64,000 nucleotides of DNA from Caulobacter sp. FWC26 (lineage in GTDB: Bacteria; Pseudomonadota; Alphaproteobacteria; Caulobacterales; Caulobacteraceae), in contig NZ_CP033875.1 of assembly GCF_002742645.2 (NCBI RefSeq), forward strand, positions 248,001-312,000, in the 5' to 3' direction. The notes under the pieces were generated by a model. The model did not search any database. It was not told where the DNA came from and was given only the letters and a program-made list of their open reading frames with translations. The translations under genes and the position numbers were made by a program. Shown one piece after another: positions 1 through 64,000 of this stretch; the stretch's first letter is position 1; each line of letters begins with the position of its first letter.

Positions 1-1
1 T

Positions 2-565
2 CCGGCCGCCGTCGCGCTGGACGCCATGCTGGCGCAGGGCGGGCAAGGCATGCTGTACCATCCGTTCCTGAACTACGCGGACGGCTCGCTGGAGCCCAGC
101 TTCGCCATGCTGACCCATCGCGACACCGTGCCGGGCTTGTCCGACGGCGGGGCGCATGTCGGCATGATCTGCGACGGCAGCTTCCCGACCAGCAACCTGA
201 TCCACTGGACACGCGATCGGACCCGGGGGCCAAGGATCCCGCTGGAGACGATGATCGCCCGCCAGACCCGCGACACCGCCAAGGCCGTTGGGCTGCTTGA
301 CCGGGGCCTGATCGCGCCGGGCTATCGCGCCGATCTGAATGTCATCGACTACGACGGCTTGAGGCTGGAAGCGCCGCGCGTGGCCTACGACCTCCCGGCG
401 GGCGGGCGTCGCCTGACCCAGCGCGCGGATGGCTATGTCGCCACGATCGTCGCTGGCGTCGTCACCCAGCGCGACGGCGAGCCGACCGGCGCCTTGCCGG
501 GCCGCCTGGTGCGCGGCGGCCAGGCCGCGCCGCAGGGCGATGTCCAGCCGTTGGCGGCCGAGTAG
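2..565 (+). CDS. Amidohydrolase, N-acyl-D-amino-acid deacylase type (3' part only)
   Basis: The window opens inside this gene; about 187 residues of its C-terminus remain, in a frame open from base 2. The visible part carries SDGGAHVG, the late metal-site region of D-aminoacylase/N-acyl-D-aspartate deacylase-type amidohydrolases. It also has the family's C-terminal pattern, a run of helices around ARQTRDTAKAVGL followed by IAPGYRADLNVID, which closes the small beta domain. Family members hydrolyse N-acylated D-amino acids or related amides with bound zinc. Substrate cannot be told from this fragment. It ends 3 bases before the convergent DUF1330 gene. Confidence 0.8.
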   Translation, partial: PAAVALDAMLAQGGQGMLYHPFLNYADGSLEPSFAMLTHRDTVPGLSDGGAHVGMICDGSFPTSNLIHWTRDRTRGPRIPLETMIARQTRDTAKAVGLLDRGLIAPGYRADLNVIDYDGLRLEAPRVAYDLPAGGRRLTQRADGYVATIVAGVVTQRDGEPTGALPGRLVRGGQAAPQGDVQPLAAE

Positions 566-568
566 GCG

Positions 569-1000
569 CTACTCGCCGAAACCCTTGCCGGGCGCGAAGG
601 GCGAAAAGCGGATCAGCCGCGAGTCTTCCACCGCCGCCTGGCGGTGCTTGACGTGCTCGCGGTACTCGGGGTTCGTGACCATCGCCAGGAAGGCGCTGGC
701 ATTCGGGTACTCGGCGATGAAGGCCAGGTCCCACCGCTCGTCGCTGGGACCGGTCAGCACGACCTCGGGACTGCCCGCCCAGACCTGCCGCCCGCCCAAC
801 CCTTCGAAGATCGGGCCGGAGGTGCGGCCGTATTCACGATAGGCGTCCAGGCCAGTCATGTCCTTGCCGTGATTAGGATGATCGGCCGGATAGTCGGCCA
901 GCGGCTTCAGCCGGATCAGGTTCAGCATGTGGATTGGCGTATCGCGCGGCAGGGCCTTGAAGGCGTCGAACTGCGCGCGGGTCGGGTCGATGTTGGACAT
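569..1000 (-). CDS. DUF1330 domain protein
   Basis: A 143-residue soluble protein with the ferredoxin-like alpha/beta pattern of DUF1330: an N-terminal strand (IHMLNLIRLKP), a Tyr-rich middle (YREYGRTSGPIFEGLGG) and a C-terminal strand before EYPNASAFLAMVTNPEYREHV. Family members are small dimeric proteins of unclear, probably enzymatic or antioxidant-related, role. I chose the ATG at 1000 because GAGGAGG lies just upstream, rather than the ATG at 1015, which has no such site. It converges with the amidohydrolase gene and may be a single-gene unit. Confidence 0.75.
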   Translation of the reverse strand: MSNIDPTRAQFDAFKALPRDTPIHMLNLIRLKPLADYPADHPNHGKDMTGLDAYREYGRTSGPIFEGLGGRQVWAGSPEVVLTGPSDERWDLAFIAEYPNASAFLAMVTNPEYREHVKHRQAAVEDSRLIRFSPFAPGKGFGE

Positions 1001-1025
1001 GGCGGTCCTCCTCAAAGTGGGCGCG

Positions 1026-1820
1026 TCAGGCGCGCTCTTGGTCTTTCGGCATGGGAGGCCAGAAGTGGAACAAGGCCAAGCTGAATATCGCCAGCGCCAC
1101 GGCTTCGGCGGGTCGTGTGGCCCAGGCTCCTGTCGCGCCCATGGCGTTGATTACCGCATGAGGGATGAGGCCCGCGACAAGAAGGCTGCCTCGGCCATGG
1201 ACGTGCAGCCAGGTCATCAGCACCGAGAGCGCGATCGTTCCCAAGGCGTACCAGCCGATATCGGTCAGAGGCGTCAGCACGATGTCGGAGAATAGAAACG
1301 CCGGCACGTGCCAAAGCGTCCAGACAAGGCCCAAGATCGTCCCCGCCGCCAGCGGCGGCCAACGCTCCAAAAGGCGAGGCAAGGCATAGCCGCGCCAGCC
1401 GAACTCTTCACCCAGCGGACCGGCGTTCGTGATGACCTGGGCGGTAGTCAGCAGCAGCAGGGGCGTGGCGATCAGCACGGCGGCGGGCTTCACCGGCCAA
1501 GTCGTGGGCATGGCGAGACACAGCGCGAGGGCAAGGGTCGGTAGGACAAGAACGGCGACCGCCATCGTTAGGGCCGTTCCAGGCAGCAGCCTGCGGAGTA
1601 GGTCGAGCAGACCAGCGCGGCCCTGCTCGGCGAGCGTCAGGCCAAGACCCACGAGGCTGGGGGCGCAAGCGGCGACCAAATAGGCAGGGGATCCGTAGAC
1701 GAAGGGCCCCAGCAAGGCGTTCAGCGGTTTGGGGAACAAGAGCCAGAGTCCACCGACGCCCCAGGTGATCGCGAAGGTGAGGACGAAGAACAGTCCAAGA
1801 TGACGCCCCCCGCCCGTCAC
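1026..1820 (-). CDS. CPBP family intramembrane metalloprotease
   Basis: A 264-residue polytopic membrane protein of the CPBP (CAAX protease and bacteriocin-processing, Abi/Rce1-like) family. The glutamate motif EEFGWRG lies near the middle, followed by LVWTLWHVPAF and the later HAVINA, which supply the Glu, Arg and His residues of the intramembrane active site. It starts at a GTG one base after the TGA of the upstream TPM protein gene, so it is probably translated as the last gene of the lemA-TPM-TPM-CPBP unit. Its substrate is unknown; CPBP proteins cleave prenylated proteins or peptides in the membrane. Confidence 0.85.
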   Translation of the reverse strand: MTGGGRHLGLFFVLTFAITWGVGGLWLLFPKPLNALLGPFVYGSPAYLVAACAPSLVGLGLTLAEQGRAGLLDLLRRLLPGTALTMAVAVLVLPTLALALCLAMPTTWPVKPAAVLIATPLLLLTTAQVITNAGPLGEEFGWRGYALPRLLERWPPLAAGTILGLVWTLWHVPAFLFSDIVLTPLTDIGWYALGTIALSVLMTWLHVHGRGSLLVAGLIPHAVINAMGATGAWATRPAEAVALAIFSLALFHFWPPMPKDQERA

Positions 1821-1821
1821 C

Positions 1822-2523
1822 TCACCGCCTCGGCAGGATCGTCAGGCCGTCGGAGAGTTCGTTGCGGTCGTCTCCGCGCGGGGGGACGTGGGCGGCGAGG
1901 ATCGCGCCGGTGCGGGCGACGGCGGCTACGAAGCCGTCGGCGACCTTGCCGCGCTTGAGGCCCGCCACGAGATCGGCGACCACCTCGTCCCAGACCGCAT
2001 TGGGCGCGGCCTTGTAGATGCCTTCGTCGGCGATCACCTCGACCCGGTGCTCGGCCAGGGCCGCGAAGATCAGCACGCCGGTGCGGTCGCGAGTGACGTG
2101 CAGGCCGTGGCTGAGGAACTGCTCCATCGCCGCGCGCTTGACGCGGGCGGTCTTCAGCGCGCCCGGGGTCAGCGCGCGCCGGACCGGCGGGATCGACACC
2201 AGCAGGGCGGCGACGACGAACACCACCAGCTGCAGCACGATATAGGTCGACAGCGCCGACAGGATCGCGCCGTCCTGGGCCGCGTGATGGCCGACGCTCC
2301 AGCCGCCGAACAGGCGGGTCAGCATCTCCGGACGAAAGCCCGCCAGCAGCGCTGCAGCCGGTAGGACGAGGGCGCTGGCGGCCGCCCAGACAAGCGGCGT
2401 CTCGCGATAGTCCGAAACCTCTGGCGCCAGGACGCAGAAGATCTCGCCCGCAGTGGTTTTCTCAGCCTCTGCTACGGCTTGGGCGATGCGGTCGAGATCG
2501 TTGGGGGTCATGTGCCTGGCCAT
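1822..2523 (-). CDS. TPM domain membrane protein (second TPM protein)
   Basis: A 233-residue protein starting MARHMTPNDLDRIAQAV with an N-terminal region typical of TPM proteins (VAEAEKTTAGEIFCV). Two predicted membrane segments follow (about residues 40-60 and 85-110), then a soluble domain (DRTGVLIFAALAEHRVEVIADEG). The ATG at 2523 lies one base after the TGA of the preceding gene, which argues for coupling and against the longer Ala-rich frame that overlaps that gene. Pairs of TPM proteins next to LemA are common in proteobacteria. TPM domains have been tied to phosphatase activity and photosystem repair in plants; the bacterial role is unclear. Confidence 0.82.
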   Translation of the reverse strand: MARHMTPNDLDRIAQAVAEAEKTTAGEIFCVLAPEVSDYRETPLVWAAASALVLPAAALLAGFRPEMLTRLFGGWSVGHHAAQDGAILSALSTYIVLQLVVFVVAALLVSIPPVRRALTPGALKTARVKRAAMEQFLSHGLHVTRDRTGVLIFAALAEHRVEVIADEGIYKAAPNAVWDEVVADLVAGLKRGKVADGFVAAVARTGAILAAHVPPRGDDRNELSDGLTILPRR

Positions 2524-2524
2524 C

Positions 2525-3289
2525 TCACCACCGTCCCGAACTGCCGCCGCCGCCGAACGAGCCGCCGCCGCCGGAGAAGCCGCCCCCGCCGCCGCCCCAG
2601 TCACCGCCGCCGCCGCCGCCGCCGCCGCGCCCGCTGCTGGTCAGCACGTTGAGGATGATCCAGGGCAGGGCTGAGCCCAGCCCGCCGCGTCGGCTGCGGA
2701 ACAGGCTGGAAAACACGAAGATCACGAACAGGAAGATCAGCAGCCCGACGATGGCCGAGCCTCGCGCCTCGTGGCGTTCGGGACGCGCGGCGTCCGCCAC
2801 CCGGGCCTGGGCCTCTTCAGGCGGCAGGCCCAGCTGCTCGACCAACGCATCGGTTCCAGCGACCACGCCGCCCGAGATGTCGCCGTTGCGGAACTTGGGC
2901 AGGATGGCCGACTGGATGATCACGCTGGACAGGGCGTCGGTCAGCACCGGCTCCAGGCCATAGCCGACCTCGATCCGCACCTGACGGTCATTGGGCGCGA
3001 CCAGCAGGATCGCCCCGTCTTCTTTGTCCTTGTCGCCAATCCCCCAGGTCCGGCCGAGCTTGTAGCCGTAGTCCTCGATCGGATAGCCCTGCAGGCTGCC
3101 GACCGTGGCCACCACCAGCTGATGTCCGGTGCGGGCCTCCAGCGCCTCGAGCTTGTCCGAGAGGTCGCGCTCGACATCCGGCGACAGCACCTGCGCGTCG
3201 TCGACCACGCGGCCGGACAGCGGCGGGAACTTCGGGTCCGCCAGGGCGGGCAGGGCGAATAGCACGGCCGCGAGCATCAAGAGCAACAT
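2525..3289 (-). CDS. TPM domain (YgcG family) secreted/membrane protein with Gly-rich tail
   Basis: A 254-residue protein with a signal peptide (cleavage expected after ALPALA, about residue 17). A TPM domain follows (RVVDDAQVLSP, then GHQLVVATVGSLQGYPIEDY and GAILLVAPNDRQVRIEVGYGLE). Next come a membrane segment (GLLIFLFVIFVFSSLF) and a Gly/Ser-rich tail ending GGGGSSGRW. The start at 3289 puts the signal peptide first and excludes 41 upstream codons that are translated from an intergenic repeat. An ATG at 3277 is also possible. It is the middle gene between lemA and the second TPM gene. Confidence 0.85.
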   Translation of the reverse strand: MLLLMLAAVLFALPALADPKFPPLSGRVVDDAQVLSPDVERDLSDKLEALEARTGHQLVVATVGSLQGYPIEDYGYKLGRTWGIGDKDKEDGAILLVAPNDRQVRIEVGYGLEPVLTDALSSVIIQSAILPKFRNGDISGGVVAGTDALVEQLGLPPEEAQARVADAARPERHEARGSAIVGLLIFLFVIFVFSSLFRSRRGGLGSALPWIILNVLTSSGRGGGGGGGGDWGGGGGGFSGGGGSFGGGGSSGRW

Positions 3290-3406
3290 CCTCACCCGTG
3301 AAACGGGGGAGGTGGCGCGGCGCGTGTTCACGCCGCGCCGGAAGGGGCGCAAGCGGCGGTGTGACGCCCCCTCCCCCGTTTTACGGGGGAGGATGAAAGC
3401 GGTCAT
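3290..3406. repeat. Palindromic GC-rich intergenic repeat (copy 1 of a family)
   Basis: Between lemA and the YgcG-type gene lies a roughly 117-base element built from nested inverted repeats. It includes CCTCCCCCG-TTTTA-CGGGGGAGG near 3380-3402 and GGCGCGGCG/CGCCGCGCC near 3313-3351. It shares CCTCACCCG...GGGGGAGGTGGCGCGGCG and GACGCCCCCTCC with the element at 40472-40606, so the two are copies of one family. It opens a spurious in-frame extension of the YgcG gene. It resembles REP/MITE-like intergenic repeats known in alphaproteobacteria. Confidence 0.8.
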
Positions 3407-3416
3407 GGCCACAGGC

Positions 3417-4055
3417 CTACTGAATTTTCGGCGGCGTCGCCGTCGGCGGGCTGGAGAAGTCCACCGTCGGCGCGCTCTGGGCGGCGGCGGTGGCCTGGAA
3501 CAGCTGGGCCGGCTTCTGGTCGCTGTAGAGCGTCTTAGCCCAGAACACGCTGGGGAAGGTCCGCAGGGTGGTGTTGTACTTCTGGGCGGTCTCGTTGTAG
3601 TCGCGCCGCGCGATCGCGATGCGGTTCTCGGTGCCTTCCAGCTGGCTCTGCAGGGCCATGAAGTTCTGGTTCGACTTCAGGTCGGGATACTGCTCCTGGA
3701 TCACCATCAGGCGGCCCAGCACGCCCGACAGCTGGTCCTGGGCGGCGGCGAACTTCTGGAACTGGGCAGGGTCGGTGATGGTCGAGGCGTCGACCTTGAC
3801 CTGGGTGGCGCTGGCGCGGGCCTCGGTGACGGCGGTCAGCACGTCCTTTTCCTGGGCCGCATAGCCCTTCACCGTCGCAACCAGGTTCGGGATCAGGTCG
3901 GCGCGGCGCTGGTACTGGTTCTGCACCTCGGCCCAGGCGGTCTTGGTCGCCTCGTCCTGGGTGGGGATCTTGTTGATCCCGCAGCCCGCCAGGGTGGCGG
4001 GGATGGCGACGACCAAGGCGACGCGCGCGGCGTTACGGACGAGACGGCTGTTCAA
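3417..4055 (-). CDS. lemA: LemA family lipoprotein
   Basis: A 212-residue LemA family protein. The N-terminus has a hydrophobic stretch ending in lipobox LAGC with Cys at residue 25, so it is likely a lipoprotein. The LemA helical core follows (QNQYQRRADLIPNLVATVKGYA, then FQKFAAAQDQLSGVLGRLMV and RNFNETAQKYN-like RRDYNETAQKYN). I place the start at a TTG because GGAGGG sits 5-6 bases upstream and the longer frame runs into the dehydrogenase gene antisense to nothing recognisable. LemA proteins commonly accompany TPM proteins, as here. Function is not established. Confidence 0.88.
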   Translation of the reverse strand: MNSRLVRNAARVALVVAIPATLAGCGINKIPTQDEATKTAWAEVQNQYQRRADLIPNLVATVKGYAAQEKDVLTAVTEARASATQVKVDASTITDPAQFQKFAAAQDQLSGVLGRLMVIQEQYPDLKSNQNFMALQSQLEGTENRIAIARRDYNETAQKYNTTLRTFPSVFWAKTLYSDQKPAQLFQATAAAQSAPTVDFSSPPTATPPKIQ

Positions 4056-4085
4056 GGATCCCTCCACCAAACCCGGTGAGCCCGC

Positions 4086-4103
4086 CCGCCTCGAATGAGG
4101 CGG
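4086..4103. other. Perfect hairpin CCGCCTC-GAAT-GAGGCGG between dehydrogenase and lemA
   Basis: A 7-bp stem with a 4-base loop in the 139-base gap between the acyl-CoA dehydrogenase stop (4195) and the lemA start (4055). No T tract follows on the minus strand, so it may be a leader hairpin of lemA rather than a classical terminator. Confidence 0.4.
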
Positions 4104-4194
4104 ACCCGCAGGCTCGTCCGGCGATATGCGAACATGTACGCCGCATACCGCCGTTAGATAGCGCGTCCATTGATACACGTCAGGGCCGCGAAGG

Positions 4195-5496
4195 TTAAAC
4201 CTTATCCATCTCCGCGAACGTCTGCTTGCGCGGACCCATGTAGCCGAACAGCCAGGCGGCGACCTTGCGCATCTGGATCTCCTCGCTGCCCTCGGTGATC
4301 CGGTAGCGGCGGTGGTGGCGGTAGATGTGCTCGAACGGCTTGTGGCGCGAATAGCCGATGCCGCCGTGGATCTGCATCGCACGGTCGGCGGCTTCGCAGC
4401 ACAGGCGGTTGGCCCAATAGTTACACATCGAGACCTTGTCGGAGAGGCGCTTTTCGACCTCGGGCTTGGACATCTGGTCCATTTCCCACGCCGTCTTGCG
4501 GATCAGCAGTCGCAGCATTTCGGCCTGGGTGGAAAGCTCGACGATCGGGAACTGGATGGCCTGGTTCTCCGACAGCGCCTTGCCGAACGGCTTGCGGGCG
4601 CGCGCGTACTTGATGCTCTCTTCTATGCAGTAGACCGCCGCGCCCAGACTGGAGGCGGCCTGGCGGATGCGATTCTCGTGCACGAAGTGCTGGGCCAGGG
4701 CCAGGCCCCCGCCCTCCGGGCCGAACATCGCGCTGTCGGGAACCCAGACGTCGGTGAAGCTGACGCGCGGGTGGTCGGTCGGCATGTTGAAGGTCCAGAG
4801 GTATTCCTCGATCTTCACGCCCGGCGCATGGGCCGGAACCAGGAAGGCGGTGATGCCCCGAGCGTCGCCGTCCTGACCGCTGGTGCGGGCGAACAGGCAG
4901 CAGTGCGTGGCCGCGTGCATCCCGGTGGTCCACATTTTCTCGCCGTCGATCCGCCAGCCAGCCTGGCCATGACGCTCTTCGCGGACCGCCTGGGTCTCCA
5001 TATGGGTCGCGTCCGAGCCATGGTCGGGCTCAGTCAGGCCGAAGGTCGGCCGGAAGGCGCCGCGATCCAGCATGTCTTCGATCAGGTGCTGCTGGTCAGG
5101 TCGGCCGAAGTCGCGGATCATCAGCACGAACGGATTGTTGCCGACGATCGAGTGCTCGTTCTGCAGGTCGTTGAAGAGGCCAAGGCCCTTGCTGGCCAGG
5201 TGCTCGCGGATCACCGCCATGCCCAGGTTCGTGCCATCCTTGCCGCCATAGGCTTTCGGCAGGGCGTAGCGATAGTGCCCCGCCTGGTCGGCCAGCTTGC
5301 GGGCCTGGCCCAGCAGCGCCTCCCATTCGTGGCGCGGCAGGCCGCCGGCGTCCCAGTCGGTGCGGGCCCATTCCCGGCGGTGGTCGAAGAAGCGCTCGTT
5401 GTCGTCGCGCGCCTGAAGCGGGGCGATCTCCTTCTCGATGAAGGCGTCGAGCTCTTCGAGATAGGCCGAAAGTTCCGGTGACAGTCGGAAGTCCAT
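4195..5496 (-). CDS. Acyl-CoA dehydrogenase family protein
   Basis: A 433-residue FAD-dependent acyl-CoA dehydrogenase-type enzyme. It shows the substrate/FAD motif GLTEPDHGSDATHMET, the strand region WRIDGEKMWTTGM, the helical C-domain with ARARKPFGKALSENQAIQF, and the late signature QIHGGIGYSRHKPFEHIYRHHRRYRITEGSEEIQ. This subgroup, with long insertions around HMETQAVR, is typical of alpha/beta-proteobacterial enzymes of uncertain acyl chain specificity. Electrons would pass to ETF. The ATG at 5496 has GGGAGG 7 bases upstream; a TTG two codons earlier lies too close to that site. Confidence 0.9.
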   Translation of the reverse strand: MDFRLSPELSAYLEELDAFIEKEIAPLQARDDNERFFDHRREWARTDWDAGGLPRHEWEALLGQARKLADQAGHYRYALPKAYGGKDGTNLGMAVIREHLASKGLGLFNDLQNEHSIVGNNPFVLMIRDFGRPDQQHLIEDMLDRGAFRPTFGLTEPDHGSDATHMETQAVREERHGQAGWRIDGEKMWTTGMHAATHCCLFARTSGQDGDARGITAFLVPAHAPGVKIEEYLWTFNMPTDHPRVSFTDVWVPDSAMFGPEGGGLALAQHFVHENRIRQAASSLGAAVYCIEESIKYARARKPFGKALSENQAIQFPIVELSTQAEMLRLLIRKTAWEMDQMSKPEVEKRLSDKVSMCNYWANRLCCEAADRAMQIHGGIGYSRHKPFEHIYRHHRRYRITEGSEEIQMRKVAAWLFGYMGPRKQTFAEMDKV

Positions 5497-5627
5497 GGTC
5501 AAGCCTCCCTGCGCGCATTGTTCTCTTTATGCTGGAGACTAAAGCGCGGGCGGCCGCTCCGGCCAATCGTGCCCCTGCGGAACGGGCTTTAACGGCTCTT
5601 TGACCAGCGCCGCCTTATACCGGTCGC

Positions 5628-6053
5628 ATGATCACCATGGCTGCCTTCGCGATCCTTGGCGCCGCGCTCGGACTGTTCGTCCGGCCGCGCGTTCTGGGCG
5701 TGATCCTGCCCGTGCTGTTGGCCGCCATCGTCGAGGGCGCCGTGCTTTGGATGATCGGGGTCATGGAGAAGCAGCCAAACCGCGAGCTGCTGATCGACCG
5801 CCTGCAAGCGATCTTCGGCGAAGGCTGGGTCGGGGCGATCGGACCCGTGGCCGCCGCCTTTATCGGCGCGATCATGGCCGCCCTGATGAGCGCCTTCACC
5901 GATCCCGCCGGCCCGGGGCCCGTCGTGACCGCCGACGGCATCCAGCGTCGCGCCGGAAAGAACGGTCGCTACGCCCGCGCCAAGGGCATGGTCGAGGACC
6001 GCGCCATCCACGCCCAGGCCGAGAGCCGGATCGACCAGATCCTGGGGCTTTAG
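5628..6053 (+). CDS. Hypothetical membrane protein
   Basis: A 141-residue protein with three likely membrane segments (residues about 5-22, 24-45 and 67-88). A charged cytoplasmic C-terminus of about 45 residues follows, rich in Arg, Lys and Gln (GRYARAKGMVEDRAIHAQAESRI). I recognise no family. It stands alone, divergent from the dehydrogenase gene 131 bases away. The start could also be the ATG three codons later. Confidence 0.65.
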   Translation: MITMAAFAILGAALGLFVRPRVLGVILPVLLAAIVEGAVLWMIGVMEKQPNRELLIDRLQAIFGEGWVGAIGPVAAAFIGAIMAALMSAFTDPAGPGPVVTADGIQRRAGKNGRYARAKGMVEDRAIHAQAESRIDQILGL

Positions 6054-6119
6054 CCCTCGTCTTTTTCGCGCTCGTTTCGCCGAGTCCGTCGAGAAATCCG
6101 TGTTTCTCGAAAATGCGAC

Positions 6120-6177
6120 GCGCAAGCGAAATTGCTCTTGCGCAATTTCTTATCACTGATATCTAAGCGATGCTTAG
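6120..6177. promoter_or_regulatory. Overlapping inverted repeats and a CTAAGC-GAT-GCTTAG palindrome
   Basis: In the 246-base gap before the next gene, GCGCAAG (6120-6126) can pair with CTTGCGC (6137-6143), while GAAATTGC (6128-6135) can pair with GCAATTTC (6142-6149). The two hairpins exclude each other. A perfect 15-base palindrome CTAAGC-GAT-GCTTAG follows at 6163-6177 and looks like an operator or short hairpin. A terminator for the upstream gene is another reading of the first hairpins. Confidence 0.4.
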
Positions 6178-6299
6178 TTCGGACCCGAAGCACCGGTGGG
6201 GATACCGGCGCCATCATCCCCGGGGTCGAGCGGCCAGTACCTGCGTTTTCACCGATCCTCGATCTGACCGCAACTTCCCCAAAGCCGGAGGGCTTTCCG

Positions 6300-6623
6300 A
6301 TGAAGCTCCGTTCGCTGGCGGCTGTCGCCGCCCTGTCTGTTTCCATGTTCGCCGGTTCGGCCTTCGCCGATGGTCGCATCGCCGCCGCGTTGGACGCGCC
6401 GGTCGCGGCGAAGACCAAGGTCGTCGCCGGCGGCGCGGTCTTCGTCTGCGAGGGCGCCGAGTGCGTCTCGGCCCAAGCGCCTTCGCGGGCCCTCACTGCG
6501 GCCGCCTGCAAGGCGCTCGCCAAGGAAGTGGGCCGCGTCTCGGCCTTCGGCGGCGACACCAAGTCGCTGGACGCCGACGACCTGACCCGCTGCAACGCCT
6601 CGGCCAAGGTCGCGGCTAAGTAA
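6300..6623 (+). CDS. Small exported protein, CC_3452-like family
   Basis: A 107-residue protein with a clear signal peptide (hydrophobic core AAVAALSVSMFAGSAFA, cleavage before DGR). The short mature part has three Cys residues: a CEGAEC pair around the middle and one near the C-terminus (DLTRCNASA). It resembles a small alphaproteobacterial family that I recall being named after C. crescentus CC_3452; this was not searched. Function is unknown. GGAGGG lies 7 bases before the ATG. It is a single gene closed by a strong terminator. Confidence 0.75.
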   Translation: MKLRSLAAVAALSVSMFAGSAFADGRIAAALDAPVAAKTKVVAGGAVFVCEGAECVSAQAPSRALTAAACKALAKEVGRVSAFGGDTKSLDADDLTRCNASAKVAAK

Positions 6624-6718
6624 GAACACCTATCGCTTTACCCTAGTACCCAGACGCGTTGCGGGCCGCCGTTTCTCCGGCCCGGTCTGGCTGTTTCCTC
6701 GAGCATTCGCCTTAACGG

Positions 6719-6752
6719 GGCGGCGGAACGTTCCGCCGCCTCTTTTCTTTTT
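6719..6752 (+). terminator. Rho-independent terminator
   Basis: GGCGGCGGAA (6719-6728) and TTCCGCCGCC (6731-6740) form a GC-rich hairpin followed by TCTTTTCTTTTT. It ends the transcript of the small exported protein gene. Confidence 0.8.
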
Positions 6753-6776
6753 CGGCTACAGGACTAGTTGAAGGCC

Positions 6777-7016
6777 ATGGACATCAGCCTCGCCGCCCAA
6801 CTGGAATCCGTTCTGCGCAAGGCCGCAGGCGAAGAAACGTCGCTGACCTCGATGACCGTCGACTATGGCGCAAGCGATGTCGGAGACGACCTGGAGAGCA
6901 AGAGTTGGGTCGAGCGCGCCACCAAGAGTCTGGTTTTCGTCCAGGCCGAACTGCGCCGCGCGGACGGCGGCTTGGCCGCCTCGGCCTCGGCGATATTCCG
7001 TCGCGCCGGGAACTGA
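6777..7016 (+). CDS. Short hotdog/PaaI-thioesterase-like protein
   Basis: A 79-residue protein whose C-terminal half (ERATKSLVFVQAELRRADGG, then LAASASAIFRR) matches the last two strands of PaaI-type hotdog thioesterases. There the pattern is a core strand, a turn containing DG, then ASASAVFR. The usual N-terminal half with the catalytic helix is missing, so it is either a shortened family of its own or a relic. Start is uncertain: ATG at 6777 or TTG at 6768, the latter with AGGA upstream. Confidence 0.6.
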   Translation: MDISLAAQLESVLRKAAGEETSLTSMTVDYGASDVGDDLESKSWVERATKSLVFVQAELRRADGGLAASASAIFRRAGN

Positions 7017-7083
7017 CGATCCGCTTGGTTGCGCCCCGTTGGTTGCGACTGCGAAAGGCCCGTGTTATCAGGCGCGCGGCTTC

Positions 7084-7126
7084 GGACGGGACGGCGCGGC
7101 AGCGCCGACCGTCCATGTGCTTTTTT
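7084..7126 (+). terminator. Probable terminator before the atp operon
   Basis: GGACGG (7084-7089) with CCGTCC (7109-7114) encloses CGGCGC-GGCA-GCGCCG (7092-7107), a long interrupted stem, with TTTTTT at 7121-7126. It probably separates the small thioesterase-like gene from the atp operon. Confidence 0.5.
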
Positions 7127-7208
7127 CAAGCGCGTTCAAGCCTTTAAGTCGCGATGAGGGTTAAACTTCTTGTCGGCGGCGATTTGCAACGCACCGGGCG
7201 GATACCAA

Positions 7209-7763
7209 GTGGCGGACGAAACCAAGGCGACGGATGCGGGTCAGCGCTATGCGCAGTCCCTCTTCGAACTGACGATCGAGAACGGCAATCTGGCCAAGGT
7301 CGAGGCCGACCTGAAGAGCCTGAAGGCGATGATCGCTGACAGCGCCGACCTGCGCCGCCTGATCGCCAGCCCGGCTTTCTCGGCCGAGGACAAGGGTAAA
7401 GGTCTCGTCGCCGTGGCCGTGAAGGCCCGGTTTGACATGCTGACCACGAAGTTCCTGGGCCTGGTGGCCGCCAACGGCCGCACCGGCGACCTCCTGGGCG
7501 CCATCTCGGCCTTCGTCGAGCTGTCGGCCAAGCACCGCGGCGTGGTGACGGCGGAAGTCGTCTCGGCCGCCGCCCTGTCGCCGACCCAGCTGAAGGGCGT
7601 GCAAGCGGCCCTGGCCGAGGCCCTCGGCAAGACCCCCGAAGTTTCCACGCGCGTCGATCCGTCCCTGTTGGGCGGTCTGAAGGTGCGCGTTGGTTCGCGT
7701 CTCTTCGACGCTTCGCTCCGTTCGAAGCTCGATTCCCTGAAATTCGCCCTGAAGCGCGCCTGA
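7209..7763 (+). CDS. atpH: ATP synthase F1 subunit delta
   Basis: A 184-residue delta subunit (OSCP homologue) that links F1 to the peripheral stalk. The N-terminal helical domain begins [15 protein letters not shown], and the C-terminal region has the family signature [28 protein letters not shown] take the GTG at 7209 as start because the homologous N-terminus begins there; the upstream codons have no family match. It is the first gene of an F1-only operon. As is usual in alphaproteobacteria, the F0 genes are not nearby. Confidence 0.95.
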
Positions 7764-7782
7764 GCGTATAAGCGCGCCGTAA

Positions 7783-9345
<1,563 letters not shown>

Positions 9346-9379
9346 GCCCCTCGGAACCGCTCGGAGAGAGTAGCGCCGA

Positions 9380-10255
9380 ATGGCCAGCTTGAAGGAAATG
9401 CGCAATCGGATCTCGAGCGTCAAAGCGACGCAAAAGATCACGAAAGCGATGCAGATGGTGGCGGCGGCCAAGCTGCGCCGGAGCCAGGACGCGGCTGAAG
9501 CCGCCCGTCCTTACGCCCGGCGTCTTGCCAGCGTCATCGCCAACCTCGCCGCCGGCGTCTCCGGCGACGGCGCCCCGAAGCTCCTGGCCGGCACAGGCCG
9601 TGACGATCGCCACCTGGTGGTTGTCGCTGCGGCCGATCGCGGCCTGGCGGGCGGCTTCACCTCGTCGATCGTTCGCGCCGCGCGCGCCCACATCGACGGG
9701 CTGATCGCCCAGGGCAAGGATGTCCGCGTGATCTGCGTCGGCAAGAAGGTCACGGCTCAACTGGCCAAGCCCTATGCCGGCTGTATCGTCGACACCTTCG
9801 ACCTGTCGTCCTACCGCCAGCTGACGCTGGCCGTGGCGCAGCCGATCGCCGATCTGATCACCCGCGAATACGAGGCGGGGGAGACCGATGTGGTCACCCT
9901 GTTCTACAGCCGCTTCAAGTCGGTGGTGCAGCAGATCCCGACGGGCCTGCAGTTGATCCCGGCCATGGTCGAGGGCGCCGAAGCGGCCTCGGGCCCGGCT
10001 GCGGTCTATGAGTACGAGCCCTCGGAAGAGGCCATTCTCGAGACCCTGCTGCCGCGCAACCTGACGGTCCAGATCCTCTCGGCCCTGCTGGACAACATGG
10101 CCGGCTTCTACGCCAGCCAGATGACCGCCATGGACAACGCCACGCGCAACGCCGGCGACATGATCAAGCGCTACACCCTCGAGTACAACCGTTCCCGCCA
10201 GGCCCAGATCACCAAGGAGCTGATCGAGATCATCTCCGGCGCCGAAGCCGTCTGA
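9380..10255 (+). CDS. atpG: ATP synthase F1 subunit gamma
   Basis: A 291-residue rotor shaft subunit. The N-terminal helix starts [20 protein letters not shown]. The C-terminal helix ends with the conserved region [16 protein letters not shown] and [22 protein letters not shown]. These two helices form the coiled coil that turns inside alpha3beta3. It is spaced 34 bases from atpA and 47 from atpD. Confidence 0.98.
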
Positions 10256-10260
10256 TCTAG

Positions 10261-11921
<1,661 letters not shown>

Positions 11922-11922
<1 letters not shown>

Positions 11923-12173
11923 TGACCGAAGACGCGGACCTGGCCAATTTCTGCTGCGATGAGCTGGCCGAAGCGGTGTCTCCGGACGCCAACGCCGGCT
12001 TGATCGAGCACGACAGCGGCCTGATCCTGCTGAATCTCGGCGAGCGGGAAGAAGAGGGCGAGACCGGCGTGGTGCTGGCGACGATCCGCTTCTGCCCGTT
12101 CTGCGGAACCGAGATCCAGACCGATGAAGACATCGAGGCCGCCCTGGGCGGCGTCGAGGAGACGTTCAACTGA
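11922..12173 (+). CDS. Small CxxC protein of unknown function inside the atp operon
   Basis: An 83-residue acidic protein placed between atpD and atpC with one-base overlaps on both sides (TAATG and TGATG), so it is clearly translated with them. It has FCC near residue 11, a hydrophobic strand GLILLNLG, and FCPFCGTEI near residue 63. The two Cys of CPFCG plus the earlier pair could form a metal site or disulphide. I recognise no family. Position suggests a role in F1 assembly or regulation, which is inference only. Confidence 0.75.
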
Positions 12174-12433
12174 TGGCCAAGCTGCACTTCTCTCTGGTCG
12201 CCCCCGAGCGCGAACTGTTCTCGGGCGAGGTGGACATGGTCCAGGCTCCCGGCGCCGAAGGCGACTTCGGCGTGCTGGCCAACCACGCCCCGTTCATGAC
12301 CACCCTGCGTGAAGGCAAGGTGACCGTGAAGGACGGCGCGACCACCAAGGTGTTCGATATCCAGGGCGGTTTCGCCGACGTTGGGCCGGAAGGTCTGACG
12401 ATCCTGGCGGAACACGCGGTCGAGGCTCTCTGA
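12173..12433 (+). CDS. atpC: ATP synthase F1 subunit epsilon, short form
   Basis: An 86-residue epsilon subunit that matches only the N-terminal beta sandwich (LHFSLVAPERELFSGEVDMV, GDFGVLANHAPFMTTLREG, GGFADVGPEGLTILAEHA). The sequence stops right after the sandwich, so the C-terminal helical hairpin present in 130-140 residue homologues is absent. That hairpin is the inhibitory arm in E. coli. A strong terminator follows, so this is the end of the operon. Confidence 0.95.
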   Translation: MAKLHFSLVAPERELFSGEVDMVQAPGAEGDFGVLANHAPFMTTLREGKVTVKDGATTKVFDIQGGFADVGPEGLTILAEHAVEAL

Positions 12434-12470
12434 TCGCCCGACTCAGCGATCACGCTGTTATTGTTTCGAT

Positions 12471-12504
12471 GCGCCCTCGGTCCCCCGGATCGAGGGCGTT
12501 TTCG
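12471..12504 (+). terminator. Terminator of the atp operon
   Basis: CGCCCTCG (12472-12479) pairs with CGAGGGCG (12491-12498), followed by TTTTC. It lies about 40 bases after the atpC stop. Confidence 0.8.
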
Positions 12505-12650
12505 CGCTAGAAGCGATACGGCGTCGCGCGGCGGGAGATAAAATTACACCTGTGGCCCAATCTTGGTCTTAATCCGTGCCCATAAGGGTTGCGAGGGACC
12601 GTCCGTCGGTTTTAATGCCGACCTCTCGTCTTGTTGGGGATACCTTGCCT

Positions 12651-13358
12651 ATGCGCCTTGCGCTCGTCAGCCTGATCGCCCTCGGCGCGGTCGCTTCCAC
12701 CGCCGCCGCTCAGGATCAAACCACCGCGCCGGCTCCGGCCGCTGCGCCCGCTCAGGCTCCTGCCGCCCAGGCGGCGCCCACCGATCAAGCCGCTCCGGCC
12801 GCTCCCGCTGACCAGGCCGCGCCGCCCGTCGCCGCGCCCGCCGCGCCCGCCGCCGACGCCTATGTCGCCCCCGTGCGCGGTCCGCGCACTACCGACCCCT
12901 TCACCGTCCGCCTGCTCGACGTGCTGGACCGCATCTGCAAGCCGCAGGTCTCCGGCGGCGATTTCGCGCAGCTGGTCAAGGACTACGGCTTCAAGAAGAA
13001 GAAGGAGCAGTGGGTCCTGGCGCTCGAGAAGCCCTTCAACATCACCCTGGATAACCCGGGTTCGAACAAGAACGTCTGCACCGTCACCATCGACTATTCG
13101 CAGGCCCCCGAGCAGGCTCAAGAGCTGGCCAATGGCCTGCACGATTGGGCGACGTGGGAAAACAGCCCGCAGCTGCGTCTGATCCGCAACGACCAGACCG
13201 TCGGCAGCGACTATCGCCGCTTCACCGTGTCGTGGGACGACGCCTGGGCCGGCGGCCGCGCGGGTCTGGTCTATATGCGCCTGAAGAAGCTGGACGAGAC
13301 CTCGGTCGGCAAGAACTTCGAACGGGCTCAAATCCTGTACAGCACGACCAGCCGCTAA
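12651..13358 (+). CDS. Exported Pro/Ala-rich hypothetical protein
   Basis: A 235-residue protein. The signal peptide (MRLALVSLIALGAVASTAAAQ) is followed by about 55 residues rich in Ala, Pro and Gln, a likely flexible linker. A C-terminal domain of about 155 residues begins near TDPFTVRLLDVLDRICKPQ and ends YSTTSR. It has two Cys (in DRICKP and NVCTVTIDY) that could pair in the periplasm. I recognise no named family. I chose the ATG at 12651 because it puts the signal peptide first. It is a single gene flanked by terminator-like elements. Confidence 0.75.
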   Translation: MRLALVSLIALGAVASTAAAQDQTTAPAPAAAPAQAPAAQAAPTDQAAPAAPADQAAPPVAAPAAPAADAYVAPVRGPRTTDPFTVRLLDVLDRICKPQVSGGDFAQLVKDYGFKKKKEQWVLALEKPFNITLDNPGSNKNVCTVTIDYSQAPEQAQELANGLHDWATWENSPQLRLIRNDQTVGSDYRRFTVSWDDAWAGGRAGLVYMRLKKLDETSVGKNFERAQILYSTTSR

Positions 13359-13398
13359 GGCCGGTTGCCGCTCCTGCCAGGCGGTCCTATCTAGAAAA

Positions 13399-13458
13399 GG
13401 CGCGGGGACGACCCCGCGCCTTTTTGCTTTGTCCGGGGACGACCCCGCCTTTTTGGAC
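13399..13458 (+). promoter_or_regulatory. Guanidine-II (mini-ykkC) riboswitch
   Basis: Two hairpins with identical ACGA loops: GGCGCGGGG-ACGA-CCCCGCGCC (13399-13420) and CGGGG-ACGA-CCCCG (13434-13447), separated by 13 bases. This is the known guanidine-II architecture, two short stems each capped by ACGR. The second stem ends shortly before the AAAGGG ribosome site at 13461-13466 and the GTG of a SugE/Gdx-type exporter, the expected target. Guanidinium binding would stabilise the hairpins and free the ribosome site. The first hairpin plus TTTTT could also act as terminator for the gene upstream. Confidence 0.85.
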
Positions 13459-13472
13459 AGAAAGGGCTCGTC

Positions 13473-13793
13473 GTGGCCTGGATTATTCTCTTCATCGCCG
13501 GCCTTTTCGAAGTGGGCTGGGCCGTGGGCCTGAAGTTCACCGAGGGTTTCACGCGGCCGATCCCGATCGTGCTGACGGCGATCAGTCTGGTGCTGTCGAT
13601 GGGGCTTCTGGGCTGGGCGGTGAAGAGCCTGCCGCTGGGCACCGCCTATGCGGTGTGGACCGGGATCGGGGCGGTCGGTACGGCTATCGTCGGGATCGTG
13701 GTGTTCAAGGAGCCGGCCACCGCCGCCCGGCTGGTCTGCTTTGGCCTGATTGTCGCCGGGATCCTCGGACTGAAACTGTTCAGTCCACAGTAG
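13473..13793 (+). CDS. gdx: Guanidinium exporter, SMR family (SugE type)
   Basis: A 106-residue four-helix small multidrug resistance protein of the SugE/Gdx subtype. It has the membrane glutamate in [13 protein letters not shown], the [11 protein letters not shown] loop, and [19 protein letters not shown] typical of guanidinium exporters rather than EmrE-type drug pumps. It works as an antiparallel dimer exchanging guanidinium for protons. The start is a GTG at 13473 with AAAGGG upstream. The guanidine-II riboswitch in its leader supports this subtype. Confidence 0.9.
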
Positions 13794-13802
13794 CCCGCAA
13801 GC

Positions 13803-14552
13803 TCAGGCGGCCACGCGCCCTTCGGCGGCGATGAAGTCGAGGCACCGCGACGCCACCGCCTCCCAACCCGGTTCGCCCGGTAGCCAGTGGCTCATTTCGG
13901 CGAAGACCTCGACCTGGCCGCCTAGGCGCGCGGCCGTCTGGCGAACCGTGGCCGGCGGATGGATCACATCCTTGCCCCCCGCGATGGCCAGCACCGGACA
14001 GGCCGGGGCGCGCACATTGGTGGTCATGAACGGGTCCAGCCACCAGTTCAGTGTCTCCCACAGGGCGCGGCCGCTTTCGGCTGTCATTCGCGCGAAGATC
14101 GCCTTGCGGTCGGCGCGTTCCAGGCGGTCGACGCTGTAGCGGCGCACCACGCCATAGTCCGGGGCGATGGCCTGCATCCAGTAGGGACCCAGGGCGTAGA
14201 GGCTGACCGCAGAAACAGCCTCTTCCAGGCTGGCGCCCGAAACACCCCAGGGCGCGGATGGCGCCAGCAGGATCAGCTTGGAGACGGGCGCGCGCGCCGC
14301 CGCCATCTGGACGACCAGGCCGCCCATCGAGTGACCGATCAGAATCGGCGGGGCTTCGCAGGTTTCTATGAGCCGGCTGATCTGGCGGGCATAGTCGGAC
14401 ATCGAGACACCGGCGGCGCTGCTGACGCCGTCGTGGCCGATCAGGTCGGGCGTCAACACGCGATGCCCCGCCGCCTCGAACGGCGCGCGGAACCCATCGA
14501 ACGTCCACCCGCCGCAGAAGGCGCCGTGGACCATGATCACCGGTGCGCGCAT
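13803..14552 (-). CDS. Alpha/beta hydrolase
   Basis: A 249-residue alpha/beta hydrolase fold protein. It has the oxyanion HGAFCGGW motif near residue 9, nucleophile elbow GHSMGG with Ser75, a late Asp in AIAGGKDVIHPP and a His in EMSHWLPGEPGW. This layout fits esterases or lactonases of broad class. The substrate is unknown. It lies on the minus strand, 9 bases from the end of gdx (convergent), and is followed on the other side by a second hydrolase gene. Confidence 0.85.
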   Translation of the reverse strand: MRAPVIMVHGAFCGGWTFDGFRAPFEAAGHRVLTPDLIGHDGVSSAAGVSMSDYARQISRLIETCEAPPILIGHSMGGLVVQMAAARAPVSKLILLAPSAPWGVSGASLEEAVSAVSLYALGPYWMQAIAPDYGVVRRYSVDRLERADRKAIFARMTAESGRALWETLNWWLDPFMTTNVRAPACPVLAIAGGKDVIHPPATVRQTAARLGGQVEVFAEMSHWLPGEPGWEAVASRCLDFIAAEGRVAA

Positions 14553-14603
14553 GAACGCCCCTAATCCCCCGCCGACGACACTGCCGGCGGGGTCAGCCTA
14601 CAC

Positions 14604-15956
14604 TTACTTCTTGGCTTTGGGCGAGGATTTGGCCGGCGCCTTTGTCGCAGGCGCCTTGGCGGCCTTCGGCGCGGCAGGGGCCTTGGCGGCCGGAGCGGCC
14701 TTGGCCGCAGCCTTGACCGCCGGCTTCGGGGCCGCCGCCTTGGGAGCGGCGGCCTTCTTCGCCGCCGGCGCCTTTTCGGCCGCAGGCTTGGCCGCCGCCT
14801 TCGGCTTGGCTTCGGGCTTGGGCTTTGCGGCGGCAGCGGGCTTGGCCGGGGCCTTGGCGGGAGCCTTAGCCGGCGCTTTGGCCTTGGTCGGGGCCTTGGC
14901 GGCAGGCTCGGCGGCCGGCGCCGCCTTGGCTTTCGGCGCGGCCGTCTTGGCGGCGGGAGCCTTGGCCGGGGGCTTGGGCTTGGCTTCGGCCTTCGGCTTG
15001 GCCGCAGCCTTCGGCGCAGCGGCCTTCTTCGCGGCCGGGGCGGGGGCGGGCTCAGCGGCCTTTACGGGCTCGGGCGGCGGGGCGGCGGCCTCTACAGGCG
15101 CCGGCTCGGGCGTCTTGGCTGGTTCAGGGGCCGGTTCGGGCGCGGCCTTGGGAGCCGGTGCGGCCGGTGCGGCAGGCGTCTGGTTCTTGCCCCGCAGCCA
15201 GGCGATCACGTCATCGAGGATCTTCATCGTGTTCGGCTCGTCTATGAGATAGTGGGCGTTGTTGGGATAGATCTTGATATCGGCGCTGGCGTACTTGCGG
15301 CCGATCCGCTGGACGTCGTCCAGCGGCGTGGTGCGGTCCAGCGCTCCTGCCAGCACGAGGATCGGAACCGTCACCTTAGCGGCGTCAACGTGCGCGGCCT
15401 TGTTCGGATCCTTGTCCGGCCAGGCCAGATCGGCCAGCACCTGGCCGCTGTCATGCACCATGGTGGCGTAGAGGGCGTCGTGACGGCTGGCCGGCACCGC
15501 GTTCATCACGCCGAACTTGAAGCCCGGCTTCCACATCTTGCCCGCCTTGGTCTCGGGCTTGGGCTGCAGGGCCATGTTCAGGAAGGTGAAGACGGGGGAG
15601 AGCTTCGGCTTGCCGCGCGCGTCCGCCGGCGAGGCGGGGGCGAACAGAACCAGCGCCGAGGCGTGGCCGGCCTCCGCGATCTTCTGGGCGATCAGGCCGC
15701 CCATTGAGTGGCCAAAGACCAGCGGCTTCTTGCCCGTCTCCTTGGCCAGGGTCTGGGCCAGGGCGCTCATCTCGGCGACGTAGTCGGCCAGGGTCAGGCC
15801 CGCCAGGCCCGCGCGCGGGCCGTCGACCGTCCGCACGGCCGAGCGAATGGTCGGCGCTTCGACGCGATAGCCCTCGGCCTTCAGTCGCTCGGCGACCGGT
15901 CCCCAGACGTCGCCCGCGCAGCCGTAGCCGTGAATCAACAGAACCGTGTCCGCCAT
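14604..15956 (-). CDS. Alpha/beta hydrolase with long histone-H1-like Ala/Lys/Pro tail
   Basis: A 450-residue protein. Residues 1-258 are a complete alpha/beta hydrolase: HGYGCAGDVW, nucleophile Ser84 in GHSMGG, Asp207 in GALDRTTP and His235 in NNAHYLID. Residues 259-450 are a low-complexity tail, first Ala/Pro/Glu, then strongly basic Ala/Lys/Pro repeats (PKAAAKPKAEAKPK type) ending SSPKAKK. Such tails resemble histone H1-like and PHB-granule (phasin/PhaF-like) DNA-binding tails. The reading frame is clean to the stop, so the fusion looks real. The catalytic domain's substrate is unknown. Confidence 0.85.
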   Translation of the reverse strand: MADTVLLIHGYGCAGDVWGPVAERLKAEGYRVEAPTIRSAVRTVDGPRAGLAGLTLADYVAEMSALAQTLAKETGKKPLVFGHSMGGLIAQKIAEAGHASALVLFAPASPADARGKPKLSPVFTFLNMALQPKPETKAGKMWKPGFKFGVMNAVPASRHDALYATMVHDSGQVLADLAWPDKDPNKAAHVDAAKVTVPILVLAGALDRTTPLDDVQRIGRKYASADIKIYPNNAHYLIDEPNTMKILDDVIAWLRGKNQTPAAPAAPAPKAAPEPAPEPAKTPEPAPVEAAAPPPEPVKAAEPAPAPAAKKAAAPKAAAKPKAEAKPKPPAKAPAAKTAAPKAKAAPAAEPAAKAPTKAKAPAKAPAKAPAKPAAAAKPKPEAKPKAAAKPAAEKAPAAKKAAAPKAAAPKPAVKAAAKAAPAAKAPAAPKAAKAPATKAPAKSSPKAKK

Positions 15957-15986
15957 CCAACTCTCCCCTTCGCGGCGGCGGACAGC

Positions 15987-16475
15987 TCAGGCCCCGCCCG
16001 CGAACCCCTGGAACGCGGCGACCACCGCTTCGTAGACTCCGCGCTTGAAGGGTACGATCAGTTCGGGCGTTTCGTCGAGCCTGCCCCATCGCCAGGCGTC
16101 GAACTCGATGTGTTCGTCTGCTTCCAGATCGATTTCCGACTCCTCGCCGACAAAGCGATAGGCGAACCAGACCTGTTTCTGGCCCCGCCAGCCGCGCGTG
16201 TGCTTCGGATTGGCCAGAACCTCGGGCGGGAAGTCGTAGGTGATCCAGCCCTGAGTGCGGCCCAGAAGCTCCACTGAGGTAACGCCCGTTTCCTCGGCGA
16301 GTTCGCGGCGGGCTGCGGCTTCCAGGTCCTCGCCGTCGTCCACGCCGCCTTGCGGAAACTGCCAGTTATAGGGCGGGGCCTGCCGATGACGGCGACCCAG
16401 CCACACGCGACCGTCCGGATGGAACAGGACGACGCCGACGTTCGGGCGGTGTTGGGGATGGTCAAGCTCGGTCAT
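15987..16475 (-). CDS. rppH: RNA pyrophosphohydrolase (Nudix)
   Basis: A 162-residue Nudix hydrolase matching RppH: the start region HRPNVGVVLFHPDGRVWLGRR, NWQFPQGGVDDGED, and a full Nudix box GGVDDGEDLEAAARRELAEE with GV following. RppH removes pyrophosphate from 5' triphosphate RNA and triggers decay; related family members hydrolyse dinucleoside polyphosphates. WRGQKQVWFAYRF is the RppH-type signature. It lies 22 bases from the end of the deacetylase gene, same strand. Confidence 0.93.
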   Translation of the reverse strand: MTELDHPQHRPNVGVVLFHPDGRVWLGRRHRQAPPYNWQFPQGGVDDGEDLEAAARRELAEETGVTSVELLGRTQGWITYDFPPEVLANPKHTRGWRGQKQVWFAYRFVGEESEIDLEADEHIEFDAWRWGRLDETPELIVPFKRGVYEAVVAAFQGFAGGA

Positions 16476-16497
16476 GCCGAGGCTTATCTCAGGGCGC

Positions 16498-17682
16498 TCA
16501 ACGCTGCGCCAGGGCCGATGCGGGAGCTAGCTGAATCCCTCGCGCCTGCAGGCCGGCCGCCCAGGCGCGAACCTGGCTGATGGTCACCGGATAGGCGAAG
16601 CCCGAGCCCAGCGACTGTCCCCGCGCCGCCGCGCCGTTCTCCAGGGCGCGCAACTGGGCGTCGATGGCGCTGGCTGAGAGCTCGTCGTCGATCACCCGGT
16701 CGGCCGAGGCGCGCGGGATCGGACCCGCGCGGCGCGCGGCCAGGCCATCGTCGATGAAGGCCAAGCCCCGCGCCTTCAAGACGCCATTGAAGGTGTTCAT
16801 CGCCTGGTCGTTGTCGACGAAGCGCGCGCCCAGATAGTTGGAAAGGCCAAAATAGCCGGTGGCGCGCGACATCAGCCACTCCAGCTTGCGGACGGTGTCT
16901 TCGGGCCGGTTCGCGGCGATCAGGGTGTAGGGCCCCGGATCGTTGGCCGGATAGTCGGCCGGCTCCATCGGCGTCTCCAGCAGCACCTCGTGGCCGTGCG
17001 CGCGGGCCAGGTCGATCCAGCCTTGCAGGCCCTCGGCGTAGGGCGCGAAGGAAAGGGTGATCTCGCCCGGCAGGGTTTCGATCGCGGCGCGGGTGGTCTG
17101 GGCGTTCAGGCCCAGACCGCCGATGACGACCGACACCTTGGGCCGGCCGTTCGGCGTGAACGGGCGGGCATAGGCCTCGGCGGCCGTTCGGCCGTCTGCG
17201 GCGATGATCGGCAAGGGGGCTCCGCCCGGACCAGGCGCGGTCAGGCCGGCGATCGGCGCCTGCGGCAGGCCGGGGCCTTGCGGGATCGCAGGCGTGTTCT
17301 CCAGGCCCTCGGCGGCGGGGGGCTCGCCCTCGGCCTGCGCCATCAGGAGGCCAAAAGGCTTGGCCGAAAGACCCAGTTCGCCCGGGACCAGGCTGGCCTC
17401 GTGCGCGGGGTCGCCGCCTAGCGCTTCGCGCCAGCCTTCCGGAGCGTTCTTAGTGGCGCCGATCTTGGTCAGCTCCAGCCGAATCACCGGCGAGCCTGCG
17501 TGCGGATCGCTGGTGATCAGGACCAGCGTCGCCAGCGAGGAGAGAAACAGAAGCGCCGCGCCGCTGGCGCTGATGTAGGGGTTGCGGACCGCCGCCATGA
17601 ACTTGGCGCGCAGGTCGTTGGGCGCGCCCGAAACGGGCGCGGCGGCGGCGTAGGCGGGCTTTCGTGAGAACGAGACGGCCAT
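16498..17682 (-). CDS. Divergent polysaccharide deacetylase family protein
   Basis: A 394-residue protein with one N-terminal membrane segment (about residues 38-57), a Pro/Gly-rich linker, and a C-terminal YibQ/DUF610 divergent polysaccharide deacetylase domain. That domain begins PKVSVVIGGLGLN, continues with GEITLSFAPYAEG and HEVLLETPMEP, and ends with the RVIDDELSASAIDAQL region. Members act in the periplasm, often next to ctpA and envC genes. Here those genes lie further along the same strand but are separated by the TonB receptor insertion. Confidence 0.88.
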   Translation of the reverse strand: MAVSFSRKPAYAAAAPVSGAPNDLRAKFMAAVRNPYISASGAALLFLSSLATLVLITSDPHAGSPVIRLELTKIGATKNAPEGWREALGGDPAHEASLVPGELGLSAKPFGLLMAQAEGEPPAAEGLENTPAIPQGPGLPQAPIAGLTAPGPGGAPLPIIAADGRTAAEAYARPFTPNGRPKVSVVIGGLGLNAQTTRAAIETLPGEITLSFAPYAEGLQGWIDLARAHGHEVLLETPMEPADYPANDPGPYTLIAANRPEDTVRKLEWLMSRATGYFGLSNYLGARFVDNDQAMNTFNGVLKARGLAFIDDGLAARRAGPIPRASADRVIDDELSASAIDAQLRALENGAAARGQSLGSGFAYPVTISQVRAWAAGLQARGIQLAPASALAQR

Positions 17683-17880
17683 GACGCCCTGATCCTAGGG
17701 GCAAGCTTCGAAGATATGGTTAACGAGATGTGTCCGGCCGCGATCCGGGGCGCGACGCGGCGACGCGGGCGCCACTGAAATCAGCGTTTTCTGCAACGGA
17801 CACAGGCGCACGATGGAATGTGTCGGAAAGTCGTCCCTGGGCGGATTGACGATGTACGCGCCGACTTTGTTCCCTGAAGG
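17683..17880. promoter_or_regulatory. Intergenic region with TTGACG promoter-like box ahead of the glycine riboswitch
   Basis: Noncoding gap between the divergent deacetylase gene and the riboswitch. TTGACG at 17846-17851 matches the Caulobacter housekeeping -35 consensus and is correctly placed to start a transcript just before 17881. I see no clear -10 match, so the promoter is tentative. Confidence 0.4.
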
Positions 17881-18066
17881 CCTCTCGCGGGAGAGACCGG
17901 GCCCCGGCCCGGCGCTGAAGGCGAAACCGCCCCGGAAACGCTCAAGCAAAAGGACCGCGCGAGGCGTTGAACGCTGGAAAGCAGGGCGCTTGCCGCTCTC
18001 GCCGAAGGAGCAAGGTGCGTCGACCGCAGCGTCGGCCGCCGAATCTCTCAGGCGCCAAGGACAGCG
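17881..18066 (+). promoter_or_regulatory. Tandem glycine riboswitch (two aptamers)
   Basis: Aptamer 1 (17881-17964) has closing stem CCTC/GAGG plus CGCGG/CCGCG, the GGGAGAGA segment, GCTGAAGGCGAAA, and AAACGCTCAAGCAAAAGGACCG. Aptamer 2 (17972-18066) has closing stem CGCTG/CAGCG, CTCGCCGAAGGAGCAA and GAATCTCTCAGGCGCCAAGG followed by ACAG. These are the conserved glycine-aptamer blocks in the right order, twice, with a short linker. It is on the plus strand, and the only downstream gene on that strand is the TonB-dependent receptor 285 bases away. Confidence 0.9.
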
Positions 18067-18108
18067 GGGGCAGAAGGCGTGTCGTTTCCGACCCGTCCAA
18101 GCCCCTGT
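18064..18108 (+). promoter_or_regulatory. Candidate expression platform of the glycine riboswitch
   Basis: GCGGGGGC (18064-18071) can pair with GCCCCTGT (18101-18108), eight pairs including two G-U, around an inner GTCG-TTTC-CGAC hairpin (18081-18092). This stem uses bases 18064-18066 that also close aptamer 2, so the two folds exclude each other. There is no T tract after it, so it is not a classical terminator. Confidence 0.45.
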
Positions 18109-18252
18109 GTGTGATCGCGGAAGACTAACCTCAAAAGCACACCAAATGACGCTTTCAAACGCGATCGCCCGATGGCTTTCGCGCTGCTTCTGTTCGATAT
18201 ACTTCAGTAAAACTGGCTATGACTGAAAATCAAACAGATGTTGTGCAAGGTT

Positions 18253-18282
18253 TTGACGCTGAGATTTAGTTGATACTATTTC
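18253..18282 (+). promoter_or_regulatory. Possible internal promoter of the TonB receptor gene
   Basis: TTGACGC at 18253-18259 matches the Caulobacter sigma-73 -35 box; ACTATTTC at 18275-18282 partly matches the GCTANAWC -10 box, with a spacer of 15, slightly long. The surrounding 18180-18310 stretch is clearly more AT-rich than the genome. If real, the receptor could be transcribed independently of the riboswitch. Confidence 0.35.
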
Positions 18283-18351
18283 CATGCTTGAGGGTTTACC
18301 TGGATTTTCCCCCTTGTGACGCTGAGCGGGTCAACATGATTGGGGATAGTC

Positions 18352-20742
18352 ATGACCTCTCGCAAACCCACGCGCGACGCCGTCCGGCTCAAGGCGCTTC
18401 TTCTCGCGGCTTCCTTGTTGGGCGGTGCGACCAGCGCCTACGCCCAGCAGTCGGAGAAGCCCGCCGAACTGGAAACCGTCGTGGTGACCGGCAAGCGTCT
18501 GTCTGAGGCCAGCGTCGCCATCGGCACGGATCACGCGACGGCGACCGTTTCGATCACGCGCGAGGCCCTGCTGTCGGCCCCGGCCGGCATCACCGGCTTG
18601 AAGATGCTGGAGAGCCTGCCGGGCTTCAACGTCCAGGCCAACGATGCGCTGGGCATGTACGAGTTCGGCAACTCGGTGTCGGTGCGGGCCTTCAACTTCC
18701 AGCAGATCGGCTTCTTGCTCGACAACATCCCGATGGGGCGCAGCGATCAGTTCGGCGGCAGCCCGATCTATCGCTATGTCGACAACGAGAATCTGCTGCG
18801 GGTGACCGCTTCCGCCGGCGCGGGCGATGTCGCCCTGCCCAGCTATGCGTCGCTGGGTCCGATCGTCGACTACTTCACCCAGGCGCCGTCCGAAGAGGCC
18901 GGGGGCGCGATCAGCCAGACCTTCGGCAGCGACGACCTGCGCCGCACCTTCCTGCGGCTCGAGATGGGCAAGGTGGGGCCGCTCTCGGGCTATGTCAGCG
19001 GATCTTGGATCAAGGGCGACCTGTGGCGCGGCCCGGGCACGATCGACCGCAAGCATTACGAGGGCAAGCTGAAGTACGACCTCCCCAACGGCGGGGACAT
19101 CACCTTCCAGACCGTCCACAACGACTATTTCGACTATGACAGCCCGTCGATCACCAAGGCGCAGTACGCCGGGACGGCCGGTGACGTCTTCGGGCGGAAG
19201 GGCCGTTATTTCGCCTATCTGGGCGTGGTGCCGACCTCGGTTCCGTTCGGAACGCCGCTGTCGATCCCGACGGGCAGCCTGCCCGAGGCTGCGGCCGGCG
19301 TGCCGTACTCCAACGCCAATTACGCCCAGTACTACAAGTTCGCGATCAATAAGCGGAAGGACCACCTGTATGGCCTGACGCTGAACACGCCGATCACCGA
19401 CAATCTCGACCTGACCACGACGGCCTATTACGAAGACAAGGGCGGGTACGGGGTGTCGCCGGAGGCCTACGCCACCTCACTGGCCAGCCATAACGCCGAG
19501 CGCCTGATCGTGCCGGGCCTGTTCGCGCCCAAAGGCATCCAGTACGGCCTGTCGGGCATCGACGGGATCCGCCAGGGCGTAACCGCCAAGCTGGCCTGGC
19601 ATGTCGGCTTCAATAAGATCGAGGCCGGCGTCTGGCTGGAGAACGACGACTATCATCGTACCCAGAACCGCTACAACGTCGAGAACGGCAACCCGGACGG
19701 CAAGCCGCTCTTCAACGAGCGCGTCCACGCCCAGCGTGACTATAAATCCCTACGGGAGACCACGCAGTTCTTCCTGAAGGACACCCTGACGCTGATGGAT
19801 TCCAAGCTGAAGCTGGAACTTGGCTTCAAGGCGACTGACATCGATTACAAGATCTCGGGCTATCGCAATCCGAACGACTATATCAACAGCCGCCGCCCGC
19901 TGCTGAAGGACAACTGGAAGGACAGCTTCCTGCCCCAGGTGGGCGCGGTCTACAGCGTGACCGGCCGCGACCAGATCTTCGCCTCGTACTCGGAGAACAT
20001 GGCCCTGCCGCGCGGCGCGGACGACATCTTCTCGGCCGCCAGCCCGACCGTCGCGGGGCCCGACCCCGAGACCTCGACCAACTGGGAGCTTGGCTATCGC
20101 GCCAACCACAAGACGTTCAACGCCTCGATCGTGGCCTATCAGACCGAGTTCAAGAACCGGCTCCAATCCTTCGCCTCGCCAGTGCCAGGCGGTGGCGGGA
20201 TCACCGAGACCTTCTTCCAGAACGTCGGGGCGGTGAAGGCCAAGGGCGTCGAGTTCAGCGGCCAGTGGAAGCCCGAACTCCTTGCCGGCAAGGCGTACTT
20301 CAACGCCAACGTCTCCTACAACAGCGCCAAGTTCCAGGATGACGTCCTGAACTACCGCGCCAGCACCACGGCGGCGGCCACGACCCTGGCCATCGCCGGC
20401 AAGAAGGTGCCGGACTTCCCCGACTGGGTGATCCAGGGCGGTGTCACGGTCGAACCGTTCGACGGCCTGTTGATGAACGTCTCGGCCCGCCACCTGGAAA
20501 GCCGCTTCACAAACTTCATCAACAGCGAAAGCGTCGGCGGCTACACCATCGTCAACGCCTACATCGACATCGGCGACGGCTTCTCGGCCGGGCCGTTCAG
20601 CCAGATCAAGGCGCGGGTCAACATCGATAACCTGTTCGACAAGGACTATCTGGGCACCATCAACACGACGGTGAACACCGCCGCCAGCTTCCGTCCGGCG
20701 CCGCCCAGAACGGTGCAGTTCACGATCTCTGCTGACTTCTAG
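18352..20742 (+). CDS. TonB-dependent receptor
   Basis: A 796-residue outer-membrane receptor. The signal peptide ends at SAYAQ; ELETVVVTGKR is a TonB-box-like start. A plug domain (GLKMLESLPGFNVQANDALG, then SVSVRAFNFQQIGFLLDNIP) follows, and then the 22-strand barrel ends in RVNIDNLFDKDYLGT and a C-terminal TVQFTISADF with terminal Phe. The ATG at 18352 has GGGGA just upstream; a TTG four codons earlier is less likely. It is the only plus-strand gene in an otherwise minus-strand block. Its substrate is unknown, though the upstream glycine riboswitch hints at glycine, glycyl peptides or a related nitrogen source. Confidence 0.92.
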   Translation: MTSRKPTRDAVRLKALLLAASLLGGATSAYAQQSEKPAELETVVVTGKRLSEASVAIGTDHATATVSITREALLSAPAGITGLKMLESLPGFNVQANDALGMYEFGNSVSVRAFNFQQIGFLLDNIPMGRSDQFGGSPIYRYVDNENLLRVTASAGAGDVALPSYASLGPIVDYFTQAPSEEAGGAISQTFGSDDLRRTFLRLEMGKVGPLSGYVSGSWIKGDLWRGPGTIDRKHYEGKLKYDLPNGGDITFQTVHNDYFDYDSPSITKAQYAGTAGDVFGRKGRYFAYLGVVPTSVPFGTPLSIPTGSLPEAAAGVPYSNANYAQYYKFAINKRKDHLYGLTLNTPITDNLDLTTTAYYEDKGGYGVSPEAYATSLASHNAERLIVPGLFAPKGIQYGLSGIDGIRQGVTAKLAWHVGFNKIEAGVWLENDDYHRTQNRYNVENGNPDGKPLFNERVHAQRDYKSLRETTQFFLKDTLTLMDSKLKLELGFKATDIDYKISGYRNPNDYINSRRPLLKDNWKDSFLPQVGAVYSVTGRDQIFASYSENMALPRGADDIFSAASPTVAGPDPETSTNWELGYRANHKTFNASIVAYQTEFKNRLQSFASPVPGGGGITETFFQNVGAVKAKGVEFSGQWKPELLAGKAYFNANVSYNSAKFQDDVLNYRASTTAAATTLAIAGKKVPDFPDWVIQGGVTVEPFDGLLMNVSARHLESRFTNFINSESVGGYTIVNAYIDIGDGFSAGPFSQIKARVNIDNLFDKDYLGTINTTVNTAASFRPAPPRTVQFTISADF

Positions 20743-20762
20743 AATCCATCGCTGAGACAAAG

Positions 20763-20797
20763 AAAAACGCCGCCCCGGAAGCTCTGGGGCGGCGTTG
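20763..20797. terminator. Bidirectional terminator
   Basis: AACGCCGCCCC (20766-20776) pairs with GGGGCGGCGTT (20786-20796). Read on the minus strand the stem is followed by TTTTTC, closing ctpA; on the plus strand it also lies 20 bases after the receptor stop. Confidence 0.8.
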
Positions 20798-20824
20798 ATC
20801 GTTCAGGGCGCGGAGCCTGGCCGT

Positions 20825-22219
20825 TTACTTGGTCTCGGTCACCGGCGTCTTGCCGCCCGCCGCGGCGGCGGCCTTGGCCGTCACTTCGGCGACCTTGGCG
20901 GCGGGCTTGGGAAGCTTTGGCGTGTTGGCGACGCCCCCGGCCTGCAGCACGGCGATGGCGCGTTGCAGCTGGAAGTCGCCCTTCTTGTCGTCGAAGCCCG
21001 TTGGCGGCGCCTCGGCCGGCGTATGGGCGCCGACGCGCGCCTTGCCCTCGTCGGCGTTGAGCGCGTTCTTGAAGCTGGCTTCGCTGAACCAGACGCGATT
21101 GGCGATGTCCTGGGCCTGGTCGCGGGTCTGGGCGACTTCGAGATCTGGCGCGATGCCGGTCTTCTGGATCGAGCGGCCCGACGGGGTGAAGTACTTGGCC
21201 GTGGTCAGTTTCAGGGCGCCGTCGGCCCCGCCGCGCAGCGGGATCACGGTCTGCACCGAACCCTTGCCAAAGCTGGTCAGGCCGACCAGTTCGGCCCGCT
21301 TACGGTCCTGCAGCGCGCCCGCCACGATCTCCGCCGCCGAGGCCGAGCCCTGGTTGATCAGCACCACCATCGGCAGGCCGTTCAGCATGTCGCCGCCGCG
21401 CGCGTTGTAGCGCTGGATATTGCGGGCGTCGCGGCCGCGCTGGCTGACCACCTCGCCACCGTCCAGGAACACATCGGCCACGCCGACCGCCTGGTCGAGC
21501 AGGCCGCCCGGATTGTTGCGAAGATCCAGGATCAGGCCCTTCATCTTCGGGTTCTTGGTCTTCAGCTCGTTGATCGAGGCCACGAGCGCGTCGGTGGCCT
21601 TCTCGTTGAAGCCCGGCAAGCGGACATAGCCGTAGTCGCCTTCCATGCGGGCGATGGCGGCCTTGGGCTTGATGACTTCGCGGATCAGCTTGACGTCGAA
21701 GGGGTCGGTCTTGTCACGAGCGATCGTCAGGGTGACGGCCTCGCCGGCCGTGCCGCGCATCTGCTTGACGGCTTCATTCACCGTCAGGCCCAGCACGCTC
21801 TGGCCGTTGACGGCGGTGATGTAGTCGCCGGCCTGGATGCCCGCGCGCGACGCCGGGGTGCCGTCCATCGGCGAGATCACCTTGACCACGCCCTCTTCGC
21901 TGGTGACCTCCAGGCCCAGCCCGCCGTACTCGCCGCGGGTGGTGTCCTGCATGTCTTCATAGGCGTCGGGCGCCAGGTAGCCGGAGTGCGGGTCCAGGCT
22001 GGTCAGCATGCCGTCCAGGGCCGCCTCGATCAGCTTCTTGTCGTCGACCTCGGTGACATACTGGTCCTCGACGGTGCCCAGCACGTCGCCGAACAGCTCC
22101 AGCATCTTGTAGGTCTTAGCCTTGGGGGCGTTGTTCGCCTGGGCGATGGGGCTGATGTAGGCCATCGTTCCCGCGCCGAGGACGAAGGCCGAAACGCCGA
22201 TGATCAGGTACTTGCGCAT
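20825..22219 (-). CDS. ctpA: Carboxy-terminal processing protease (S41)
   Basis: A 464-residue S41 protease. It has a signal anchor (residues 4-28), a PDZ domain around residues 97-165 (GGLGLEVTSEEG, ASRAGIQAGDYITAVNG), and the S41 core with nucleophile Ser294 in GSASAAEI and Lys319 in SFGKGSVQT. YGYVRLPGFNE and LDLRNNPGGLLDQA are typical CtpA strands. The C-terminus is an Ala/Lys-rich tail. CtpA-type proteases trim or degrade periplasmic proteins, often cell-wall enzymes. It neighbours an EnvC-like gene, as in many proteobacteria. Confidence 0.93.
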   Translation of the reverse strand: MRKYLIIGVSAFVLGAGTMAYISPIAQANNAPKAKTYKMLELFGDVLGTVEDQYVTEVDDKKLIEAALDGMLTSLDPHSGYLAPDAYEDMQDTTRGEYGGLGLEVTSEEGVVKVISPMDGTPASRAGIQAGDYITAVNGQSVLGLTVNEAVKQMRGTAGEAVTLTIARDKTDPFDVKLIREVIKPKAAIARMEGDYGYVRLPGFNEKATDALVASINELKTKNPKMKGLILDLRNNPGGLLDQAVGVADVFLDGGEVVSQRGRDARNIQRYNARGGDMLNGLPMVVLINQGSASAAEIVAGALQDRKRAELVGLTSFGKGSVQTVIPLRGGADGALKLTTAKYFTPSGRSIQKTGIAPDLEVAQTRDQAQDIANRVWFSEASFKNALNADEGKARVGAHTPAEAPPTGFDDKKGDFQLQRAIAVLQAGGVANTPKLPKPAAKVAEVTAKAAAAAGGKTPVTETK

Positions 22220-22332
22220 AAAGGCCCGGAAGGCTCCCTAGCGGCGCGCGGCGCCGCAACCCGTGTTTAGTCCCGACCAACCCTGTCAGTGACCGGAGGT
22301 ATAATTACGGCCACAATTACTGAAAAAGTCGA

Positions 22333-23388
22333 CTATCGCGACTCCTGTTTCAGCCAGCGCTCCGGATCGGCCGGCGCGCCGTTTTCCCGCACTTCCATAT
22401 AGAGTTCCGGTTCGGAAGATGCATGGTCGGGCATCTTTCCGATGGGCGCGCCGGCCGCGACAGATTGTCCGGGTGCGGCGGTGACCTGGTCCAGGCCCGC
22501 CAGCACCACATGATAGGCGCCTTGGGCGCGCAGGATCAGCACTGCTCCCCAGCCGTTCAGCGCGCCGGCGTATTCGACGACCCCGGCGACCGGCGCGGCG
22601 ATGGTCGCGCCCTTTTCGGGACGCAGCGTCAGGCCCGGCGACTTGCCGCCCACCGGCATTTCCTGTCCGAACCGGCGAACGATCGCCGCTTCGACGGGCG
22701 GCCGCAGCTTGAGCGGCCCGCTGGGCTCCACGCGGCCCAGCCCGTCGGTCAGCGCCCCGAGGGTCTTCAGTTCATTGGCCTGGGTCAGCGCCTCCTGGGC
22801 GTAGGCGCGTTCGAGCTCGGTCTTTTCGATGATGAGGCGCTCGATCTCGCCCTTGCGGTCGGCGACCACGCTTTCAGCGGTGAACAGTTCGGCCGACGCG
22901 GCCGCCGCCTCGCGACGCAAGGTTCCGATCGCCGTCGCCTGGCGGCCATAGGCGTCGGCGCGGGCCTTCAGATCCGGCGTCATGGCGCGGATCAGGATCG
23001 CCGCGCGCACCGCGTCGCGAGCGTCGCCGGGCGAGACGAGCAGGGCCGGCGGCGGATCGCGGCGGAACAGTTGCAGGGCGGAGAGGAGCAGCGACAGCCG
23101 CTGACGGTTGCGGCCCAGATCGGCCAGGATCGCCTTCTCCCGGGCGTTCAGCGCCTCCAGCCGGTCGCGCTTGGCGTCCACGTCGACGCCGGCGGCGATG
23201 CGGGCGTGGTCCAGGCGATCGAGCTCGGCGCGGAGGTCCTGGATCTCGCGGCGGATGTCGGCCGCATGCTGGCGGTCCTTGGCGCGTTGGGCCTCGAAGG
23301 CGGTGTCCGCGCGCTGCCAGCCGACCACGACCGTGGGAACGGTGAGGATCAGGGCGCAGACGGCGAGGGCGAGTCGCGAGCGGGACAT
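22333..23388 (-). CDS. EnvC-type murein hydrolase activator with LytM domain
   Basis: A 351-residue protein. It has an N-terminal membrane/signal segment (LALAVCALILTVPTVVVGW), a long coiled coil of about residues 25-200 (DIRREIQDLRAELDRLD, DAKRDRLEALNAREKAILADL), and a degenerate LytM/M23 domain at the C-terminus (KGATIAAPVAGVVEYAGAL, GAYHVVLAGLDQV, PELYMEVRENGAP). The catalytic metal residues of M23 are not all present, as in EnvC. EnvC activates amidases at division. I chose the ATG at 23388, 17 bases after rlmH; the longer frame overlaps rlmH. Confidence 0.88.
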   Translation of the reverse strand: MSRSRLALAVCALILTVPTVVVGWQRADTAFEAQRAKDRQHAADIRREIQDLRAELDRLDHARIAAGVDVDAKRDRLEALNAREKAILADLGRNRQRLSLLLSALQLFRRDPPPALLVSPGDARDAVRAAILIRAMTPDLKARADAYGRQATAIGTLRREAAAASAELFTAESVVADRKGEIERLIIEKTELERAYAQEALTQANELKTLGALTDGLGRVEPSGPLKLRPPVEAAIVRRFGQEMPVGGKSPGLTLRPEKGATIAAPVAGVVEYAGALNGWGAVLILRAQGAYHVVLAGLDQVTAAPGQSVAAGAPIGKMPDHASSEPELYMEVRENGAPADPERWLKQESR

Positions 23389-23404
23389 CGCCGGAACTCT
23401 TGCC

Positions 23405-23869
23405 TCAATCGCGGTGATAGGGCGAGCCCGACAGGATGGTGGCGGCGCGATAGATCTGTTCGGCCAACATGGCGCGGGCCAGGGCGTGCGGCCAGGTCTG
23501 GACGCCAAAGGCCATGGTCTCGTTGGCGGCCGCCAGGATCGAAGGGTCAAGACCGTCGGCTCCACCGATCAGGAACACCACCCGGCGGTTTCCGTCATCG
23601 CGGAGTCGGGCCAGATGATCGGCGAAGGCGCGGCTTTTCCAGGCCTTGCCGTGCTCGTCGCACGCCACGACATAGGCGCCCTCCAGATGCGGGCGCAGCA
23701 CCTCGGCCTCGGCGGCCTTGCCCGGCTTCTTGGCCTCGACCTCGAGAATGTCGACAGGGCCCAGGGCCAGGGCGCGGCCTGACGCGGTGGCGCGGGACGC
23801 ATAGTCCAGAGCCAGTTGCGCCTCGACCATGCGGCCAAGCTTTCCAACGGTGAGGATGGTGATTTTCAT
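23405..23869 (-). CDS. rlmH: 23S rRNA pseudouridine-1915 N3-methyltransferase
   Basis: A 154-residue SPOUT methyltransferase. The start is MKITILTVGKLG, followed by FLIGGADGLD and the C-terminal knot signature PHALARAMLAEQIYRAATILSGSPYHRD, all characteristic of RlmH. It methylates pseudouridine 1915 in helix 69 of 23S rRNA. The start at 23869 fits the family's length of about 155; the longer frame adds an Arg-rich segment with no match. Confidence 0.95.
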   Translation of the reverse strand: MKITILTVGKLGRMVEAQLALDYASRATASGRALALGPVDILEVEAKKPGKAAEAEVLRPHLEGAYVVACDEHGKAWKSRAFADHLARLRDDGNRRVVFLIGGADGLDPSILAAANETMAFGVQTWPHALARAMLAEQIYRAATILSGSPYHRD

Positions 23870-23985
23870 CAAGGCAAGCGTGGCAGCCGAAGGTGGAAGC
23901 CGGTTTCGGCGCCCGCCACGCGCCAAGCAAAAGAGCAAGCTCAAGGCCGCCATCTCTTCTGGAGACAGCGGCCGAGCTCAAGAGA

Positions 23986-24456
23986 TCAGTTCGCCGCCGT
24001 GCGGTGCGGGGCGTCGACCGCCCAGATCTTCTCGATGTTGTAGAAGCTGCGCACTTCGGGACGGAACAGGTGGACCACGACGTCACCGGCGTCGATCAGC
24101 ACCCAGTCGCAATGCGGCAGGCCTTCAACCCGCGCCTTGCCGAAGCCGTTTTCCTTCAGGGCGCGCAGGATGTGGTCCGCCAGAGCGCCGACGTGACGGT
24201 GCGAACGGCCCGACGCCACGATCAGGCTGTCGGCGACCGAACTCTTGTCCGTCAGGTCGATGTGGACGATGTCCTGGGCCTTGTCGTCGTCAAGGCGGTC
24301 GAGGATGAGGCGCTCCAGCGCCTTCACGTCGAGAACCGGACTCAGGCCCGGGGATTCAGTCGAGGACTCGGCGCCGGCCGGGCCTTCGTGCGCACTTTGC
24401 GCGGGGTCGCTACGCAGCGGATTGCTCCTTATGGGGTCGCTGTGGATCGTCCTCAT
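23986..24456 (-). CDS. rsfS: Ribosome silencing factor
   Basis: A 156-residue RsfS/DUF143 protein. The core from about residue 43 has ERLILDRLDDDKAQDIVHIDL, the GRSHRHVGALADHI segment and CDWVLIDAGDVVVHLFRPEVRSFYNIEKIW. RsfS binds L14 on the large subunit and blocks subunit joining under starvation. The first 42 residues are a Ser/Pro/Arg-rich extension not seen in short homologues; the ATG at 24456 lacks a good ribosome site, so the start could be internal. It sits between nadD and rlmH, its usual neighbours. Confidence 0.92.
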   Translation of the reverse strand: MRTIHSDPIRSNPLRSDPAQSAHEGPAGAESSTESPGLSPVLDVKALERLILDRLDDDKAQDIVHIDLTDKSSVADSLIVASGRSHRHVGALADHILRALKENGFGKARVEGLPHCDWVLIDAGDVVVHLFRPEVRSFYNIEKIWAVDAPHRTAAN

Positions 24457-24537
24457 AGCATGGAATTGGGCGAAACGTGAGGGGGTGATGGCGGAACGGT
24501 GATTCGCAAGCCTTCAGCGGCGCACGCACAACGCGGC

Positions 24538-25104
24538 TCAACCCTTCTGCCGCGCCCGTAGCGCCGTCGAGGAGGCGAAGTTCAGCGGGCCCGTCAGATA
24601 GACCCAGGCCGGCGATTTGGCGTCCGGCAGCTTGGCGGCGGCGCTGGCGGGCCATCGGGCGAACGCGAAGCGGCGGGCGGCCGGCGAGGTTCGGGCCTTC
24701 AGCGCGATCCACGGGCGCGAGATCACCGCCACCGGCACTTCGCGCATGATCTGCGTCCAGCCCCGCCAGCGGTGGAAGGTGGCCAGGCTGTCGGCGCCCA
24801 TGATCCAGACGAACTTCACGCCGGGGTAGCGGGCGCGCAGAACGCGCAGGGTGTCGATCGTGTACTGCGAGCCCAGTCGCGTCTCGGCGTCCGAGACGAT
24901 CATCCCCGCCCCGCGCGCCCAGCGGCGGGCGTTGGCCATGCGCTCGGACAAGGGGCGGGTCTCGTGCGACGGCTTTAGCGGGTTCTGCGGCGACACCAGC
25001 CAGATCACGCGATCCAGCTCGAGACGACGCATGGCCGTCTCGGCCACGTGGGCGTGGCCCTCGTGCGCCGGATTGAAGCTGCCGCCGAACAGCCCGACAC
25101 GCAT
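24538..25104 (-). CDS. nadD: Nicotinate-nucleotide adenylyltransferase
   Basis: A 188-residue enzyme of NAD synthesis making nicotinate adenine dinucleotide. It has the nucleotidyl-transferase motif GGSFNPAHEGH, LVSPQNPLK, FVWIMGADSLATFHRWRGW, and a C-terminal FASSTALRARQ. The ATG at 25104 has GGAG six bases upstream. An ATG at 25188 would add 28 residues and overlap proA by 35 bases; the added segment ends HLEPGM, similar to short extensions I recall in other alphaproteobacterial NadD, so the longer form is possible. Confidence 0.92.
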   Translation of the reverse strand: MRVGLFGGSFNPAHEGHAHVAETAMRRLELDRVIWLVSPQNPLKPSHETRPLSERMANARRWARGAGMIVSDAETRLGSQYTIDTLRVLRARYPGVKFVWIMGADSLATFHRWRGWTQIMREVPVAVISRPWIALKARTSPAARRFAFARWPASAAAKLPDAKSPAWVYLTGPLNFASSTALRARQKG

Positions 25105-25153
25105 CCCGGGCTCCAGGTGGAACCCCAGGCGCTGGGCGTTGGGCCGACCGGCC

Positions 25154-26428
25154 TCAGGGACGAGTCTGGCCGGTCCCGCGAACCACATATTTGAACGTCG
25201 TCAGTTGCTCGGCCCCAACCGGACCGCGGGCGTGAAGCTTGTCGGTGGCGATGCCGATCTCGGCCCCGAACCCGAATTCGCCGCCGTCGGCGAACTGGGT
25301 CGAGGCGTTGACCAGCACGATGGCGCTGTCGACCTCGGCGATGAAGGCCTCGGCCGCCGTCGGATCCTCGGTGATGATCGCGTCGGTGTGGCCTGAGCCG
25401 TAGGAGGCGATGTGCTGGGCCGCGCCGGCCACGCCGTCGACCACGGCGACGGCCAGGATCGGGGCCAGATACTCGGTGGTCCAGTCCTCGACGGTCGCCT
25501 TCTTCATGGTCGGCTCGATGGCGCGGGCGGCGGCGTCGCCGCGCAGCTCGCAACCGGCCTTGATCAGCGCGTCGGCGATCGGCGGCAGCAGCTTTTCGGC
25601 GGCGGCCTTGTCGATGAGCAGGGTCTCGGCCGAGCCGCAGACCGAAACGCGGCGCAACTTGGCGTTCACCACCACCTCGACGGCCTTCTTCAGGTCGGCG
25701 GCGGCGTGCACGAAGACGTGGTTCAGGCCTTCCAGGTGGCCCAACACCGGAGCGCGGGCCTCGGCCTGGACGCGGGCCACCAGGCTCTTGCCGCCGCGGG
25801 GGATGATGAGGTCGACGGTCTTGTCGAGCCCGGCCAGGATCATGCCGACGGCGGCCCGATCAGGCGTCTTCACCGCCTGGACGGCGGCGGCGGGGAGACC
25901 CGAGCTCTTCAGGCCGCGCTCGATGGCGGCGTGAATGGCCAGGTTGGAGTGGATGCACTCCGAGCCGCCGCGCAGGATCACCGCATTGCCCGAGCGCACG
26001 CACAGCGCCGCGGCGTCGGCGGTCACGTTGGGGCGGCTCTCGTAGATCATGGCGATGACGCCGATGGGGGTGCGCACGCGGGCGATGTCCAGGCCGTTGG
26101 GCCGGGTCCAGCGCGAGATGGCCACGCCGACCGGATCGGGAATGGCGGCCACGGCCTCGACTCCGGCGGCCACGCCCTCCAGGCGGGCGGCGTCCAGAGC
26201 CAGGCGGTCCAGCATCGGGCCCGAGACGCCATTGGCCTGCGCGCGCGCCAGATCCTTGGCGTTGGCGGCCAGGATCACGTCAGCGTCTTCGCGGATGGCG
26301 GCGGCCATGGCTTGGATGGCGGCGGTGCGCTGCTCTGGCGTGGCGAGACGAAGCGCGCGCGCGCCCTCGCGGGCCGTCCGGCCCATCCCCGCCATGATCG
26401 CCTGCAAGCTGGCGCCCGCGTCGTCCAT
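25154..26428 (-). CDS. proA: Glutamate-5-semialdehyde dehydrogenase
   Basis: A 424-residue gamma-glutamyl phosphate reductase, the second step of proline synthesis. Key segments are [48 protein letters not shown], and the active-site cysteine region [13 protein letters not shown]. Length matches the family (415-430). I chose the ATG at 26428; the preceding 40 codons have no match. nadD follows on the same strand 49 bases on. The gamma-glutamyl kinase partner is outside the visible block. Confidence 0.95.
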
Positions 26429-26605
26429 CTCGTCCCCGTCCTGAAGGTTATGCTCAGGTTGAGCCTTACCTAAGCCCTTTCCGGAGCGGATGAAACCGGG
26501 TTCGTCTGAAAACGGAGGGAGTTTTGGTGACAGTCGGGGCCTGGCCATTGCCGACGGCGAGCGGCCGACGCATCAAGGGTTGGCTAGAACTGAGAGGCGC
26601 TTCTC

Positions 26606-26821
26606 ATGTCCGACAACAAGGTGAAGGGCCCGGCGTCCTACTTACCGTCAATCGAGAAGACCTACGGCCAGCCGATCGCCCACTGGCAGAAGATCGTGCG
26701 CGACGCCTATCCGGCCAAGCACATGGATCTCGTCGCCGTGCTGAAGAGCGCATACGGTCTTGGCCACGGCCACGCCAATGCGATCGTAGCCTACACCTTG
26801 GCCGAGGACGGTCTGAAATAG
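26606..26821 (+). CDS. DUF4287 domain protein
   Basis: A 71-residue protein with the DUF4287 pattern: SIEKTYGQPIAHWQKIV, then HMDLVAVLKSAYGLGHGHANAIVAY. Members are tiny helical proteins, sometimes fused to DUF5655, with no known activity. The ATG at 26606 follows GAGAGGCGC. It is convergent with the lipoprotein gene 4 bases downstream. Confidence 0.85.
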   Translation: MSDNKVKGPASYLPSIEKTYGQPIAHWQKIVRDAYPAKHMDLVAVLKSAYGLGHGHANAIVAYTLAEDGLK

Positions 26822-26825
26822 CCGC

Positions 26826-27089
26826 CTATTTCGCGTAGACGACCCGGCACTCGCCCTCGACCGTGGTGTAGCGGCCGTTGGCGGCGTCGACGAACGAGAT
26901 GCGGCCGCCTTCGTCATATTCGACCTTGCCGGTCGAGCGGCCGGCGAAGGTCTGGGTCCCGTACGACCAGCAGACGATGTCGGCCGGCTTGTCGCTCCAC
27001 GTCGCCGCGCGCCGGGCTTGCTTGCTCTCGGTGCAGGCCGACAAAGCCGGAAGGGACAGGACGGCGAGAGCGACGACGAAGAGGCGCAT
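26826..27089 (-). CDS. Small lipoprotein of unknown function
   Basis: An 87-residue protein with a lipoprotein signal peptide: lipobox LSAC, Cys at residue 19. The mature part has CWSYGTQTFAGRSTGKVEYD and a C-terminal CRVVYAK, so two further Cys could form a disulphide. I recognise no named family. It is probably anchored in the outer or inner membrane facing the periplasm. It stands alone on the minus strand. Confidence 0.7.
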   Translation of the reverse strand: MRLFVVALAVLSLPALSACTESKQARRAATWSDKPADIVCWSYGTQTFAGRSTGKVEYDEGGRISFVDAANGRYTTVEGECRVVYAK

Positions 27090-27199
27090 GGGAATCCTTG
27101 GTGGTGGCTTGGTCGGCGATACCGCGAGGGTCTCCCGGTCGCGCGTTCTGAGAGCTTAGCATCGGCGCGGGCGAGGACCAGCGGTTCGCTGATCACGGC

Positions 27200-28144
27200 C
27201 TAGTCCTTCTGACAAGGCCCAAACCGGGCGTAGTAGGCTTCCAGCGTCTCCAGGCCCATGGCTGCGCGGCGAGCCTCCAGGCCTTGAGGATCCGCCACGG
27301 CAGGATGGGGTTCGCGTTGGCCGGCCCGACAGCGCGCTTGCGTCGCGTAAAGCTGGTTACGGCCCTCATTGGCCGCGAGGCGGTCATACAGGTAGGCGTA
27401 GTTGCGCTTGCTGGTCTCGTTCTGGTCCTTGAGGCGGGTCAGCAGGGCCAAGGCCTCGCGCTGGAAGACGGGATCATGGTCGGCGTGCTGGACCATCAGC
27501 CACGCGGCCCTGTCGGCGTCCGGGCCCTCTGCGGAGAGGGTGAACCAGCCGTTGGACCGGATCTCCGACTTCAGCCACTCGGCGTTGTCGCGCGCGATGA
27601 CGCAGTAGCGATGCTTCGAGCGCAGAGCGATCCGTCGCTCCACCCCCGGCGCGCCATCTCCGGGCGCGGAGACGCTCAGGCCGGCCTGGTCGACCGCGAC
27701 GCGCTCGATCACGGCGCGGGCGCGCGGCGTTCGCGCGGTTTGAGCCTGCTCCACGAAGGCCTGAACATTGCGGCTGACATAGCGGCCATCGATCTGCTCG
27801 CCGGCCAGGGCCTTGGCGCGCAGAGCCGCGCTGTCTTGCTCGAGCTGAGCGGCGGCCTCACGGTCGGCGCGCCAAGCGGCGGCGGAGTCGGCTTCCGCTG
27901 CGCTCTCGAGACCCAGAACGATCTCGAAGTCAGCCTCGGTGCGACAACCCTTGGCCTCGTCGTCTGCGATGATCGAAGCGGCCAGAGCCCGGACCTCCGC
28001 TGGGGTGCGGACCGCGCGAAGGCTCCAGTAGTCGAAAGTCCGTGCGGCCGCAGCGTCAGCGCGCAGCGCTGTGAGCGGCAACGGCGCCTGGAGGGCGCTG
28101 GCCAGCGCAAAGGCGACGACCACAGGTCCTGTTCCGAACGCCAT
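27200..28144 (-). CDS. DUF6624-like exported protein
   Basis: A 314-residue protein. It starts with a hydrophobic signal-like stretch (VVVAFALASALQAPL) and continues as a mostly helical, Ala-rich region. The C-terminal third has SNGWFTLSAEGPDADRAAWL, QHADHDPVFQREALALL and YAYLYDRLAANEGRNQLYATQ, the pattern of DUF6624 proteins. Function is unknown. The ATG at 28144 has GGAG seven bases upstream; the ATG nine codons earlier lacks one. Confidence 0.7.
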   Translation of the reverse strand: MAFGTGPVVVAFALASALQAPLPLTALRADAAAARTFDYWSLRAVRTPAEVRALAASIIADDEAKGCRTEADFEIVLGLESAAEADSAAAWRADREAAAQLEQDSAALRAKALAGEQIDGRYVSRNVQAFVEQAQTARTPRARAVIERVAVDQAGLSVSAPGDGAPGVERRIALRSKHRYCVIARDNAEWLKSEIRSNGWFTLSAEGPDADRAAWLMVQHADHDPVFQREALALLTRLKDQNETSKRNYAYLYDRLAANEGRNQLYATQARCRAGQREPHPAVADPQGLEARRAAMGLETLEAYYARFGPCQKD

Positions 28145-28218
28145 CGCCAGCTCCGCCCCAAGGTCACTCAATTCGAGATTGTTCTCGAGGCGAGCGTCGC
28201 GTCAAGTTGAACGCGTGG

Positions 28219-29058
28219 TCACTCCGCGTCCCACTGGTACGCCTTGTCCAGCCAGTCGCCGAGCCGGCCGTCGGGACGGGCCAGGGCGTGAATGCGGGTC
28301 ATCTCTTCTGCCGAAAGTTCAAAGTCGAGCACGTCGAAGTTCTCGGCGATCCGCGCCGGATTGCTGGTGCGCGGGATCGCGATGATGCCCTGCTGGATGA
28401 TCCAGCGCAGGGTGACCTGGCCGGGCGTCTTGCCGTGGGCGCGGCCGATCTCGATCAGCACCGGGTCCTGGGCGACCTTGCCTTGGGCCAGCGGCGACCA
28501 GGCGGTGATCGAGACGCCCAGCTGGTCGGCCTTGGCCTTCAGGGTCTTTAGCGACAGATAGGGGTGGTACTCGACCTGGTCGGTGGCGATCGGCGCCTCC
28601 GACAGCCTGGCGGCTTCCTCCAGCTGGGCGGACGGGAAGTTCGACAGGCCGATCGCGCGGGTCCAGCCCTTGGCGCGGACCTCGTTCAGGGCTTTCAGGG
28701 TTTCGGCCAGCGGGACCTCGGGTTTCGGCCAATGCAGCAGCAGGAGGTCGACGTGGTCGACGCCCAGCTTCTCCAGGCTCTTTTCGGCCGAGCGCTGCAG
28801 ATCGCCGTCGGCGAACTTGTCGATCCAGACCTTGGTGGTCAGGAAGATTTCGTCGCGCTTGACGCCGCTATTCTTGATCGCCGCGCCGACATCGCGCTCG
28901 TTGCCGTAGATCTGGGCGGTGTCGATGTGGCGGTACCCGATCTCCAGGGCCTTCTCGACCAGCGGGACAGCGGTCCCGTTCTCCAGCTGCCAGGTGCCAA
29001 AGCCCAGGGCGGGCATCAGGACATCGCCCGAGCGGACGGCGGGAACGAGCTTGGACAT
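28219..29058 (-). CDS. Aldo/keto reductase
   Basis: A 279-residue TIM-barrel NADPH-dependent oxidoreductase. The catalytic tetrad is visible: Asp46 and Tyr51 in GYRHIDTAQIYGNE, Lys76 in FLTTKVW, His109 in DLLLLHWPKP. The cofactor region near the C-terminus is AIPRTSNPARIAENFDV. It is close to 2,5-diketo-gluconate reductase-type enzymes; the natural substrate is unknown. The ATG at 29058 has GGAG upstream and is 20 bases from the preceding membrane protein gene. Confidence 0.92.
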   Translation of the reverse strand: MSKLVPAVRSGDVLMPALGFGTWQLENGTAVPLVEKALEIGYRHIDTAQIYGNERDVGAAIKNSGVKRDEIFLTTKVWIDKFADGDLQRSAEKSLEKLGVDHVDLLLLHWPKPEVPLAETLKALNEVRAKGWTRAIGLSNFPSAQLEEAARLSEAPIATDQVEYHPYLSLKTLKAKADQLGVSITAWSPLAQGKVAQDPVLIEIGRAHGKTPGQVTLRWIIQQGIIAIPRTSNPARIAENFDVLDFELSAEEMTRIHALARPDGRLGDWLDKAYQWDAE

Positions 29059-29078
29059 CGAAAACTCCGGAAAGAACG

Positions 29079-29735
29079 TCAGGCGGATATGGGCGCTGCG
29101 GCGCTGGGCGCCAACCGGGTTCGAACGCGCAGCAGGGCGATGAAGATCAAGGCGACCAACGCGAAGGCCACGCTCATCTCCACCATGGTCAGCAGCACCT
29201 TGGGGTAGCCGCGCTTGGCGACGTTCATGAACGGGTACGGATACCAGTTTGTCAGCGCGCCGTGGACCAGGGTCCAGACCCCGAAGAGGGCCGGGAAGGC
29301 CATGGCCTTGGCCGCCACGATCCAGCGCGTGGGGCCCTGGCCGCCGCGCATGGCCACGTCCAGCAGGAAGGCGATCGGGGTGATCGTGTGCAGGATCGTG
29401 TCGGAGACCTTGCGCAGCCCCTGCGGGTCCCACTGCCACGCCAGCATGGTGTGATAGACGACCGCGGTGATCGCCAGATAGGTCGCGATCGCCGCGCGCG
29501 GCCCGCTGCGCTCGGCCCAGGCGGCGAAGGCGCTGCGCGGCGCGGCCAGGGGTGCGGTCAGGGCGGCCGCAGCGAGCATGTTCGTCAGGATCGTGAAGTA
29601 GCTGAAGAACTCGACCGACTTCACCGCCGCCGACACCAGGGTCTCGTCATAGACCATCAGCCCGTACTGCAGGGTGGGGCCAAGGCAGGCGATCAGCGCG
29701 ATCAGGATGCGCCAAAGGGCGAGCGGGCCTTTCAT
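29079..29735 (-). CDS. Pr6Pr family membrane protein
   Basis: A 218-residue protein with about six membrane segments. It has FFSYFTILTNMLAA near residue 45, the region YHTMLAWQWDPQGLRKVSDTILHTITP, and HGALTNWYPYPFMNVAKRGY, all typical of the Pr6Pr (FAR-17a/AIG1-like) family. Relatives in eukaryotes hydrolyse fatty acid esters of hydroxy fatty acids; the bacterial function is not established. Its ATG overlaps the TGA of the MmcQ/YjbR gene (ATGA), so the two are translationally coupled. Confidence 0.82.
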   Translation of the reverse strand: MKGPLALWRILIALIACLGPTLQYGLMVYDETLVSAAVKSVEFFSYFTILTNMLAAAALTAPLAAPRSAFAAWAERSGPRAAIATYLAITAVVYHTMLAWQWDPQGLRKVSDTILHTITPIAFLLDVAMRGGQGPTRWIVAAKAMAFPALFGVWTLVHGALTNWYPYPFMNVAKRGYPKVLLTMVEMSVAFALVALIFIALLRVRTRLAPSAAAPISA

Positions 29736-30088
29736 GGAGTCTCCGTCGGGTGGGTTTCGTCCCAGGCCTTGAGCACCGTCTTGGGCGCGGTGGCGCGCCA
29801 CTGGCGCATCACCAGCCGCTCGACCGTGCCGGGATGGGCGCCCGCCAGGCGGACCAGGATGTAAGGATAATTCCGGAAGTGGTCGGTGAAGTGGAAGACG
29901 TCGGGCTCGGCCTCGACCAGCATGTCACGTTCGTCGAACGGCACGGCCGGACAGACCAGGCTCTCGCCGTCTTCGAAGAGGCGGGTCAGGAACTTGCCGT
30001 GCGCCTTCAGGCAGGGCCGGCCATAGGCCGTTCCATCCGCGACGCCTGGCAGCCGGAACGCAAAGGCGCGCACCTCGTCATAGGTCAT
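29732..30088 (-). CDS. MmcQ/YjbR family protein
   Basis: A 118-residue protein of the MmcQ/YjbR (CyaY-like fold) family: FAFRLPGVADGTAYGRPCLKAHGKFL, then EAEPDVFHFTDHFRNYPYILVRL. Family members have been suggested to bind DNA, but no function is firmly known. The ATG at 30088 has GAGGGG six bases upstream; the TTG two codons earlier lies inside that site. It is the first gene of the short run with the Pr6Pr and aldo/keto reductase genes. Confidence 0.85.
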   Translation of the reverse strand: MTYDEVRAFAFRLPGVADGTAYGRPCLKAHGKFLTRLFEDGESLVCPAVPFDERDMLVEAEPDVFHFTDHFRNYPYILVRLAGAHPGTVERLVMRQWRATAPKTVLKAWDETHPTETP

Positions 30089-30123
30089 GGGCAACCCCTC
30101 CCACGCGGGACTATAGGTGGCGA

Positions 30124-30984
30124 ATGGACGCTGAGAACACCCTGAAGACGCCGGTGCTGGTGCTGGGCGCGACCAGCCTGATTGGGCGCCATCTGATGGC
30201 CCGTCTGAAAGAGGAAGGTCTCGACCCGATCGCCTTCAGCCGCCGCCCGCCGCCGGGCGACGCCTGCTGGGTCGGCGGCGACCTGAAGGACCCGGACCTC
30301 GCCGAGCGCCTGCCGGTAGCCACCACGGTGTTCTCCCTGTCGCCGATCTGGCTCCTGCCGTCCGCCTTGCGGGCGTTGGAGGCGCGCGGCATGGCGCGTC
30401 TGATCGCCTTCTCTTCGACCAGCCGGTTCACCAAGACCGACTCGCCGGTCGCGGCCGAACGCGCGGTGGCGGCGGCGCTGGCCGAGGCGGAACAGGCGAT
30501 CGAGGCTTGGTGCGCGGCCAACGGGGTCGCCTGGACGATCCTGCGGCCCACCCTGATCTATGACGAGGGCCACGACGAGAACGTCAGTCGCATCGCCCGG
30601 CTGGTGCGGCGCTTTCATGTGATGCCGCTGTCGGGCGCAGGGGAGGGGCTGCGCCAGCCGGTCCATGCCGAAGACCTCGCCGCCGGGGCTCTGGCCGCTG
30701 CCCATGCGCCGGCCGCACAGAATCGAACCTACAACCTCGTCGGCGGCGAGACGGTCAGCTACCGCGTGATGGTCGACCGCGTGTTCGAGGGCTTGGGCAA
30801 GACGCCCCGCACCCTGCCGATGCCGACCTGGCTGTTTGGCCTGCTCATGCGCCTGGCCAAGCCGTTCTATCCCGGCGCCACGACGGCCATGGGGACCCGC
30901 ATGGGCCAGGACCTGACCTTCGATTCGTCGGACGCGGCGCGGGACTTTGGCTGGAGCCCCCGCCGGTTCCATCCGCGCTTTTAG
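30124..30984 (+). CDS. NAD(P)-binding SDR-type epimerase/dehydratase family protein
   Basis: A 286-residue atypical short-chain dehydrogenase. The N-terminal Rossmann motif is VLVLGATSLIGRHL; the late part has [33 protein letters not shown] and YNLVGGETVSYRVMVDRVF, as in extended SDRs that act on nucleotide sugars or related compounds. The canonical YxxxK is not evident, so catalytic activity is uncertain. It is divergent from the MmcQ gene, 35 bases away. Confidence 0.82.
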   Translation: MDAENTLKTPVLVLGATSLIGRHLMARLKEEGLDPIAFSRRPPPGDACWVGGDLKDPDLAERLPVATTVFSLSPIWLLPSALRALEARGMARLIAFSSTSRFTKTDSPVAAERAVAAALAEAEQAIEAWCAANGVAWTILRPTLIYDEGHDENVSRIARLVRRFHVMPLSGAGEGLRQPVHAEDLAAGALAAAHAPAAQNRTYNLVGGETVSYRVMVDRVFEGLGKTPRTLPMPTWLFGLLMRLAKPFYPGATTAMGTRMGQDLTFDSSDAARDFGWSPRRFHPRF

Positions 30985-31005
30985 CCCCGCTGACCATGCG
31001 CGAGC

Positions 31006-31359
31006 CTACTCGACCCCCGTCGCGCTCCAGACGCCCAGCTCGTTGCCCGACGGGTCGGTGAAGTGAAAGCGACGCCCGCCCGGGAAGCTGAAGATCGGCG
31101 CGGTGATAACCCCGCCCGCAGCCGTGACCTTGTCGAGCATCGCCTCCAGGTCGTGGGCGTAGAGGATGACCAGCGGCCGGTCGCTGGACCCTTCCTGCGG
31201 CCTGGCGAAACCGCCATCGGTCCCCTGGCCCTCAAAGGCGACATAGTCGGGACCGTAGTCGGCGAAGCTCCAGCCGAAGGCGCCGGAATAGAACGCCTTG
31301 GTCGCCGGCAGATCGCCGCCGGGCCACTCGATGTAGTCGATCTTGCCGTCTTCGCGCAT
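31006..31359 (-). CDS. VOC (glyoxalase/bleomycin resistance) family protein
   Basis: A 117-residue protein with two beta-alpha-beta-beta-beta units: DYIEWPGGDLPATKAFYSGAF then VILYAHDLEAMLDKVTAAGG, ending HFTDPSGNELGVWSA. This matches the glyoxalase I-like VOC fold with a metal-binding Glu in the last strand. The substrate is unknown. The ATG at 31359 has GGAGG five bases upstream; the GTG four codons earlier overlaps that site. Confidence 0.88.
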   Translation of the reverse strand: MREDGKIDYIEWPGGDLPATKAFYSGAFGWSFADYGPDYVAFEGQGTDGGFARPQEGSSDRPLVILYAHDLEAMLDKVTAAGGVITAPIFSFPGGRRFHFTDPSGNELGVWSATGVE

Positions 31360-31402
31360 GGTGGCCTCCACCCGATTGTTCCTGAATTGTTCTAGTTCGC
31401 CG

Positions 31403-32062
31403 TCAGGGCAGAGTCCAGACGCTGGTGCGCTTGACGGCCATGTCCTCTAGCTCGCGGGTGGTCTCAACCTGGTACTCGGCTAGCTTCACCAGGTCGTCCT
31501 TGCGGAAGTAGGTGCGGCCCGGATCGCCGATCAGCACCGTCGAGCCCTGGGCGCGGCCGCGCCGCAACCAGTCCATCACCGCCTCGGCCATCGGCTTCTC
31601 GTAGCAGATGTCGCCGGCCAGCAGGACCTGCGCTTCCGGCGGCGGACCGCCAAGCAGATTGGCCTCGGTGAAGGCGACGGCGACGCCGTTGGCTTCGGCG
31701 TTCAGGGTGACGGCCGCCTCGCAGAAGACGTCGATGTCGTTGGCCAGCACGCTCGCGGCGCCGGCCTTCATCGCCGCGATGGCCACCAGGCCCGAGCCCG
31801 TGGCGAAGTCGAAGACGGTCTTGCCGGCCACGGTTTGGGGATGGTCGAGGATGTAGCGCGCCAGGGCCTGACCGCCGGCCCAGGCGAAGGCCCAGAAGGG
31901 CGGCGGCAGGCCGATCTCTTCGAGAGCCTCCTCGGTCAACTTCCACAGCGGGGTAACCTCGTCGGCCAGGTGCAGCGCCAGTTCGGGCGCATGTGGCGGC
32001 GACAGAAGCTGGGTGTTCTGGCGAATGAAGGCGCGGCGGCCCTCAAGGGTCTGGACGATCAT
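31403..32062 (-). CDS. METTL20-like protein lysine methyltransferase (ETF-beta type)
   Basis: A 219-residue class I SAM-dependent methyltransferase. It has PPFWAFAWAGGQALARYILDHP before motif I (VFDFATGSGLVAIAAMKAGA), the acidic loop VLANDIDVFC, and GDICYEKPMAE. This order matches METTL20 and its bacterial homologues, which methylate lysines of the electron transfer flavoprotein beta subunit. A general nicotinamide- or ribosomal-L11-type methyltransferase is the alternative. An acyl-CoA dehydrogenase is encoded elsewhere in the window, but ETF itself is not. Confidence 0.78.
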   Translation of the reverse strand: MIVQTLEGRRAFIRQNTQLLSPPHAPELALHLADEVTPLWKLTEEALEEIGLPPPFWAFAWAGGQALARYILDHPQTVAGKTVFDFATGSGLVAIAAMKAGAASVLANDIDVFCEAAVTLNAEANGVAVAFTEANLLGGPPPEAQVLLAGDICYEKPMAEAVMDWLRRGRAQGSTVLIGDPGRTYFRKDDLVKLAEYQVETTRELEDMAVKRTSVWTLP

Positions 32063-32087
32063 GGGCGGGGTTAGAGCACGCCGCGCG

Positions 32088-33035
32088 TCAGGCGGCGACC
32101 GCCGGTTTGCTCGATGCGGCCTTCAATACGCTCAGATACCCTGGCGCGGTCAGCATGCCCTGGTTCAGGCCCTTCTTCTCCAGCACCCGGTGCGCCAACG
32201 GCAGGTTCCAGCAAGGGGTGTGCATGAACATGTGATGTTCGGCGTGGAAGTTGACGTAGTAGGGCGCAATCAGGGCGCGCTCGATCCAGTTGGCGTTCGT
32301 GGTGCGGGCGTGGCGGAACGGGTCGGGCTCGTCCTTGGCCACCAGGGCGTGCTCAGCGATGTTGCGCAGGCGCGTGACCAGCGGAAACCAGGTGGCCATG
32401 GGCACGATCCACAGCGCCAGCCACGCCCACCATAGGCCCATGGCCGAGAGCGCGACCAGGATGCCGAGATTCCACAGCAGGAACGGCGTTTGCCGCGCAA
32501 TCTCGCCGGCGAAGATCGCGCCCTTGGGCGCATCGCCTTTCATCTTTCCGAGCAAAGGCCCGAAGCGCTGCTTGAAGAAGGTCTGGCCGGTCAGATCGCG
32601 GATCATCTTGCGGCGCAGCGAGCGCCGCGTGGTCGGGAAGGGCGCTGACAGGACCAGATCAGGATCCTCGGCCTGCTGGGCATATTTGTGATGGCTGAGG
32701 TGATAGGGGCGATAGCTGGCCAGCGAGGCGCCCACCGGCGCGGCGCACAGCCACTCGCCGATCCAGTCATTGACCTTGAGTTTGGGATGCAGCCCGCCGT
32801 GCGCGGCCTCGTGCATCAGGATCGCAAGGCCCAGCTGCCGCGCGCCGATCAACATGACGGCGAGGACGTAGGTGAGCGGGTTGGGGAACGCCACGAACAG
32901 CGCCCCGGCGGCGATGATCACGCCCCAGGCGTGGGCCACCATCCAGACGCCCCGCCAGGACGAGCGCGCGGAAATCCGCGTCCATTCCTCGGACGTGAAC
33001 AGGTCCTGCGGTTTGACGCGTGGAGCGACGGCCAT
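32088..33035 (-). CDS. Fatty acid desaturase family protein
   Basis: A 315-residue membrane di-iron enzyme. The three histidine boxes are HEAAH at residues 75-79, HLSHH at 112-116 and HAEHH near 264-268, with membrane segments around residues 38-75 and 180-215. This arrangement fits acyl-lipid desaturases or related hydroxylases. Regiospecificity cannot be predicted. It lies on the minus strand after the methyltransferase gene, 25 bases away. Confidence 0.9.
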   Translation of the reverse strand: MAVAPRVKPQDLFTSEEWTRISARSSWRGVWMVAHAWGVIIAAGALFVAFPNPLTYVLAVMLIGARQLGLAILMHEAAHGGLHPKLKVNDWIGEWLCAAPVGASLASYRPYHLSHHKYAQQAEDPDLVLSAPFPTTRRSLRRKMIRDLTGQTFFKQRFGPLLGKMKGDAPKGAIFAGEIARQTPFLLWNLGILVALSAMGLWWAWLALWIVPMATWFPLVTRLRNIAEHALVAKDEPDPFRHARTTNANWIERALIAPYYVNFHAEHHMFMHTPCWNLPLAHRVLEKKGLNQGMLTAPGYLSVLKAASSKPAVAA

Positions 33036-33118
33036 GGAACGATCATCGCACAGTCCGCCTGCGCTCGACAGCGTGACCTTGCGTCACCAGTTGGAGCCGC
33101 CCCAGACGCCATTTGGTG

Positions 33119-33225
33119 TGTCATCCCGGAAGCCTCGCAGAGGCTATCCGGGACCCAGGGGCGAGCGGCAATGCGGCGGCCCCTGGGTCCCGGCTCTGCG
33201 CGCTTCGCGCTTGGCCGGGATGACA
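33119..33225. repeat. Palindromic intergenic element with 11-bp terminal inverted repeats
   Basis: TGTCATCCCGG at 33119-33129 is repeated inverted as CCGGGATGACA at 33215-33225. Inside, GGGACCCAGGGG (33150-33161) and CCCCTGGGTCCC (33180-33191) form a second long stem. It lies between ubiA and the desaturase gene, in noncoding sequence. This type of TCATCCCGG palindrome is widespread in alphaproteobacterial intergenic regions. Confidence 0.8.
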
Positions 33226-33237
33226 AGGGGTTTGAGG

Positions 33238-34167
33238 CTAGAAGCTCACCCCGGGCTTCCACAGCCCGGCCGCCAGGCCTGCGAACACCAGCAACCCCGC
33301 CAGCGCGTTCGACTTGAAGAGCTTCAGCGCGCCGGGACCGTCTTCGATGCGCACGGCGGCGGCTTGGCGCGACAGGTGCAGGGCGAACAGCGCCGCCAGC
33401 GGCAGGAACAGCGGTCCTATGTCGCCGACCCAGCCGGCCAACACCAGCAGGATAAAGCTCACGAGATAGAAGCCGGCGACGCCCGCCTGGACGTGCTGGC
33501 CAAGCCGACGGGTCGAGGACTTGATCCCCGCCAGGGCGTCGTCCTCGATGTCCTGGATGGCGTAGATCGTGTCGTAGCCCAGGGTCCAGAAGATCCCCGA
33601 GGCGTAGAGCAGGGCGGCGGACCACGACAGGTGGCCGGTGGCGGCGGCGTAGCCCAAAAGGGCGCCCCAGTTGAAGGTCAGGCCCAGCCACGCCTGCGGC
33701 CACCAGGTGATCCGCTTCATGAAAGGATAGGCGGCCACGAGGGCGAGCGACAGCACGCCCAGCAGAATCGCGGTCCATCCCAGGCAAATCAGGATCAGGA
33801 AACTGACCAGGCAGCAGCCGACGACGAACAGCCAGGCCTGCTTGACGGTGATCAGCCCCGCCGGGATCGGGCGCATGGCGGTGCGGGCCACCTGGGCGTC
33901 GAAGTCGCGGTCGACGATGTCGTTGAAGGCGCAGCCGGCCGCCCGCATCAGGGCCGCGCCGACGAAGACCGCCAGCAGCAGCAGCGGATTGGGCCAGCGG
34001 CCCTGCTCGGCGGCGGCCAGGGCGATGCCCTGCCAGCCGGGGAGCATCAGGAGCCAGATCCCGACCGGCCGGTCGAAGCGGCCCAGCTTCAGCCAGGAGC
34101 GCAGGCGCTCGGGCGCGTGGCGGTCGACCCAGTTGGTGGCGGTGGCGTCGGGCAGGATGGTGCTCAT
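33238..34167 (-). CDS. ubiA: 4-hydroxybenzoate octaprenyltransferase
   Basis: A 309-residue membrane prenyltransferase of ubiquinone synthesis. The two Asp-rich motifs are NDIVDRDFD and DIEDD in YAIQDIEDDALAGIKSS, and RLRSWLKLGRFDRPVGIWLLMLPG is the typical UbiA start. It has about nine membrane segments. It attaches a polyprenyl chain to 4-hydroxybenzoate. I chose the ATG at 34167 over a position seven codons earlier by homology with the usual N-terminus; no strong ribosome site is visible. Confidence 0.92.
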   Translation of the reverse strand: MSTILPDATATNWVDRHAPERLRSWLKLGRFDRPVGIWLLMLPGWQGIALAAAEQGRWPNPLLLLAVFVGAALMRAAGCAFNDIVDRDFDAQVARTAMRPIPAGLITVKQAWLFVVGCCLVSFLILICLGWTAILLGVLSLALVAAYPFMKRITWWPQAWLGLTFNWGALLGYAAATGHLSWSAALLYASGIFWTLGYDTIYAIQDIEDDALAGIKSSTRRLGQHVQAGVAGFYLVSFILLVLAGWVGDIGPLFLPLAALFALHLSRQAAAVRIEDGPGALKLFKSNALAGLLVFAGLAAGLWKPGVSF

Positions 34168-34298
34168 GCGGCGAGGCTTAACCCGCAATCCGCGCGCTCG
34201 TCCTATAGAGAAGATCGATCCACACGAGAAAAATGATCAGTTGGATTTATTTTCCGGTGGCGACCATGTGTCTTTGACCAAAAGGACAGGAGACCGCC

Positions 34299-34544
34299 AT
34301 GACCACCGCCGCAATCCGCCTCTCGGGCTGGAGCCTTCTGGTCGCCGGCGTTGGCGCGGGCGTTGTTCTGCCGCATCCGGTCACGACGGCGCTGTGGACG
34401 CTGTCCGCCAAACTGTTCGGCCGCGTGGGCGACCAGGGCATGGTCCGCCGTCTCACGGCGGCGACCAAGTTTGGTCCGCGCATTCGCGAAAGGCTCAGCC
34501 GATCCTCGCCGCGCCGCTTCAGCAGGGCGCTGGAAGCGTTCTGA
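34299..34544 (+). CDS. Small hypothetical protein with one membrane segment
   Basis: An 81-residue protein with an N-terminal membrane segment (LSGWSLLVAGVGAGVVL) and a basic C-terminus (FGPRIRERLSRSSPRRFSRALEAF). AGGAG lies upstream of the ATG. I recognise no family. It precedes the DUF454 gene by 38 bases and may be co-transcribed with it. Confidence 0.6.
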   Translation: MTTAAIRLSGWSLLVAGVGAGVVLPHPVTTALWTLSAKLFGRVGDQGMVRRLTAATKFGPRIRERLSRSSPRRFSRALEAF

Positions 34545-34582
34545 GGCTTTCGGCCGCGTCGCAAACGCTCTAGCGTCTGCGA

Positions 34583-34864
34583 ATGGATCGCAAACCCGTC
34601 CGCAAACCGCGCCGCAGCCTGACCCGGGCTGAGCGCTGGGTGCTGGATGGTCTGGGCGGCGCGCTGCTGGCCACCGGCGCGGTCGGCGCGGTGGTGCCGG
34701 GCATGCCGACCACGGTCTTCTGGATCGGCGCGGTGCTGTGCTTCCTGAAGACCCGTCCCCACGCCGTGCGCCCCATGCTGCGCGCGCCGGTGGTGGGGCC
34801 CGCGATCCGCTGGTTCCTGCGCTGGCGGCCGTTCGGCGGCGGGCGAAAGCGTGGGCGGGGCTGA
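34583..34864 (+). CDS. DUF454 (YbaN family) inner membrane protein
   Basis: A 93-residue protein with the DUF454 pattern: LLATGAVGAVVPGMPTTVFWIGAVLCFLKTRP, then RAPVVGPAIRWFLRW. Two membrane segments are likely. Function is unknown. It ends 32 bases before the ABC exporter start and probably shares its transcript. Confidence 0.85.
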   Translation: MDRKPVRKPRRSLTRAERWVLDGLGGALLATGAVGAVVPGMPTTVFWIGAVLCFLKTRPHAVRPMLRAPVVGPAIRWFLRWRPFGGGRKRGRG

Positions 34865-34896
34865 CGAGCGGCCGGGAAAGCCCTATCTCCCGCGCC

Positions 34897-36690
34897 ATGA
34901 CCGATATGCTCGAGGACGAAGACGAGACCGGCGCCCGGAAGCGCGCGCTGTCCAATCGCCAGGTGCTGGGCTTCGTCGCCCGGTTCTGGAAGCGGCGGCC
35001 GGTGCTGTTTGGCCTGGGCGTCGGCCTGACCCTGGTGGCCGTGGCCTTTGACCTGGCGCTGCCCTACGCCTCTGGCCACCTCGTGGACACGGTCGCCACC
35101 AAGCCGCGCGGCGATGCGCAAGCGTGGTCGGCGCTGGCGATCTTTGTCGGCGTCTATTTCGCCTTCGCGGTGGTGCGCAACATCGCTCACCGGTTCTGGA
35201 TCCCGCTGGCGGCCCGGAACATGGAGGAGATGACCAACGAGAGCTTCGCCAAGGTGCAGGCGTTCTCGTCGGACTGGCACGCCGACAGCTTCGCCGGCGC
35301 GACCGTGCGCAAGCTGACCCGCGCCATGTGGGGCTATGACAGTGTCACCGACGCGGTGACCATCTGGCTGGGGCCGGGGGTCATCGTGCTGATCGGTCTC
35401 TCCATCGCCATGCTGGTGCGGCAGCCGCTGGCGGGCGTGATCTCGCTGGTCGTGGTGGCGGCCTACCTGACGGTGAACCTCGTCATTACCGAGCGCTATG
35501 TGCGGCCCAGCAACCTGAAGTCCAACGCGCTGGACTCCAAGATCGGTGGGGCCCTGGCCGATGCGGTGACCTCCAACCCGACGGTGAAGAGCTTCGGCGC
35601 CGAGACGCGCGAGGCCGAGCGTCTGGCCAAGGTCACGGCGCAGTGGCGCGACGCGGTGATGATCACCTGGAACCGCTTCACCGACGTGTGGCTGGGCCAG
35701 AACCTGCTGCTCGTGGTGCTGCAGGCCGGCCTGACCGGGGCCATGGTCTGGGGCTGGGCGCAGGGTACGGCCACGCCTGGCGACGTCGCCTTCGCCATCA
35801 CCGCCTTCATGCTGATGAGCGGCTATCTGCGCAATCTCGGCGAGAACATCCGCATGCTGCAAAAGGGCCTGGACGATACCGAGGACGTCGCGGCCTGGAC
35901 CCGCCTTGCGCCGCAGATCGCCGACGATCCGAACGCGCCCGACTTCCAGCCGGGACCTGGCGCGATCGAATTCAGGGACGTGACCTTCCGCTACAAGGCG
36001 GCCGGCGCGCCGCTGTACGACCGGTTCAGCCTGAAGATCGCCCCCGGCGAGCGGGTGGCGCTGGTCGGGCCGACGGGCTCAGGCAAATCGACCTTCGTCA
36101 AGCTGATCCAGCGTCTGCATGACCTGCAGGACGGGGCGGTGGTCATCGACGGCCAGGACGTCTCGAAGGTGAAGCAGGCCAGCCTGCGCCGCGCCATCGC
36201 GGTGGTGCCGCAGGACCCGGCGCTGTTCCACCGGACGCTGTTTGAGAACATCGCCTACGGCAAGCCGGACGCCACCCGCGAGGAGGTCGAGGACGCCGCC
36301 ATCAAGGCCCGCGCCCACGAGTTCATTCTGCGCCTGCCCAAGGGCTACGATACCCTGGTCGGCGAGCGGGGCGTCAAGCTGTCGGGCGGCGAGCGCCAGC
36401 GGGTGGCCATCGCCCGCGCCTTCCTGGCCGACGCGCCGATCCTCGTCTTGGACGAGGCGACCTCGTCGCTGGACGTCGAGACCGAAGGCCACGTCCAGGC
36501 CGCCGCCGAGGCGCTGATGGAAGGCCGCACCACGATCGTCATCGCCCACCGCCTGTCGACGGTGCGCGGCGCCGACCGGATCCTGGTGTTCCAGGGCGGC
36601 CGCGTCGTCGAGGAAGGCCGCCACGCCGAACTGACGGCGAAGGGCGGGGTCTACGCCCGGCTGAACGCGATCAGCGCGGGGGTGGTTTGA
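34897..36690 (+). CDS. ABC exporter, fused permease and ATPase
   Basis: A 597-residue half-transporter. Six membrane segments occupy about residues 25-330 and the nucleotide-binding domain the rest: Walker A GPTGSGKST, Q-loop VVPQDPALFHR, signature LSGGERQR, Walker B ILVLDEATSSLD and the H-loop VIAHRLSTV. It works as a homodimer or with a partner exporting lipids, peptides or drugs. The ATG at 34897 is preferred; the longer frame overlaps the DUF454 gene. It converges and overlaps by 20 bases with the DUF4153 gene. Confidence 0.92.
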   Translation: MTDMLEDEDETGARKRALSNRQVLGFVARFWKRRPVLFGLGVGLTLVAVAFDLALPYASGHLVDTVATKPRGDAQAWSALAIFVGVYFAFAVVRNIAHRFWIPLAARNMEEMTNESFAKVQAFSSDWHADSFAGATVRKLTRAMWGYDSVTDAVTIWLGPGVIVLIGLSIAMLVRQPLAGVISLVVVAAYLTVNLVITERYVRPSNLKSNALDSKIGGALADAVTSNPTVKSFGAETREAERLAKVTAQWRDAVMITWNRFTDVWLGQNLLLVVLQAGLTGAMVWGWAQGTATPGDVAFAITAFMLMSGYLRNLGENIRMLQKGLDDTEDVAAWTRLAPQIADDPNAPDFQPGPGAIEFRDVTFRYKAAGAPLYDRFSLKIAPGERVALVGPTGSGKSTFVKLIQRLHDLQDGAVVIDGQDVSKVKQASLRRAIAVVPQDPALFHRTLFENIAYGKPDATREEVEDAAIKARAHEFILRLPKGYDTLVGERGVKLSGGERQRVAIARAFLADAPILVLDEATSSLDVETEGHVQAAAEALMEGRTTIVIAHRLSTVRGADRILVFQGGRVVEEGRHAELTAKGGVYARLNAISAGVV

Positions 36691-38419
36691 CGCTGACCTC
36701 GCAATCCTTGCTGGCCGGCTGGAGCGCTAGGCGTCGGCCGTCCAGGATCAGATCGCGACGCGCGACGGGCTCGCTCAGGCTCGGCGGCCCGGCCTTCATC
36801 CAGGCCTCCAGGTCGTAGCTCTCGCAGCCCACCGTCGCCACTGAGGTGAGCCGCCAGGTCTGATCCGCGCCTTCAGCGAAGACCTTCAAGCGATCGCCCT
36901 CGGCCAGCAGGACCTCGTCCTTGCCGTCGGCGTCGACGTCGGTGACCAGCGCCGGGCACTGCATGGCCGTGAAGGTGCAGTTCGAGCCCGAGGGCTTGGA
37001 CCAGTCCTGCGTGACGAAGCTCTGGGGCAAAGCCTTGCCCGCCGGATAGACGGCCATAGCCTTGAAGTTCGGCCGAGCCTCTTCCGCCGCGACGCGCCTT
37101 TCCGTGCTGGCGGCGGCTTCCCGGGCCCGCTTGGCGATCTCACCGTTGGGATCCGTCTTGAGGCGGTCCAGAGCGTCACGACCATAGCGCCCCGCGTCAA
37201 ACCGCAGGAACTGGAAGTCGAACTTGTCCGCAGCCACCTTGCCGGTCTCCAGGCGCTTGACCTGGCTCGCCACCGACAGTCGCGCCGGGTCGGCGATCGG
37301 GGTGAAGAGGGCGATCAACAGCAGGACGCAAACCGCCGCCATCAGCGGATTGGTCCGCTCCAGCGGTTTCATCCAGGGGCCAGGCTTCACGGCGGCGAGC
37401 GCGTAGCCGATCGTGAAGCCTATGGCGACCAGCAGGAAGACGCCAGCGAACACCCGCTCGGGCGTCAGGCCATACTGGTCGATCCGCAGCCATAGCGCAT
37501 AGCCGGCCAGGATCACGATCGGGATCAGCAACAGGCCCGCGATCCGCGCCGCGAGGCGGGGGATCAGGTGAGGCGGCTCGTCGCCGTCCTGATAGGCGGC
37601 GTTGATCAGCAGGATCAGGGCGGCGGCGGCGGCCAGCAGCAGGGCGGTGGCGGCCTTGGTGCCCCACAGCGGCGCAAGACCCGTGAAGGGCAGGGTGGCC
37701 AGGAACCCGCCGCCGATCAGCACCATCAGCGGCAAGAGCCAGGTGAGCAGGGTCAGGCCCACGGTCAGGGCGCCACGCACTAGGCCCGCGCGCGCCTCGG
37801 TCAGCTGTACGGCCATGTGGACGGCGGCGGCGAACATCAGGCCGGTGGCCGGGAAGGCGAAGGCGGTTTCCCCGATCAGCTTACCGATGGCCGAGATCCC
37901 GATCAGCTTGAACAGCGCGGCGGCCAGGAACAGCAGCAGCCAGAAGGCGCCGGTGAAGGCCAGGGACAGCACCAGCCGCACGCCGTTGGTCCAGGTCAGG
38001 TCGAAATAGGCGGGATAGGGCGCGACGGCCTTGCCGGCCGCGTCGGCGGGCTGGACCAGATGGTGGGCGATGAACAGCATGGCGGCCGTCGCCAGGAACA
38101 GCGGCGGCGACAGCGGGCTGACGCCGATCCGGTCAGGCGCGGCCCCGACCCAGGCGGCGTGGACGGCCAGGATCGCCGTGACGGCGGTGGCCACGGCGCT
38201 CCAGATCAGCAGGTTCCGCCGACGCATGGCCGACAGCGCCGCCAGGGGCAGCAGCGGGACCATCAGCACGCAGACCAGCAGCGGCGCGTACAGCATCGGC
38301 TGCGTCGCGGGCCAGGCCTTCGACTCGTCGGCCTTTTGCAGCAGGAAGAGCGCCACGCCCTGGGCCAGACCGATGGCCAGGCGCAGAATAGCGGCGTCGC
38401 GCGATCGCGTGGCGTCCAT
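36671..38419 (-). CDS. DUF4153 domain membrane protein
   Basis: A 582-residue protein. The N-terminal 390 or so residues contain about ten to twelve membrane segments. They match DUF4153, with DLTWTNGVRLVLSLAFTGAFWLLLFL and a long hydrophobic stretch up to ALFTPIADP. The C-terminal about 190 residues are soluble, with FDFQFLRFDAGRYGRDALDRLK and a probable seven-bladed segment VTDVDADGKDEVLLAEGDRLKVF. Function is unknown. The ATG at 38419 has GAGGA seven bases upstream. Its 3' end overlaps the ABC exporter gene by 20 bases. Confidence 0.85.
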   Translation of the reverse strand: MDATRSRDAAILRLAIGLAQGVALFLLQKADESKAWPATQPMLYAPLLVCVLMVPLLPLAALSAMRRRNLLIWSAVATAVTAILAVHAAWVGAAPDRIGVSPLSPPLFLATAAMLFIAHHLVQPADAAGKAVAPYPAYFDLTWTNGVRLVLSLAFTGAFWLLLFLAAALFKLIGISAIGKLIGETAFAFPATGLMFAAAVHMAVQLTEARAGLVRGALTVGLTLLTWLLPLMVLIGGGFLATLPFTGLAPLWGTKAATALLLAAAAALILLINAAYQDGDEPPHLIPRLAARIAGLLLIPIVILAGYALWLRIDQYGLTPERVFAGVFLLVAIGFTIGYALAAVKPGPWMKPLERTNPLMAAVCVLLLIALFTPIADPARLSVASQVKRLETGKVAADKFDFQFLRFDAGRYGRDALDRLKTDPNGEIAKRAREAAASTERRVAAEEARPNFKAMAVYPAGKALPQSFVTQDWSKPSGSNCTFTAMQCPALVTDVDADGKDEVLLAEGDRLKVFAEGADQTWRLTSVATVGCESYDLEAWMKAGPPSLSEPVARRDLILDGRRLALQPASKDCEVSVKPPPR

Positions 38420-38519
38420 GACAAGGTCCTCCCGTGCGCGGCCACACCACCACGTTGGCGCAAGGTTGTGAAGCCGCGCGCCTTGGCCTAGCAATTTCGC
38501 CCTCAGTGGAGGGGTATCG

Positions 38520-40018
38520 ATGAAACAGTCTTTCCGAGCGGGCTTGCTGGCCCTGGTCGCCGTCGCCGCGCTGTCGGGTCCGGTCGCGTTCGCGCAGGAC
38601 AAGGCGGGCGACAAGCCCGCCGCCGAGAAGTCGGGCTTGGACCTGCCGGCGTTTCCCGCCGAGAAGTCGGTCAAGCAGACCACGGTGCTGGCCGGCAAGA
38701 CTCTGGCCTACACCGCCACGGTCGGCGCCCTTCCCGTGCGCGACGAGAAGGGCAAGAAGATCGCCGAGGTGGTCTATACCGCCTACACTCTGGACGGGCC
38801 ACGCGACCCCAAGCGTCCGATCACCTTCGCTTTCAACGGCGGTCCTGGCGCGGCCAGCGTCTATCTGAACTTCGCCCTGGGCCCCAAGCGGGTGCAGTTC
38901 GGCGCCGAGGGCGACAGCCCTTCTGACTTCAGCAAGCTGGATGACAACCCGGCCTCGTGGCTGGATTTCACCGACCTGGTGTTCATCGATCCGGTCGGCA
39001 CCGGCTTCTCGCGGTCGCTGGTCAATGAGGAAGAGACCAAGAAGCGCTTCTATGGGGTCAAGCAGGACATCGACTACCTGTCGCGGATCGTCTTCGACTA
39101 CCTGGTCAAGACCGATCGCCTGACCTCGCCCAAGTACCTGGTCGGCGAAAGCTATGCGGCTTCCGCGGGCCGCGGTTGGCCTACACGCTGCAGACGGATC
39201 TTGGCGTGGCGGTGAAGGGCGTCGTGCTGGTGTCCCCGCTGCTGACCAGCGCCGGCCGCGTCTCGCAGGAAATCTCGCCGCTCCCGGCCATGTGGACCCT
39301 GCCGTCGATCGCGGCGGCCAAGCTGGAGCGCGACGGCAAGCTGACGCCCGAGAGCATCAAGGCCGTCGAGGACTACACGCGCGGCGAATACATGGTCGAC
39401 CTGATGAAGGGCTCCGATCCCGCCGCGCTGGACCGCCTGACGACCAAGGTCTCGGCGATGACGGGGCTTGATCCGGCCTATGTCCGCCGCGCGGGCGGTC
39501 GTCTGGAGACCCAATCGTTCCTGCGCGAAGTGTTCCGCGACAAGGGGCGCCTCGGCAGCCGCTATGACAGCAACGTCACCTCGCTGGATCCTTTCCCCAA
39601 CGCGCCCGAGCAGGAGGTCAACGATCCGATCCTCGACGCGATCATTGCGCCGACGACCAGCGCCGTCGTCGACTTCACCACCCGCGTGGTCGGCTGGAAG
39701 CCGGAAGGCCGCTACGATGCGCTATCCGACGTGGTGAACCGCAACTGGGATCGCGGTCGCGGCCCCGATACGGAGTCGGTCTCTGACCTTCGCAAGATCG
39801 TCTCGGTCGATCCCAAGCTGAAGGTGCTGATCGTCCACGGCTACAACGACCTGTCGTGCCCGTTCTTCGCCTCGCGCCTGATCGTCGACGCCATGCCGGC
39901 CACGGCCAATGGCCGCGTGACCCTGTCCAACTATGCCGGCGGCCACATGTTCTACAGCCGTCCGGACAGCGGCGCGGCGTTCCGCAAGGACGTCATGGCG
40001 CTGTACGGCGCGAAATAG
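38520..40018 (+). pseudogene. Peptidase S10 family carboxypeptidase, single-base frameshift
   Basis: Two frames together encode one S10-like serine carboxypeptidase. Frame 1 (38520-39155) has a signal peptide, the FAFNGGPGAASVYLNF oxyanion region and YLVGESY with the nucleophile Ser. Frame 2 resumes at once with FRGPRLAYTLQTD and carries the Asp (HGYNDLSCPF) and His (YAGGHMFY) of the triad. At 39153-39160 the sequence reads TATGCGGC where GESYGGF requires TATGGCGGC, so adding one G near 39156 restores a 499-residue protein. Either the gene is broken exactly at its active-site motif or a base is missing from the assembly. Confidence 0.85.
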
Positions 40019-40084
40019 TCGAGGCGTGGTGTCGGCGGGGGCGCTTCTGGAACGTCCTTTGCTCAATCGATCGAGGACCATCCG

Positions 40085-40471
40085 ATGATGAAGCCGCCCG
40101 CCGCGTCCGTTGACGACTATCTGGCCAAGCTGCCCGCCGACCGGCGGGCGGCGTTGGAGACCCTCCGCAGCCAGATCCGGGCGGCGGCCCCAGAGGCGAT
40201 CGAGGCGATCAGCTATGGCCTGCCGACCTTCAAGCTGAACGGCAATCTCGTCCACTTCGGCGCGGCGGCCAAGCACTGCGCCTTCTATCCCGGCGCGGTG
40301 ATGGACGTGTTCGCCGAGCGTCTGGCCGGCTTCGAGACCGCCAAGGGCACGATCCGCTTCCAGCCGGAAGCGCCGCTGCCGCCGGCGTTGGTCGCGGACA
40401 TTGTCCGCCATTGTGTGGTGCGGAACGCGCAGGTCGTGGCCGAGCGGAAGGCTAGGAAGAGGAAGGCTTAG
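40085..40471 (+). CDS. DUF1801 (YdhG-like) protein
   Basis: A 128-residue protein with the DUF1801 pattern: VDDYLAKLPADRRAALETLRSQI, AISYGLPTFKLNGNLVHFGAAAKHCAFYPG, and a long C-terminal helix FETAKGTIRFQPEAPLP. Members of this fold include a frataxin-like iron chaperone of Bacillus; the role here is unknown. The C-terminus is basic (ERKARKRKA). The second ATG at 40088 is an equal start candidate. Confidence 0.82.
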   Translation: MMKPPAASVDDYLAKLPADRRAALETLRSQIRAAAPEAIEAISYGLPTFKLNGNLVHFGAAAKHCAFYPGAVMDVFAERLAGFETAKGTIRFQPEAPLPPALVADIVRHCVVRNAQVVAERKARKRKA

Positions 40472-40606
40472 ACGCCCCCTCCGTCACGCGGCTGCGCCGC
40501 GCGCCACCTCCCCCGCAAGCGGGGCAGGAGGATGCCGCTTCTTCCTCACCCGCATCGCGGGGGAGGTGGCGCGGCGCCGATAGGCGACGTGACGGAGGGG
40601 GCGCTA
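40472..40606. repeat. Palindromic GC-rich intergenic repeat (copy 2 of a family)
   Basis: The whole element is an inverted repeat: GCCCCCTCCGTCACG near its left end is mirrored by CGTGACGGAGGGGGC near its right end, with CACCTCCCCCG.../CGGGGGAGGTGGCGCGGCG inside. It shares long blocks with 3290-3406. It lies between the DUF1801 and ppk2 stops, so it could also act as a bidirectional transcription stop. Confidence 0.8.
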
Positions 40607-41365
40607 CCGCGCCAGTCTTCCGTCCTCCAGCGCCGCCGGCTCGAACGGGAAGATCACGTCCGGATCGGGCTTGGCCACGCCCTTCACGACCTTCTTGTCG
40701 CCCGCCGCATGCAGCAGCCAGCGGATGACGTTCAGCCGCGCGGCCTTCTTGTGGTCGGCGCGGACGCAGATCCAGGGCGCGACATCGCTGTGGGTTCGCA
40801 TCAGCATGTCGTCGCGGGCGGCGGTGTAGTCGTCCCACTTCTCCTCGGCGACCTTGTCGAGATCGCTGGTCTTGAAGGCCTTCAACGGGTCTTCGCGACG
40901 GGCCTTCAGGCGCTTGGCCTGCTCGTCGCGGCTGATGTCCAGCCAGAACTTCACATAGCGCAGCCCGTTCTCGACCAGCATCCGCTCGAAGGCCGGCACG
41001 TCGCGCAGGAACTGCTCCTGCTGCTGCGGCGTCGAGAACCCCATCACCCGTTCAACGCCGGCGCGGTTGTACCAGGAGCGATTGAACAGCACCGTCTCGC
41101 CGCAGGCGGGCAGCCAGTCGACATAACGCTGGAAGTACCATTCGCTGCGTTCTCGGTCGGTGGGCTTGGGAAGGGCCACGACGGTGGTGGCCCGTCGCGA
41201 AAGGTGCTCGGTGATCCGGGCGATCACGCCGTCCTTGCCGGCGGCGTCGCGCCCTTCGAACACGACCAGGATCTTGTCGCCGGTCTCGATCGCCTTTTTC
41301 TGCAAGGCGATCAGCGCCAGCTGCAGCTGGACGAGTTCGGTTTCATAGTCTTCGGACTTGCTCAT
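40604..41365 (-). CDS. ppk2: Polyphosphate kinase 2 family protein
   Basis: A 253-residue single-domain PPK2. Walker A is GRDAAGKDG at residues 38-46, FNRSWYNRAGVERVMGF follows, then the Walker B-like KFWLDISRDEQ and the lid region RREDPLKAFKTSDLD with WDDYTAARDDMLMRT. PPK2 enzymes use polyphosphate to phosphorylate nucleoside mono- or diphosphates. Length fits class I. It is divergent from rsmE, 46 bases away. Confidence 0.93.
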   Translation of the reverse strand: MSKSEDYETELVQLQLALIALQKKAIETGDKILVVFEGRDAAGKDGVIARITEHLSRRATTVVALPKPTDRERSEWYFQRYVDWLPACGETVLFNRSWYNRAGVERVMGFSTPQQQEQFLRDVPAFERMLVENGLRYVKFWLDISRDEQAKRLKARREDPLKAFKTSDLDKVAEEKWDDYTAARDDMLMRTHSDVAPWICVRADHKKAARLNVIRWLLHAAGDKKVVKGVAKPDPDVIFPFEPAALEDGRLAR

Positions 41366-41411
41366 CTGGCGAGCCTACCCCCGAGCGTGCTGGTTAGGCT
41401 AGAAGGACGCC

Positions 41412-42128
41412 ATGATCCGTCTCTTCGTTCCCAACGATCTGTCCGCTGGCGCGGGCGTCGTCCCGACCGTCGACCAGTCGCGCTATCTGACTTCGGTGAT
41501 GCGCTTGTCCATCGGCGCGGAACTTCTGCTGTTCAACGGCCGCGACGGCGAGTGGCGCGCCACCATCGTCGAGGCCACCAAGCGCGGTTGCCTGCTGAAG
41601 GCCGAGGAACAGACGCGGCCGATGGCGCTGGGTCCCGACCTTGATCTGATCGTCGCCATGGTCAAGCGCGGCCGCGTCGAGACGATCGTCGAAAAGGCCG
41701 CCGAGCTGGGCGCGCGCCGGGTGCGCCTGACGATCACCCGGCGGACGAATGTCGATTTCGTCAAGCTGGGTCGCCTGGACGCCATCGCCATGGAGGCCGC
41801 CGAGCAGACTGGTCGCCTGGACGTGCCCGAGGTCGCCGACCCCGAGAAATTGGACAAGATTCTCGACAGCTGGGATCCGGCGCGTCGCCTGGTGTTCTGC
41901 GACGAGGGCGGCGACGCGCGGCCGATGATCGAGGCCTTGGCGGGAACCGGTGATCCGGCCGCCATTCTGATCGGACCCGAAGGCGGCTTTGCGCCAGAGG
42001 AGCGCGAGCGTCTGCGCGGGCTTTCCTTCGTCACGCCGGTGTCGCTTGGGCCACGCATCCTGCGCGCCGACACGGCGGCCATTTCGGCCATGACCCTGTG
42101 GCAGGCCGCCGCCGGGGATTGGCGCTAG
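41412..42128 (+). CDS. rsmE: 16S rRNA (uracil1498-N3)-methyltransferase
   Basis: A 238-residue SPOUT methyltransferase. It has an N-terminal PUA-like domain (MIRLFVPNDLSAG, MRLSIGAELLLFNGRDGEW), the VKRGRVETIVEKAAELGARRV helix, and the knot signature IGPEGGFAPEERERL and LGPRILRADTAAI. RsmE modifies U1498 of 16S rRNA. It lies directly upstream of gshA on the same strand. Confidence 0.93.
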   Translation: MIRLFVPNDLSAGAGVVPTVDQSRYLTSVMRLSIGAELLLFNGRDGEWRATIVEATKRGCLLKAEEQTRPMALGPDLDLIVAMVKRGRVETIVEKAAELGARRVRLTITRRTNVDFVKLGRLDAIAMEAAEQTGRLDVPEVADPEKLDKILDSWDPARRLVFCDEGGDARPMIEALAGTGDPAAILIGPEGGFAPEERERLRGLSFVTPVSLGPRILRADTAAISAMTLWQAAAGDWR

Positions 42129-42140
42129 GACGCAGATAAG

Positions 42141-42262
42141 CTCAAGGTCGCCCCTTGAGGTTCGCAAAGAAAACGCCCAACTGGGCGTGACCGAGTAGTA
42201 TCGCCGTCGGCGGAGAGCATGGGCCCTCTCCTCCCGCAGCACCGCAAACCCTGGGGAGGGAC
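42141..42262 (+). promoter_or_regulatory. Structured leader of gshA, candidate RNA switch
   Basis: The 141-base gap before gshA holds CTCAAG/CTTGAG (42141-42159), ACGCCC-AACT-GGGCGT (42173-42188) and GGAGAG-CATGGGCC-CTCTCC (42212-42231). CCTCCC at 42230-42235 can instead pair with GGGAGG at 42254-42259, which is the ribosome site of gshA. The last two pairings share bases 42230-42231 and exclude each other, a layout that could switch ribosome access. No known riboswitch class is recognised. Confidence 0.4.
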
Positions 42263-42269
42263 GGCTCGC

Positions 42270-43631
42270 ATGGCCGACACCGCTAGCGTCCAGGAGCGTC
42301 AACTGACGCTCGACGATCTGACCGCGTACTTCGCCAAGGGCTGCAAGCCCAAGGAGGCCTTCCGCGTAGGGGCCGAGCACGAGAAGTTCGGCTTCTATCT
42401 GGGCTCGCACGAGCCGGTTCCCTACGAGGGCGACAAGGGCGTCCACGCCCTGCTGACCGGCCTGCAGCGCTTCGGCTGGACGCCGGTCATGGAAGGCGAG
42501 GTCATCATTGGCCTGGAGCGAAACGGGGCCAATGTCAGCCTCGAGCCGGGCGGTCAGTTCGAGCTTTCGGGCGCGCCGCTCTCGACCATGCACGAGATCT
42601 GCGAGGAGACCGGCCAGCACCTGGACGAGGTCAAGACCGTCGCCGACGAACTGGGCCTGGGCTTCACCGGTCTGGGCTTCTCGCCGAAGTGGACCCGCGC
42701 CGAGGTCCCCGTGATGCCCAAGGGGCGTTACGTGATCATGCGCAACTACATGCCCAAGGTCGGTAATCTGGGTCTCGACATGATGCTGCGCACCTGCACG
42801 GTGCAGGCCAATCTCGACTTCTCCAGCGAAGCCGACATGGTCGCCAAGTTCCGGATGAGTCTGGCGCTGCAACCGATCGCCACGGCCCTGTTCGCCAACT
42901 CTCCGTTCACGGAAGGCAAGCCCAACGGCTTCCTCTCCGCCCGCGCCAATGTGTGGACCGACACCGATCCGAACCGCACGGGCCTGCTGGACTTCGTGTT
43001 CGAGGACGGCTTCGATTTCGAGCGCTACGCCCGCTACGCGCTGGACGTGCCGATGTATTTCGTCAAGCGCGGCGACAAGTACATCGACGTGGCCGGCCGG
43101 TCCTTCCGCGATTTCATCGAAGGCAAGCTGCCCGAGTTGCCGGGCGAGATCGCCACGATGAAGGACTTCGCCGACCATACCACGACGGCTTTCCCCGAAG
43201 TGCGGCTGAAGACCTATCTGGAGATGCGCGGCGCCGACGCCGGGCCGTGGAGCCGCCTCTGCGCCCTGCCCGCCTTGTGGACCGGCGTCTTCTACGATGA
43301 CGCTGCGCTCGCGGCGGCCTGGGACCTTTGCAAGGACTGGACGATCGAGGACCGCGAAGGCCTGCGCCGCGATGTGCCCAAGCTCGGCCTCAAGGCCAAG
43401 GTCGCGGGTCGCACGGCCCAGGATGTCGCCAAGGACTTCGTGGCCATCGCGAGATCGGGTCTGAAGAACCGCGCCCTGCTGAACGGCGGCTTCCTCGACG
43501 AGACGATCTATCTGGGCGAACTGGAACAGATCGCCGAGAGCGGGATCACCCCGGCCGAGAAGTTGCTGTCGCTGTACAACGGCGCCTGGGGCGGCGACAT
43601 CGACCGCGTGTTCACCGACTGCGCGTACTAG
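42270..43631 (+). CDS. gshA: Glutamate-cysteine ligase, plant/alphaproteobacterial type
   Basis: A 453-residue enzyme making gamma-glutamylcysteine, the first step of glutathione synthesis. It has FRVGAEHEKFGFYLGSHEPVPY, the ATP/Mg region FELSGAPLSTMHEICEET, PVMPKGRYVIMRNYMP, and the CTVQANLDF strand, all typical of the GCS2/plant-type family. GGGGAGGGA lies about nine bases before the ATG at 42270. The convergent frameshifted DUF427 gene ends 8 bases after the stop. Confidence 0.95.
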   Translation: MADTASVQERQLTLDDLTAYFAKGCKPKEAFRVGAEHEKFGFYLGSHEPVPYEGDKGVHALLTGLQRFGWTPVMEGEVIIGLERNGANVSLEPGGQFELSGAPLSTMHEICEETGQHLDEVKTVADELGLGFTGLGFSPKWTRAEVPVMPKGRYVIMRNYMPKVGNLGLDMMLRTCTVQANLDFSSEADMVAKFRMSLALQPIATALFANSPFTEGKPNGFLSARANVWTDTDPNRTGLLDFVFEDGFDFERYARYALDVPMYFVKRGDKYIDVAGRSFRDFIEGKLPELPGEIATMKDFADHTTTAFPEVRLKTYLEMRGADAGPWSRLCALPALWTGVFYDDAALAAAWDLCKDWTIEDREGLRRDVPKLGLKAKVAGRTAQDVAKDFVAIARSGLKNRALLNGGFLDETIYLGELEQIAESGITPAEKLLSLYNGAWGGDIDRVFTDCAY

Positions 43632-43638
43632 GCGGCCC

Positions 43639-44165
43639 CTAAGGCGCGCCGATATCCCGGTACGGTTGGTCGACCTCGCGTTCCTCGCGGTCGGGATCCG
43701 GCGAGGCGACATTCGGGGGCCAGTGTTCAGCCTGGCTGGTTCCGGACCCGCTGTCAGTGTGCCGGATCACCTCGCCAACATCCAAGGCCTGGGTCTGGGC
43801 CGGCGTAAGGTCGCCGAGCTGAAACTCGACGTGCTCAGGGTAGAAGGCCAGGCGTCCGGCGATCTGGATCAGGGCGGGGGCGGGGCCTCATAGGACCACA
43901 CCGCATCCTCGATGATCTGGCGATCTCGATAGATCGTGAAATAGGTGGCCTGGCCCTTGTACGGACAGTGCGTGCTCTTGTCGGTCGGCCGCAGGAACGC
44001 CATTCGCACGTCGTCGCGCGGGAAATAATAGACCGGCGGGTAGTGAGCTTCCTGAAGGATCAGGGCGTCATCGCTGTCGGCGATCTCGTGGCCCTCGAAG
44101 AGCACCCGGACCACGCCGGGCGCGCGGGTGAGGGCGATGGGGTGACTTTCGTCCAGGGTCGTCAT
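43639..44165 (-). pseudogene. DUF427 domain protein, single-base frameshift
   Basis: The open frame 43869-44165 encodes 98 residues of a DUF427 protein (RVLFEGHEIADSDDALIL, YPPVYYFPRDDV, KSTHCPYKGQATYFTIY, VWSYEAPPP) and stops at 43869. The next frame continues it without a gap: ALIQIAGRLAFYPEHVEFQL, then about 55 more residues to a TAG at 43639. A G5 run (43876-43880, minus-strand C5) lies at the break, and one extra base there gives EAPPPALIQIAG and a 175-residue protein. The restored end abuts gshA by 8 bases. Real mutation or an assembly homopolymer error are both possible. Confidence 0.82.
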
Positions 44166-44380
44166 GATCGGGGGCTCGCGTTCGGTTTTCGGTATGCGCC
44201 CTTAACGCACGAGACAGCGGCCAAGCTTCCCGCTTCGAAAGGCCCTGACGGCCCCCACGCAAGCCGTTGCTTGTGAAACGGTCTCACGCGTGGTCTTCTC
44301 GCCGCCAAATTGGGGCCGGCGGGGATGATTTGACCATGGGGGGTCCGTTCCCGCCTCTCGTTACGATTCAAGGCTAGCGT

Positions 44381-46261
44381 ATGAACATCGTTATCGCCGT
44401 GGGTATTCTGGTCACGCTCGTGACCGGCATCCCGGTCCTTGTCCAATTGCTGAAAGGCCATCCGCGCGGCCTGATCATCTGTTTCCTGGCCGAGATGTGG
44501 GAGCGCTTCTCCTACTACGGCATGCGCGCCATCCTGATCTTCTATCTGACCCAGCATTTCCTGTTCGATCCCAAGGCTGCGTCGGGCCACTACGGGTCCT
44601 ACACCGCGCTGGTTTATCTGGTGCCGCTGATCGGCGGCTTCCTGGCCGACAAGTGGCTGGGCACCCGCAAGGCCGTCGCGTTCGGCGCCGTGCTGCTGGT
44701 CGCCGGCCACCTGGCCATGGCGATCGAGGGCAAGCCGGCTGTCCAGACCCTGACCTATCAGGGGGCGACCTACGAATTCCAGGCCGAGGGCCGGGGCCAG
44801 AATCGCGAGGCCAAGCTGGTGGTCGACGGCAAGGCCTATGAGGTCGCCGCCACCAAGGTCGGCGATTTCGAGATCAAGGGTCTGCCCGCCAATGCGCCGC
44901 TGCCGGCCGTGCTGCCCAAGGCGGACTACAAGCTGGACGTGACCGGTCGCGACCCGCTGTACCTGAACATCTTCTGGTTCTCGCTGTCGCTGATCATCCT
45001 GGGCGTCGGCTTCCTGAAGCCGAACATCTCGACCATCGTCGGCCAGCTCTATCCGCAGGGCGACCCGCGTCGCGATCCAGGCTTTACCCTCTACTACTAC
45101 GGCATCAATCTGGGCTCGTTCTGGGCCTCGATCCTGTGTGGTCTGTTGGGCGTCAATGTCGGCTGGTGGGCGGGCTTTGGCCTGGCCGGCGTCGGCATGC
45201 TGGCCGGCTTCATCGTCTTCGTGCTGGGCAAGCCCTGGCTGGACGGCAAGGCCGAGCCGCCGGAGCCCAAGGTGCTGAAGGAAAAGGTCGCCGGCCCGAT
45301 CAATCGCGAACTGGCCATCTACGCCCTTTCGCTGGTGGGCCTGGTCGGGATCTTCTTCCTGGTGCAGTTCAACGCCATCGTCGGCGTCGCCCTGAACATC
45401 GGCATCCTGGCTTCGCTGGCCTATATCGGCTGGTTCATGTTCACCAAGTGCGCCAAGGAAGAGCGCGAGCGCCTCGCGCTGGCGGTGTTCCTGATCTTCG
45501 GCGCGGTGGTGTTCTGGACCCTGTTCGAGCAGGCCGGTTCGTCGCTGAGCCTGTTCGCCGCCACCAATGTTCAGCTGGACCTCGTCCGCGAGCCCGTCCG
45601 CCTGTTCGGCGGCGCGGTGACGCTGGCGACGCCCGAGCAACTGGCCAAGGCGGGCATCGATGCGGCATCGACCTTCTGGGTGAACACCAGCTTCAACGCC
45701 CCGCAGACCCAGGCGCTGAACGCCGGCTGGATCCTGATCTTCGCGCCCGTGTTCGCGGCGATCTGGACCTTCCTCGGGGCGCGCGGCAAGGACCCGAACC
45801 CGGTCATCAAGTTCGGCCTGGCTCTGATCCAGGTCGGCGCCGGCTTCCTGCTGCTGCAGTGGGGCTCCACCTTCGCGGACGGCGCCTTCAAGCTGCCGCT
45901 GATTTTCCTGGTGCTGATGTACATGCTGCACACCACCGGCGAGCTGTGCATGTCGCCGGTCGGCCTGTCGCAGATGACCAAGCTGTCGCCCGCCTCGGTG
46001 GTGTCGTTCATGATGGCCGTCTGGTTCATGGCTGTGGCCATCGCCCAGTGGGTCGGCGGCAAGATCGCGGGCCTGGCGGCGACCGAGACGGTCGGCGGTC
46101 AGGTGCTCGATCCCGGCGCGGCCCTCGCTGCATCGTTGAAGGTCTTCAACGTCATCGGCCTGGTGTCGGTGGTGATCGGGATCGGCTTCCTGCTGCTTTC
46201 GCCGGTCCTCAAGAAGTGGTCGCATGGCGCCGACGACGTCGACCGCGCGAAGACAGCCTAA
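44381..46261 (+). CDS. POT family proton-dependent peptide transporter
   Basis: A 626-residue major facilitator transporter of the POT/PTR2 family. It has the first-helix motif EMWERFSYYGMRAIL, GGFLADKWLGTRK after helix 2, and the second PTR signature GVGFLKPNISTIVGQLY and FTLYYYGINLGSF. It imports di- and tripeptides with protons. Between helix 3 and helix 4 (about residues 112-190) is an insert with repeated beta-like segments. The ATG at 44381 starts MNIVIAVGILVTL, an early helix. Confidence 0.93.
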   Translation: MNIVIAVGILVTLVTGIPVLVQLLKGHPRGLIICFLAEMWERFSYYGMRAILIFYLTQHFLFDPKAASGHYGSYTALVYLVPLIGGFLADKWLGTRKAVAFGAVLLVAGHLAMAIEGKPAVQTLTYQGATYEFQAEGRGQNREAKLVVDGKAYEVAATKVGDFEIKGLPANAPLPAVLPKADYKLDVTGRDPLYLNIFWFSLSLIILGVGFLKPNISTIVGQLYPQGDPRRDPGFTLYYYGINLGSFWASILCGLLGVNVGWWAGFGLAGVGMLAGFIVFVLGKPWLDGKAEPPEPKVLKEKVAGPINRELAIYALSLVGLVGIFFLVQFNAIVGVALNIGILASLAYIGWFMFTKCAKEERERLALAVFLIFGAVVFWTLFEQAGSSLSLFAATNVQLDLVREPVRLFGGAVTLATPEQLAKAGIDAASTFWVNTSFNAPQTQALNAGWILIFAPVFAAIWTFLGARGKDPNPVIKFGLALIQVGAGFLLLQWGSTFADGAFKLPLIFLVLMYMLHTTGELCMSPVGLSQMTKLSPASVVSFMMAVWFMAVAIAQWVGGKIAGLAATETVGGQVLDPGAALAASLKVFNVIGLVSVVIGIGFLLLSPVLKKWSHGADDVDRAKTA

Positions 46262-46267
46262 GGAAAG

Positions 46268-46372
46268 AAGGGCCCCGGCGAGGATCCGGGGCCCTTCGCG
46301 GAGGCGTGGAGGGGGCCACGCCTCACCTTCGGGTGGGACGGTCCTCGCGGTGGCTCAAACCGTGGGGACCGC
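46268..46372 (+). other. Three consecutive hairpins after the peptide transporter gene
   Basis: Hairpin 1 is AAGGGCCCCGG/CCGGGGCCCTT (46268-46296), 11 bp. Hairpin 2 is GAGGCGTGG-AGGGGG-CCACGCCTC (46301-46324), 9 bp. Hairpin 3 is CGGTCC...GGACCG enclosing CGGT/ACCG (46339-46371). The first probably terminates the transporter transcript although no T run follows on the plus strand. Together they could form a stable 3' end or a small RNA. Confidence 0.5.
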
Positions 46373-46534
46373 TTCCGCTCCCAACCCGAACGATCTCGGC
46401 TCATTCGCCCTGACCTCGACCGTGCCTCTCGGGCCGGCGCGAGGAAAGTTACAAGCCCGACAGGTGGATTAAACCTTTGCAAGGTGGCGCGGAGCGGCGG
46501 CGGCTCGCTCTGAACCCGATGTGCAGGAGAGGCC

Positions 46535-47032
46535 GTGAGGCGAGTTTCGACACCCCTGGCGATCGCCGATCTCGCGGCGCCCGACGGCGCGGCCCTGCTG
46601 GCGCTGAACAACGCCCATGCCATCGAATTGTCGTGGCTCGAGCCTGAACGATTGGCGCATCTGGTCGGGCAGGCGTTCCTGGCGCGGCGTGTCGGCGCGG
46701 CCGACGCCCTGCTGCTGACTTTCGACCAGGACGCCGATTACGACAGCCCCAACTTCCTGTGGTTTCGCGCGCGCTATCCGAGGTTCGTCTATGTCGACCG
46801 CGTCGTCGTCGCCGACAGCGCACGGGGCCGGGGGCTGGCGAAGGCGCTGTACGACGACCTCTTCGCGGCGGCCAGGAGCGCCGGGCACGAGCGGATCGTC
46901 TGCGAGGTCAATTCCGACCCGCCCAATCCCGCGTCGGACGCCTTCCACGCCGCGCTTGGCTTCGTTCCGGTGGGGACGGCCGAGATCCAAGGCGGCAAGA
47001 AGACCGTGACCTATCTGGAGCGGCGGCTGTAG
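46535..47032 (+). CDS. GNAT family acetyltransferase
   Basis: A 165-residue protein with the GNAT core: VYVDRVVVADSARGRGLAKALYDDLF contains the V-x-x-x-x-RGxGxA acetyl-CoA motif (motif A), followed by IVCEVNSDPPNPASDAFHAALGFVPVG (motif B). The acceptor is unknown. It starts at a GTG with AGGAGAGG upstream. It converges with tldD 14 bases downstream. Confidence 0.88.
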   Translation: MRRVSTPLAIADLAAPDGAALLALNNAHAIELSWLEPERLAHLVGQAFLARRVGAADALLLTFDQDADYDSPNFLWFRARYPRFVYVDRVVVADSARGRGLAKALYDDLFAAARSAGHERIVCEVNSDPPNPASDAFHAALGFVPVGTAEIQGGKKTVTYLERRL

Positions 47033-47046
47033 GGCGCAGAAGCGCC

Positions 47047-48483
47047 CTAAACCGCCGTCCCGCCGACGGTCAGGCCGGTGATCTTCAGCGACGGCTGGCC
47101 CACGCCCACGGGAACGCCTTGGCCGGACTTGCCGCAGACGCCGATGCCGGGGTCGAAGTCGAAGTCGTTGCCGATCATCGTCACGCGGGTGAGGGCGCTG
47201 GGGCCGTCGCCGATCAGCGTCGCGCCCTTGACCGGGGCGGTGATCTTGCCGTCCTCGACGAGGTAGGCCTCGGTGCATTGGAAGACAAACTTGCCGTTGG
47301 TGATGTCGACCTGGCCGCCGCCGAAATTGGCGCAGTAGAGACCGCGCTTCAGCGAGGCGATCATCTCTTGCGGATCATGGTCACCCGCCAGCATGCCGGT
47401 GTTGGTCATGCGCGGCATCGGCATGTGGGCGTAGGACTGACGGCGGCCGTTGCCGGTGGCCTTCATGCCCATCAGGCGCGCGCTCATCCGGTCGTGCATG
47501 TAGCCGACGAGAATGCCGTCCTCGATCAGGATGGTGCGCTCGGTGGGCGTGCCTTCGTCGTCGACGGTCAGCGAGCCGCGGCGGCCGGGGATAGAGCCGT
47601 CGTCGAAGACGGTGACGCCGGGGGCGGCCACGCGCTCGCCGATGCGACCGGAGAAGGCGCTGATGCCCTTGCGGTTGAAGTCGCCTTCCAGGCCGTGGCC
47701 GACGGCCTCGTGCAGCAGCACGCCGTTCCAGCCCGGACCCAGCACCACGTCCATCTCGCCGGCGGGGCAGGCGACGGCGTCGAGGTTGACCAGCGCCATG
47801 CGCAGGGCCTCGTCGACCTGGTCCTGCCACTTGTCGGGGCTGATCCAGGCGGCGAAACCGGCGCGGCCGCCGGCGCCGGACGAGCCGCTCTCGCGACGGC
47901 CGTCCTTCTCGACGGTGACCTGGACATTGACCCGCACCAGCGGGCGGACGTCGCGGATCAACCGGCCGTCGGCGCGCAGGATCTCGACGACCCGGCGCTC
48001 GCCGGCCATCGAGGCCATGACCTGCACGACGCGCGGATCGCGGGCGCGGGCGAAGGCGTCGATTTCCTGGAGGAGGGCGACCTTGTCGGAGAAGTCCGGC
48101 GCGCTGACCGGATTGTCCTCGCCATAGAGCTTTTCGTTGGTGGCGCGCGGACCTTCCGCCGACACCCCGGCGTGGCCGCGCTTGGCGAGGCTGGCGCTGT
48201 CGGCCGCGCGGCGGATGGCCGCCTCGCTGATCTCGGCGGCGTGGGCGTAGCCGGCCGTCTCGCCGGCCACCACGCGCAGGCCGAAACCCTCGCCCGAATC
48301 GTAGGAGGCGCTCTTGAGGCGTCCGTCGTCGAAGACGAAGGCCTCGCTCTCGGAGCGTTCGAGGAACAGTTCGCCGTCGTCGGCGCCGGTCAGGGCCTCG
48401 CCCAGGATCGAGCGGGCGCGGTCGGGATCGACACCGGCGGCGTCGAGGATCGAAAGGGAAGAGGCGGGGATCGGAGCGTTCAT
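47047..48483 (-). CDS. tldD: Metalloprotease TldD
   Basis: A 478-residue TldD (PmbA/TldD, U62) protease subunit. The metal motif HEAVGH is at residues 258-263 in LLHEAVGHGLEGDFNRKG, with the third ligand Cys in IGVCGKSGQGVPVG near the C-terminus. TldD pairs with TldE/PmbA to degrade unfolded or natural peptide substrates. Two upstream ATG codons exist; the one at 48483 starts MNAPIPAS, matching the family N-terminus. The TldE partner is not in the window. Confidence 0.95.
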   Translation of the reverse strand: MNAPIPASSLSILDAAGVDPDRARSILGEALTGADDGELFLERSESEAFVFDDGRLKSASYDSGEGFGLRVVAGETAGYAHAAEISEAAIRRAADSASLAKRGHAGVSAEGPRATNEKLYGEDNPVSAPDFSDKVALLQEIDAFARARDPRVVQVMASMAGERRVVEILRADGRLIRDVRPLVRVNVQVTVEKDGRRESGSSGAGGRAGFAAWISPDKWQDQVDEALRMALVNLDAVACPAGEMDVVLGPGWNGVLLHEAVGHGLEGDFNRKGISAFSGRIGERVAAPGVTVFDDGSIPGRRGSLTVDDEGTPTERTILIEDGILVGYMHDRMSARLMGMKATGNGRRQSYAHMPMPRMTNTGMLAGDHDPQEMIASLKRGLYCANFGGGQVDITNGKFVFQCTEAYLVEDGKITAPVKGATLIGDGPSALTRVTMIGNDFDFDPGIGVCGKSGQGVPVGVGQPSLKITGLTVGGTAV

Positions 48484-48540
48484 GGACCTACAGGTAGGCC
48501 TTCCGAGCGCGTCCGTCACCCCGCCCCTTTTGTCGCGGTC

Positions 48541-49332
48541 TTATTGGTAGTCGTGCTGCACTTTGCCCGAGCCGCTGGTGCTTGCGGTGAGACTGCTCGG
48601 CTGCGCTTGAAGGCTTACATCGCCACTGCCTGAAAGCGCGATCGTCACGACGTTTTTCGCTGTCACCACGGCGTTGCCGCTCCCCGCGATCATCAGGTCG
48701 GCGTTCATGACGGCCAGGTCTTCCAACTGGGCTTCGCCCGATCCGTTCGCGGCCAGGGACAGGGCCGCGACCTTGCCCTCTGCGGTGATATCTCCACTGC
48801 CATTGATCGCGAGATCTAGGGCCGGCTGGTCGAAGTCCCGAATCTCCAGATCACCGGACCCATCCAGCTTGAAATGACGAACGTTCGGTGCGGTGACGAT
48901 GATCCGCGTCCGGTCGGCGTCGCTGTGAACGCGGATGCCATTGCGGTCGATGGTCAAGCTGTCGGCGTAAAGGTCGCTATCTCCGTCCGCCAGGCTGATC
49001 CGGCCTTTATCGACCCGCAGGCGATCTAGGATCGCTGCAGGGCCGCTGACCTCGATGCGGGCGACGGGGCCCTGGACGTAGGTGACGTCGATCGGCAGAT
49101 CGACAATCAGAGAATCGCCGGTCCAGGGCAGTTGCCGCGAGACGGTCGGTGAAGGTCTATTGCCGGCTAAGCCCAGATGGCGGCTTTGGCTCCGGCCTTC
49201 TTTGTGGGTTTCGAACGGAATGGTCCAGCCGTCTTTCATGATTACGGGGCCGGCCAGGGCGGCGACGCCGGCGACGCTGCCGAGCATCAGTACGAAGCTG
49301 GCCCCGCCTATAATGAGCGCATTACGGATCAT
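48541..49332 (-). CDS. DUF2807 (GIN domain) putative autotransporter-adhesin head protein
   Basis: A 263-residue protein with an N-terminal membrane segment (ALIIGGASFVLMLGSVAGVAALAG) and a C-terminal GIN/DUF2807 domain of repeated beta coils. Each repeat is spaced by LDGSGDLEI, INGSGDITA, ANGSGEAQL, IAGSGNAVV, LSGSGDVSL and TSGSGKVQH. Such domains form right-handed beta-helices on the outside of the membrane. GAGGGGG lies just before the ATG. It is the third gene of the PadR-DUF1700-DUF2807 unit. Confidence 0.85.
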   Translation of the reverse strand: MIRNALIIGGASFVLMLGSVAGVAALAGPVIMKDGWTIPFETHKEGRSQSRHLGLAGNRPSPTVSRQLPWTGDSLIVDLPIDVTYVQGPVARIEVSGPAAILDRLRVDKGRISLADGDSDLYADSLTIDRNGIRVHSDADRTRIIVTAPNVRHFKLDGSGDLEIRDFDQPALDLAINGSGDITAEGKVAALSLAANGSGEAQLEDLAVMNADLMIAGSGNAVVTAKNVVTIALSGSGDVSLQAQPSSLTASTSGSGKVQHDYQ

Positions 49333-49342
49333 GACGGCCCCC

Positions 49343-49909
49343 TCAGCCTTGATTGTTGATGGCCGGCTTCAGCAGCCGGAAGTGCAGACGGCCGTACCAG
49401 ACCACCGCGTTGAACAGGCCAACCGTGGCGATAGTCAGCAGCGAGCCCAGGAAGGTTGCGCCGGCCATCAGGGCCACGCCGGCCAGGAGGGCGGTCAGGG
49501 GGCCGCCCGGAGGCGCCGACAGCGGCCCCATGGCGAAGACAAAGCCGCCCGAGACGAACAACGTCACCACGGCCACGAGGAAGCCGAACAGCGTAGCCAG
49601 CACGCCCATCAGCAGGGGCAGGAGGAACATCACGTCGATGGCCCCCAGGCCGATCAGGGCGATGATTGCGGCCATGGCGTTGGACGGGCTCTTCTTTTCC
49701 TCCCACTGCTTCAGACCGGCCTCGGCGCGCAGCTCGCGGGCCAGGCGGTCGGGATCGCCTAGCGCGGCGGCGACCTCGGCCTCGGTGCGGCCGGCGGCTT
49801 GGGCGTCGGCGAAGTGGGCCTCGTGATCGGCGACGATGTCGGCGATCGTGGTGGCCGGCAGGCCCGACAGGCCGCGGCGCAGACGGGTGATGAACTCGGC
49901 GCGGGTCAT
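49343..49909 (-). CDS. DUF1700 (HAAS domain) membrane protein
   Basis: A 188-residue protein. The N-terminal 70 residues are a HAAS-type helical domain (RAEFITRLRRGLSGLPATTIADIVADHEAHFADA, AALGDPDRLARELRAEAG), followed by four membrane segments. HAAS proteins act as membrane-bound anti-regulators or partners of PadR-family regulators. Its ATG overlaps the padR-type stop (ATGA), so the two are coupled, and it ends 10 bases before the DUF2807 gene. Confidence 0.82.
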   Translation of the reverse strand: MTRAEFITRLRRGLSGLPATTIADIVADHEAHFADAQAAGRTEAEVAAALGDPDRLARELRAEAGLKQWEEKKSPSNAMAAIIALIGLGAIDVMFLLPLLMGVLATLFGFLVAVVTLFVSGGFVFAMGPLSAPPGGPLTALLAGVALMAGATFLGSLLTIATVGLFNAVVWYGRLHFRLLKPAINNQG

Positions 49910-50232
49910 GCGGCGGCCCCCACGATGTCGTTCACCGCATTGGCGAACGCGGTCCATTCGGCCTTCTGCTGCTCCAGGCTTTGACGCCCGGCGGCGGTGA
50001 GGCGGTAGTATTTGCGCGGCGGGCCGCTCTGGCTTTCCACCAGATAGGTCTCGACCAGGCCATCCGACTGCATGCGGCGCATCAGCGGATAGATCGTCCC
50101 TTCCCCCATATCGATGTCCTTCGTGAGCCTGCTGGCGATCTCGTAGGCGTAGCTGTCGGCGTGCGAGAGCAGGGCCAGCACACAGAGCGCCAGCACGCCT
50201 TTCTTCAGTTGGATTTCAATTGTTTCCGGCAC
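49906..50232 (-). CDS. PadR family transcriptional regulator
   Basis: A 108-residue winged-helix regulator of the short PadR type: KKGVLALCVLALLSHADSYAYEIASRL, MGEGTIYPLMRRMQSDGLVETYLVES, GPPRKYYRLTAAGRQSLE. It starts at a GTG. It leads an operon with DUF1700 and DUF2807 genes, a frequent PadR-HAAS-GIN module. It probably represses its own unit; a GGTAC-N13-GTACC inverted repeat lies 39 bases upstream of its start. Confidence 0.9.
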   Translation of the reverse strand: MPETIEIQLKKGVLALCVLALLSHADSYAYEIASRLTKDIDMGEGTIYPLMRRMQSDGLVETYLVESQSGPPRKYYRLTAAGRQSLEQQKAEWTAFANAVNDIVGAAA

Positions 50233-50606
50233 GGCGTCCTTGCCTCCGTTGATGCTCTCTTCTACCGCCAGGTACTGAGTATCGCAAGGTACCTATCTAT
50301 GAACGATACGTAATGATCCGGACGCCGGATTCGGGGGTTTCTGAGAGGGATTCGCGACTGGACCCCCTCGCGGCGGGGATAAGCGGCCAATCCCATGCTC
50401 AGCGCGTGGGCTCTGGCGCTTGGCAAGGGCTGGCGATGCGCGTATGCAGCCTCCGGACCGACAATCGGAGGGGCTGGGCGTCGACGCGCGACTCATTTTG
50501 AGCAAAGTCGATTGCGCGGCATCTTATCGAGAGTCGTAATGTGCATGTCGGCGCGGCGTGGGCCTTGATCAGGCTCAAATCGCCGCCGAAACGGGCCGTG
50601 AGGGAT
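50233..50606. promoter_or_regulatory. Divergent regulatory region between padR-type gene and ctaC
   Basis: This 374-base gap contains GGTAC (50271-50275) and GTACC (50289-50293) as an inverted repeat with 13-base spacer near the PadR start, a candidate operator. TTGAT-CAGG-CTCAA at 50565-50578, 28 bases before ctaC, resembles an FNR/FixK box (TTGAT-N4-ATCAA) with one mismatch. I see no gene in the gap; the short frames there look like noise. Confidence 0.4.
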
Positions 50607-51524
50607 ATGAAGGCGCAATTTTCGGGGATTCGGCGGATCATGACGGGCGCGTCCGCCCTCGCCGCTGCGATGATGTTCGCGGGCCATACGCTCGCTGAAG
50701 ATCTGATGGGTCAGCCGACGCCGGGGGCCATCGACCTCCAGCCGGCCGCGTCGGAGCTGAAGCACCACGCGATCCAGTTCCACAACCTGGTGCTGATGCC
50801 GATCATCACGGCCATCACTCTGCTGGTGCTGGGCCTGCTGGTCTGGATCATCGTTCGCTACAACAAGAAGGCGAACCCGGTCCCGGCCAAGTTCAGCCAC
50901 AACACCACGATCGAAGTGATCTGGACGGTTGTGCCGGTCCTGATCCTGATGGTCATCGCCATCTTCTCGTTCCGTCTGCTGTTCCACTACAACGACATGC
51001 CCAAGCCGGCCCTGACCGTGAAGGCCACGGGCTATCAGTGGTACTGGGGCTACGAGTACCCGGATCAGAAGATCAGCGAGATCATCTCGCTGCCGCTGAC
51101 CAAGGAGCAGGCCGACGCCAAGAAGGTTCCGTACCTGCTGGCCGCCGACAATGCGATGGTCGTCCCGGTGAACCAGGTCGTCCGCGTGCAGGTCACCGGC
51201 GCCGACGTGATCCACGCCTTCGCCCTGCCGGCCTTCGGTCTGAAGACCGACGCCATCCCGGGCCGCCTGAACGAAACCTGGTTCAAGGCCGAGCGCACCG
51301 GCGTGTTCTACGGCCAATGCTCGGAGCTGTGCGGCGTCGACCACGCCAACATGCCGATCGAGATCAAGGTCGTGACCCAAGCCGAGTTCGACGCGTGGGT
51401 GAAGTCCAAGACCGCCCCGCCCGCGCCCGCGGCCGCCCCGGCTGACGCCGCCGCGACCCCCGCCTCGGCTCCGGCCGCTCCCGCTTCCGCTCCGGCCGCG
51501 GCTCCCGCCGCGCCGGCGGCCTAA
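50607..51524 (+). CDS. ctaC: Cytochrome c oxidase subunit II
   Basis: A 305-residue CuA subunit of the aa3-type oxidase. It has a signal peptide, two membrane segments (VLMPIITAITLLVLGLLVWII, TIEVIWTVVPVLILMVIAIF), the ATGYQWYWGYEYP strand and the CuA site GQCSELCGVDHANM. The last about 40 residues are an Ala/Pro-rich tail. The start is ATG 50607 (MKAQFSG); an ATG at 50640 inside the signal peptide is an alternative. It precedes ctaD by 26 bases. Confidence 0.95.
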   Translation: MKAQFSGIRRIMTGASALAAAMMFAGHTLAEDLMGQPTPGAIDLQPAASELKHHAIQFHNLVLMPIITAITLLVLGLLVWIIVRYNKKANPVPAKFSHNTTIEVIWTVVPVLILMVIAIFSFRLLFHYNDMPKPALTVKATGYQWYWGYEYPDQKISEIISLPLTKEQADAKKVPYLLAADNAMVVPVNQVVRVQVTGADVIHAFALPAFGLKTDAIPGRLNETWFKAERTGVFYGQCSELCGVDHANMPIEIKVVTQAEFDAWVKSKTAPPAPAAAPADAAATPASAPAAPASAPAAAPAAPAA

Positions 51525-51550
51525 GAATACGATCGTAGGATAGACGTCAG

Positions 51551-53209
51551 ATGGCTTCCGCCGCAGACACTCACGACCACGCCCACGACGACGACCACAA
51601 GCCGCCGTTCATCGCGCGCTGGTTCTTCTCGACGAACCACAAGGACATCGGCACGCTGTACATCCTGTTCGCCATCATGGCGGGCATCGTTGGCGGCGCT
51701 CTCTCGGGCCTGATCCGCTGGGAGCTCATGGAGCCGGGCATTCAGGTGTTCTCCGACACCGGCATGCTGGCCCAGATGGGCATCTTCAAGGGCAAGCACG
51801 GCTATAACGCCGTCGTCACCGCCCACGCCCTGATCATGATCTTCTTCATGGTCATGCCGGCGATGATCGGCGGGTTCGGCAACTGGTTCGTTCCGATCAT
51901 GATCGGCGCGCCGGACATGGCCTTCCCGCGGATGAACAACATCTCGTTCTGGCTGCTGGTCGCCGCCTGGGTCCTGCTGGTCCTGTCGATGTTCGTCGAC
52001 GGCGGTCCGGGCCACGGCTTCGGTGGCGGTTGGACGATCTATCCGCCCCTGTCGACCATCGGTCACAAGGGTCCGGCCATGGACCTGGCGATCCTGTCGC
52101 TCCACCTGGCCGGCGCCTCGTCGATCCTGGGCGCGATCAACTTCATCACCACGATCTTCAACATGCGCGCGCCGGGCATGACCCTGCACCGCATGCCGCT
52201 GTTCGCCTGGTCGGTGCTGATCACCGCCTTCCTGCTGCTGCTGTCGCTGCCCGTCCTGGCCGGCGCCATCACCATGCTGCTGACCGACCGTAACTTCGGC
52301 ACCCACTTCTTCGACCCGGCCGCTGGCGGCGACCCCGTCATGTTCCAGCACCTGTTCTGGTTCTTCGGTCACCCGGAAGTGTACATCCTGATCCTGCCCG
52401 GGTTCGGCATCATCAGCCACATCGTCTCGACCTTCTCCAAGAAGCCGGTCTTCGGCTACCTGGCGATGGCCTACGCGATGGTCGCCATCGGCTTCGTCGG
52501 CTTCGTCGTGTGGGCGCACCACATGTACACGGTCGGCATGAGCATCAACCTGCGCGCCTACTTCGTGGCCGCAACGATGATCATCGCCGTCCCGACCGGC
52601 GTGAAGATCTTCAGCTGGATCGCCACGATGTGGGGCGGCTCGATCAGTTTCAAGACGCCCATGCTGTGGGCGATCGGCTTCATCTTCCTGTTCACGGTCG
52701 GCGGCGTCACCGGCGTCGTCCTGTCGAACGCCGGCATCGACTACAGCCTGCACGACACCTACTACGTGGTGGCGCACTTCCACTACGTGCTGTCGCTGGG
52801 CGCCGTGTTCGCCATCTTCGCGGGCTTCTACTACTGGTTCGAGAAGATGTGGGGCGTGAAGTACAACGAGTTCCTCGGCGCGCTGCACTTCTGGATCATG
52901 TTCGTCGGCGTGAACCTGATCTTCTTCCCGCAGCACTTCCTGGGCCTGCAAGGCATGCCGCGTCGCTATGTCGACTATCCGGACGCCTTCACGCTGTGGA
53001 ACTACGTGTCGTCGGTCGGCTACATGATCACCGTTGTCGCCGTGGGCGTGTTCATGCTGGTCCTGATCGAAGCGGCGATCCGTCGCCGCAAGGCCGAGGC
53101 CAACCCGTGGGGCGAAGGCGCCACCACGCTGGAATGGACCCTGTCCTCGCCGCCGCCGTTCCACCAGTTCAGCGAACCGCCGGTGATCAAGGCCGACGAC
53201 CACCACTAA
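51551..53209 (+). CDS. ctaD: Cytochrome c oxidase subunit I
   Basis: A 552-residue heme-copper oxidase core with twelve membrane segments. It has the heme a ligand region [36 protein letters not shown] (His and the cross-linked Tyr), [10 protein letters not shown] (CuB histidines) and [12 protein letters not shown] (heme a3 and a ligands). It reduces oxygen to water and pumps protons. A short stem-loop separates it from ctaB, which follows after 106 bases. Confidence 0.98.
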
Positions 53210-53243
53210 GGTGAGCGTCGTCCGGAACCGGACCTAAAAAAGG

Positions 53244-53287
53244 GGGGCGCGGGCGGGATCCTTAAGGGTCCGGGCCGCGCCCCTCTC
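53244..53287 (+). terminator. Stem-loop between ctaD and ctaB, possible attenuator
   Basis: GGGGCGCGG (53244-53252) pairs with CCGCGCCCC (53275-53283), followed by TCTCCTG. The weak T run suggests partial termination or an mRNA stability element between oxidase core genes and assembly genes. Confidence 0.45.
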
Positions 53288-53315
53288 CTGTTCAAGACCT
53301 GTATGTTTTGGATCG

Positions 53316-54335
53316 ATGTCAAAGACAGCCGCCATGACGTCTGACAGCGCCGAGATGAACCCGATCCGGGATTCGTCCGAAACCGCCCGTTGGCAGGACT
53401 ATTTCCAGCTGATGAAGCCGCGCGTCATGTCGCTGGTGGTCTTCACCGGCCTGACCGGGCTGCTGGCCGCGCGCGCGCCGATCCATCCCGTCCTCGCCGC
53501 CATCGCCGTGCTGTGCATCGCCGTGGGCGCGGGCGCCTCGGGCGCGCTGAACATGTGGTACGACGCCGATATCGATCAGAAGATGCGCCGCACGCGCGGC
53601 CGCCCGGTGCCAGCCGGCAAGGTCAAGGGCGAGGAGGCCGCCTCGCTGGGCGTGGTCCTGTCGCTGCTGTCGGTGATGTTCCTGGGCTTTGCAGTGAACT
53701 GGCTGGCCGCCGGCCTGCTGGCCTTCACCATCGTCTTCTACGCCGTCGTCTATACCATGTGGCTCAAGCGCTGGACGGCGCAGAACATCGTCATCGGCGG
53801 CCTCGCCGGCGCCCTGCCGCCTGCGATCGGCTGGGCGGCCGCCACCGGTTCTGCGCCGCTGAACGCCTGGCTGATGGTCGCCATCATCTTTTTCTGGACG
53901 CCGCCGCACTTCTGGGCGCTGTCGCTGTACGTGACCACCGACTACGCCAAGGCCGGCGTGCCGATGCTGCCGGTCGTGAAGGGCGCGCGTGAGACGCGCA
54001 AGCAGATCCTGCTCTACAGCCTGCTCCTGATCCCGATCTGCCTGTCGCCGGTGCTGACGGGCCTGGGCGGTCCGATCTATCTGGCCGTCGCCGGTCTGGG
54101 CGGAATCGTCTTTCTGCTGCTGGCCTGGCGGGTGTTCGCCAGCAAGGCCGGCGACGCCGCCGATCCCCGCGCGGCCGATCGCGCCCTCTATGACGTGACG
54201 GAGGACGAAAAGGCCGCCGGCGCCAAGGCGGCGCGCAATCTGTTCGCCTTCTCGATCCTCTATCTTTTCGCCCTGTTCGCGGCCCTGCTGGGCGAGGCCG
54301 TGACCGGCGTGCATCCCCTGGAGCTCCTGAAGTGA
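53316..54335 (+). CDS. ctaB: Protoheme IX farnesyltransferase (heme O synthase)
   Basis: A 339-residue UbiA-superfamily prenyltransferase with nine membrane segments. It has the first Asp-rich motif in [15 protein letters not shown] and the second near [19 protein letters not shown]. It farnesylates heme B to heme O. The ATG at 53316 starts about 35 residues before the first helix; an in-frame ATG at 53334 is also possible. Its stop overlaps the next gene's GTG (GTGA). Confidence 0.95.
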
Positions 54336-54493
54336 ATCAACCGGTCGAAACCGACGCGGCGCGACAGGCCGCCAAGAAGGCCCGCGACGGGCGCAACCTA
54401 GCCCTTGCCCTGGGCCTCGTCGCTTTCGTCGTGCTCGTGTTCGTTGTCACCCTCGTGAGGCTAGGCGGAAATGTCGCACACCCCCACGTCTAA
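54332..54493 (+). CDS. CoxF-like small membrane protein
   Basis: A 53-residue protein encoded between ctaB and ctaG: GTG start overlapping the ctaB stop and TAA at 54491 lying inside the start of ctaG (overlap 23 bases). It has a hydrophilic basic N-terminus ([12 protein letters not shown]) and one membrane segment ([20 protein letters not shown]) ending RLGG. Such CoxF-type peptides sit at this position in many alphaproteobacterial cta clusters and probably assist oxidase assembly. Confidence 0.8.
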
Positions 54494-55121
54494 AGACGAT
54501 CTCACCCCGCAGCAGCAGGTCGCCCGTCGCAACAAGAAGGTTGCGATGATCTGCGTGGCGACCTTCGTCGGCATGATTGGCGCGGCCTATGCCGCCGTGC
54601 CGCTCTACAAGCTGTTCTGCCAGGTCACCGGCTTCGACGGCACTGTCCGGAAAGCTGAAGCAGCCCCCTCGCGAATCCTGGATCGCAAGATCACGGTCCG
54701 TTTCGACGCCAACATCCGCGAGCTGCCCTGGAAGTTCCAGGCGCTGCAGCCCAAGCAGGACATCCGCATCGGCGACACGGGCCTGGCCTTCTTCAAGGTC
54801 ACCAACCCGTCCGACAAGCCGATCACCGGCCGCGCGCTCTACAACGTGGTGCCCGAGCAGGCCGGCCCGTACTTCCAGAAGCTCGAATGCTTCTGCTTCA
54901 CCAGCCAGACGATCCAGCCTGGGCAGACCGTGGAATTCCCGGTCGTCTACTTCGTGGATCCCCAATATGCGGACGACCCCGAGACGAAGGGAAAGCCTGA
55001 GATCACCCTCAGCTACACTTTCTTCCCGGCGGTCGACGAGGGTAAGAAAGGCCAAGTCGCTGCGGTGACGACGCCTCGTATCGTGGAACCCCTTGGCGGC
55101 GCACCGTCGAGAGGTCTATAG
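54471..55121 (+). CDS. ctaG: Cytochrome c oxidase assembly protein CtaG/Cox11
   Basis: A 216-residue Cox11 homologue: one N-terminal membrane segment ([32 protein letters not shown]), then a periplasmic immunoglobulin-like domain with the copper motif ECFCFTSQ near residue 141. It delivers copper to the CuB site of subunit I. It overlaps the coxF-like gene by 23 bases. The region from 55122 to 55191 before ctaE is a short spacer. Confidence 0.95.
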
Positions 55122-55191
55122 CGTTCACAACGATCACGGCGCGGGGGGAACCGCCGACCGTGCTCAGAGGGATATAAGGGTTAGCAGCAAC

Positions 55192-56064
55192 ATGGCCGGC
55201 GCCGTCAAACACGACTACCACATCCTTCCGCCCAGCCCCTGGCCCTTCGTGGGCTCCGCCGCCGCGACGGTCATGGCCATTGGCCTGATCGGTTGGGTCA
55301 AGGGCGGCGTGCTGGGCATCGACAAGGGCAACTGGGCCATTTTCGCCGCCGGCCTCGCGGGCGTGCTCTACACGATGTTCGGCTGGTGGGCCGATGTCGC
55401 CAAGGAAGCCAAGGCCGGCGACCACACCCCGGTGGTCTCGATCGGCCTGCGCTATGGCATGATCCTGTTCATCGCCTCGGAAGTGATGTTCTTCGTGGCG
55501 TGGTTCTGGATGTTCTTCGAGATGGCGCTGTTCCACGAGCACCGCACGCTCTCGACCATCGAGGAAGTCCGCACCGCCTGGGCCGCCTGGCCGCCGGCCG
55601 GCGTCGAGACCGTCTCGCCCTGGCACCTGCCGCTGATCAACACCCTGACGCTGCTGCTGTCGGGCACCACGGTCACCTGGGCGCACCACGCGCTGCAGGT
55701 CGGCGATCGCAAGGGCGCCAAGTGGGGCCTGATCCTGACCATCCTGCTGGGCTGCCTGTTCACCGCCATCCAGGTCTACGAATACGCTCACATCAACCAC
55801 GAGCAGCTGTTCTACTCGGAAGCCGCCGCCAACTCGGGCCTCTATGGTTCGACCTTCTTCCTGGCCACGGGCTTCCACGGCTTCCACGTGTTCGTCGGCA
55901 CGCTGTTCCTGATCGTCTGCCTGGTCCGTCTGCTGAACGGCGCCTTCACGCCCAAGCAGCACTTCGGCTTTGAAGCGGCCGCCTGGTACTGGCACTTCGT
56001 CGACGTGGTCTGGCTGTTCCTGTTCGCGTTCATCTACGTGATCTTCGGGGCCTCGGCCCACTAA
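55192..56064 (+). CDS. ctaE: Cytochrome c oxidase subunit III
   Basis: A 290-residue subunit III with seven membrane segments. It has [15 protein letters not shown] at the N-terminus, the [15 protein letters not shown] region with its conserved Glu, and [25 protein letters not shown], with a C-terminal [16 protein letters not shown]. It stabilises the oxidase core. The ATG at 55192 begins the family N-terminus; the longer frame overlaps ctaG. A strong terminator follows. Confidence 0.97.
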
Positions 56065-56081
56065 GATCGAGAGATCCAAGG

Positions 56082-56116
56082 GGCCCGGAACGCCAACCAG
56101 CGTTCCGGGCCTTTTT
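56082..56116 (+). terminator. Terminator after ctaE
   Basis: GGCCCGGAACGC (56082-56093) pairs with GCGTTCCGGGCC (56100-56111), a 12-bp stem with loop CAACCA, followed by TTTTT. It lies just before the GTG of the DUF983 gene, so that gene needs its own promoter or read-through. Confidence 0.85.
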
Positions 56117-56133
56117 CGTTTCGGGAGGTCCGC

Positions 56134-56496
56134 GTGACCAAGAACAACCCCTACGCCGCCGGTGCGCGCGGCCTCTGCCCCCACTGCGGCGAGGGCTATC
56201 TGTTCGACGGCTTTCTCAAGGTCGCGCCGCGCTGCGAGGCCTGCGGTTTCGATCTCGGCAAGTACGAGACCGGCGACGGCGCGGCGACGTTCGTGATCCT
56301 GATCGCCGGCGCCATCTGCGCCTTTGGCGCCTTGTTCTCGATGTTCGCCTGGAACTGGCCCGTTTGGGTGTCGCTGGTCATCTGGCTACCGGCCGTCGTG
56401 GTCATCAGCCTTGGCCTGATGCGTCCGGCCAAGGGCCTGATGGTCGCCGCTCAGATCGCCCAGAAGGCTTCGGAGGCCGGGCGCGACCATGTCTGA
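56134..56496 (+). CDS. DUF983 zinc-ribbon membrane protein
   Basis: A 120-residue protein with two CxxC pairs (LCPHCGEG and CEACGFDL) followed by two membrane segments. DUF983 proteins occur near ctaE and surf1 in alphaproteobacteria, suggesting a role in oxidase maturation, but none is proven. It starts at a GTG with GGGAGG upstream and overlaps the SURF1 gene by 8 bases. Confidence 0.88.
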   Translation: MTKNNPYAAGARGLCPHCGEGYLFDGFLKVAPRCEACGFDLGKYETGDGAATFVILIAGAICAFGALFSMFAWNWPVWVSLVIWLPAVVVISLGLMRPAKGLMVAAQIAQKASEAGRDHV

Positions 56497-57175
56497 GGCC
56501 CCCGTCGCCCGATCGCGCTTTCCCGCCGGCCTGACGATCGCCACGGCGATCTCGTTCGCGATCCTGTGCGGCCTGGGAACCTGGCAGTTGCAGCGCCTCC
56601 ATTGGAAGGAGGGCGTCCTGGCGCGGCTCGAGGCGCTGAAGACCGCCCCAGCCATGCCGCTGGTGCAGGTCTTGACCGCCAAGACGCGGCCCGAGGACCT
56701 GGCCTGGACCCGCGTCAGCATCGACTGCGGCGACGTCGCCGGCGAGCCCCTGCCGCTGGTCTATGGCGTTCGCGACGGCGATGTCGTCTGGCGCGCCCAG
56801 GCGCCGTGCGCCGTCCTCGCCGGACCCTACAACATGATCCTGGTGGATCGCGGCGTGGTCGGCAGCCTGACCGGCCAGGTCGCGCCGGCGCCCCGCGCCT
56901 TCGACGCCCCTCGCCGCGTGGTGGGCGTGCTAAGCCCGATCCAGCAGCTGGGCGGCGACCGCGCCAAGGTCCTGCAGCGTTTCGCCGATCGCAAGCCCGC
57001 CCCGCTGGTCCTGATGGTCGAACAGGAAACGCCGGCCCCTAGCGGAATCACGCCGGCGCCGCTGCCGGCAGAAATTTCCAATCGACACCTTGAATACGCT
57101 CTTACGTGGTTCGGTCTTGCCGTAACCCTGCTGTTTATCTATGCCGCCATGCTCTGGCGGAGACTGAGACCCTGA
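56489..57175 (+). CDS. SURF1 family oxidase assembly protein
   Basis: A 228-residue Shy1/SURF1 protein: an N-terminal membrane segment with GLGTWQLQRLHWKEGVLARL, a periplasmic domain ending in PYNMILVDRGVVGS, and a C-terminal segment LEYALTWFGLAVTLLFIYAAMLWRRL. SURF1 helps insert heme a in subunit I. It overlaps DUF983 by 8 bases and its TGA overlaps the thrC ATG by one base. Confidence 0.92.
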   Translation: MSEAPVARSRFPAGLTIATAISFAILCGLGTWQLQRLHWKEGVLARLEALKTAPAMPLVQVLTAKTRPEDLAWTRVSIDCGDVAGEPLPLVYGVRDGDVVWRAQAPCAVLAGPYNMILVDRGVVGSLTGQVAPAPRAFDAPRRVVGVLSPIQQLGGDRAKVLQRFADRKPAPLVLMVEQETPAPSGITPAPLPAEISNRHLEYALTWFGLAVTLLFIYAAMLWRRLRP

Positions 57176-58572
57176 TGCGCTACGTTTCGACCCGCGGCCA
57201 GTCCGCGCCCATCGGCTTCCTCGACGCTGTCCTGGCCGGTCTTGCCCCGGACGGCGGCCTGTATGTGCCCGCCGAGTGGCCCAGCTTCACGGCCAAGGAG
57301 ATCGCGGCTTTCGCCGGCAAGCCTTACGCCGAGGTCGCCGCGGCCGTGGTCGGCAAGTTCGTCGGTGACGATATCCCGGCCGAGGACCTCCTTCAGATGT
57401 GCGAGGAGGCCTACGCCACCTTCGCCCACACCGCTGTGGTTCCGGTCAAGCAGCTGACGCCCAACCGCTACCTGCTGGAGCTGTTCCACGGCCCGACGCT
57501 GGCGTTCAAAGACGTTGCAATGCAGCTCCTGGGCCGCCTGTACGACTATGTGCTTGAGCGCCAGTCGCGGAAGATGACCATCATCTGCGCCACCTCGGGC
57601 GACACCGGCGGCGCGGCCGTCGAGGCTTTCCGGGGGCGCAAGAACGCCCGCATCGTTGCGCTCTTCCCCGAGGGCCGCATCAGCGAGGTGCAGCGCCGGT
57701 TCATGACCACGGCCGTCGACGCCAACGTCGCCTGCATCTCGGTGCTGGGCTCGTTCGACGACTGCCAGGCGATCGTCAAACAGGCCTTCCAGGACGACCA
57801 GTTCCGCCACGCGGTGGACCTCTCGGGCGTCAACTCGATCAACTGGGCGCGGATCGCCGCCCAGAGCGTCTATTACTTCACCGCCGCCGTCGCCCTGGGT
57901 GCGCCGGCGCGGGAGGTTGCGTTCGTGGTGCCGACCGGCAACTTCGGCGACGCCTACGCCGCCTTCGTAGCCAAGACGCTGGGTCTGCCGATCCATTCGG
58001 TGACCGCCGCCACCAACAGCAACGACATCCTGGCCCGCGCTTTCGAGGACGGCCGCTATTCGCGCGGCGCGGTGGCCGCGACCCAGAGCCCGGCCATGGA
58101 CATTCAGGTCGCCTCGAACTTCGAGCGCCTCTATTTCGAAGCCGTCCGCCGCGACGGGGTCGAGACCGGTCGCGCCTTCCGCGCCTTCGCGGACACCGGC
58201 CTTCTGGACATTCCGCCCGCCGCCCACGCCTGGATGCGCGAGCTCTTCCGCGGCGCGGCCGTCAGCGAGGCTGACACCGCCAAGACCATGCTCTCGACCC
58301 TGAACGAGACGGGTGAGGTGGTCGATCCGCACACGGCCGTGGGCCTGGCTGCGGCCCAGGGCGTCCGGATCGATCCGTCGATTCCCGTCGTGGTGCTGTC
58401 GACCGCCCATCCGGCCAAGTTCCCCGAAGCGGTGCAGGCCGCCACGGGCCTGTTGCCCTCGACCCCGCGCGCCACGCCCGACCTTTCCAAAAAACCGGAA
58501 AAGTTCGAGCGTCTGCCGGCCGACGGGTCGTCGGTGAAGGCTTTCGTGCGGACCTTCGCAGCGAACAGTTGA
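57175..58572 (+). CDS. thrC: Threonine synthase
   Basis: A 465-residue PLP enzyme of fold type II making threonine from O-phosphohomoserine. The PLP lysine is Lys112 in FHGPTLAFKDVAMQLLG. Other family segments are ATSGDTGGAAVEAFRG and FVVPTGNFGDAYAAFVAK. The ATG at 57175 overlaps the SURF1 stop, so coupling to the oxidase assembly genes is likely. It is followed by an M16 peptidase gene after 46 bases. Confidence 0.97.
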   Translation: MRYVSTRGQSAPIGFLDAVLAGLAPDGGLYVPAEWPSFTAKEIAAFAGKPYAEVAAAVVGKFVGDDIPAEDLLQMCEEAYATFAHTAVVPVKQLTPNRYLLELFHGPTLAFKDVAMQLLGRLYDYVLERQSRKMTIICATSGDTGGAAVEAFRGRKNARIVALFPEGRISEVQRRFMTTAVDANVACISVLGSFDDCQAIVKQAFQDDQFRHAVDLSGVNSINWARIAAQSVYYFTAAVALGAPAREVAFVVPTGNFGDAYAAFVAKTLGLPIHSVTAATNSNDILARAFEDGRYSRGAVAATQSPAMDIQVASNFERLYFEAVRRDGVETGRAFRAFADTGLLDIPPAAHAWMRELFRGAAVSEADTAKTMLSTLNETGEVVDPHTAVGLAAAQGVRIDPSIPVVVLSTAHPAKFPEAVQAATGLLPSTPRATPDLSKKPEKFERLPADGSSVKAFVRTFAANS

Positions 58573-58618
58573 GCCAAAGCTGGCGTTCAAGGGCGCGAAG
58601 ACCTAGATAGCGCCCCTC

Positions 58619-59890
58619 ATGACCGCTTCCTTGCGCACCCTGAAGAACGGCGTCCGCGTCGTCTGCGATCCGATGCCCGGCCTCGAAACCCTCGCCCTGT
58701 CCGTCGTGGCCGGGCGTGGCGCGGCCTATGAGGACCCGGCCCGATCGGGATGGTCGCACCTGCTGGAGCACATGGTCTTCAAGGGCGCGGGTTCGCGGTC
58801 AGCCCGCGACATCGTCGAAGTCATCGAGAATCAGGGCGGTTCGATCAACGCCGCCACCGGCTATGAGCGCACCAGCTTCCAGGTCCGCGCGTTGAAGGGT
58901 GGCCTGGATCTGGGGATGGACGTGATCGCCGACCTCGTGCGTCGGCCCACGCTCGATGGGGCCGATCTGGCCCGCGAGAAGCAGGTCGTGGCCCAGGAGA
59001 TCGCCGAGGCCGCCGACGCGCCCGATGATTACGTCTTCGACCTGATTCAGCGCGCCAGCTGGGGCGACCATCCGGTGGGGCGTCCGATTCTCGGATCCGA
59101 CGAGACGGTCAACGCAGCGACCGTCGAAGCGCTGTCGGACTGGCGCGCCGACCTCTATGCCGCTGATCGCCTGGTGATCGCCGCGACGGGCGCGGTGGAG
59201 GAGGGCGAGCTGATGGCCGCCGCCGAGCGGGCGTTTGGCGATCTTCCGGCCACGCCGGGCGCTTCGGTTCCGTCGCCCGCCGCCTTTGTCGGCGGACCAC
59301 TGGCCGAGGCGCGCAAGCTCGAACAGGCGCATCTGGTGTTCATGCTGCCGGCCTGCGGCGCCCGCGAAGACGACTATTTCGCCTTGCGGATCTTCGCCGA
59401 ATGCCTGGGCGGCGGGATGTCGTCGCGGCTGTTTCAGGAGGCGCGTGAGAAGCGCGGCCTCGCCTACAATATCGACGCCTACGCCGACACCTATGCCGAC
59501 CATGGCGCTCTGGGAATCTACGCGGGTTGCGCCGCAGGGGATGCCGTCGAGACGGCCAAGGTCTGCGCCGACGAGCTTTTGAAGCTGGCGGATCGGATCG
59601 AAGAGGCCGAACTGGCCCGCGCCAAGGCGCAGCTGAAGGCGCACATGTTCATGGCCCGAGAGCAGCCGCTGTCGCGCGCCGAGCAAGGCGCGGGGCAGGT
59701 GCTGCTGTTTGGCCGGCTCTACCCGCCCGCCGAGTTGGCGCGAGAGGTCGACGCCGTGACCCCGGCCGATGTCGCGCGGCTGGGGCGACGGCTGGTGTCG
59801 GCGGGGCGCGCTGCGACGGCGGTCCTTGGCGCCAAGTCGGCGCTGAAGGCCGGCGAGGCTTTCGACAAGGCATTGTTCTCGGCCGCCTGA
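58619..59890 (+). CDS. M16 family zinc peptidase (processing peptidase-like)
   Basis: A 423-residue inverzincin: HLLEHMVFKG gives the HxxEH motif with His47, Glu50 and His51, and the distal Glu is in the ALVREKQVVAQEI-type region around residues 120-128. The two-domain M16 layout is complete, similar to the mitochondrial processing peptidase beta subunit. Substrates in bacteria are mostly unknown peptides. It lies between thrC and a GNAT gene. Confidence 0.93.
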   Translation: MTASLRTLKNGVRVVCDPMPGLETLALSVVAGRGAAYEDPARSGWSHLLEHMVFKGAGSRSARDIVEVIENQGGSINAATGYERTSFQVRALKGGLDLGMDVIADLVRRPTLDGADLAREKQVVAQEIAEAADAPDDYVFDLIQRASWGDHPVGRPILGSDETVNAATVEALSDWRADLYAADRLVIAATGAVEEGELMAAAERAFGDLPATPGASVPSPAAFVGGPLAEARKLEQAHLVFMLPACGAREDDYFALRIFAECLGGGMSSRLFQEAREKRGLAYNIDAYADTYADHGALGIYAGCAAGDAVETAKVCADELLKLADRIEEAELARAKAQLKAHMFMAREQPLSRAEQGAGQVLLFGRLYPPAELAREVDAVTPADVARLGRRLVSAGRAATAVLGAKSALKAGEAFDKALFSAA

Positions 59891-59930
59891 CGGTCGAAGG
59901 TGCGCCCGTGATCCCGTCAGAGTTTCGCCC

Positions 59931-60509
59931 GTGTCCGCCCTTCTACCGTTCTTGAAGCCTCGCCAGCGCCTGCGGTTGCGAGGGCGCGCGGTCCATCTCC
60001 GGCCCCCCACACCACGCGACTACAAGGCTTGGGCGTCCCTGCGCGCCCAATCTCGCGCCTTCCTGGAGCCTTGGGAGCCGACCTGGCCTGAACACGACCT
60101 TGGCCGCGCGGCCTTCCGGGCGCGGCTGGGCGCCTATGCTCGCGAAATGGAGCTCGGCGAGGCCTATGCGTTCTTCATCTTCCGCAGCGATGACGACGCC
60201 CTGCTGGGCGCGATCCGTCTTTTCCACGTGCGGCGTGGTGTCGCCCTGACCGGGACCATCGGCTATTGGCTGGGTGAGCCGTTCGCGCGGCGGGGCTACA
60301 TGAAGGACGCGGTGGAAACCCTGATCCGCTTCGCCTTTGACGGCCTTGGCCTTCACCGCCTGGAGGCCGCATGCATGCCGGAAAACCACGCTTCGGCCGC
60401 GCTACTCGCGAAATGCGGGTTTTCTGAAGAGGGATACGCTCCGGCTTATTTGAAAATTAACGGCGCTTGGCGAGATCATCGTCTGTTCGGCTTGGTGGCG
60501 TCCGAGTAG
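59931..60509 (+). CDS. RimJ-like GNAT N-acetyltransferase
   Basis: A 192-residue acetyltransferase: RGRAVHLRPPTPRDYKAWASLRAQSRAFLEPWEP at the start, then GTIGYWLGEPFARRGYMKDAVETLIRFAFD (acetyl-CoA motif) and LHRLEAACMPENHASAALLAKCGFSEEG. This is the RimJ/RimL pattern; the target could be a ribosomal protein N-terminus. It starts at a GTG. The gap to pdeA is only 33 bases. Confidence 0.88.
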   Translation: MSALLPFLKPRQRLRLRGRAVHLRPPTPRDYKAWASLRAQSRAFLEPWEPTWPEHDLGRAAFRARLGAYAREMELGEAYAFFIFRSDDDALLGAIRLFHVRRGVALTGTIGYWLGEPFARRGYMKDAVETLIRFAFDGLGLHRLEAACMPENHASAALLAKCGFSEEGYAPAYLKINGAWRDHRLFGLVASE

Positions 60510-60542
60510 CGCCCCGCTTGGGCCGATCTAGTTGGGACGAGC

Positions 60543-62210
60543 ATGTCTTTTCGGACGGGCGAGCGACGGATCTGGGACACGACGGCCACGCTTGAGGCGT
60601 TAGGCGCGGCCGATGTCGCCCTGTGGATCTGGGAGCCCGAATCCGACCGCCTGCGCCTGAACGGCGCAACGCGCGCGCTGGGCCTCGGACCCCTGGCCCC
60701 CGAATGCTCGTCCGCCGCCTTTCGCGCCCTGGCCCTGCCGCAGGATCGCGCCCAGGCCGAGGAGGTGCTGAAGTCCCGCGAACCGGGCAGCGAGGTCATC
60801 GCGCGGTTCCGGGTGCGTGGCGGGGAGACCTGCCTTTGGCGGGGCGTCTGGCTGGAAGAGGGTGTCCGCGCCGCCGGCGTCGTCGCCCCTGAAACCAAAT
60901 TCTCGGCCTCTGAGCGCTGCGAGCTGACGGGCCTTCTGGACCGCCGCAGCTTCATCGCCCGCGCGCGTGAACGCCTGTCGCGGGACGGGACCCACCAATT
61001 GGTTGTGGCCGACTTGGATCGGTTACGTCGCCTCAACGAGGCTCTGGGTCACGAGCGCGCGGACCTGGTTCTGGCGGCCCTCGGCTCGCGGCTCGCGGCG
61101 GCCTTCCCCGCTCAGGCGATTCTTGGGCGTATCGGCGAGGACGAGTTCGCGGTTCTGTGCGAACCGCGCGGCTATGAGCCGGCTGAAGTGCTGCGCGGCG
61201 CGCTGGAGCAGCCTCTGCGCGTCGCCGGCTTTGACATCCACCCGACCCTGTCGATCGGCGCGGTCACGGCCGAGGGCGGGCTCGACGCGCCGGACGCCGC
61301 CGAGCTGATCCGTCGCGCCGAACTGGCGGTCGAGGCCGCCGCCGCCGCCGGTCGCGGGGGCGCAGCCGCCTATGGCCGCTCGATGGAAACGGACGGGCTG
61401 TCGCGGCTGGCGTTGGAGGCCGACCTGCGGGGCGCGATCGGTCGGGGCGAGATCATGCCCTACTTCCAGCCGATCGTTCGCCTGTCGACCGGCGCCCTTT
61501 CAGGCTTCGAGGCCCTGGCCCGTTGGATCCACCCGCGTCGCGGCATGCTGCCGCCGGATGAGTTCCTGCCGCTGATCGAAGAGATGGGTCTGATGAGCGA
61601 GCTGGGCGCGCACATGATGCACGCCGCCGCCCGGCAACTGTCGACCTGGCGCGCCGCCCACCCGGCGATGGGAAACCTGACCGTCAGCGTCAACCTGTCG
61701 ACCGGCGAGATCGACCGCCCGGGCCTTGTCGCCGACGTGGCCGAAACCTTGCGCGTCAACCGCCTGCCGCGCGGCGCCCTGAAGCTGGAAGTCACCGAAA
61801 GCGACATCATGCGCGATCCCGAACGGGCCGCGGTGATCCTGAAGACCTTGCGCGACGCCGGCGCGGGCCTGGCGCTGGACGACTTCGGCACCGGCTTCTC
61901 GTCGCTGTCTTACCTGACGCGCCTGCCGTTCGACACGCTGAAGGTCGACCGCTACTTCGTCCGCACCATGGGCACCAACGCCGGATCGGCCAAGATCGTG
62001 CGCTCGGTCGTCAAGCTTGGCCAGGACCTGGATCTTGAAGTCGTCGCCGAAGGCGTCGAGAACGCCGAAATGGCCCACGCGCTGCAGGCCCTTGGCTGCG
62101 ACTACGGCCAGGGCTTCGGCTACGCGCCCGCCCTGTCGCCGCAGGAGGCCGAGGTCTATCTGAACGAAGCCTATGTCGACGGCGCCGCGCCGGTGAAGGC
62201 GAGGGGCTAG
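60543..62210 (+). CDS. pdeA: Cyclic di-GMP phosphodiesterase, degenerate GGDEF (GEDEF) plus EAL
   Basis: A 555-residue protein with an N-terminal PAS-like region (residues about 20-115), a GGDEF domain whose signature is GEDEF (198-202), and an EAL domain with EAL at 323-325 and DDFGTGFSSLSYL. The layout and gene neighbourhood match Caulobacter PdeA (CC3396), whose altered GGDEF domain binds GTP and stimulates the EAL phosphodiesterase, and which is degraded by ClpXP with CpdR during swarmer-to-stalked transition. Identity is from memory, not search. It converges with yqgE, overlapping by 4 bases. Confidence 0.9.
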   Translation: MSFRTGERRIWDTTATLEALGAADVALWIWEPESDRLRLNGATRALGLGPLAPECSSAAFRALALPQDRAQAEEVLKSREPGSEVIARFRVRGGETCLWRGVWLEEGVRAAGVVAPETKFSASERCELTGLLDRRSFIARARERLSRDGTHQLVVADLDRLRRLNEALGHERADLVLAALGSRLAAAFPAQAILGRIGEDEFAVLCEPRGYEPAEVLRGALEQPLRVAGFDIHPTLSIGAVTAEGGLDAPDAAELIRRAELAVEAAAAAGRGGAAAYGRSMETDGLSRLALEADLRGAIGRGEIMPYFQPIVRLSTGALSGFEALARWIHPRRGMLPPDEFLPLIEEMGLMSELGAHMMHAAARQLSTWRAAHPAMGNLTVSVNLSTGEIDRPGLVADVAETLRVNRLPRGALKLEVTESDIMRDPERAAVILKTLRDAGAGLALDDFGTGFSSLSYLTRLPFDTLKVDRYFVRTMGTNAGSAKIVRSVVKLGQDLDLEVVAEGVENAEMAHALQALGCDYGQGFGYAPALSPQEAEVYLNEAYVDGAAPVKARG

Positions 62211-62794
62211 GCCCTTCCTGCCGTCGCCGACAGGTGGTCGGCCGTGATCCCGAGCTTCGCCAGGGCCCGGGTCCACTTGTGTTCGTGGTCCTCGTCGAAC
62301 AGCAGCCCCTCGTCGGCGTCACAGATCAGCCAGACATTGTCGCGCAGCTCCTGCTCCAGCTGTCCGGGGCCCCAGCCGGCGTAGCCGAGGGCCAGCAGCG
62401 ACTTGCGCGGGCGCTTCATGGCGCTGGCCATGGCGTCCAGCGCATCGCGGGTGGCGGTCAGGGCCACGCCGTCGGCCACAGCCAGGGTCGAATCCGGCGA
62501 GTTGAAATCGTCGGTATGCAGCACGAAGCCGCGTTCACGTTCTAGTGGGCCGCCCAGAAGGACGAGGTCGCTGGGCGCTTGTATCTCGGACCGCACGCCG
62601 AGCCGCTCGAGCAACTCGAACACCGTCAGCCCTTCGACCGGACGATTGACCGCGAGGCCCATCGCCGCCTCTTCGTCATGGGCGCATAGATACAGCACCG
62701 TGCGCTCGAACCGCGGATCCTCGATGCCGGGCATGGCGACGAGCAGCCTGCCGATCAGGAACTCACCGTCATCATCGTCGATTAAGCTAGCCAT
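62207..62794 (-). CDS. YqgE/AlgH family protein (UPF0301)
   Basis: A 195-residue protein: LIGRLLVAMPGIEDPRFERTVLYLCAH, GLAVNRP, LGGPLERERGFVLHT, and ALGYAGWGPGQLEQELRDNVWL are the full set of UPF0301 segments. The family's function is uncertain; it was once linked to alginate regulation. It overlaps the pdeA stop by 4 bases, convergent, and is divergent from the peroxiredoxin gene. Confidence 0.92.
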   Translation of the reverse strand: MASLIDDDDGEFLIGRLLVAMPGIEDPRFERTVLYLCAHDEEAAMGLAVNRPVEGLTVFELLERLGVRSEIQAPSDLVLLGGPLERERGFVLHTDDFNSPDSTLAVADGVALTATRDALDAMASAMKRPRKSLLALGYAGWGPGQLEQELRDNVWLICDADEGLLFDEDHEHKWTRALAKLGITADHLSATAGRA

Positions 62795-62837
62795 GCACGA
62801 AGCATTGGCTTTCGGTGTGACGGTTTCAAGTCGAACA

Positions 62838-62859
62838 CGCCAACAAAGCGTGCTTGGCG
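62838..62859. promoter_or_regulatory. CGCCAA-N10-TTGGCG inverted repeat upstream of the peroxiredoxin gene
   Basis: CGCCAA at 62838-62843 and TTGGCG at 62854-62859 form a perfect 6-base inverted repeat in the 126-base divergent gap between yqgE and the peroxiredoxin gene. It could be an operator or a short hairpin. Confidence 0.3.
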
Positions 62860-62920
62860 ACCGCCGCGTCGGGGTCTATTCGAGTCCCCTCAATTCATCC
62901 CCACAAGAGGAAATAGGCCC

Positions 62921-63403
62921 ATGGCGATCAAGGTTGGCGACACGCTGCCTGCGGCGACTTTCATGACCAGCACGGCCGAAGGGCCCGCGCCGATCACCAC
63001 CGATGACATCTTCAAGGGAAAGACGGTCGCCCTGTTCGCGGTGCCCGGCGCCTTCACCCCGACCTGTTCGGCCAAGCACCTGCCGGGCTTCAAGGAAAAG
63101 TCCGAGGAACTGAAGGCCAAGGGCGTCGACTCGATCGTCTGCGTCTCGGTTAACGATGTCTTCGTGATGAAGGCTTGGGGCAAGGACCAAGGCATCGACG
63201 GCGAGGTCCTGCTGATCGCCGACGGCAACGGCGACTTCACCAAGGCCATCGGCCTGGATTTCGACGGCAGCAAGTTCGGCATGGGCCCGCGCTCGCAGCG
63301 CTACTCGCTGGTCGCCAAGGACGGCGTCGTCACCCAGTTGCATGTCGAGGACGCCGGCCAGTTCAAGGTCTCGTCGGCCGAGTACCTGCTGGAACAGCTT
63401 TAA
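62921..63403 (+). CDS. Peroxiredoxin, Prx5 type
   Basis: A 160-residue thiol peroxidase of the Prx5/AhpC-TSA redoxin subgroup. The peroxidatic Cys49 is in VPGAFTPTCS, followed by LPGFKEKSEELKAKGVDSIVCVSVND and the GMGPRSQRYSLVAKDG segment with the catalytic Arg. It reduces hydrogen or alkyl peroxides, probably with glutathione or thioredoxin. AGAGGA precedes the ATG. A MarR/OhrR-type gene follows on the opposite strand. Confidence 0.93.
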   Translation: MAIKVGDTLPAATFMTSTAEGPAPITTDDIFKGKTVALFAVPGAFTPTCSAKHLPGFKEKSEELKAKGVDSIVCVSVNDVFVMKAWGKDQGIDGEVLLIADGNGDFTKAIGLDFDGSKFGMGPRSQRYSLVAKDGVVTQLHVEDAGQFKVSSAEYLLEQL

Positions 63404-63436
63404 GCGTCATGGGCGCGGCGGTCTCCGCCGCGCCCT

Positions 63437-63880
63437 TCAGTCTCGCACGATCGCAGCGTGCAGCGCCTGGATCCGCTGGTTCAACGCGCCTAGGTCCTCG
63501 CCGTCCATGCCGGACCGCTCCAGCAGAGCCTTGTTCAGGCATCCCGACTGGCCCAACAGGGCCCGTCCCGCTTCCGTCATCGTCACCTCGACCTTGCGCT
63601 CGTCCTCGAGCCCGCGCCGCCGCATGACTAGGCCGGCGGCTTCCAGGCGCTTGACCAGCGGCGTTACGGTGCTGGACTCAAGGTCCAGCCGCGCCGCGAT
63701 CGCGCCGATGGTGGCGCCATCGCTTTCGCCCAGCGCATTCAGCACAAGATACTGCGGATAGGTCAGGCCCATCGCGTCCAGCAGGGGCTTGTAGGCCCGG
63801 GTGATCGCCATGCTGGTGGCGTAGAGGGTGAAGCAGATCTGCTGATCCAGAGGATGCGGGGGCGGCGTCTTGGTCGTCAT
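63437..63880 (-). CDS. MarR family regulator, OhrR-like
   Basis: A 147-residue winged-helix regulator. QQICFTLYATSMAITRAYKPLLDAMGLTYPQYLVLNAL is the OhrR N-terminal signature with the peroxide-sensing Cys16, followed by the recognition region DLESSTVTPLVKRLEAAGLVMRRRGLEDERKV. OhrR represses organic peroxide resistance genes. The gene it controls would be divergent, beyond the window edge. Inverted repeats lie in the upstream region. Confidence 0.85.
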   Translation of the reverse strand: MTTKTPPPHPLDQQICFTLYATSMAITRAYKPLLDAMGLTYPQYLVLNALGESDGATIGAIAARLDLESSTVTPLVKRLEAAGLVMRRRGLEDERKVEVTMTEAGRALLGQSGCLNKALLERSGMDGEDLGALNQRIQALHAAIVRD

Positions 63881-63910
63881 GAATCTTTCTTATCACAAAA
63901 AAGGATATCG

Positions 63911-63927
63911 CAGCAAATAAAATGCTG
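63911..63927. promoter_or_regulatory. CAGCA-N7-TGCTG inverted repeat upstream of ohrR-like gene
   Basis: CAGCA (63911-63915) and TGCTG (63923-63927) flank an AT-rich spacer about 31-47 bases upstream of the MarR-type start, where its promoter should be. It is a candidate autoregulatory operator. Confidence 0.35.
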
Positions 63928-63963
63928 GACACGCGTTCGAGGTTCGCGTAGCTCTAAATTGTT

Positions 63964-63986
63964 CTCGCGATAAACGTTATTGCGAG
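63964..63986. promoter_or_regulatory. CTCGCGATAA-ACG-TTATTGCGAG inverted repeat near the window end
   Basis: A 10-base inverted repeat with one mismatch around an ACG spacer, in AT-rich DNA that probably belongs to the promoter of a plus-strand gene starting just beyond base 64000. It is a second candidate site for the OhrR-like regulator. Confidence 0.35.
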
Positions 63987-64000
63987 CAAGAAATGAGGGA

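Follow-up and report, generated by a model that had tools for sequence, protein, structure and literature searches.

In Caulobacter sp. FWC26, a tandem glycine riboswitch with a putative promoter of its own appears, on balance, to control in cis the gene of a TonB-dependent receptor, here called T1, at a locus that is conserved in Caulobacter and that in many relatives joins T1 with an M19 membrane dipeptidase. The best reading of the sequence comparisons is a glycine-controlled receptor whose candidate cargo is glycine-containing peptides or peptide-like compounds, and the switch-receptor unit would probably control the scavenging of such glycine-containing peptides. The window is the whole stretch of DNA that was analysed, 64,000 nucleotides in length, and all coordinates refer to it unless another locus is named. 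The features of the locus are as follows.

17846..17850, + strand: -35-like TTGAC of the putative promoter belonging to the riboswitch, at conserved spacing to the aptamer-1 core
17878..17967, + strand: glycine aptamer 1 (RF00504, 61.7 bits)
17967..18074, + strand: glycine aptamer 2 (RF00504, 54.5 bits; own covariance model R1, 73.4 bits at 17969-18070)
18059..18112, + strand: anti-P1 hairpin from predicted folds, in which the 3' strand of aptamer-2 P1 together with GGGGGC pairs with a foot at 18101-18112
18076..18097, + strand: helix A, within the anti-P1 hairpin (7 pairs, 2 changed on both sides)
18111..18128, + strand: putative micro-ORF of 5 codons, GTG ATC GCG GAA GAC TAA (start and in-frame stop in 19/19 T1 leaders)
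18160..18183, + strand: helix B, a conserved covarying hairpin (8 pairs, 4 changed on both sides)
18220..18351, + strand: module P, roughly the closing section of the leader, containing TTTACC at 18295-18300 and a Shine-Dalgarno sequence (SD) GGGGA at 18342-18346, also found in riboswitch-less close relatives
18352..20742, + strand: T1, TonB-dependent receptor of 796 aa (PF00593; conserved start)

The riboswitch and the receptor gene

Both aptamers were recognised by the RF00504 covariance model, aptamer 1 at 61.7 bits (gathering score 32; E 2.4e-10 with the whole window scanned) and aptamer 2 at 54.5 bits against the same cut-off (E 1.2e-10, in a stretch scanned without aptamer 1), and they lie end to end at 17878-18074 in the tandem arrangement typical of the class. 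Because overlapping matches of one clan are dropped in whole scans, aptamer 2 is not listed there beside aptamer 1. Model R1, which was built from the leaders of gcvT and of a second receptor gene, T2, and contains no T1 sequence, also placed aptamer 2 at 17969-18070 (73.4 bits, E 5.5e-14). A degenerate aptamer 2 was ruled out by its score once it was scanned without aptamer 1, and the claim of the earlier note that both glycine aptamers are complete was borne out by the RF00504 run that it had proposed over the riboswitch region, with both found above the cut-off, as well as by the independent model for aptamer 2. Within the glycine riboswitch class the element is an ordinary one, and the genome of the window holds a second tandem glycine riboswitch, before gcvT and 81 kb away. 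Two differences from gcvT leaders recur in 19/19 T1 leaders, namely a U-A pair in place of C-G within P3 of aptamer 1 and, close by, an A in place of C, from which it might be supposed that the T1-class aptamers have changed their ligand and no longer sense glycine; this is highly improbable, given that both aptamers score well over the RF00504 cut-off, that the P3 exchange is compensatory, and that T1 and gcvT leaders have the same core in aptamer 2.

Ahead of the aptamers, a TTGA[CT] box stands 39-42 nt before the aptamer-1 core in 19/19 T1 leaders, 10/10 gcvT leaders and all seven T2 leaders that could be scored (4 of the 11 T2 leaders being unscorable). The box positions of T1 leaders run from -39 to -41 in 19/19, and a narrower tally range counts 13/19. 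An E. coli-type promoter scan did not catch the TTGAC at 17846..17850.

The gene downstream on the same strand is a TonB receptor, as the earlier note had stated: the beta-barrel domain PF00593 was matched at 138.8 bits (cut-off 27) and the Plug domain PF07715 at 23.5 bits, just below its cut-off of 23.9, and the next gene after T1, for an S41 peptidase, lies on the opposite strand. The start of T1 was placed at ATG 18352 because GGGGATAGTC-ATG is conserved, which rules out the start at TTG 18340 called by the ORF tool. The named isolate nearest by T1 is C. vibrioides DSM 9893, at 93% identity, and a metagenome-assembled genome (MAG) reaches 98%. In the laboratory strain of C. vibrioides T1 is probably CCNA_03549, judging by its neighbours CCNA_03545 (rsfS) and CCNA_03547 (LdpF). 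At E 0.001 the T1 profile retrieved no solved structure, and the NCBIfam siderophore and B12 receptor models scored far below cut-off (best 82.7 vs 223.5 bits), a siderophore receptor subfamily being the nearest; homology therefore leaves the ligand of T1 unnamed.

Conservation of the riboswitch-receptor unit

The riboswitch was present in 61/61 Caulobacter genomes sampled, and among the loci listed for these genomes the target gene was gcvT in 60, T1 in 20, T2 in 11 and any other gene in 0. T2, about 900 aa long, is a TonB receptor distinct from T1, with which it has no useful local similarity. The upstream neighbours of the 19 switch-T1 loci fall into six clusters and the downstream neighbours into seven, so the unit of switch and T1 travels as one. 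Within the T1 clade, to which genomes were assigned by identity, by their rows in the tree and by agreement of contig coordinates, the switch is kept in 22 of the 26 scorable genomes; in genomes matching L082, L083, L084 and L118, of the same clade, it is absent and the receptor is kept. Locus L091, on the same contig as G039, is labelled 'no' in the T1 tree, and its contig ends before the switch position. The label 'riboswitch' needs 3 changes on the T1 protein tree (51 rows), compared with 13.1 when labels are shuffled, a pattern that fits one gain of the switch and two losses. The comparison of synteny in other Caulobacter genomes, which the earlier note had suggested, thus found a recurring unit, and because the pair moves through six neighbourhoods and is kept in most of the scorable clade genomes, the assignment of the riboswitch to the T1 receptor is well supported on comparative grounds.

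A different origin of the T1 transcript has to be weighed against this assignment. Module P (about 130 nt, with TTTACC and the SD) is kept in L082 and L083 and partly in L084, all without the riboswitch, and because it persists in such relatives a second promoter may lie between the switch and T1. The RNA of the riboswitch would then end early and T1 would be read from the promoter in module P, while the shared neighbourhood would have another cause, such as a regulatory RNA formed by termination; the base composition of 18129-18351 (46% G+C in a window of 67% G+C) is of a kind often seen in promoter regions. This arrangement is nevertheless judged quite unlikely, since the unit is intact across the six neighbourhoods and the 22/26 clade genomes and the -35-like box holds a fixed place before the aptamers, whereas inspection of module P by eye revealed no promoter as conserved as that box. 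Control of T1 by the riboswitch in cis is therefore retained as the preferred reading. A palindrome-like TGTTCATAWATTGAAC(A), perhaps an operator or second promoter element, was noted some 130 nt ahead of the T1 start in L082 and also in T1 leaders such as L055 and L052; it is degenerate in the lineage of the window.

The combination of riboswitch, T2 and an S9-family peptidase was also found in two genomes of another genus, while in a third (G140) the contig ends before the S9 position behind T2; the T2 riboswitch counts are given without G127. A glycine riboswitch of G079 (L207, 344-1933) precedes an L-serine dehydratase gene (PF03313, PF03315), a known kind of target. In Stenotrophomonas tumulicola (L107), a T1 relative with 64% identity has immediately behind it another ORF that by eye resembles a TonB receptor.

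Structure of the leader and sign of control

The gcvT leaders provide the reference for the output of the switch. gcvT begins with GTG TCC in 10/10 leaders, and in predicted folds GGACA of aptamer 2 pairs with UGUCC of the gcvT start in nine of them; in the tenth (L072) the partner is a TTG TCC that lies in frame and 15 nt upstream. In the predicted folds of T1 leaders, the foot bound by the corresponding anti-P1 strand lies 47-69 nt downstream (19/19), and 3-7 of the 8 nt GGACAGCG take part in the pairing. When the whole leader of the window was folded, P1 came first if the RNA ended at 18130 and the anti-P1 hairpin came first if it ended at 18190 or 18351, a length-dependent choice that would be expected of a switch; the exact partner of the P1 strand varies with the length folded. 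The anti-P1 hairpin is drawn from single-sequence folds, for which T1 energies gave z from -0.3 to -3.7 relative to shuffles, and RNAalifold did not pick it from the leader alignment. Helices A and B were counted in 18 of the 19 leaders, with L052 left out: 270/270 cells are paired, and 25 are changed on both sides compared with 8.1 in shuffles, although one of the five measures of covariation (further pair types, 431/500) was not above shuffles. A simple scan of 17650-18400 returned 0 intrinsic terminators, and no clear U-run was seen by eye at helix A or B. A weak match to SIB_RNA at 18253-18369 (22 bits vs 56) was rejected.

In gcvT the start codon of the controlled gene is predicted to lie inside the anti-P1 hairpin, whereas the ATG of T1 lies about 240 nt beyond it, the SD of T1 about 230 nt beyond it, and the whole distance from aptamer 2 to T1 is about 280 nt. 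At or next to the foot of the hairpin begins instead a putative micro-ORF of 2-5 codons, about 220 nt upstream of T1, and so it stands where gcvT leaders have the start codon. Variants in other leaders read ATG CGG ATT TAG, ATG CGA AAC TGA and ATG AYC TGA, and TGA, TAA and TAG are all used as stops among the 19 T1 leaders. The recurrence in 19/19 is to be read with the facts that the definition of the micro-ORF was set after the sequences had been seen, that shuffled sequences satisfy it in 0.3-10% of cases per leader, and that the 19 leaders are not independent. No SD was seen by eye before the micro-ORF. In the first 100 nt after it, C exceeds G in 15/19 leaders, the exceptions being L058, L063, L034 and L062.

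Since T1 keeps a hairpin homologous to the anti-P1 hairpin of gcvT, which is predicted to cover a start codon there, glycine most likely turns T1 ON along with glycine cleavage, as far as these fold models indicate. The opposite sign at the same locus, in which glycine would turn T1 OFF and so spare uptake when glycine is plentiful, is regarded as somewhat unlikely. Feedback repression is a usual logic for uptake genes, and at T1 itself neither a terminator nor a start-codon block was found from which the sign could be read. Glycine transporter genes are reported under glycine riboswitches in the excerpts of PMC3766115, which also agrees with an OFF switch. The anti-P1 hairpin that T1 and gcvT leaders have in common nonetheless points to ON, which is the sign adopted below.

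Neighbouring hydrolases and candidate cargo

In 12 of the 19 switch-T1 loci the gene that follows T1 encodes an M19 membrane dipeptidase (PF01244 at 317 bits in L058, cut-off 26). Seven sequences of linked M19s were aligned and keep the HxD, E, H and H positions of the metal-ligand motifs, and the linked M19 has a signal-peptide-like start. A close orthologue (at least 84%) occurs in 14 of 75 Caulobacter genomes, always directly behind T1 (14/14) at a distance of 60-96 bp; more distant matches in G199 (62%) and G027 (59%) are outside these 14, and neither is beside T1 by coordinates. Caulobacter sp. Root655 (L089) is one strain that carries both T1 and the M19 gene. Among named T1 relatives without the riboswitch, an M19 lies behind T1 in 6/34, at 34-63% identity, and none lies there in 28/34. 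The organisms with such a pair are Phenylobacterium, Lysobacterales, a Caulobacterales MAG and an alphaproteobacterial MAG, and the pairing of T1 with M19 is therefore older than the switch or independent of it. The nearest solved structure to the M19 is dipeptidase 2rag, with renal dipeptidases and GliJ also among the matches; such dipeptidases release glycine from Cys-Gly and other dipeptides.

The linked dipeptidase is missing in the lineage of the window and in 7/19 switch-T1 loci. The S41 gene directly follows T1 in the window, and in L058 and L050, which share the same neighbourhood, the M19 gene lies between T1 and S41; the genome of the window has one other M19 elsewhere, 50% identical. 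Hydrolases also accompany the other receptors linked to the riboswitch: an S9-family peptidase is found behind T2 in 11/11 loci, and in a third genus (G141; L211, 348-5461) a glycine riboswitch is followed by a third distinct TonB receptor of 858 aa and then by a penicillin-amidase family enzyme.

The earlier note had proposed uptake of glycine, glycyl peptides or a glycine-rich compound across the outer membrane. The first of these ligands is unlikely for T1, because free glycine needs no TonB receptor. A glycyl peptide is favoured because M19 stands behind T1 in relatives and a peptidase or an amidase stands behind the other two riboswitch-linked receptors, so that the proposal was supported in part. 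The cargo might alternatively be a non-peptide from which glycine arises by an indirect route; an acyl-glycine, a siderophore that bears glycine and other amides are examples. The penicillin-amidase family enzyme behind the third receptor, seen in one genome of a related genus, means that amide bonds other than those of dipeptides may be the theme, and the siderophore receptor subfamily is the nearest NCBIfam model for T1, far below cut-off as it is; but the enzyme linked to T1 itself is M19, both in the 14/14 genomes with a close orthologue and in the 6/34 relatives without riboswitch, and a non-peptide cargo is accordingly considered unlikely.

Proposed mechanism and its wider form

With glycine-containing peptides as the preferred cargo and ON as the preferred sign, the following course may be proposed. 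T1 would import a small glycine-containing peptide or peptide-like compound, from which a periplasmic dipeptidase (the M19 behind T1 in relatives, perhaps the unlinked M19 in the genome of the window) would free glycine. Glycine in the cytosol would bind the aptamers and close P1 of aptamer 2, and the competing anti-P1 hairpin would open, as is inferred for gcvT in the same genus. In gcvT the open hairpin would free the start codon; at T1 it would free the micro-ORF, and ribosomes loading there could shield the next stretch from Rho or change helix B, with the result that the polymerase reaches T1. T1 and glycine cleavage would in this way be induced together when peptides supply glycine. Both aptamers, the promoter-like box, the conserved linkage, the peptidase neighbours and the conserved leader helices are observed parts of this scheme, in which read-through to T1, the ON sign, translation of the micro-ORF, the action of Rho, the peptide class of the ligand and the crossing of 240 nt by the signal are the putative steps.

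A wider form of this proposal is tentative and, taken whole, doubtful: glycine riboswitches of Caulobacteraceae may run a peptide-scavenging regulon of at least three distinct TonB receptors, in which T1 is paired with an M19 dipeptidase, T2 with an S9 peptidase and the L211 type with a penicillin-amidase family enzyme, and at T1 the output stage may in addition be a new one, copied from the gcvT-type translational switch but with its target reduced to an ORF of 2-5 codons, so that glycine gates ribosome loading and through it Rho-dependent read-through.

Relation to known systems

The T1 riboswitch resembles RF00504 riboswitches before gcvT in its two aptamers, its core, the spacing of its -35-like box and the anti-P1 use of GGACAGCGGGGG; it differs in having a TonB receptor as its target, a micro-ORF rather than the start codon of the gene at the anti-P1 foot, and a leader of about 280 nt after aptamer 2. 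What a cobalamin riboswitch senses is the vitamin being transported, or a cofactor form of it, whereas the amino acid sensed at T1 would probably be a breakdown product of the cargo. Cobalamin riboswitches before TonB receptors, as given in excerpts of PMC5756330 and PMC5770649, are likewise riboswitches that control an outer-membrane receptor of this type.

According to the excerpts of PMC13104608, the tandem glycine riboswitch of N. gonorrhoeae gcvT acts on translation, with aptamer 2 held in an inhibitory structure without glycine and expression rising with glycine, which is the same logic as that inferred here for gcvT of Caulobacter; the gonococcal switch hides the ribosome-binding site of its own gene, whereas the SD of T1 is about 230 nt past the hairpin. 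The nearest published model found for a micro-ORF output is the Mbox upstream of pe20 in M. tuberculosis, a riboswitch that, in the excerpts of PMC12810186, works through a short upstream ORF and termination by Rho; its ligand and organism differ, and at T1 both translation of the micro-ORF and the part of Rho are putative.

The targets of glycine riboswitches listed in the excerpts of PMC3766115 and PMC2211319 are glycine metabolism, glycine transporters, serine metabolism, malate synthase and COG4198; transporters are thus included for the same riboswitch, and a TonB receptor or peptidase is not named in those excerpts. Open-licence literature, to the extent that its text came up in the searches, contained no link of glycine riboswitches to TonB receptors or dipeptidases, and an earlier entry is possible in regulon databases, which lie outside that scope. 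Where the retrieved text of open-licence papers held both 'glycine riboswitch' and 'TonB', TonB receptors were tied to cobalamin riboswitches or to none. For C. crescentus, PMC4117421 reportedly tabulates four 5' UTRs with riboswitch elements. As far as these searches reached, the target, its recurrence with peptidases and perhaps the output stage of the leader look new.

Caulobacter genomes encode many TonB receptors of unknown ligand, and a receptor that has an amino-acid riboswitch ahead of its gene and a dipeptidase gene next to it offers a direct, testable guess at its cargo. Relative to the papers searched, the reach of the glycine riboswitch would be widened from cytosolic metabolism and inner-membrane carriers to nutrient capture at the outer membrane, and if the micro-ORF stage is true, a start-codon switch could be reused for a distant gene. 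The window holds one further riboswitch, a Guanidine-II element (RF01068, 54.3 bits) that lies 25 nt before a small multidrug resistance gene (PF00893, 98 bits) at 13400-13793 on the + strand, a well-known and ordinary pairing.
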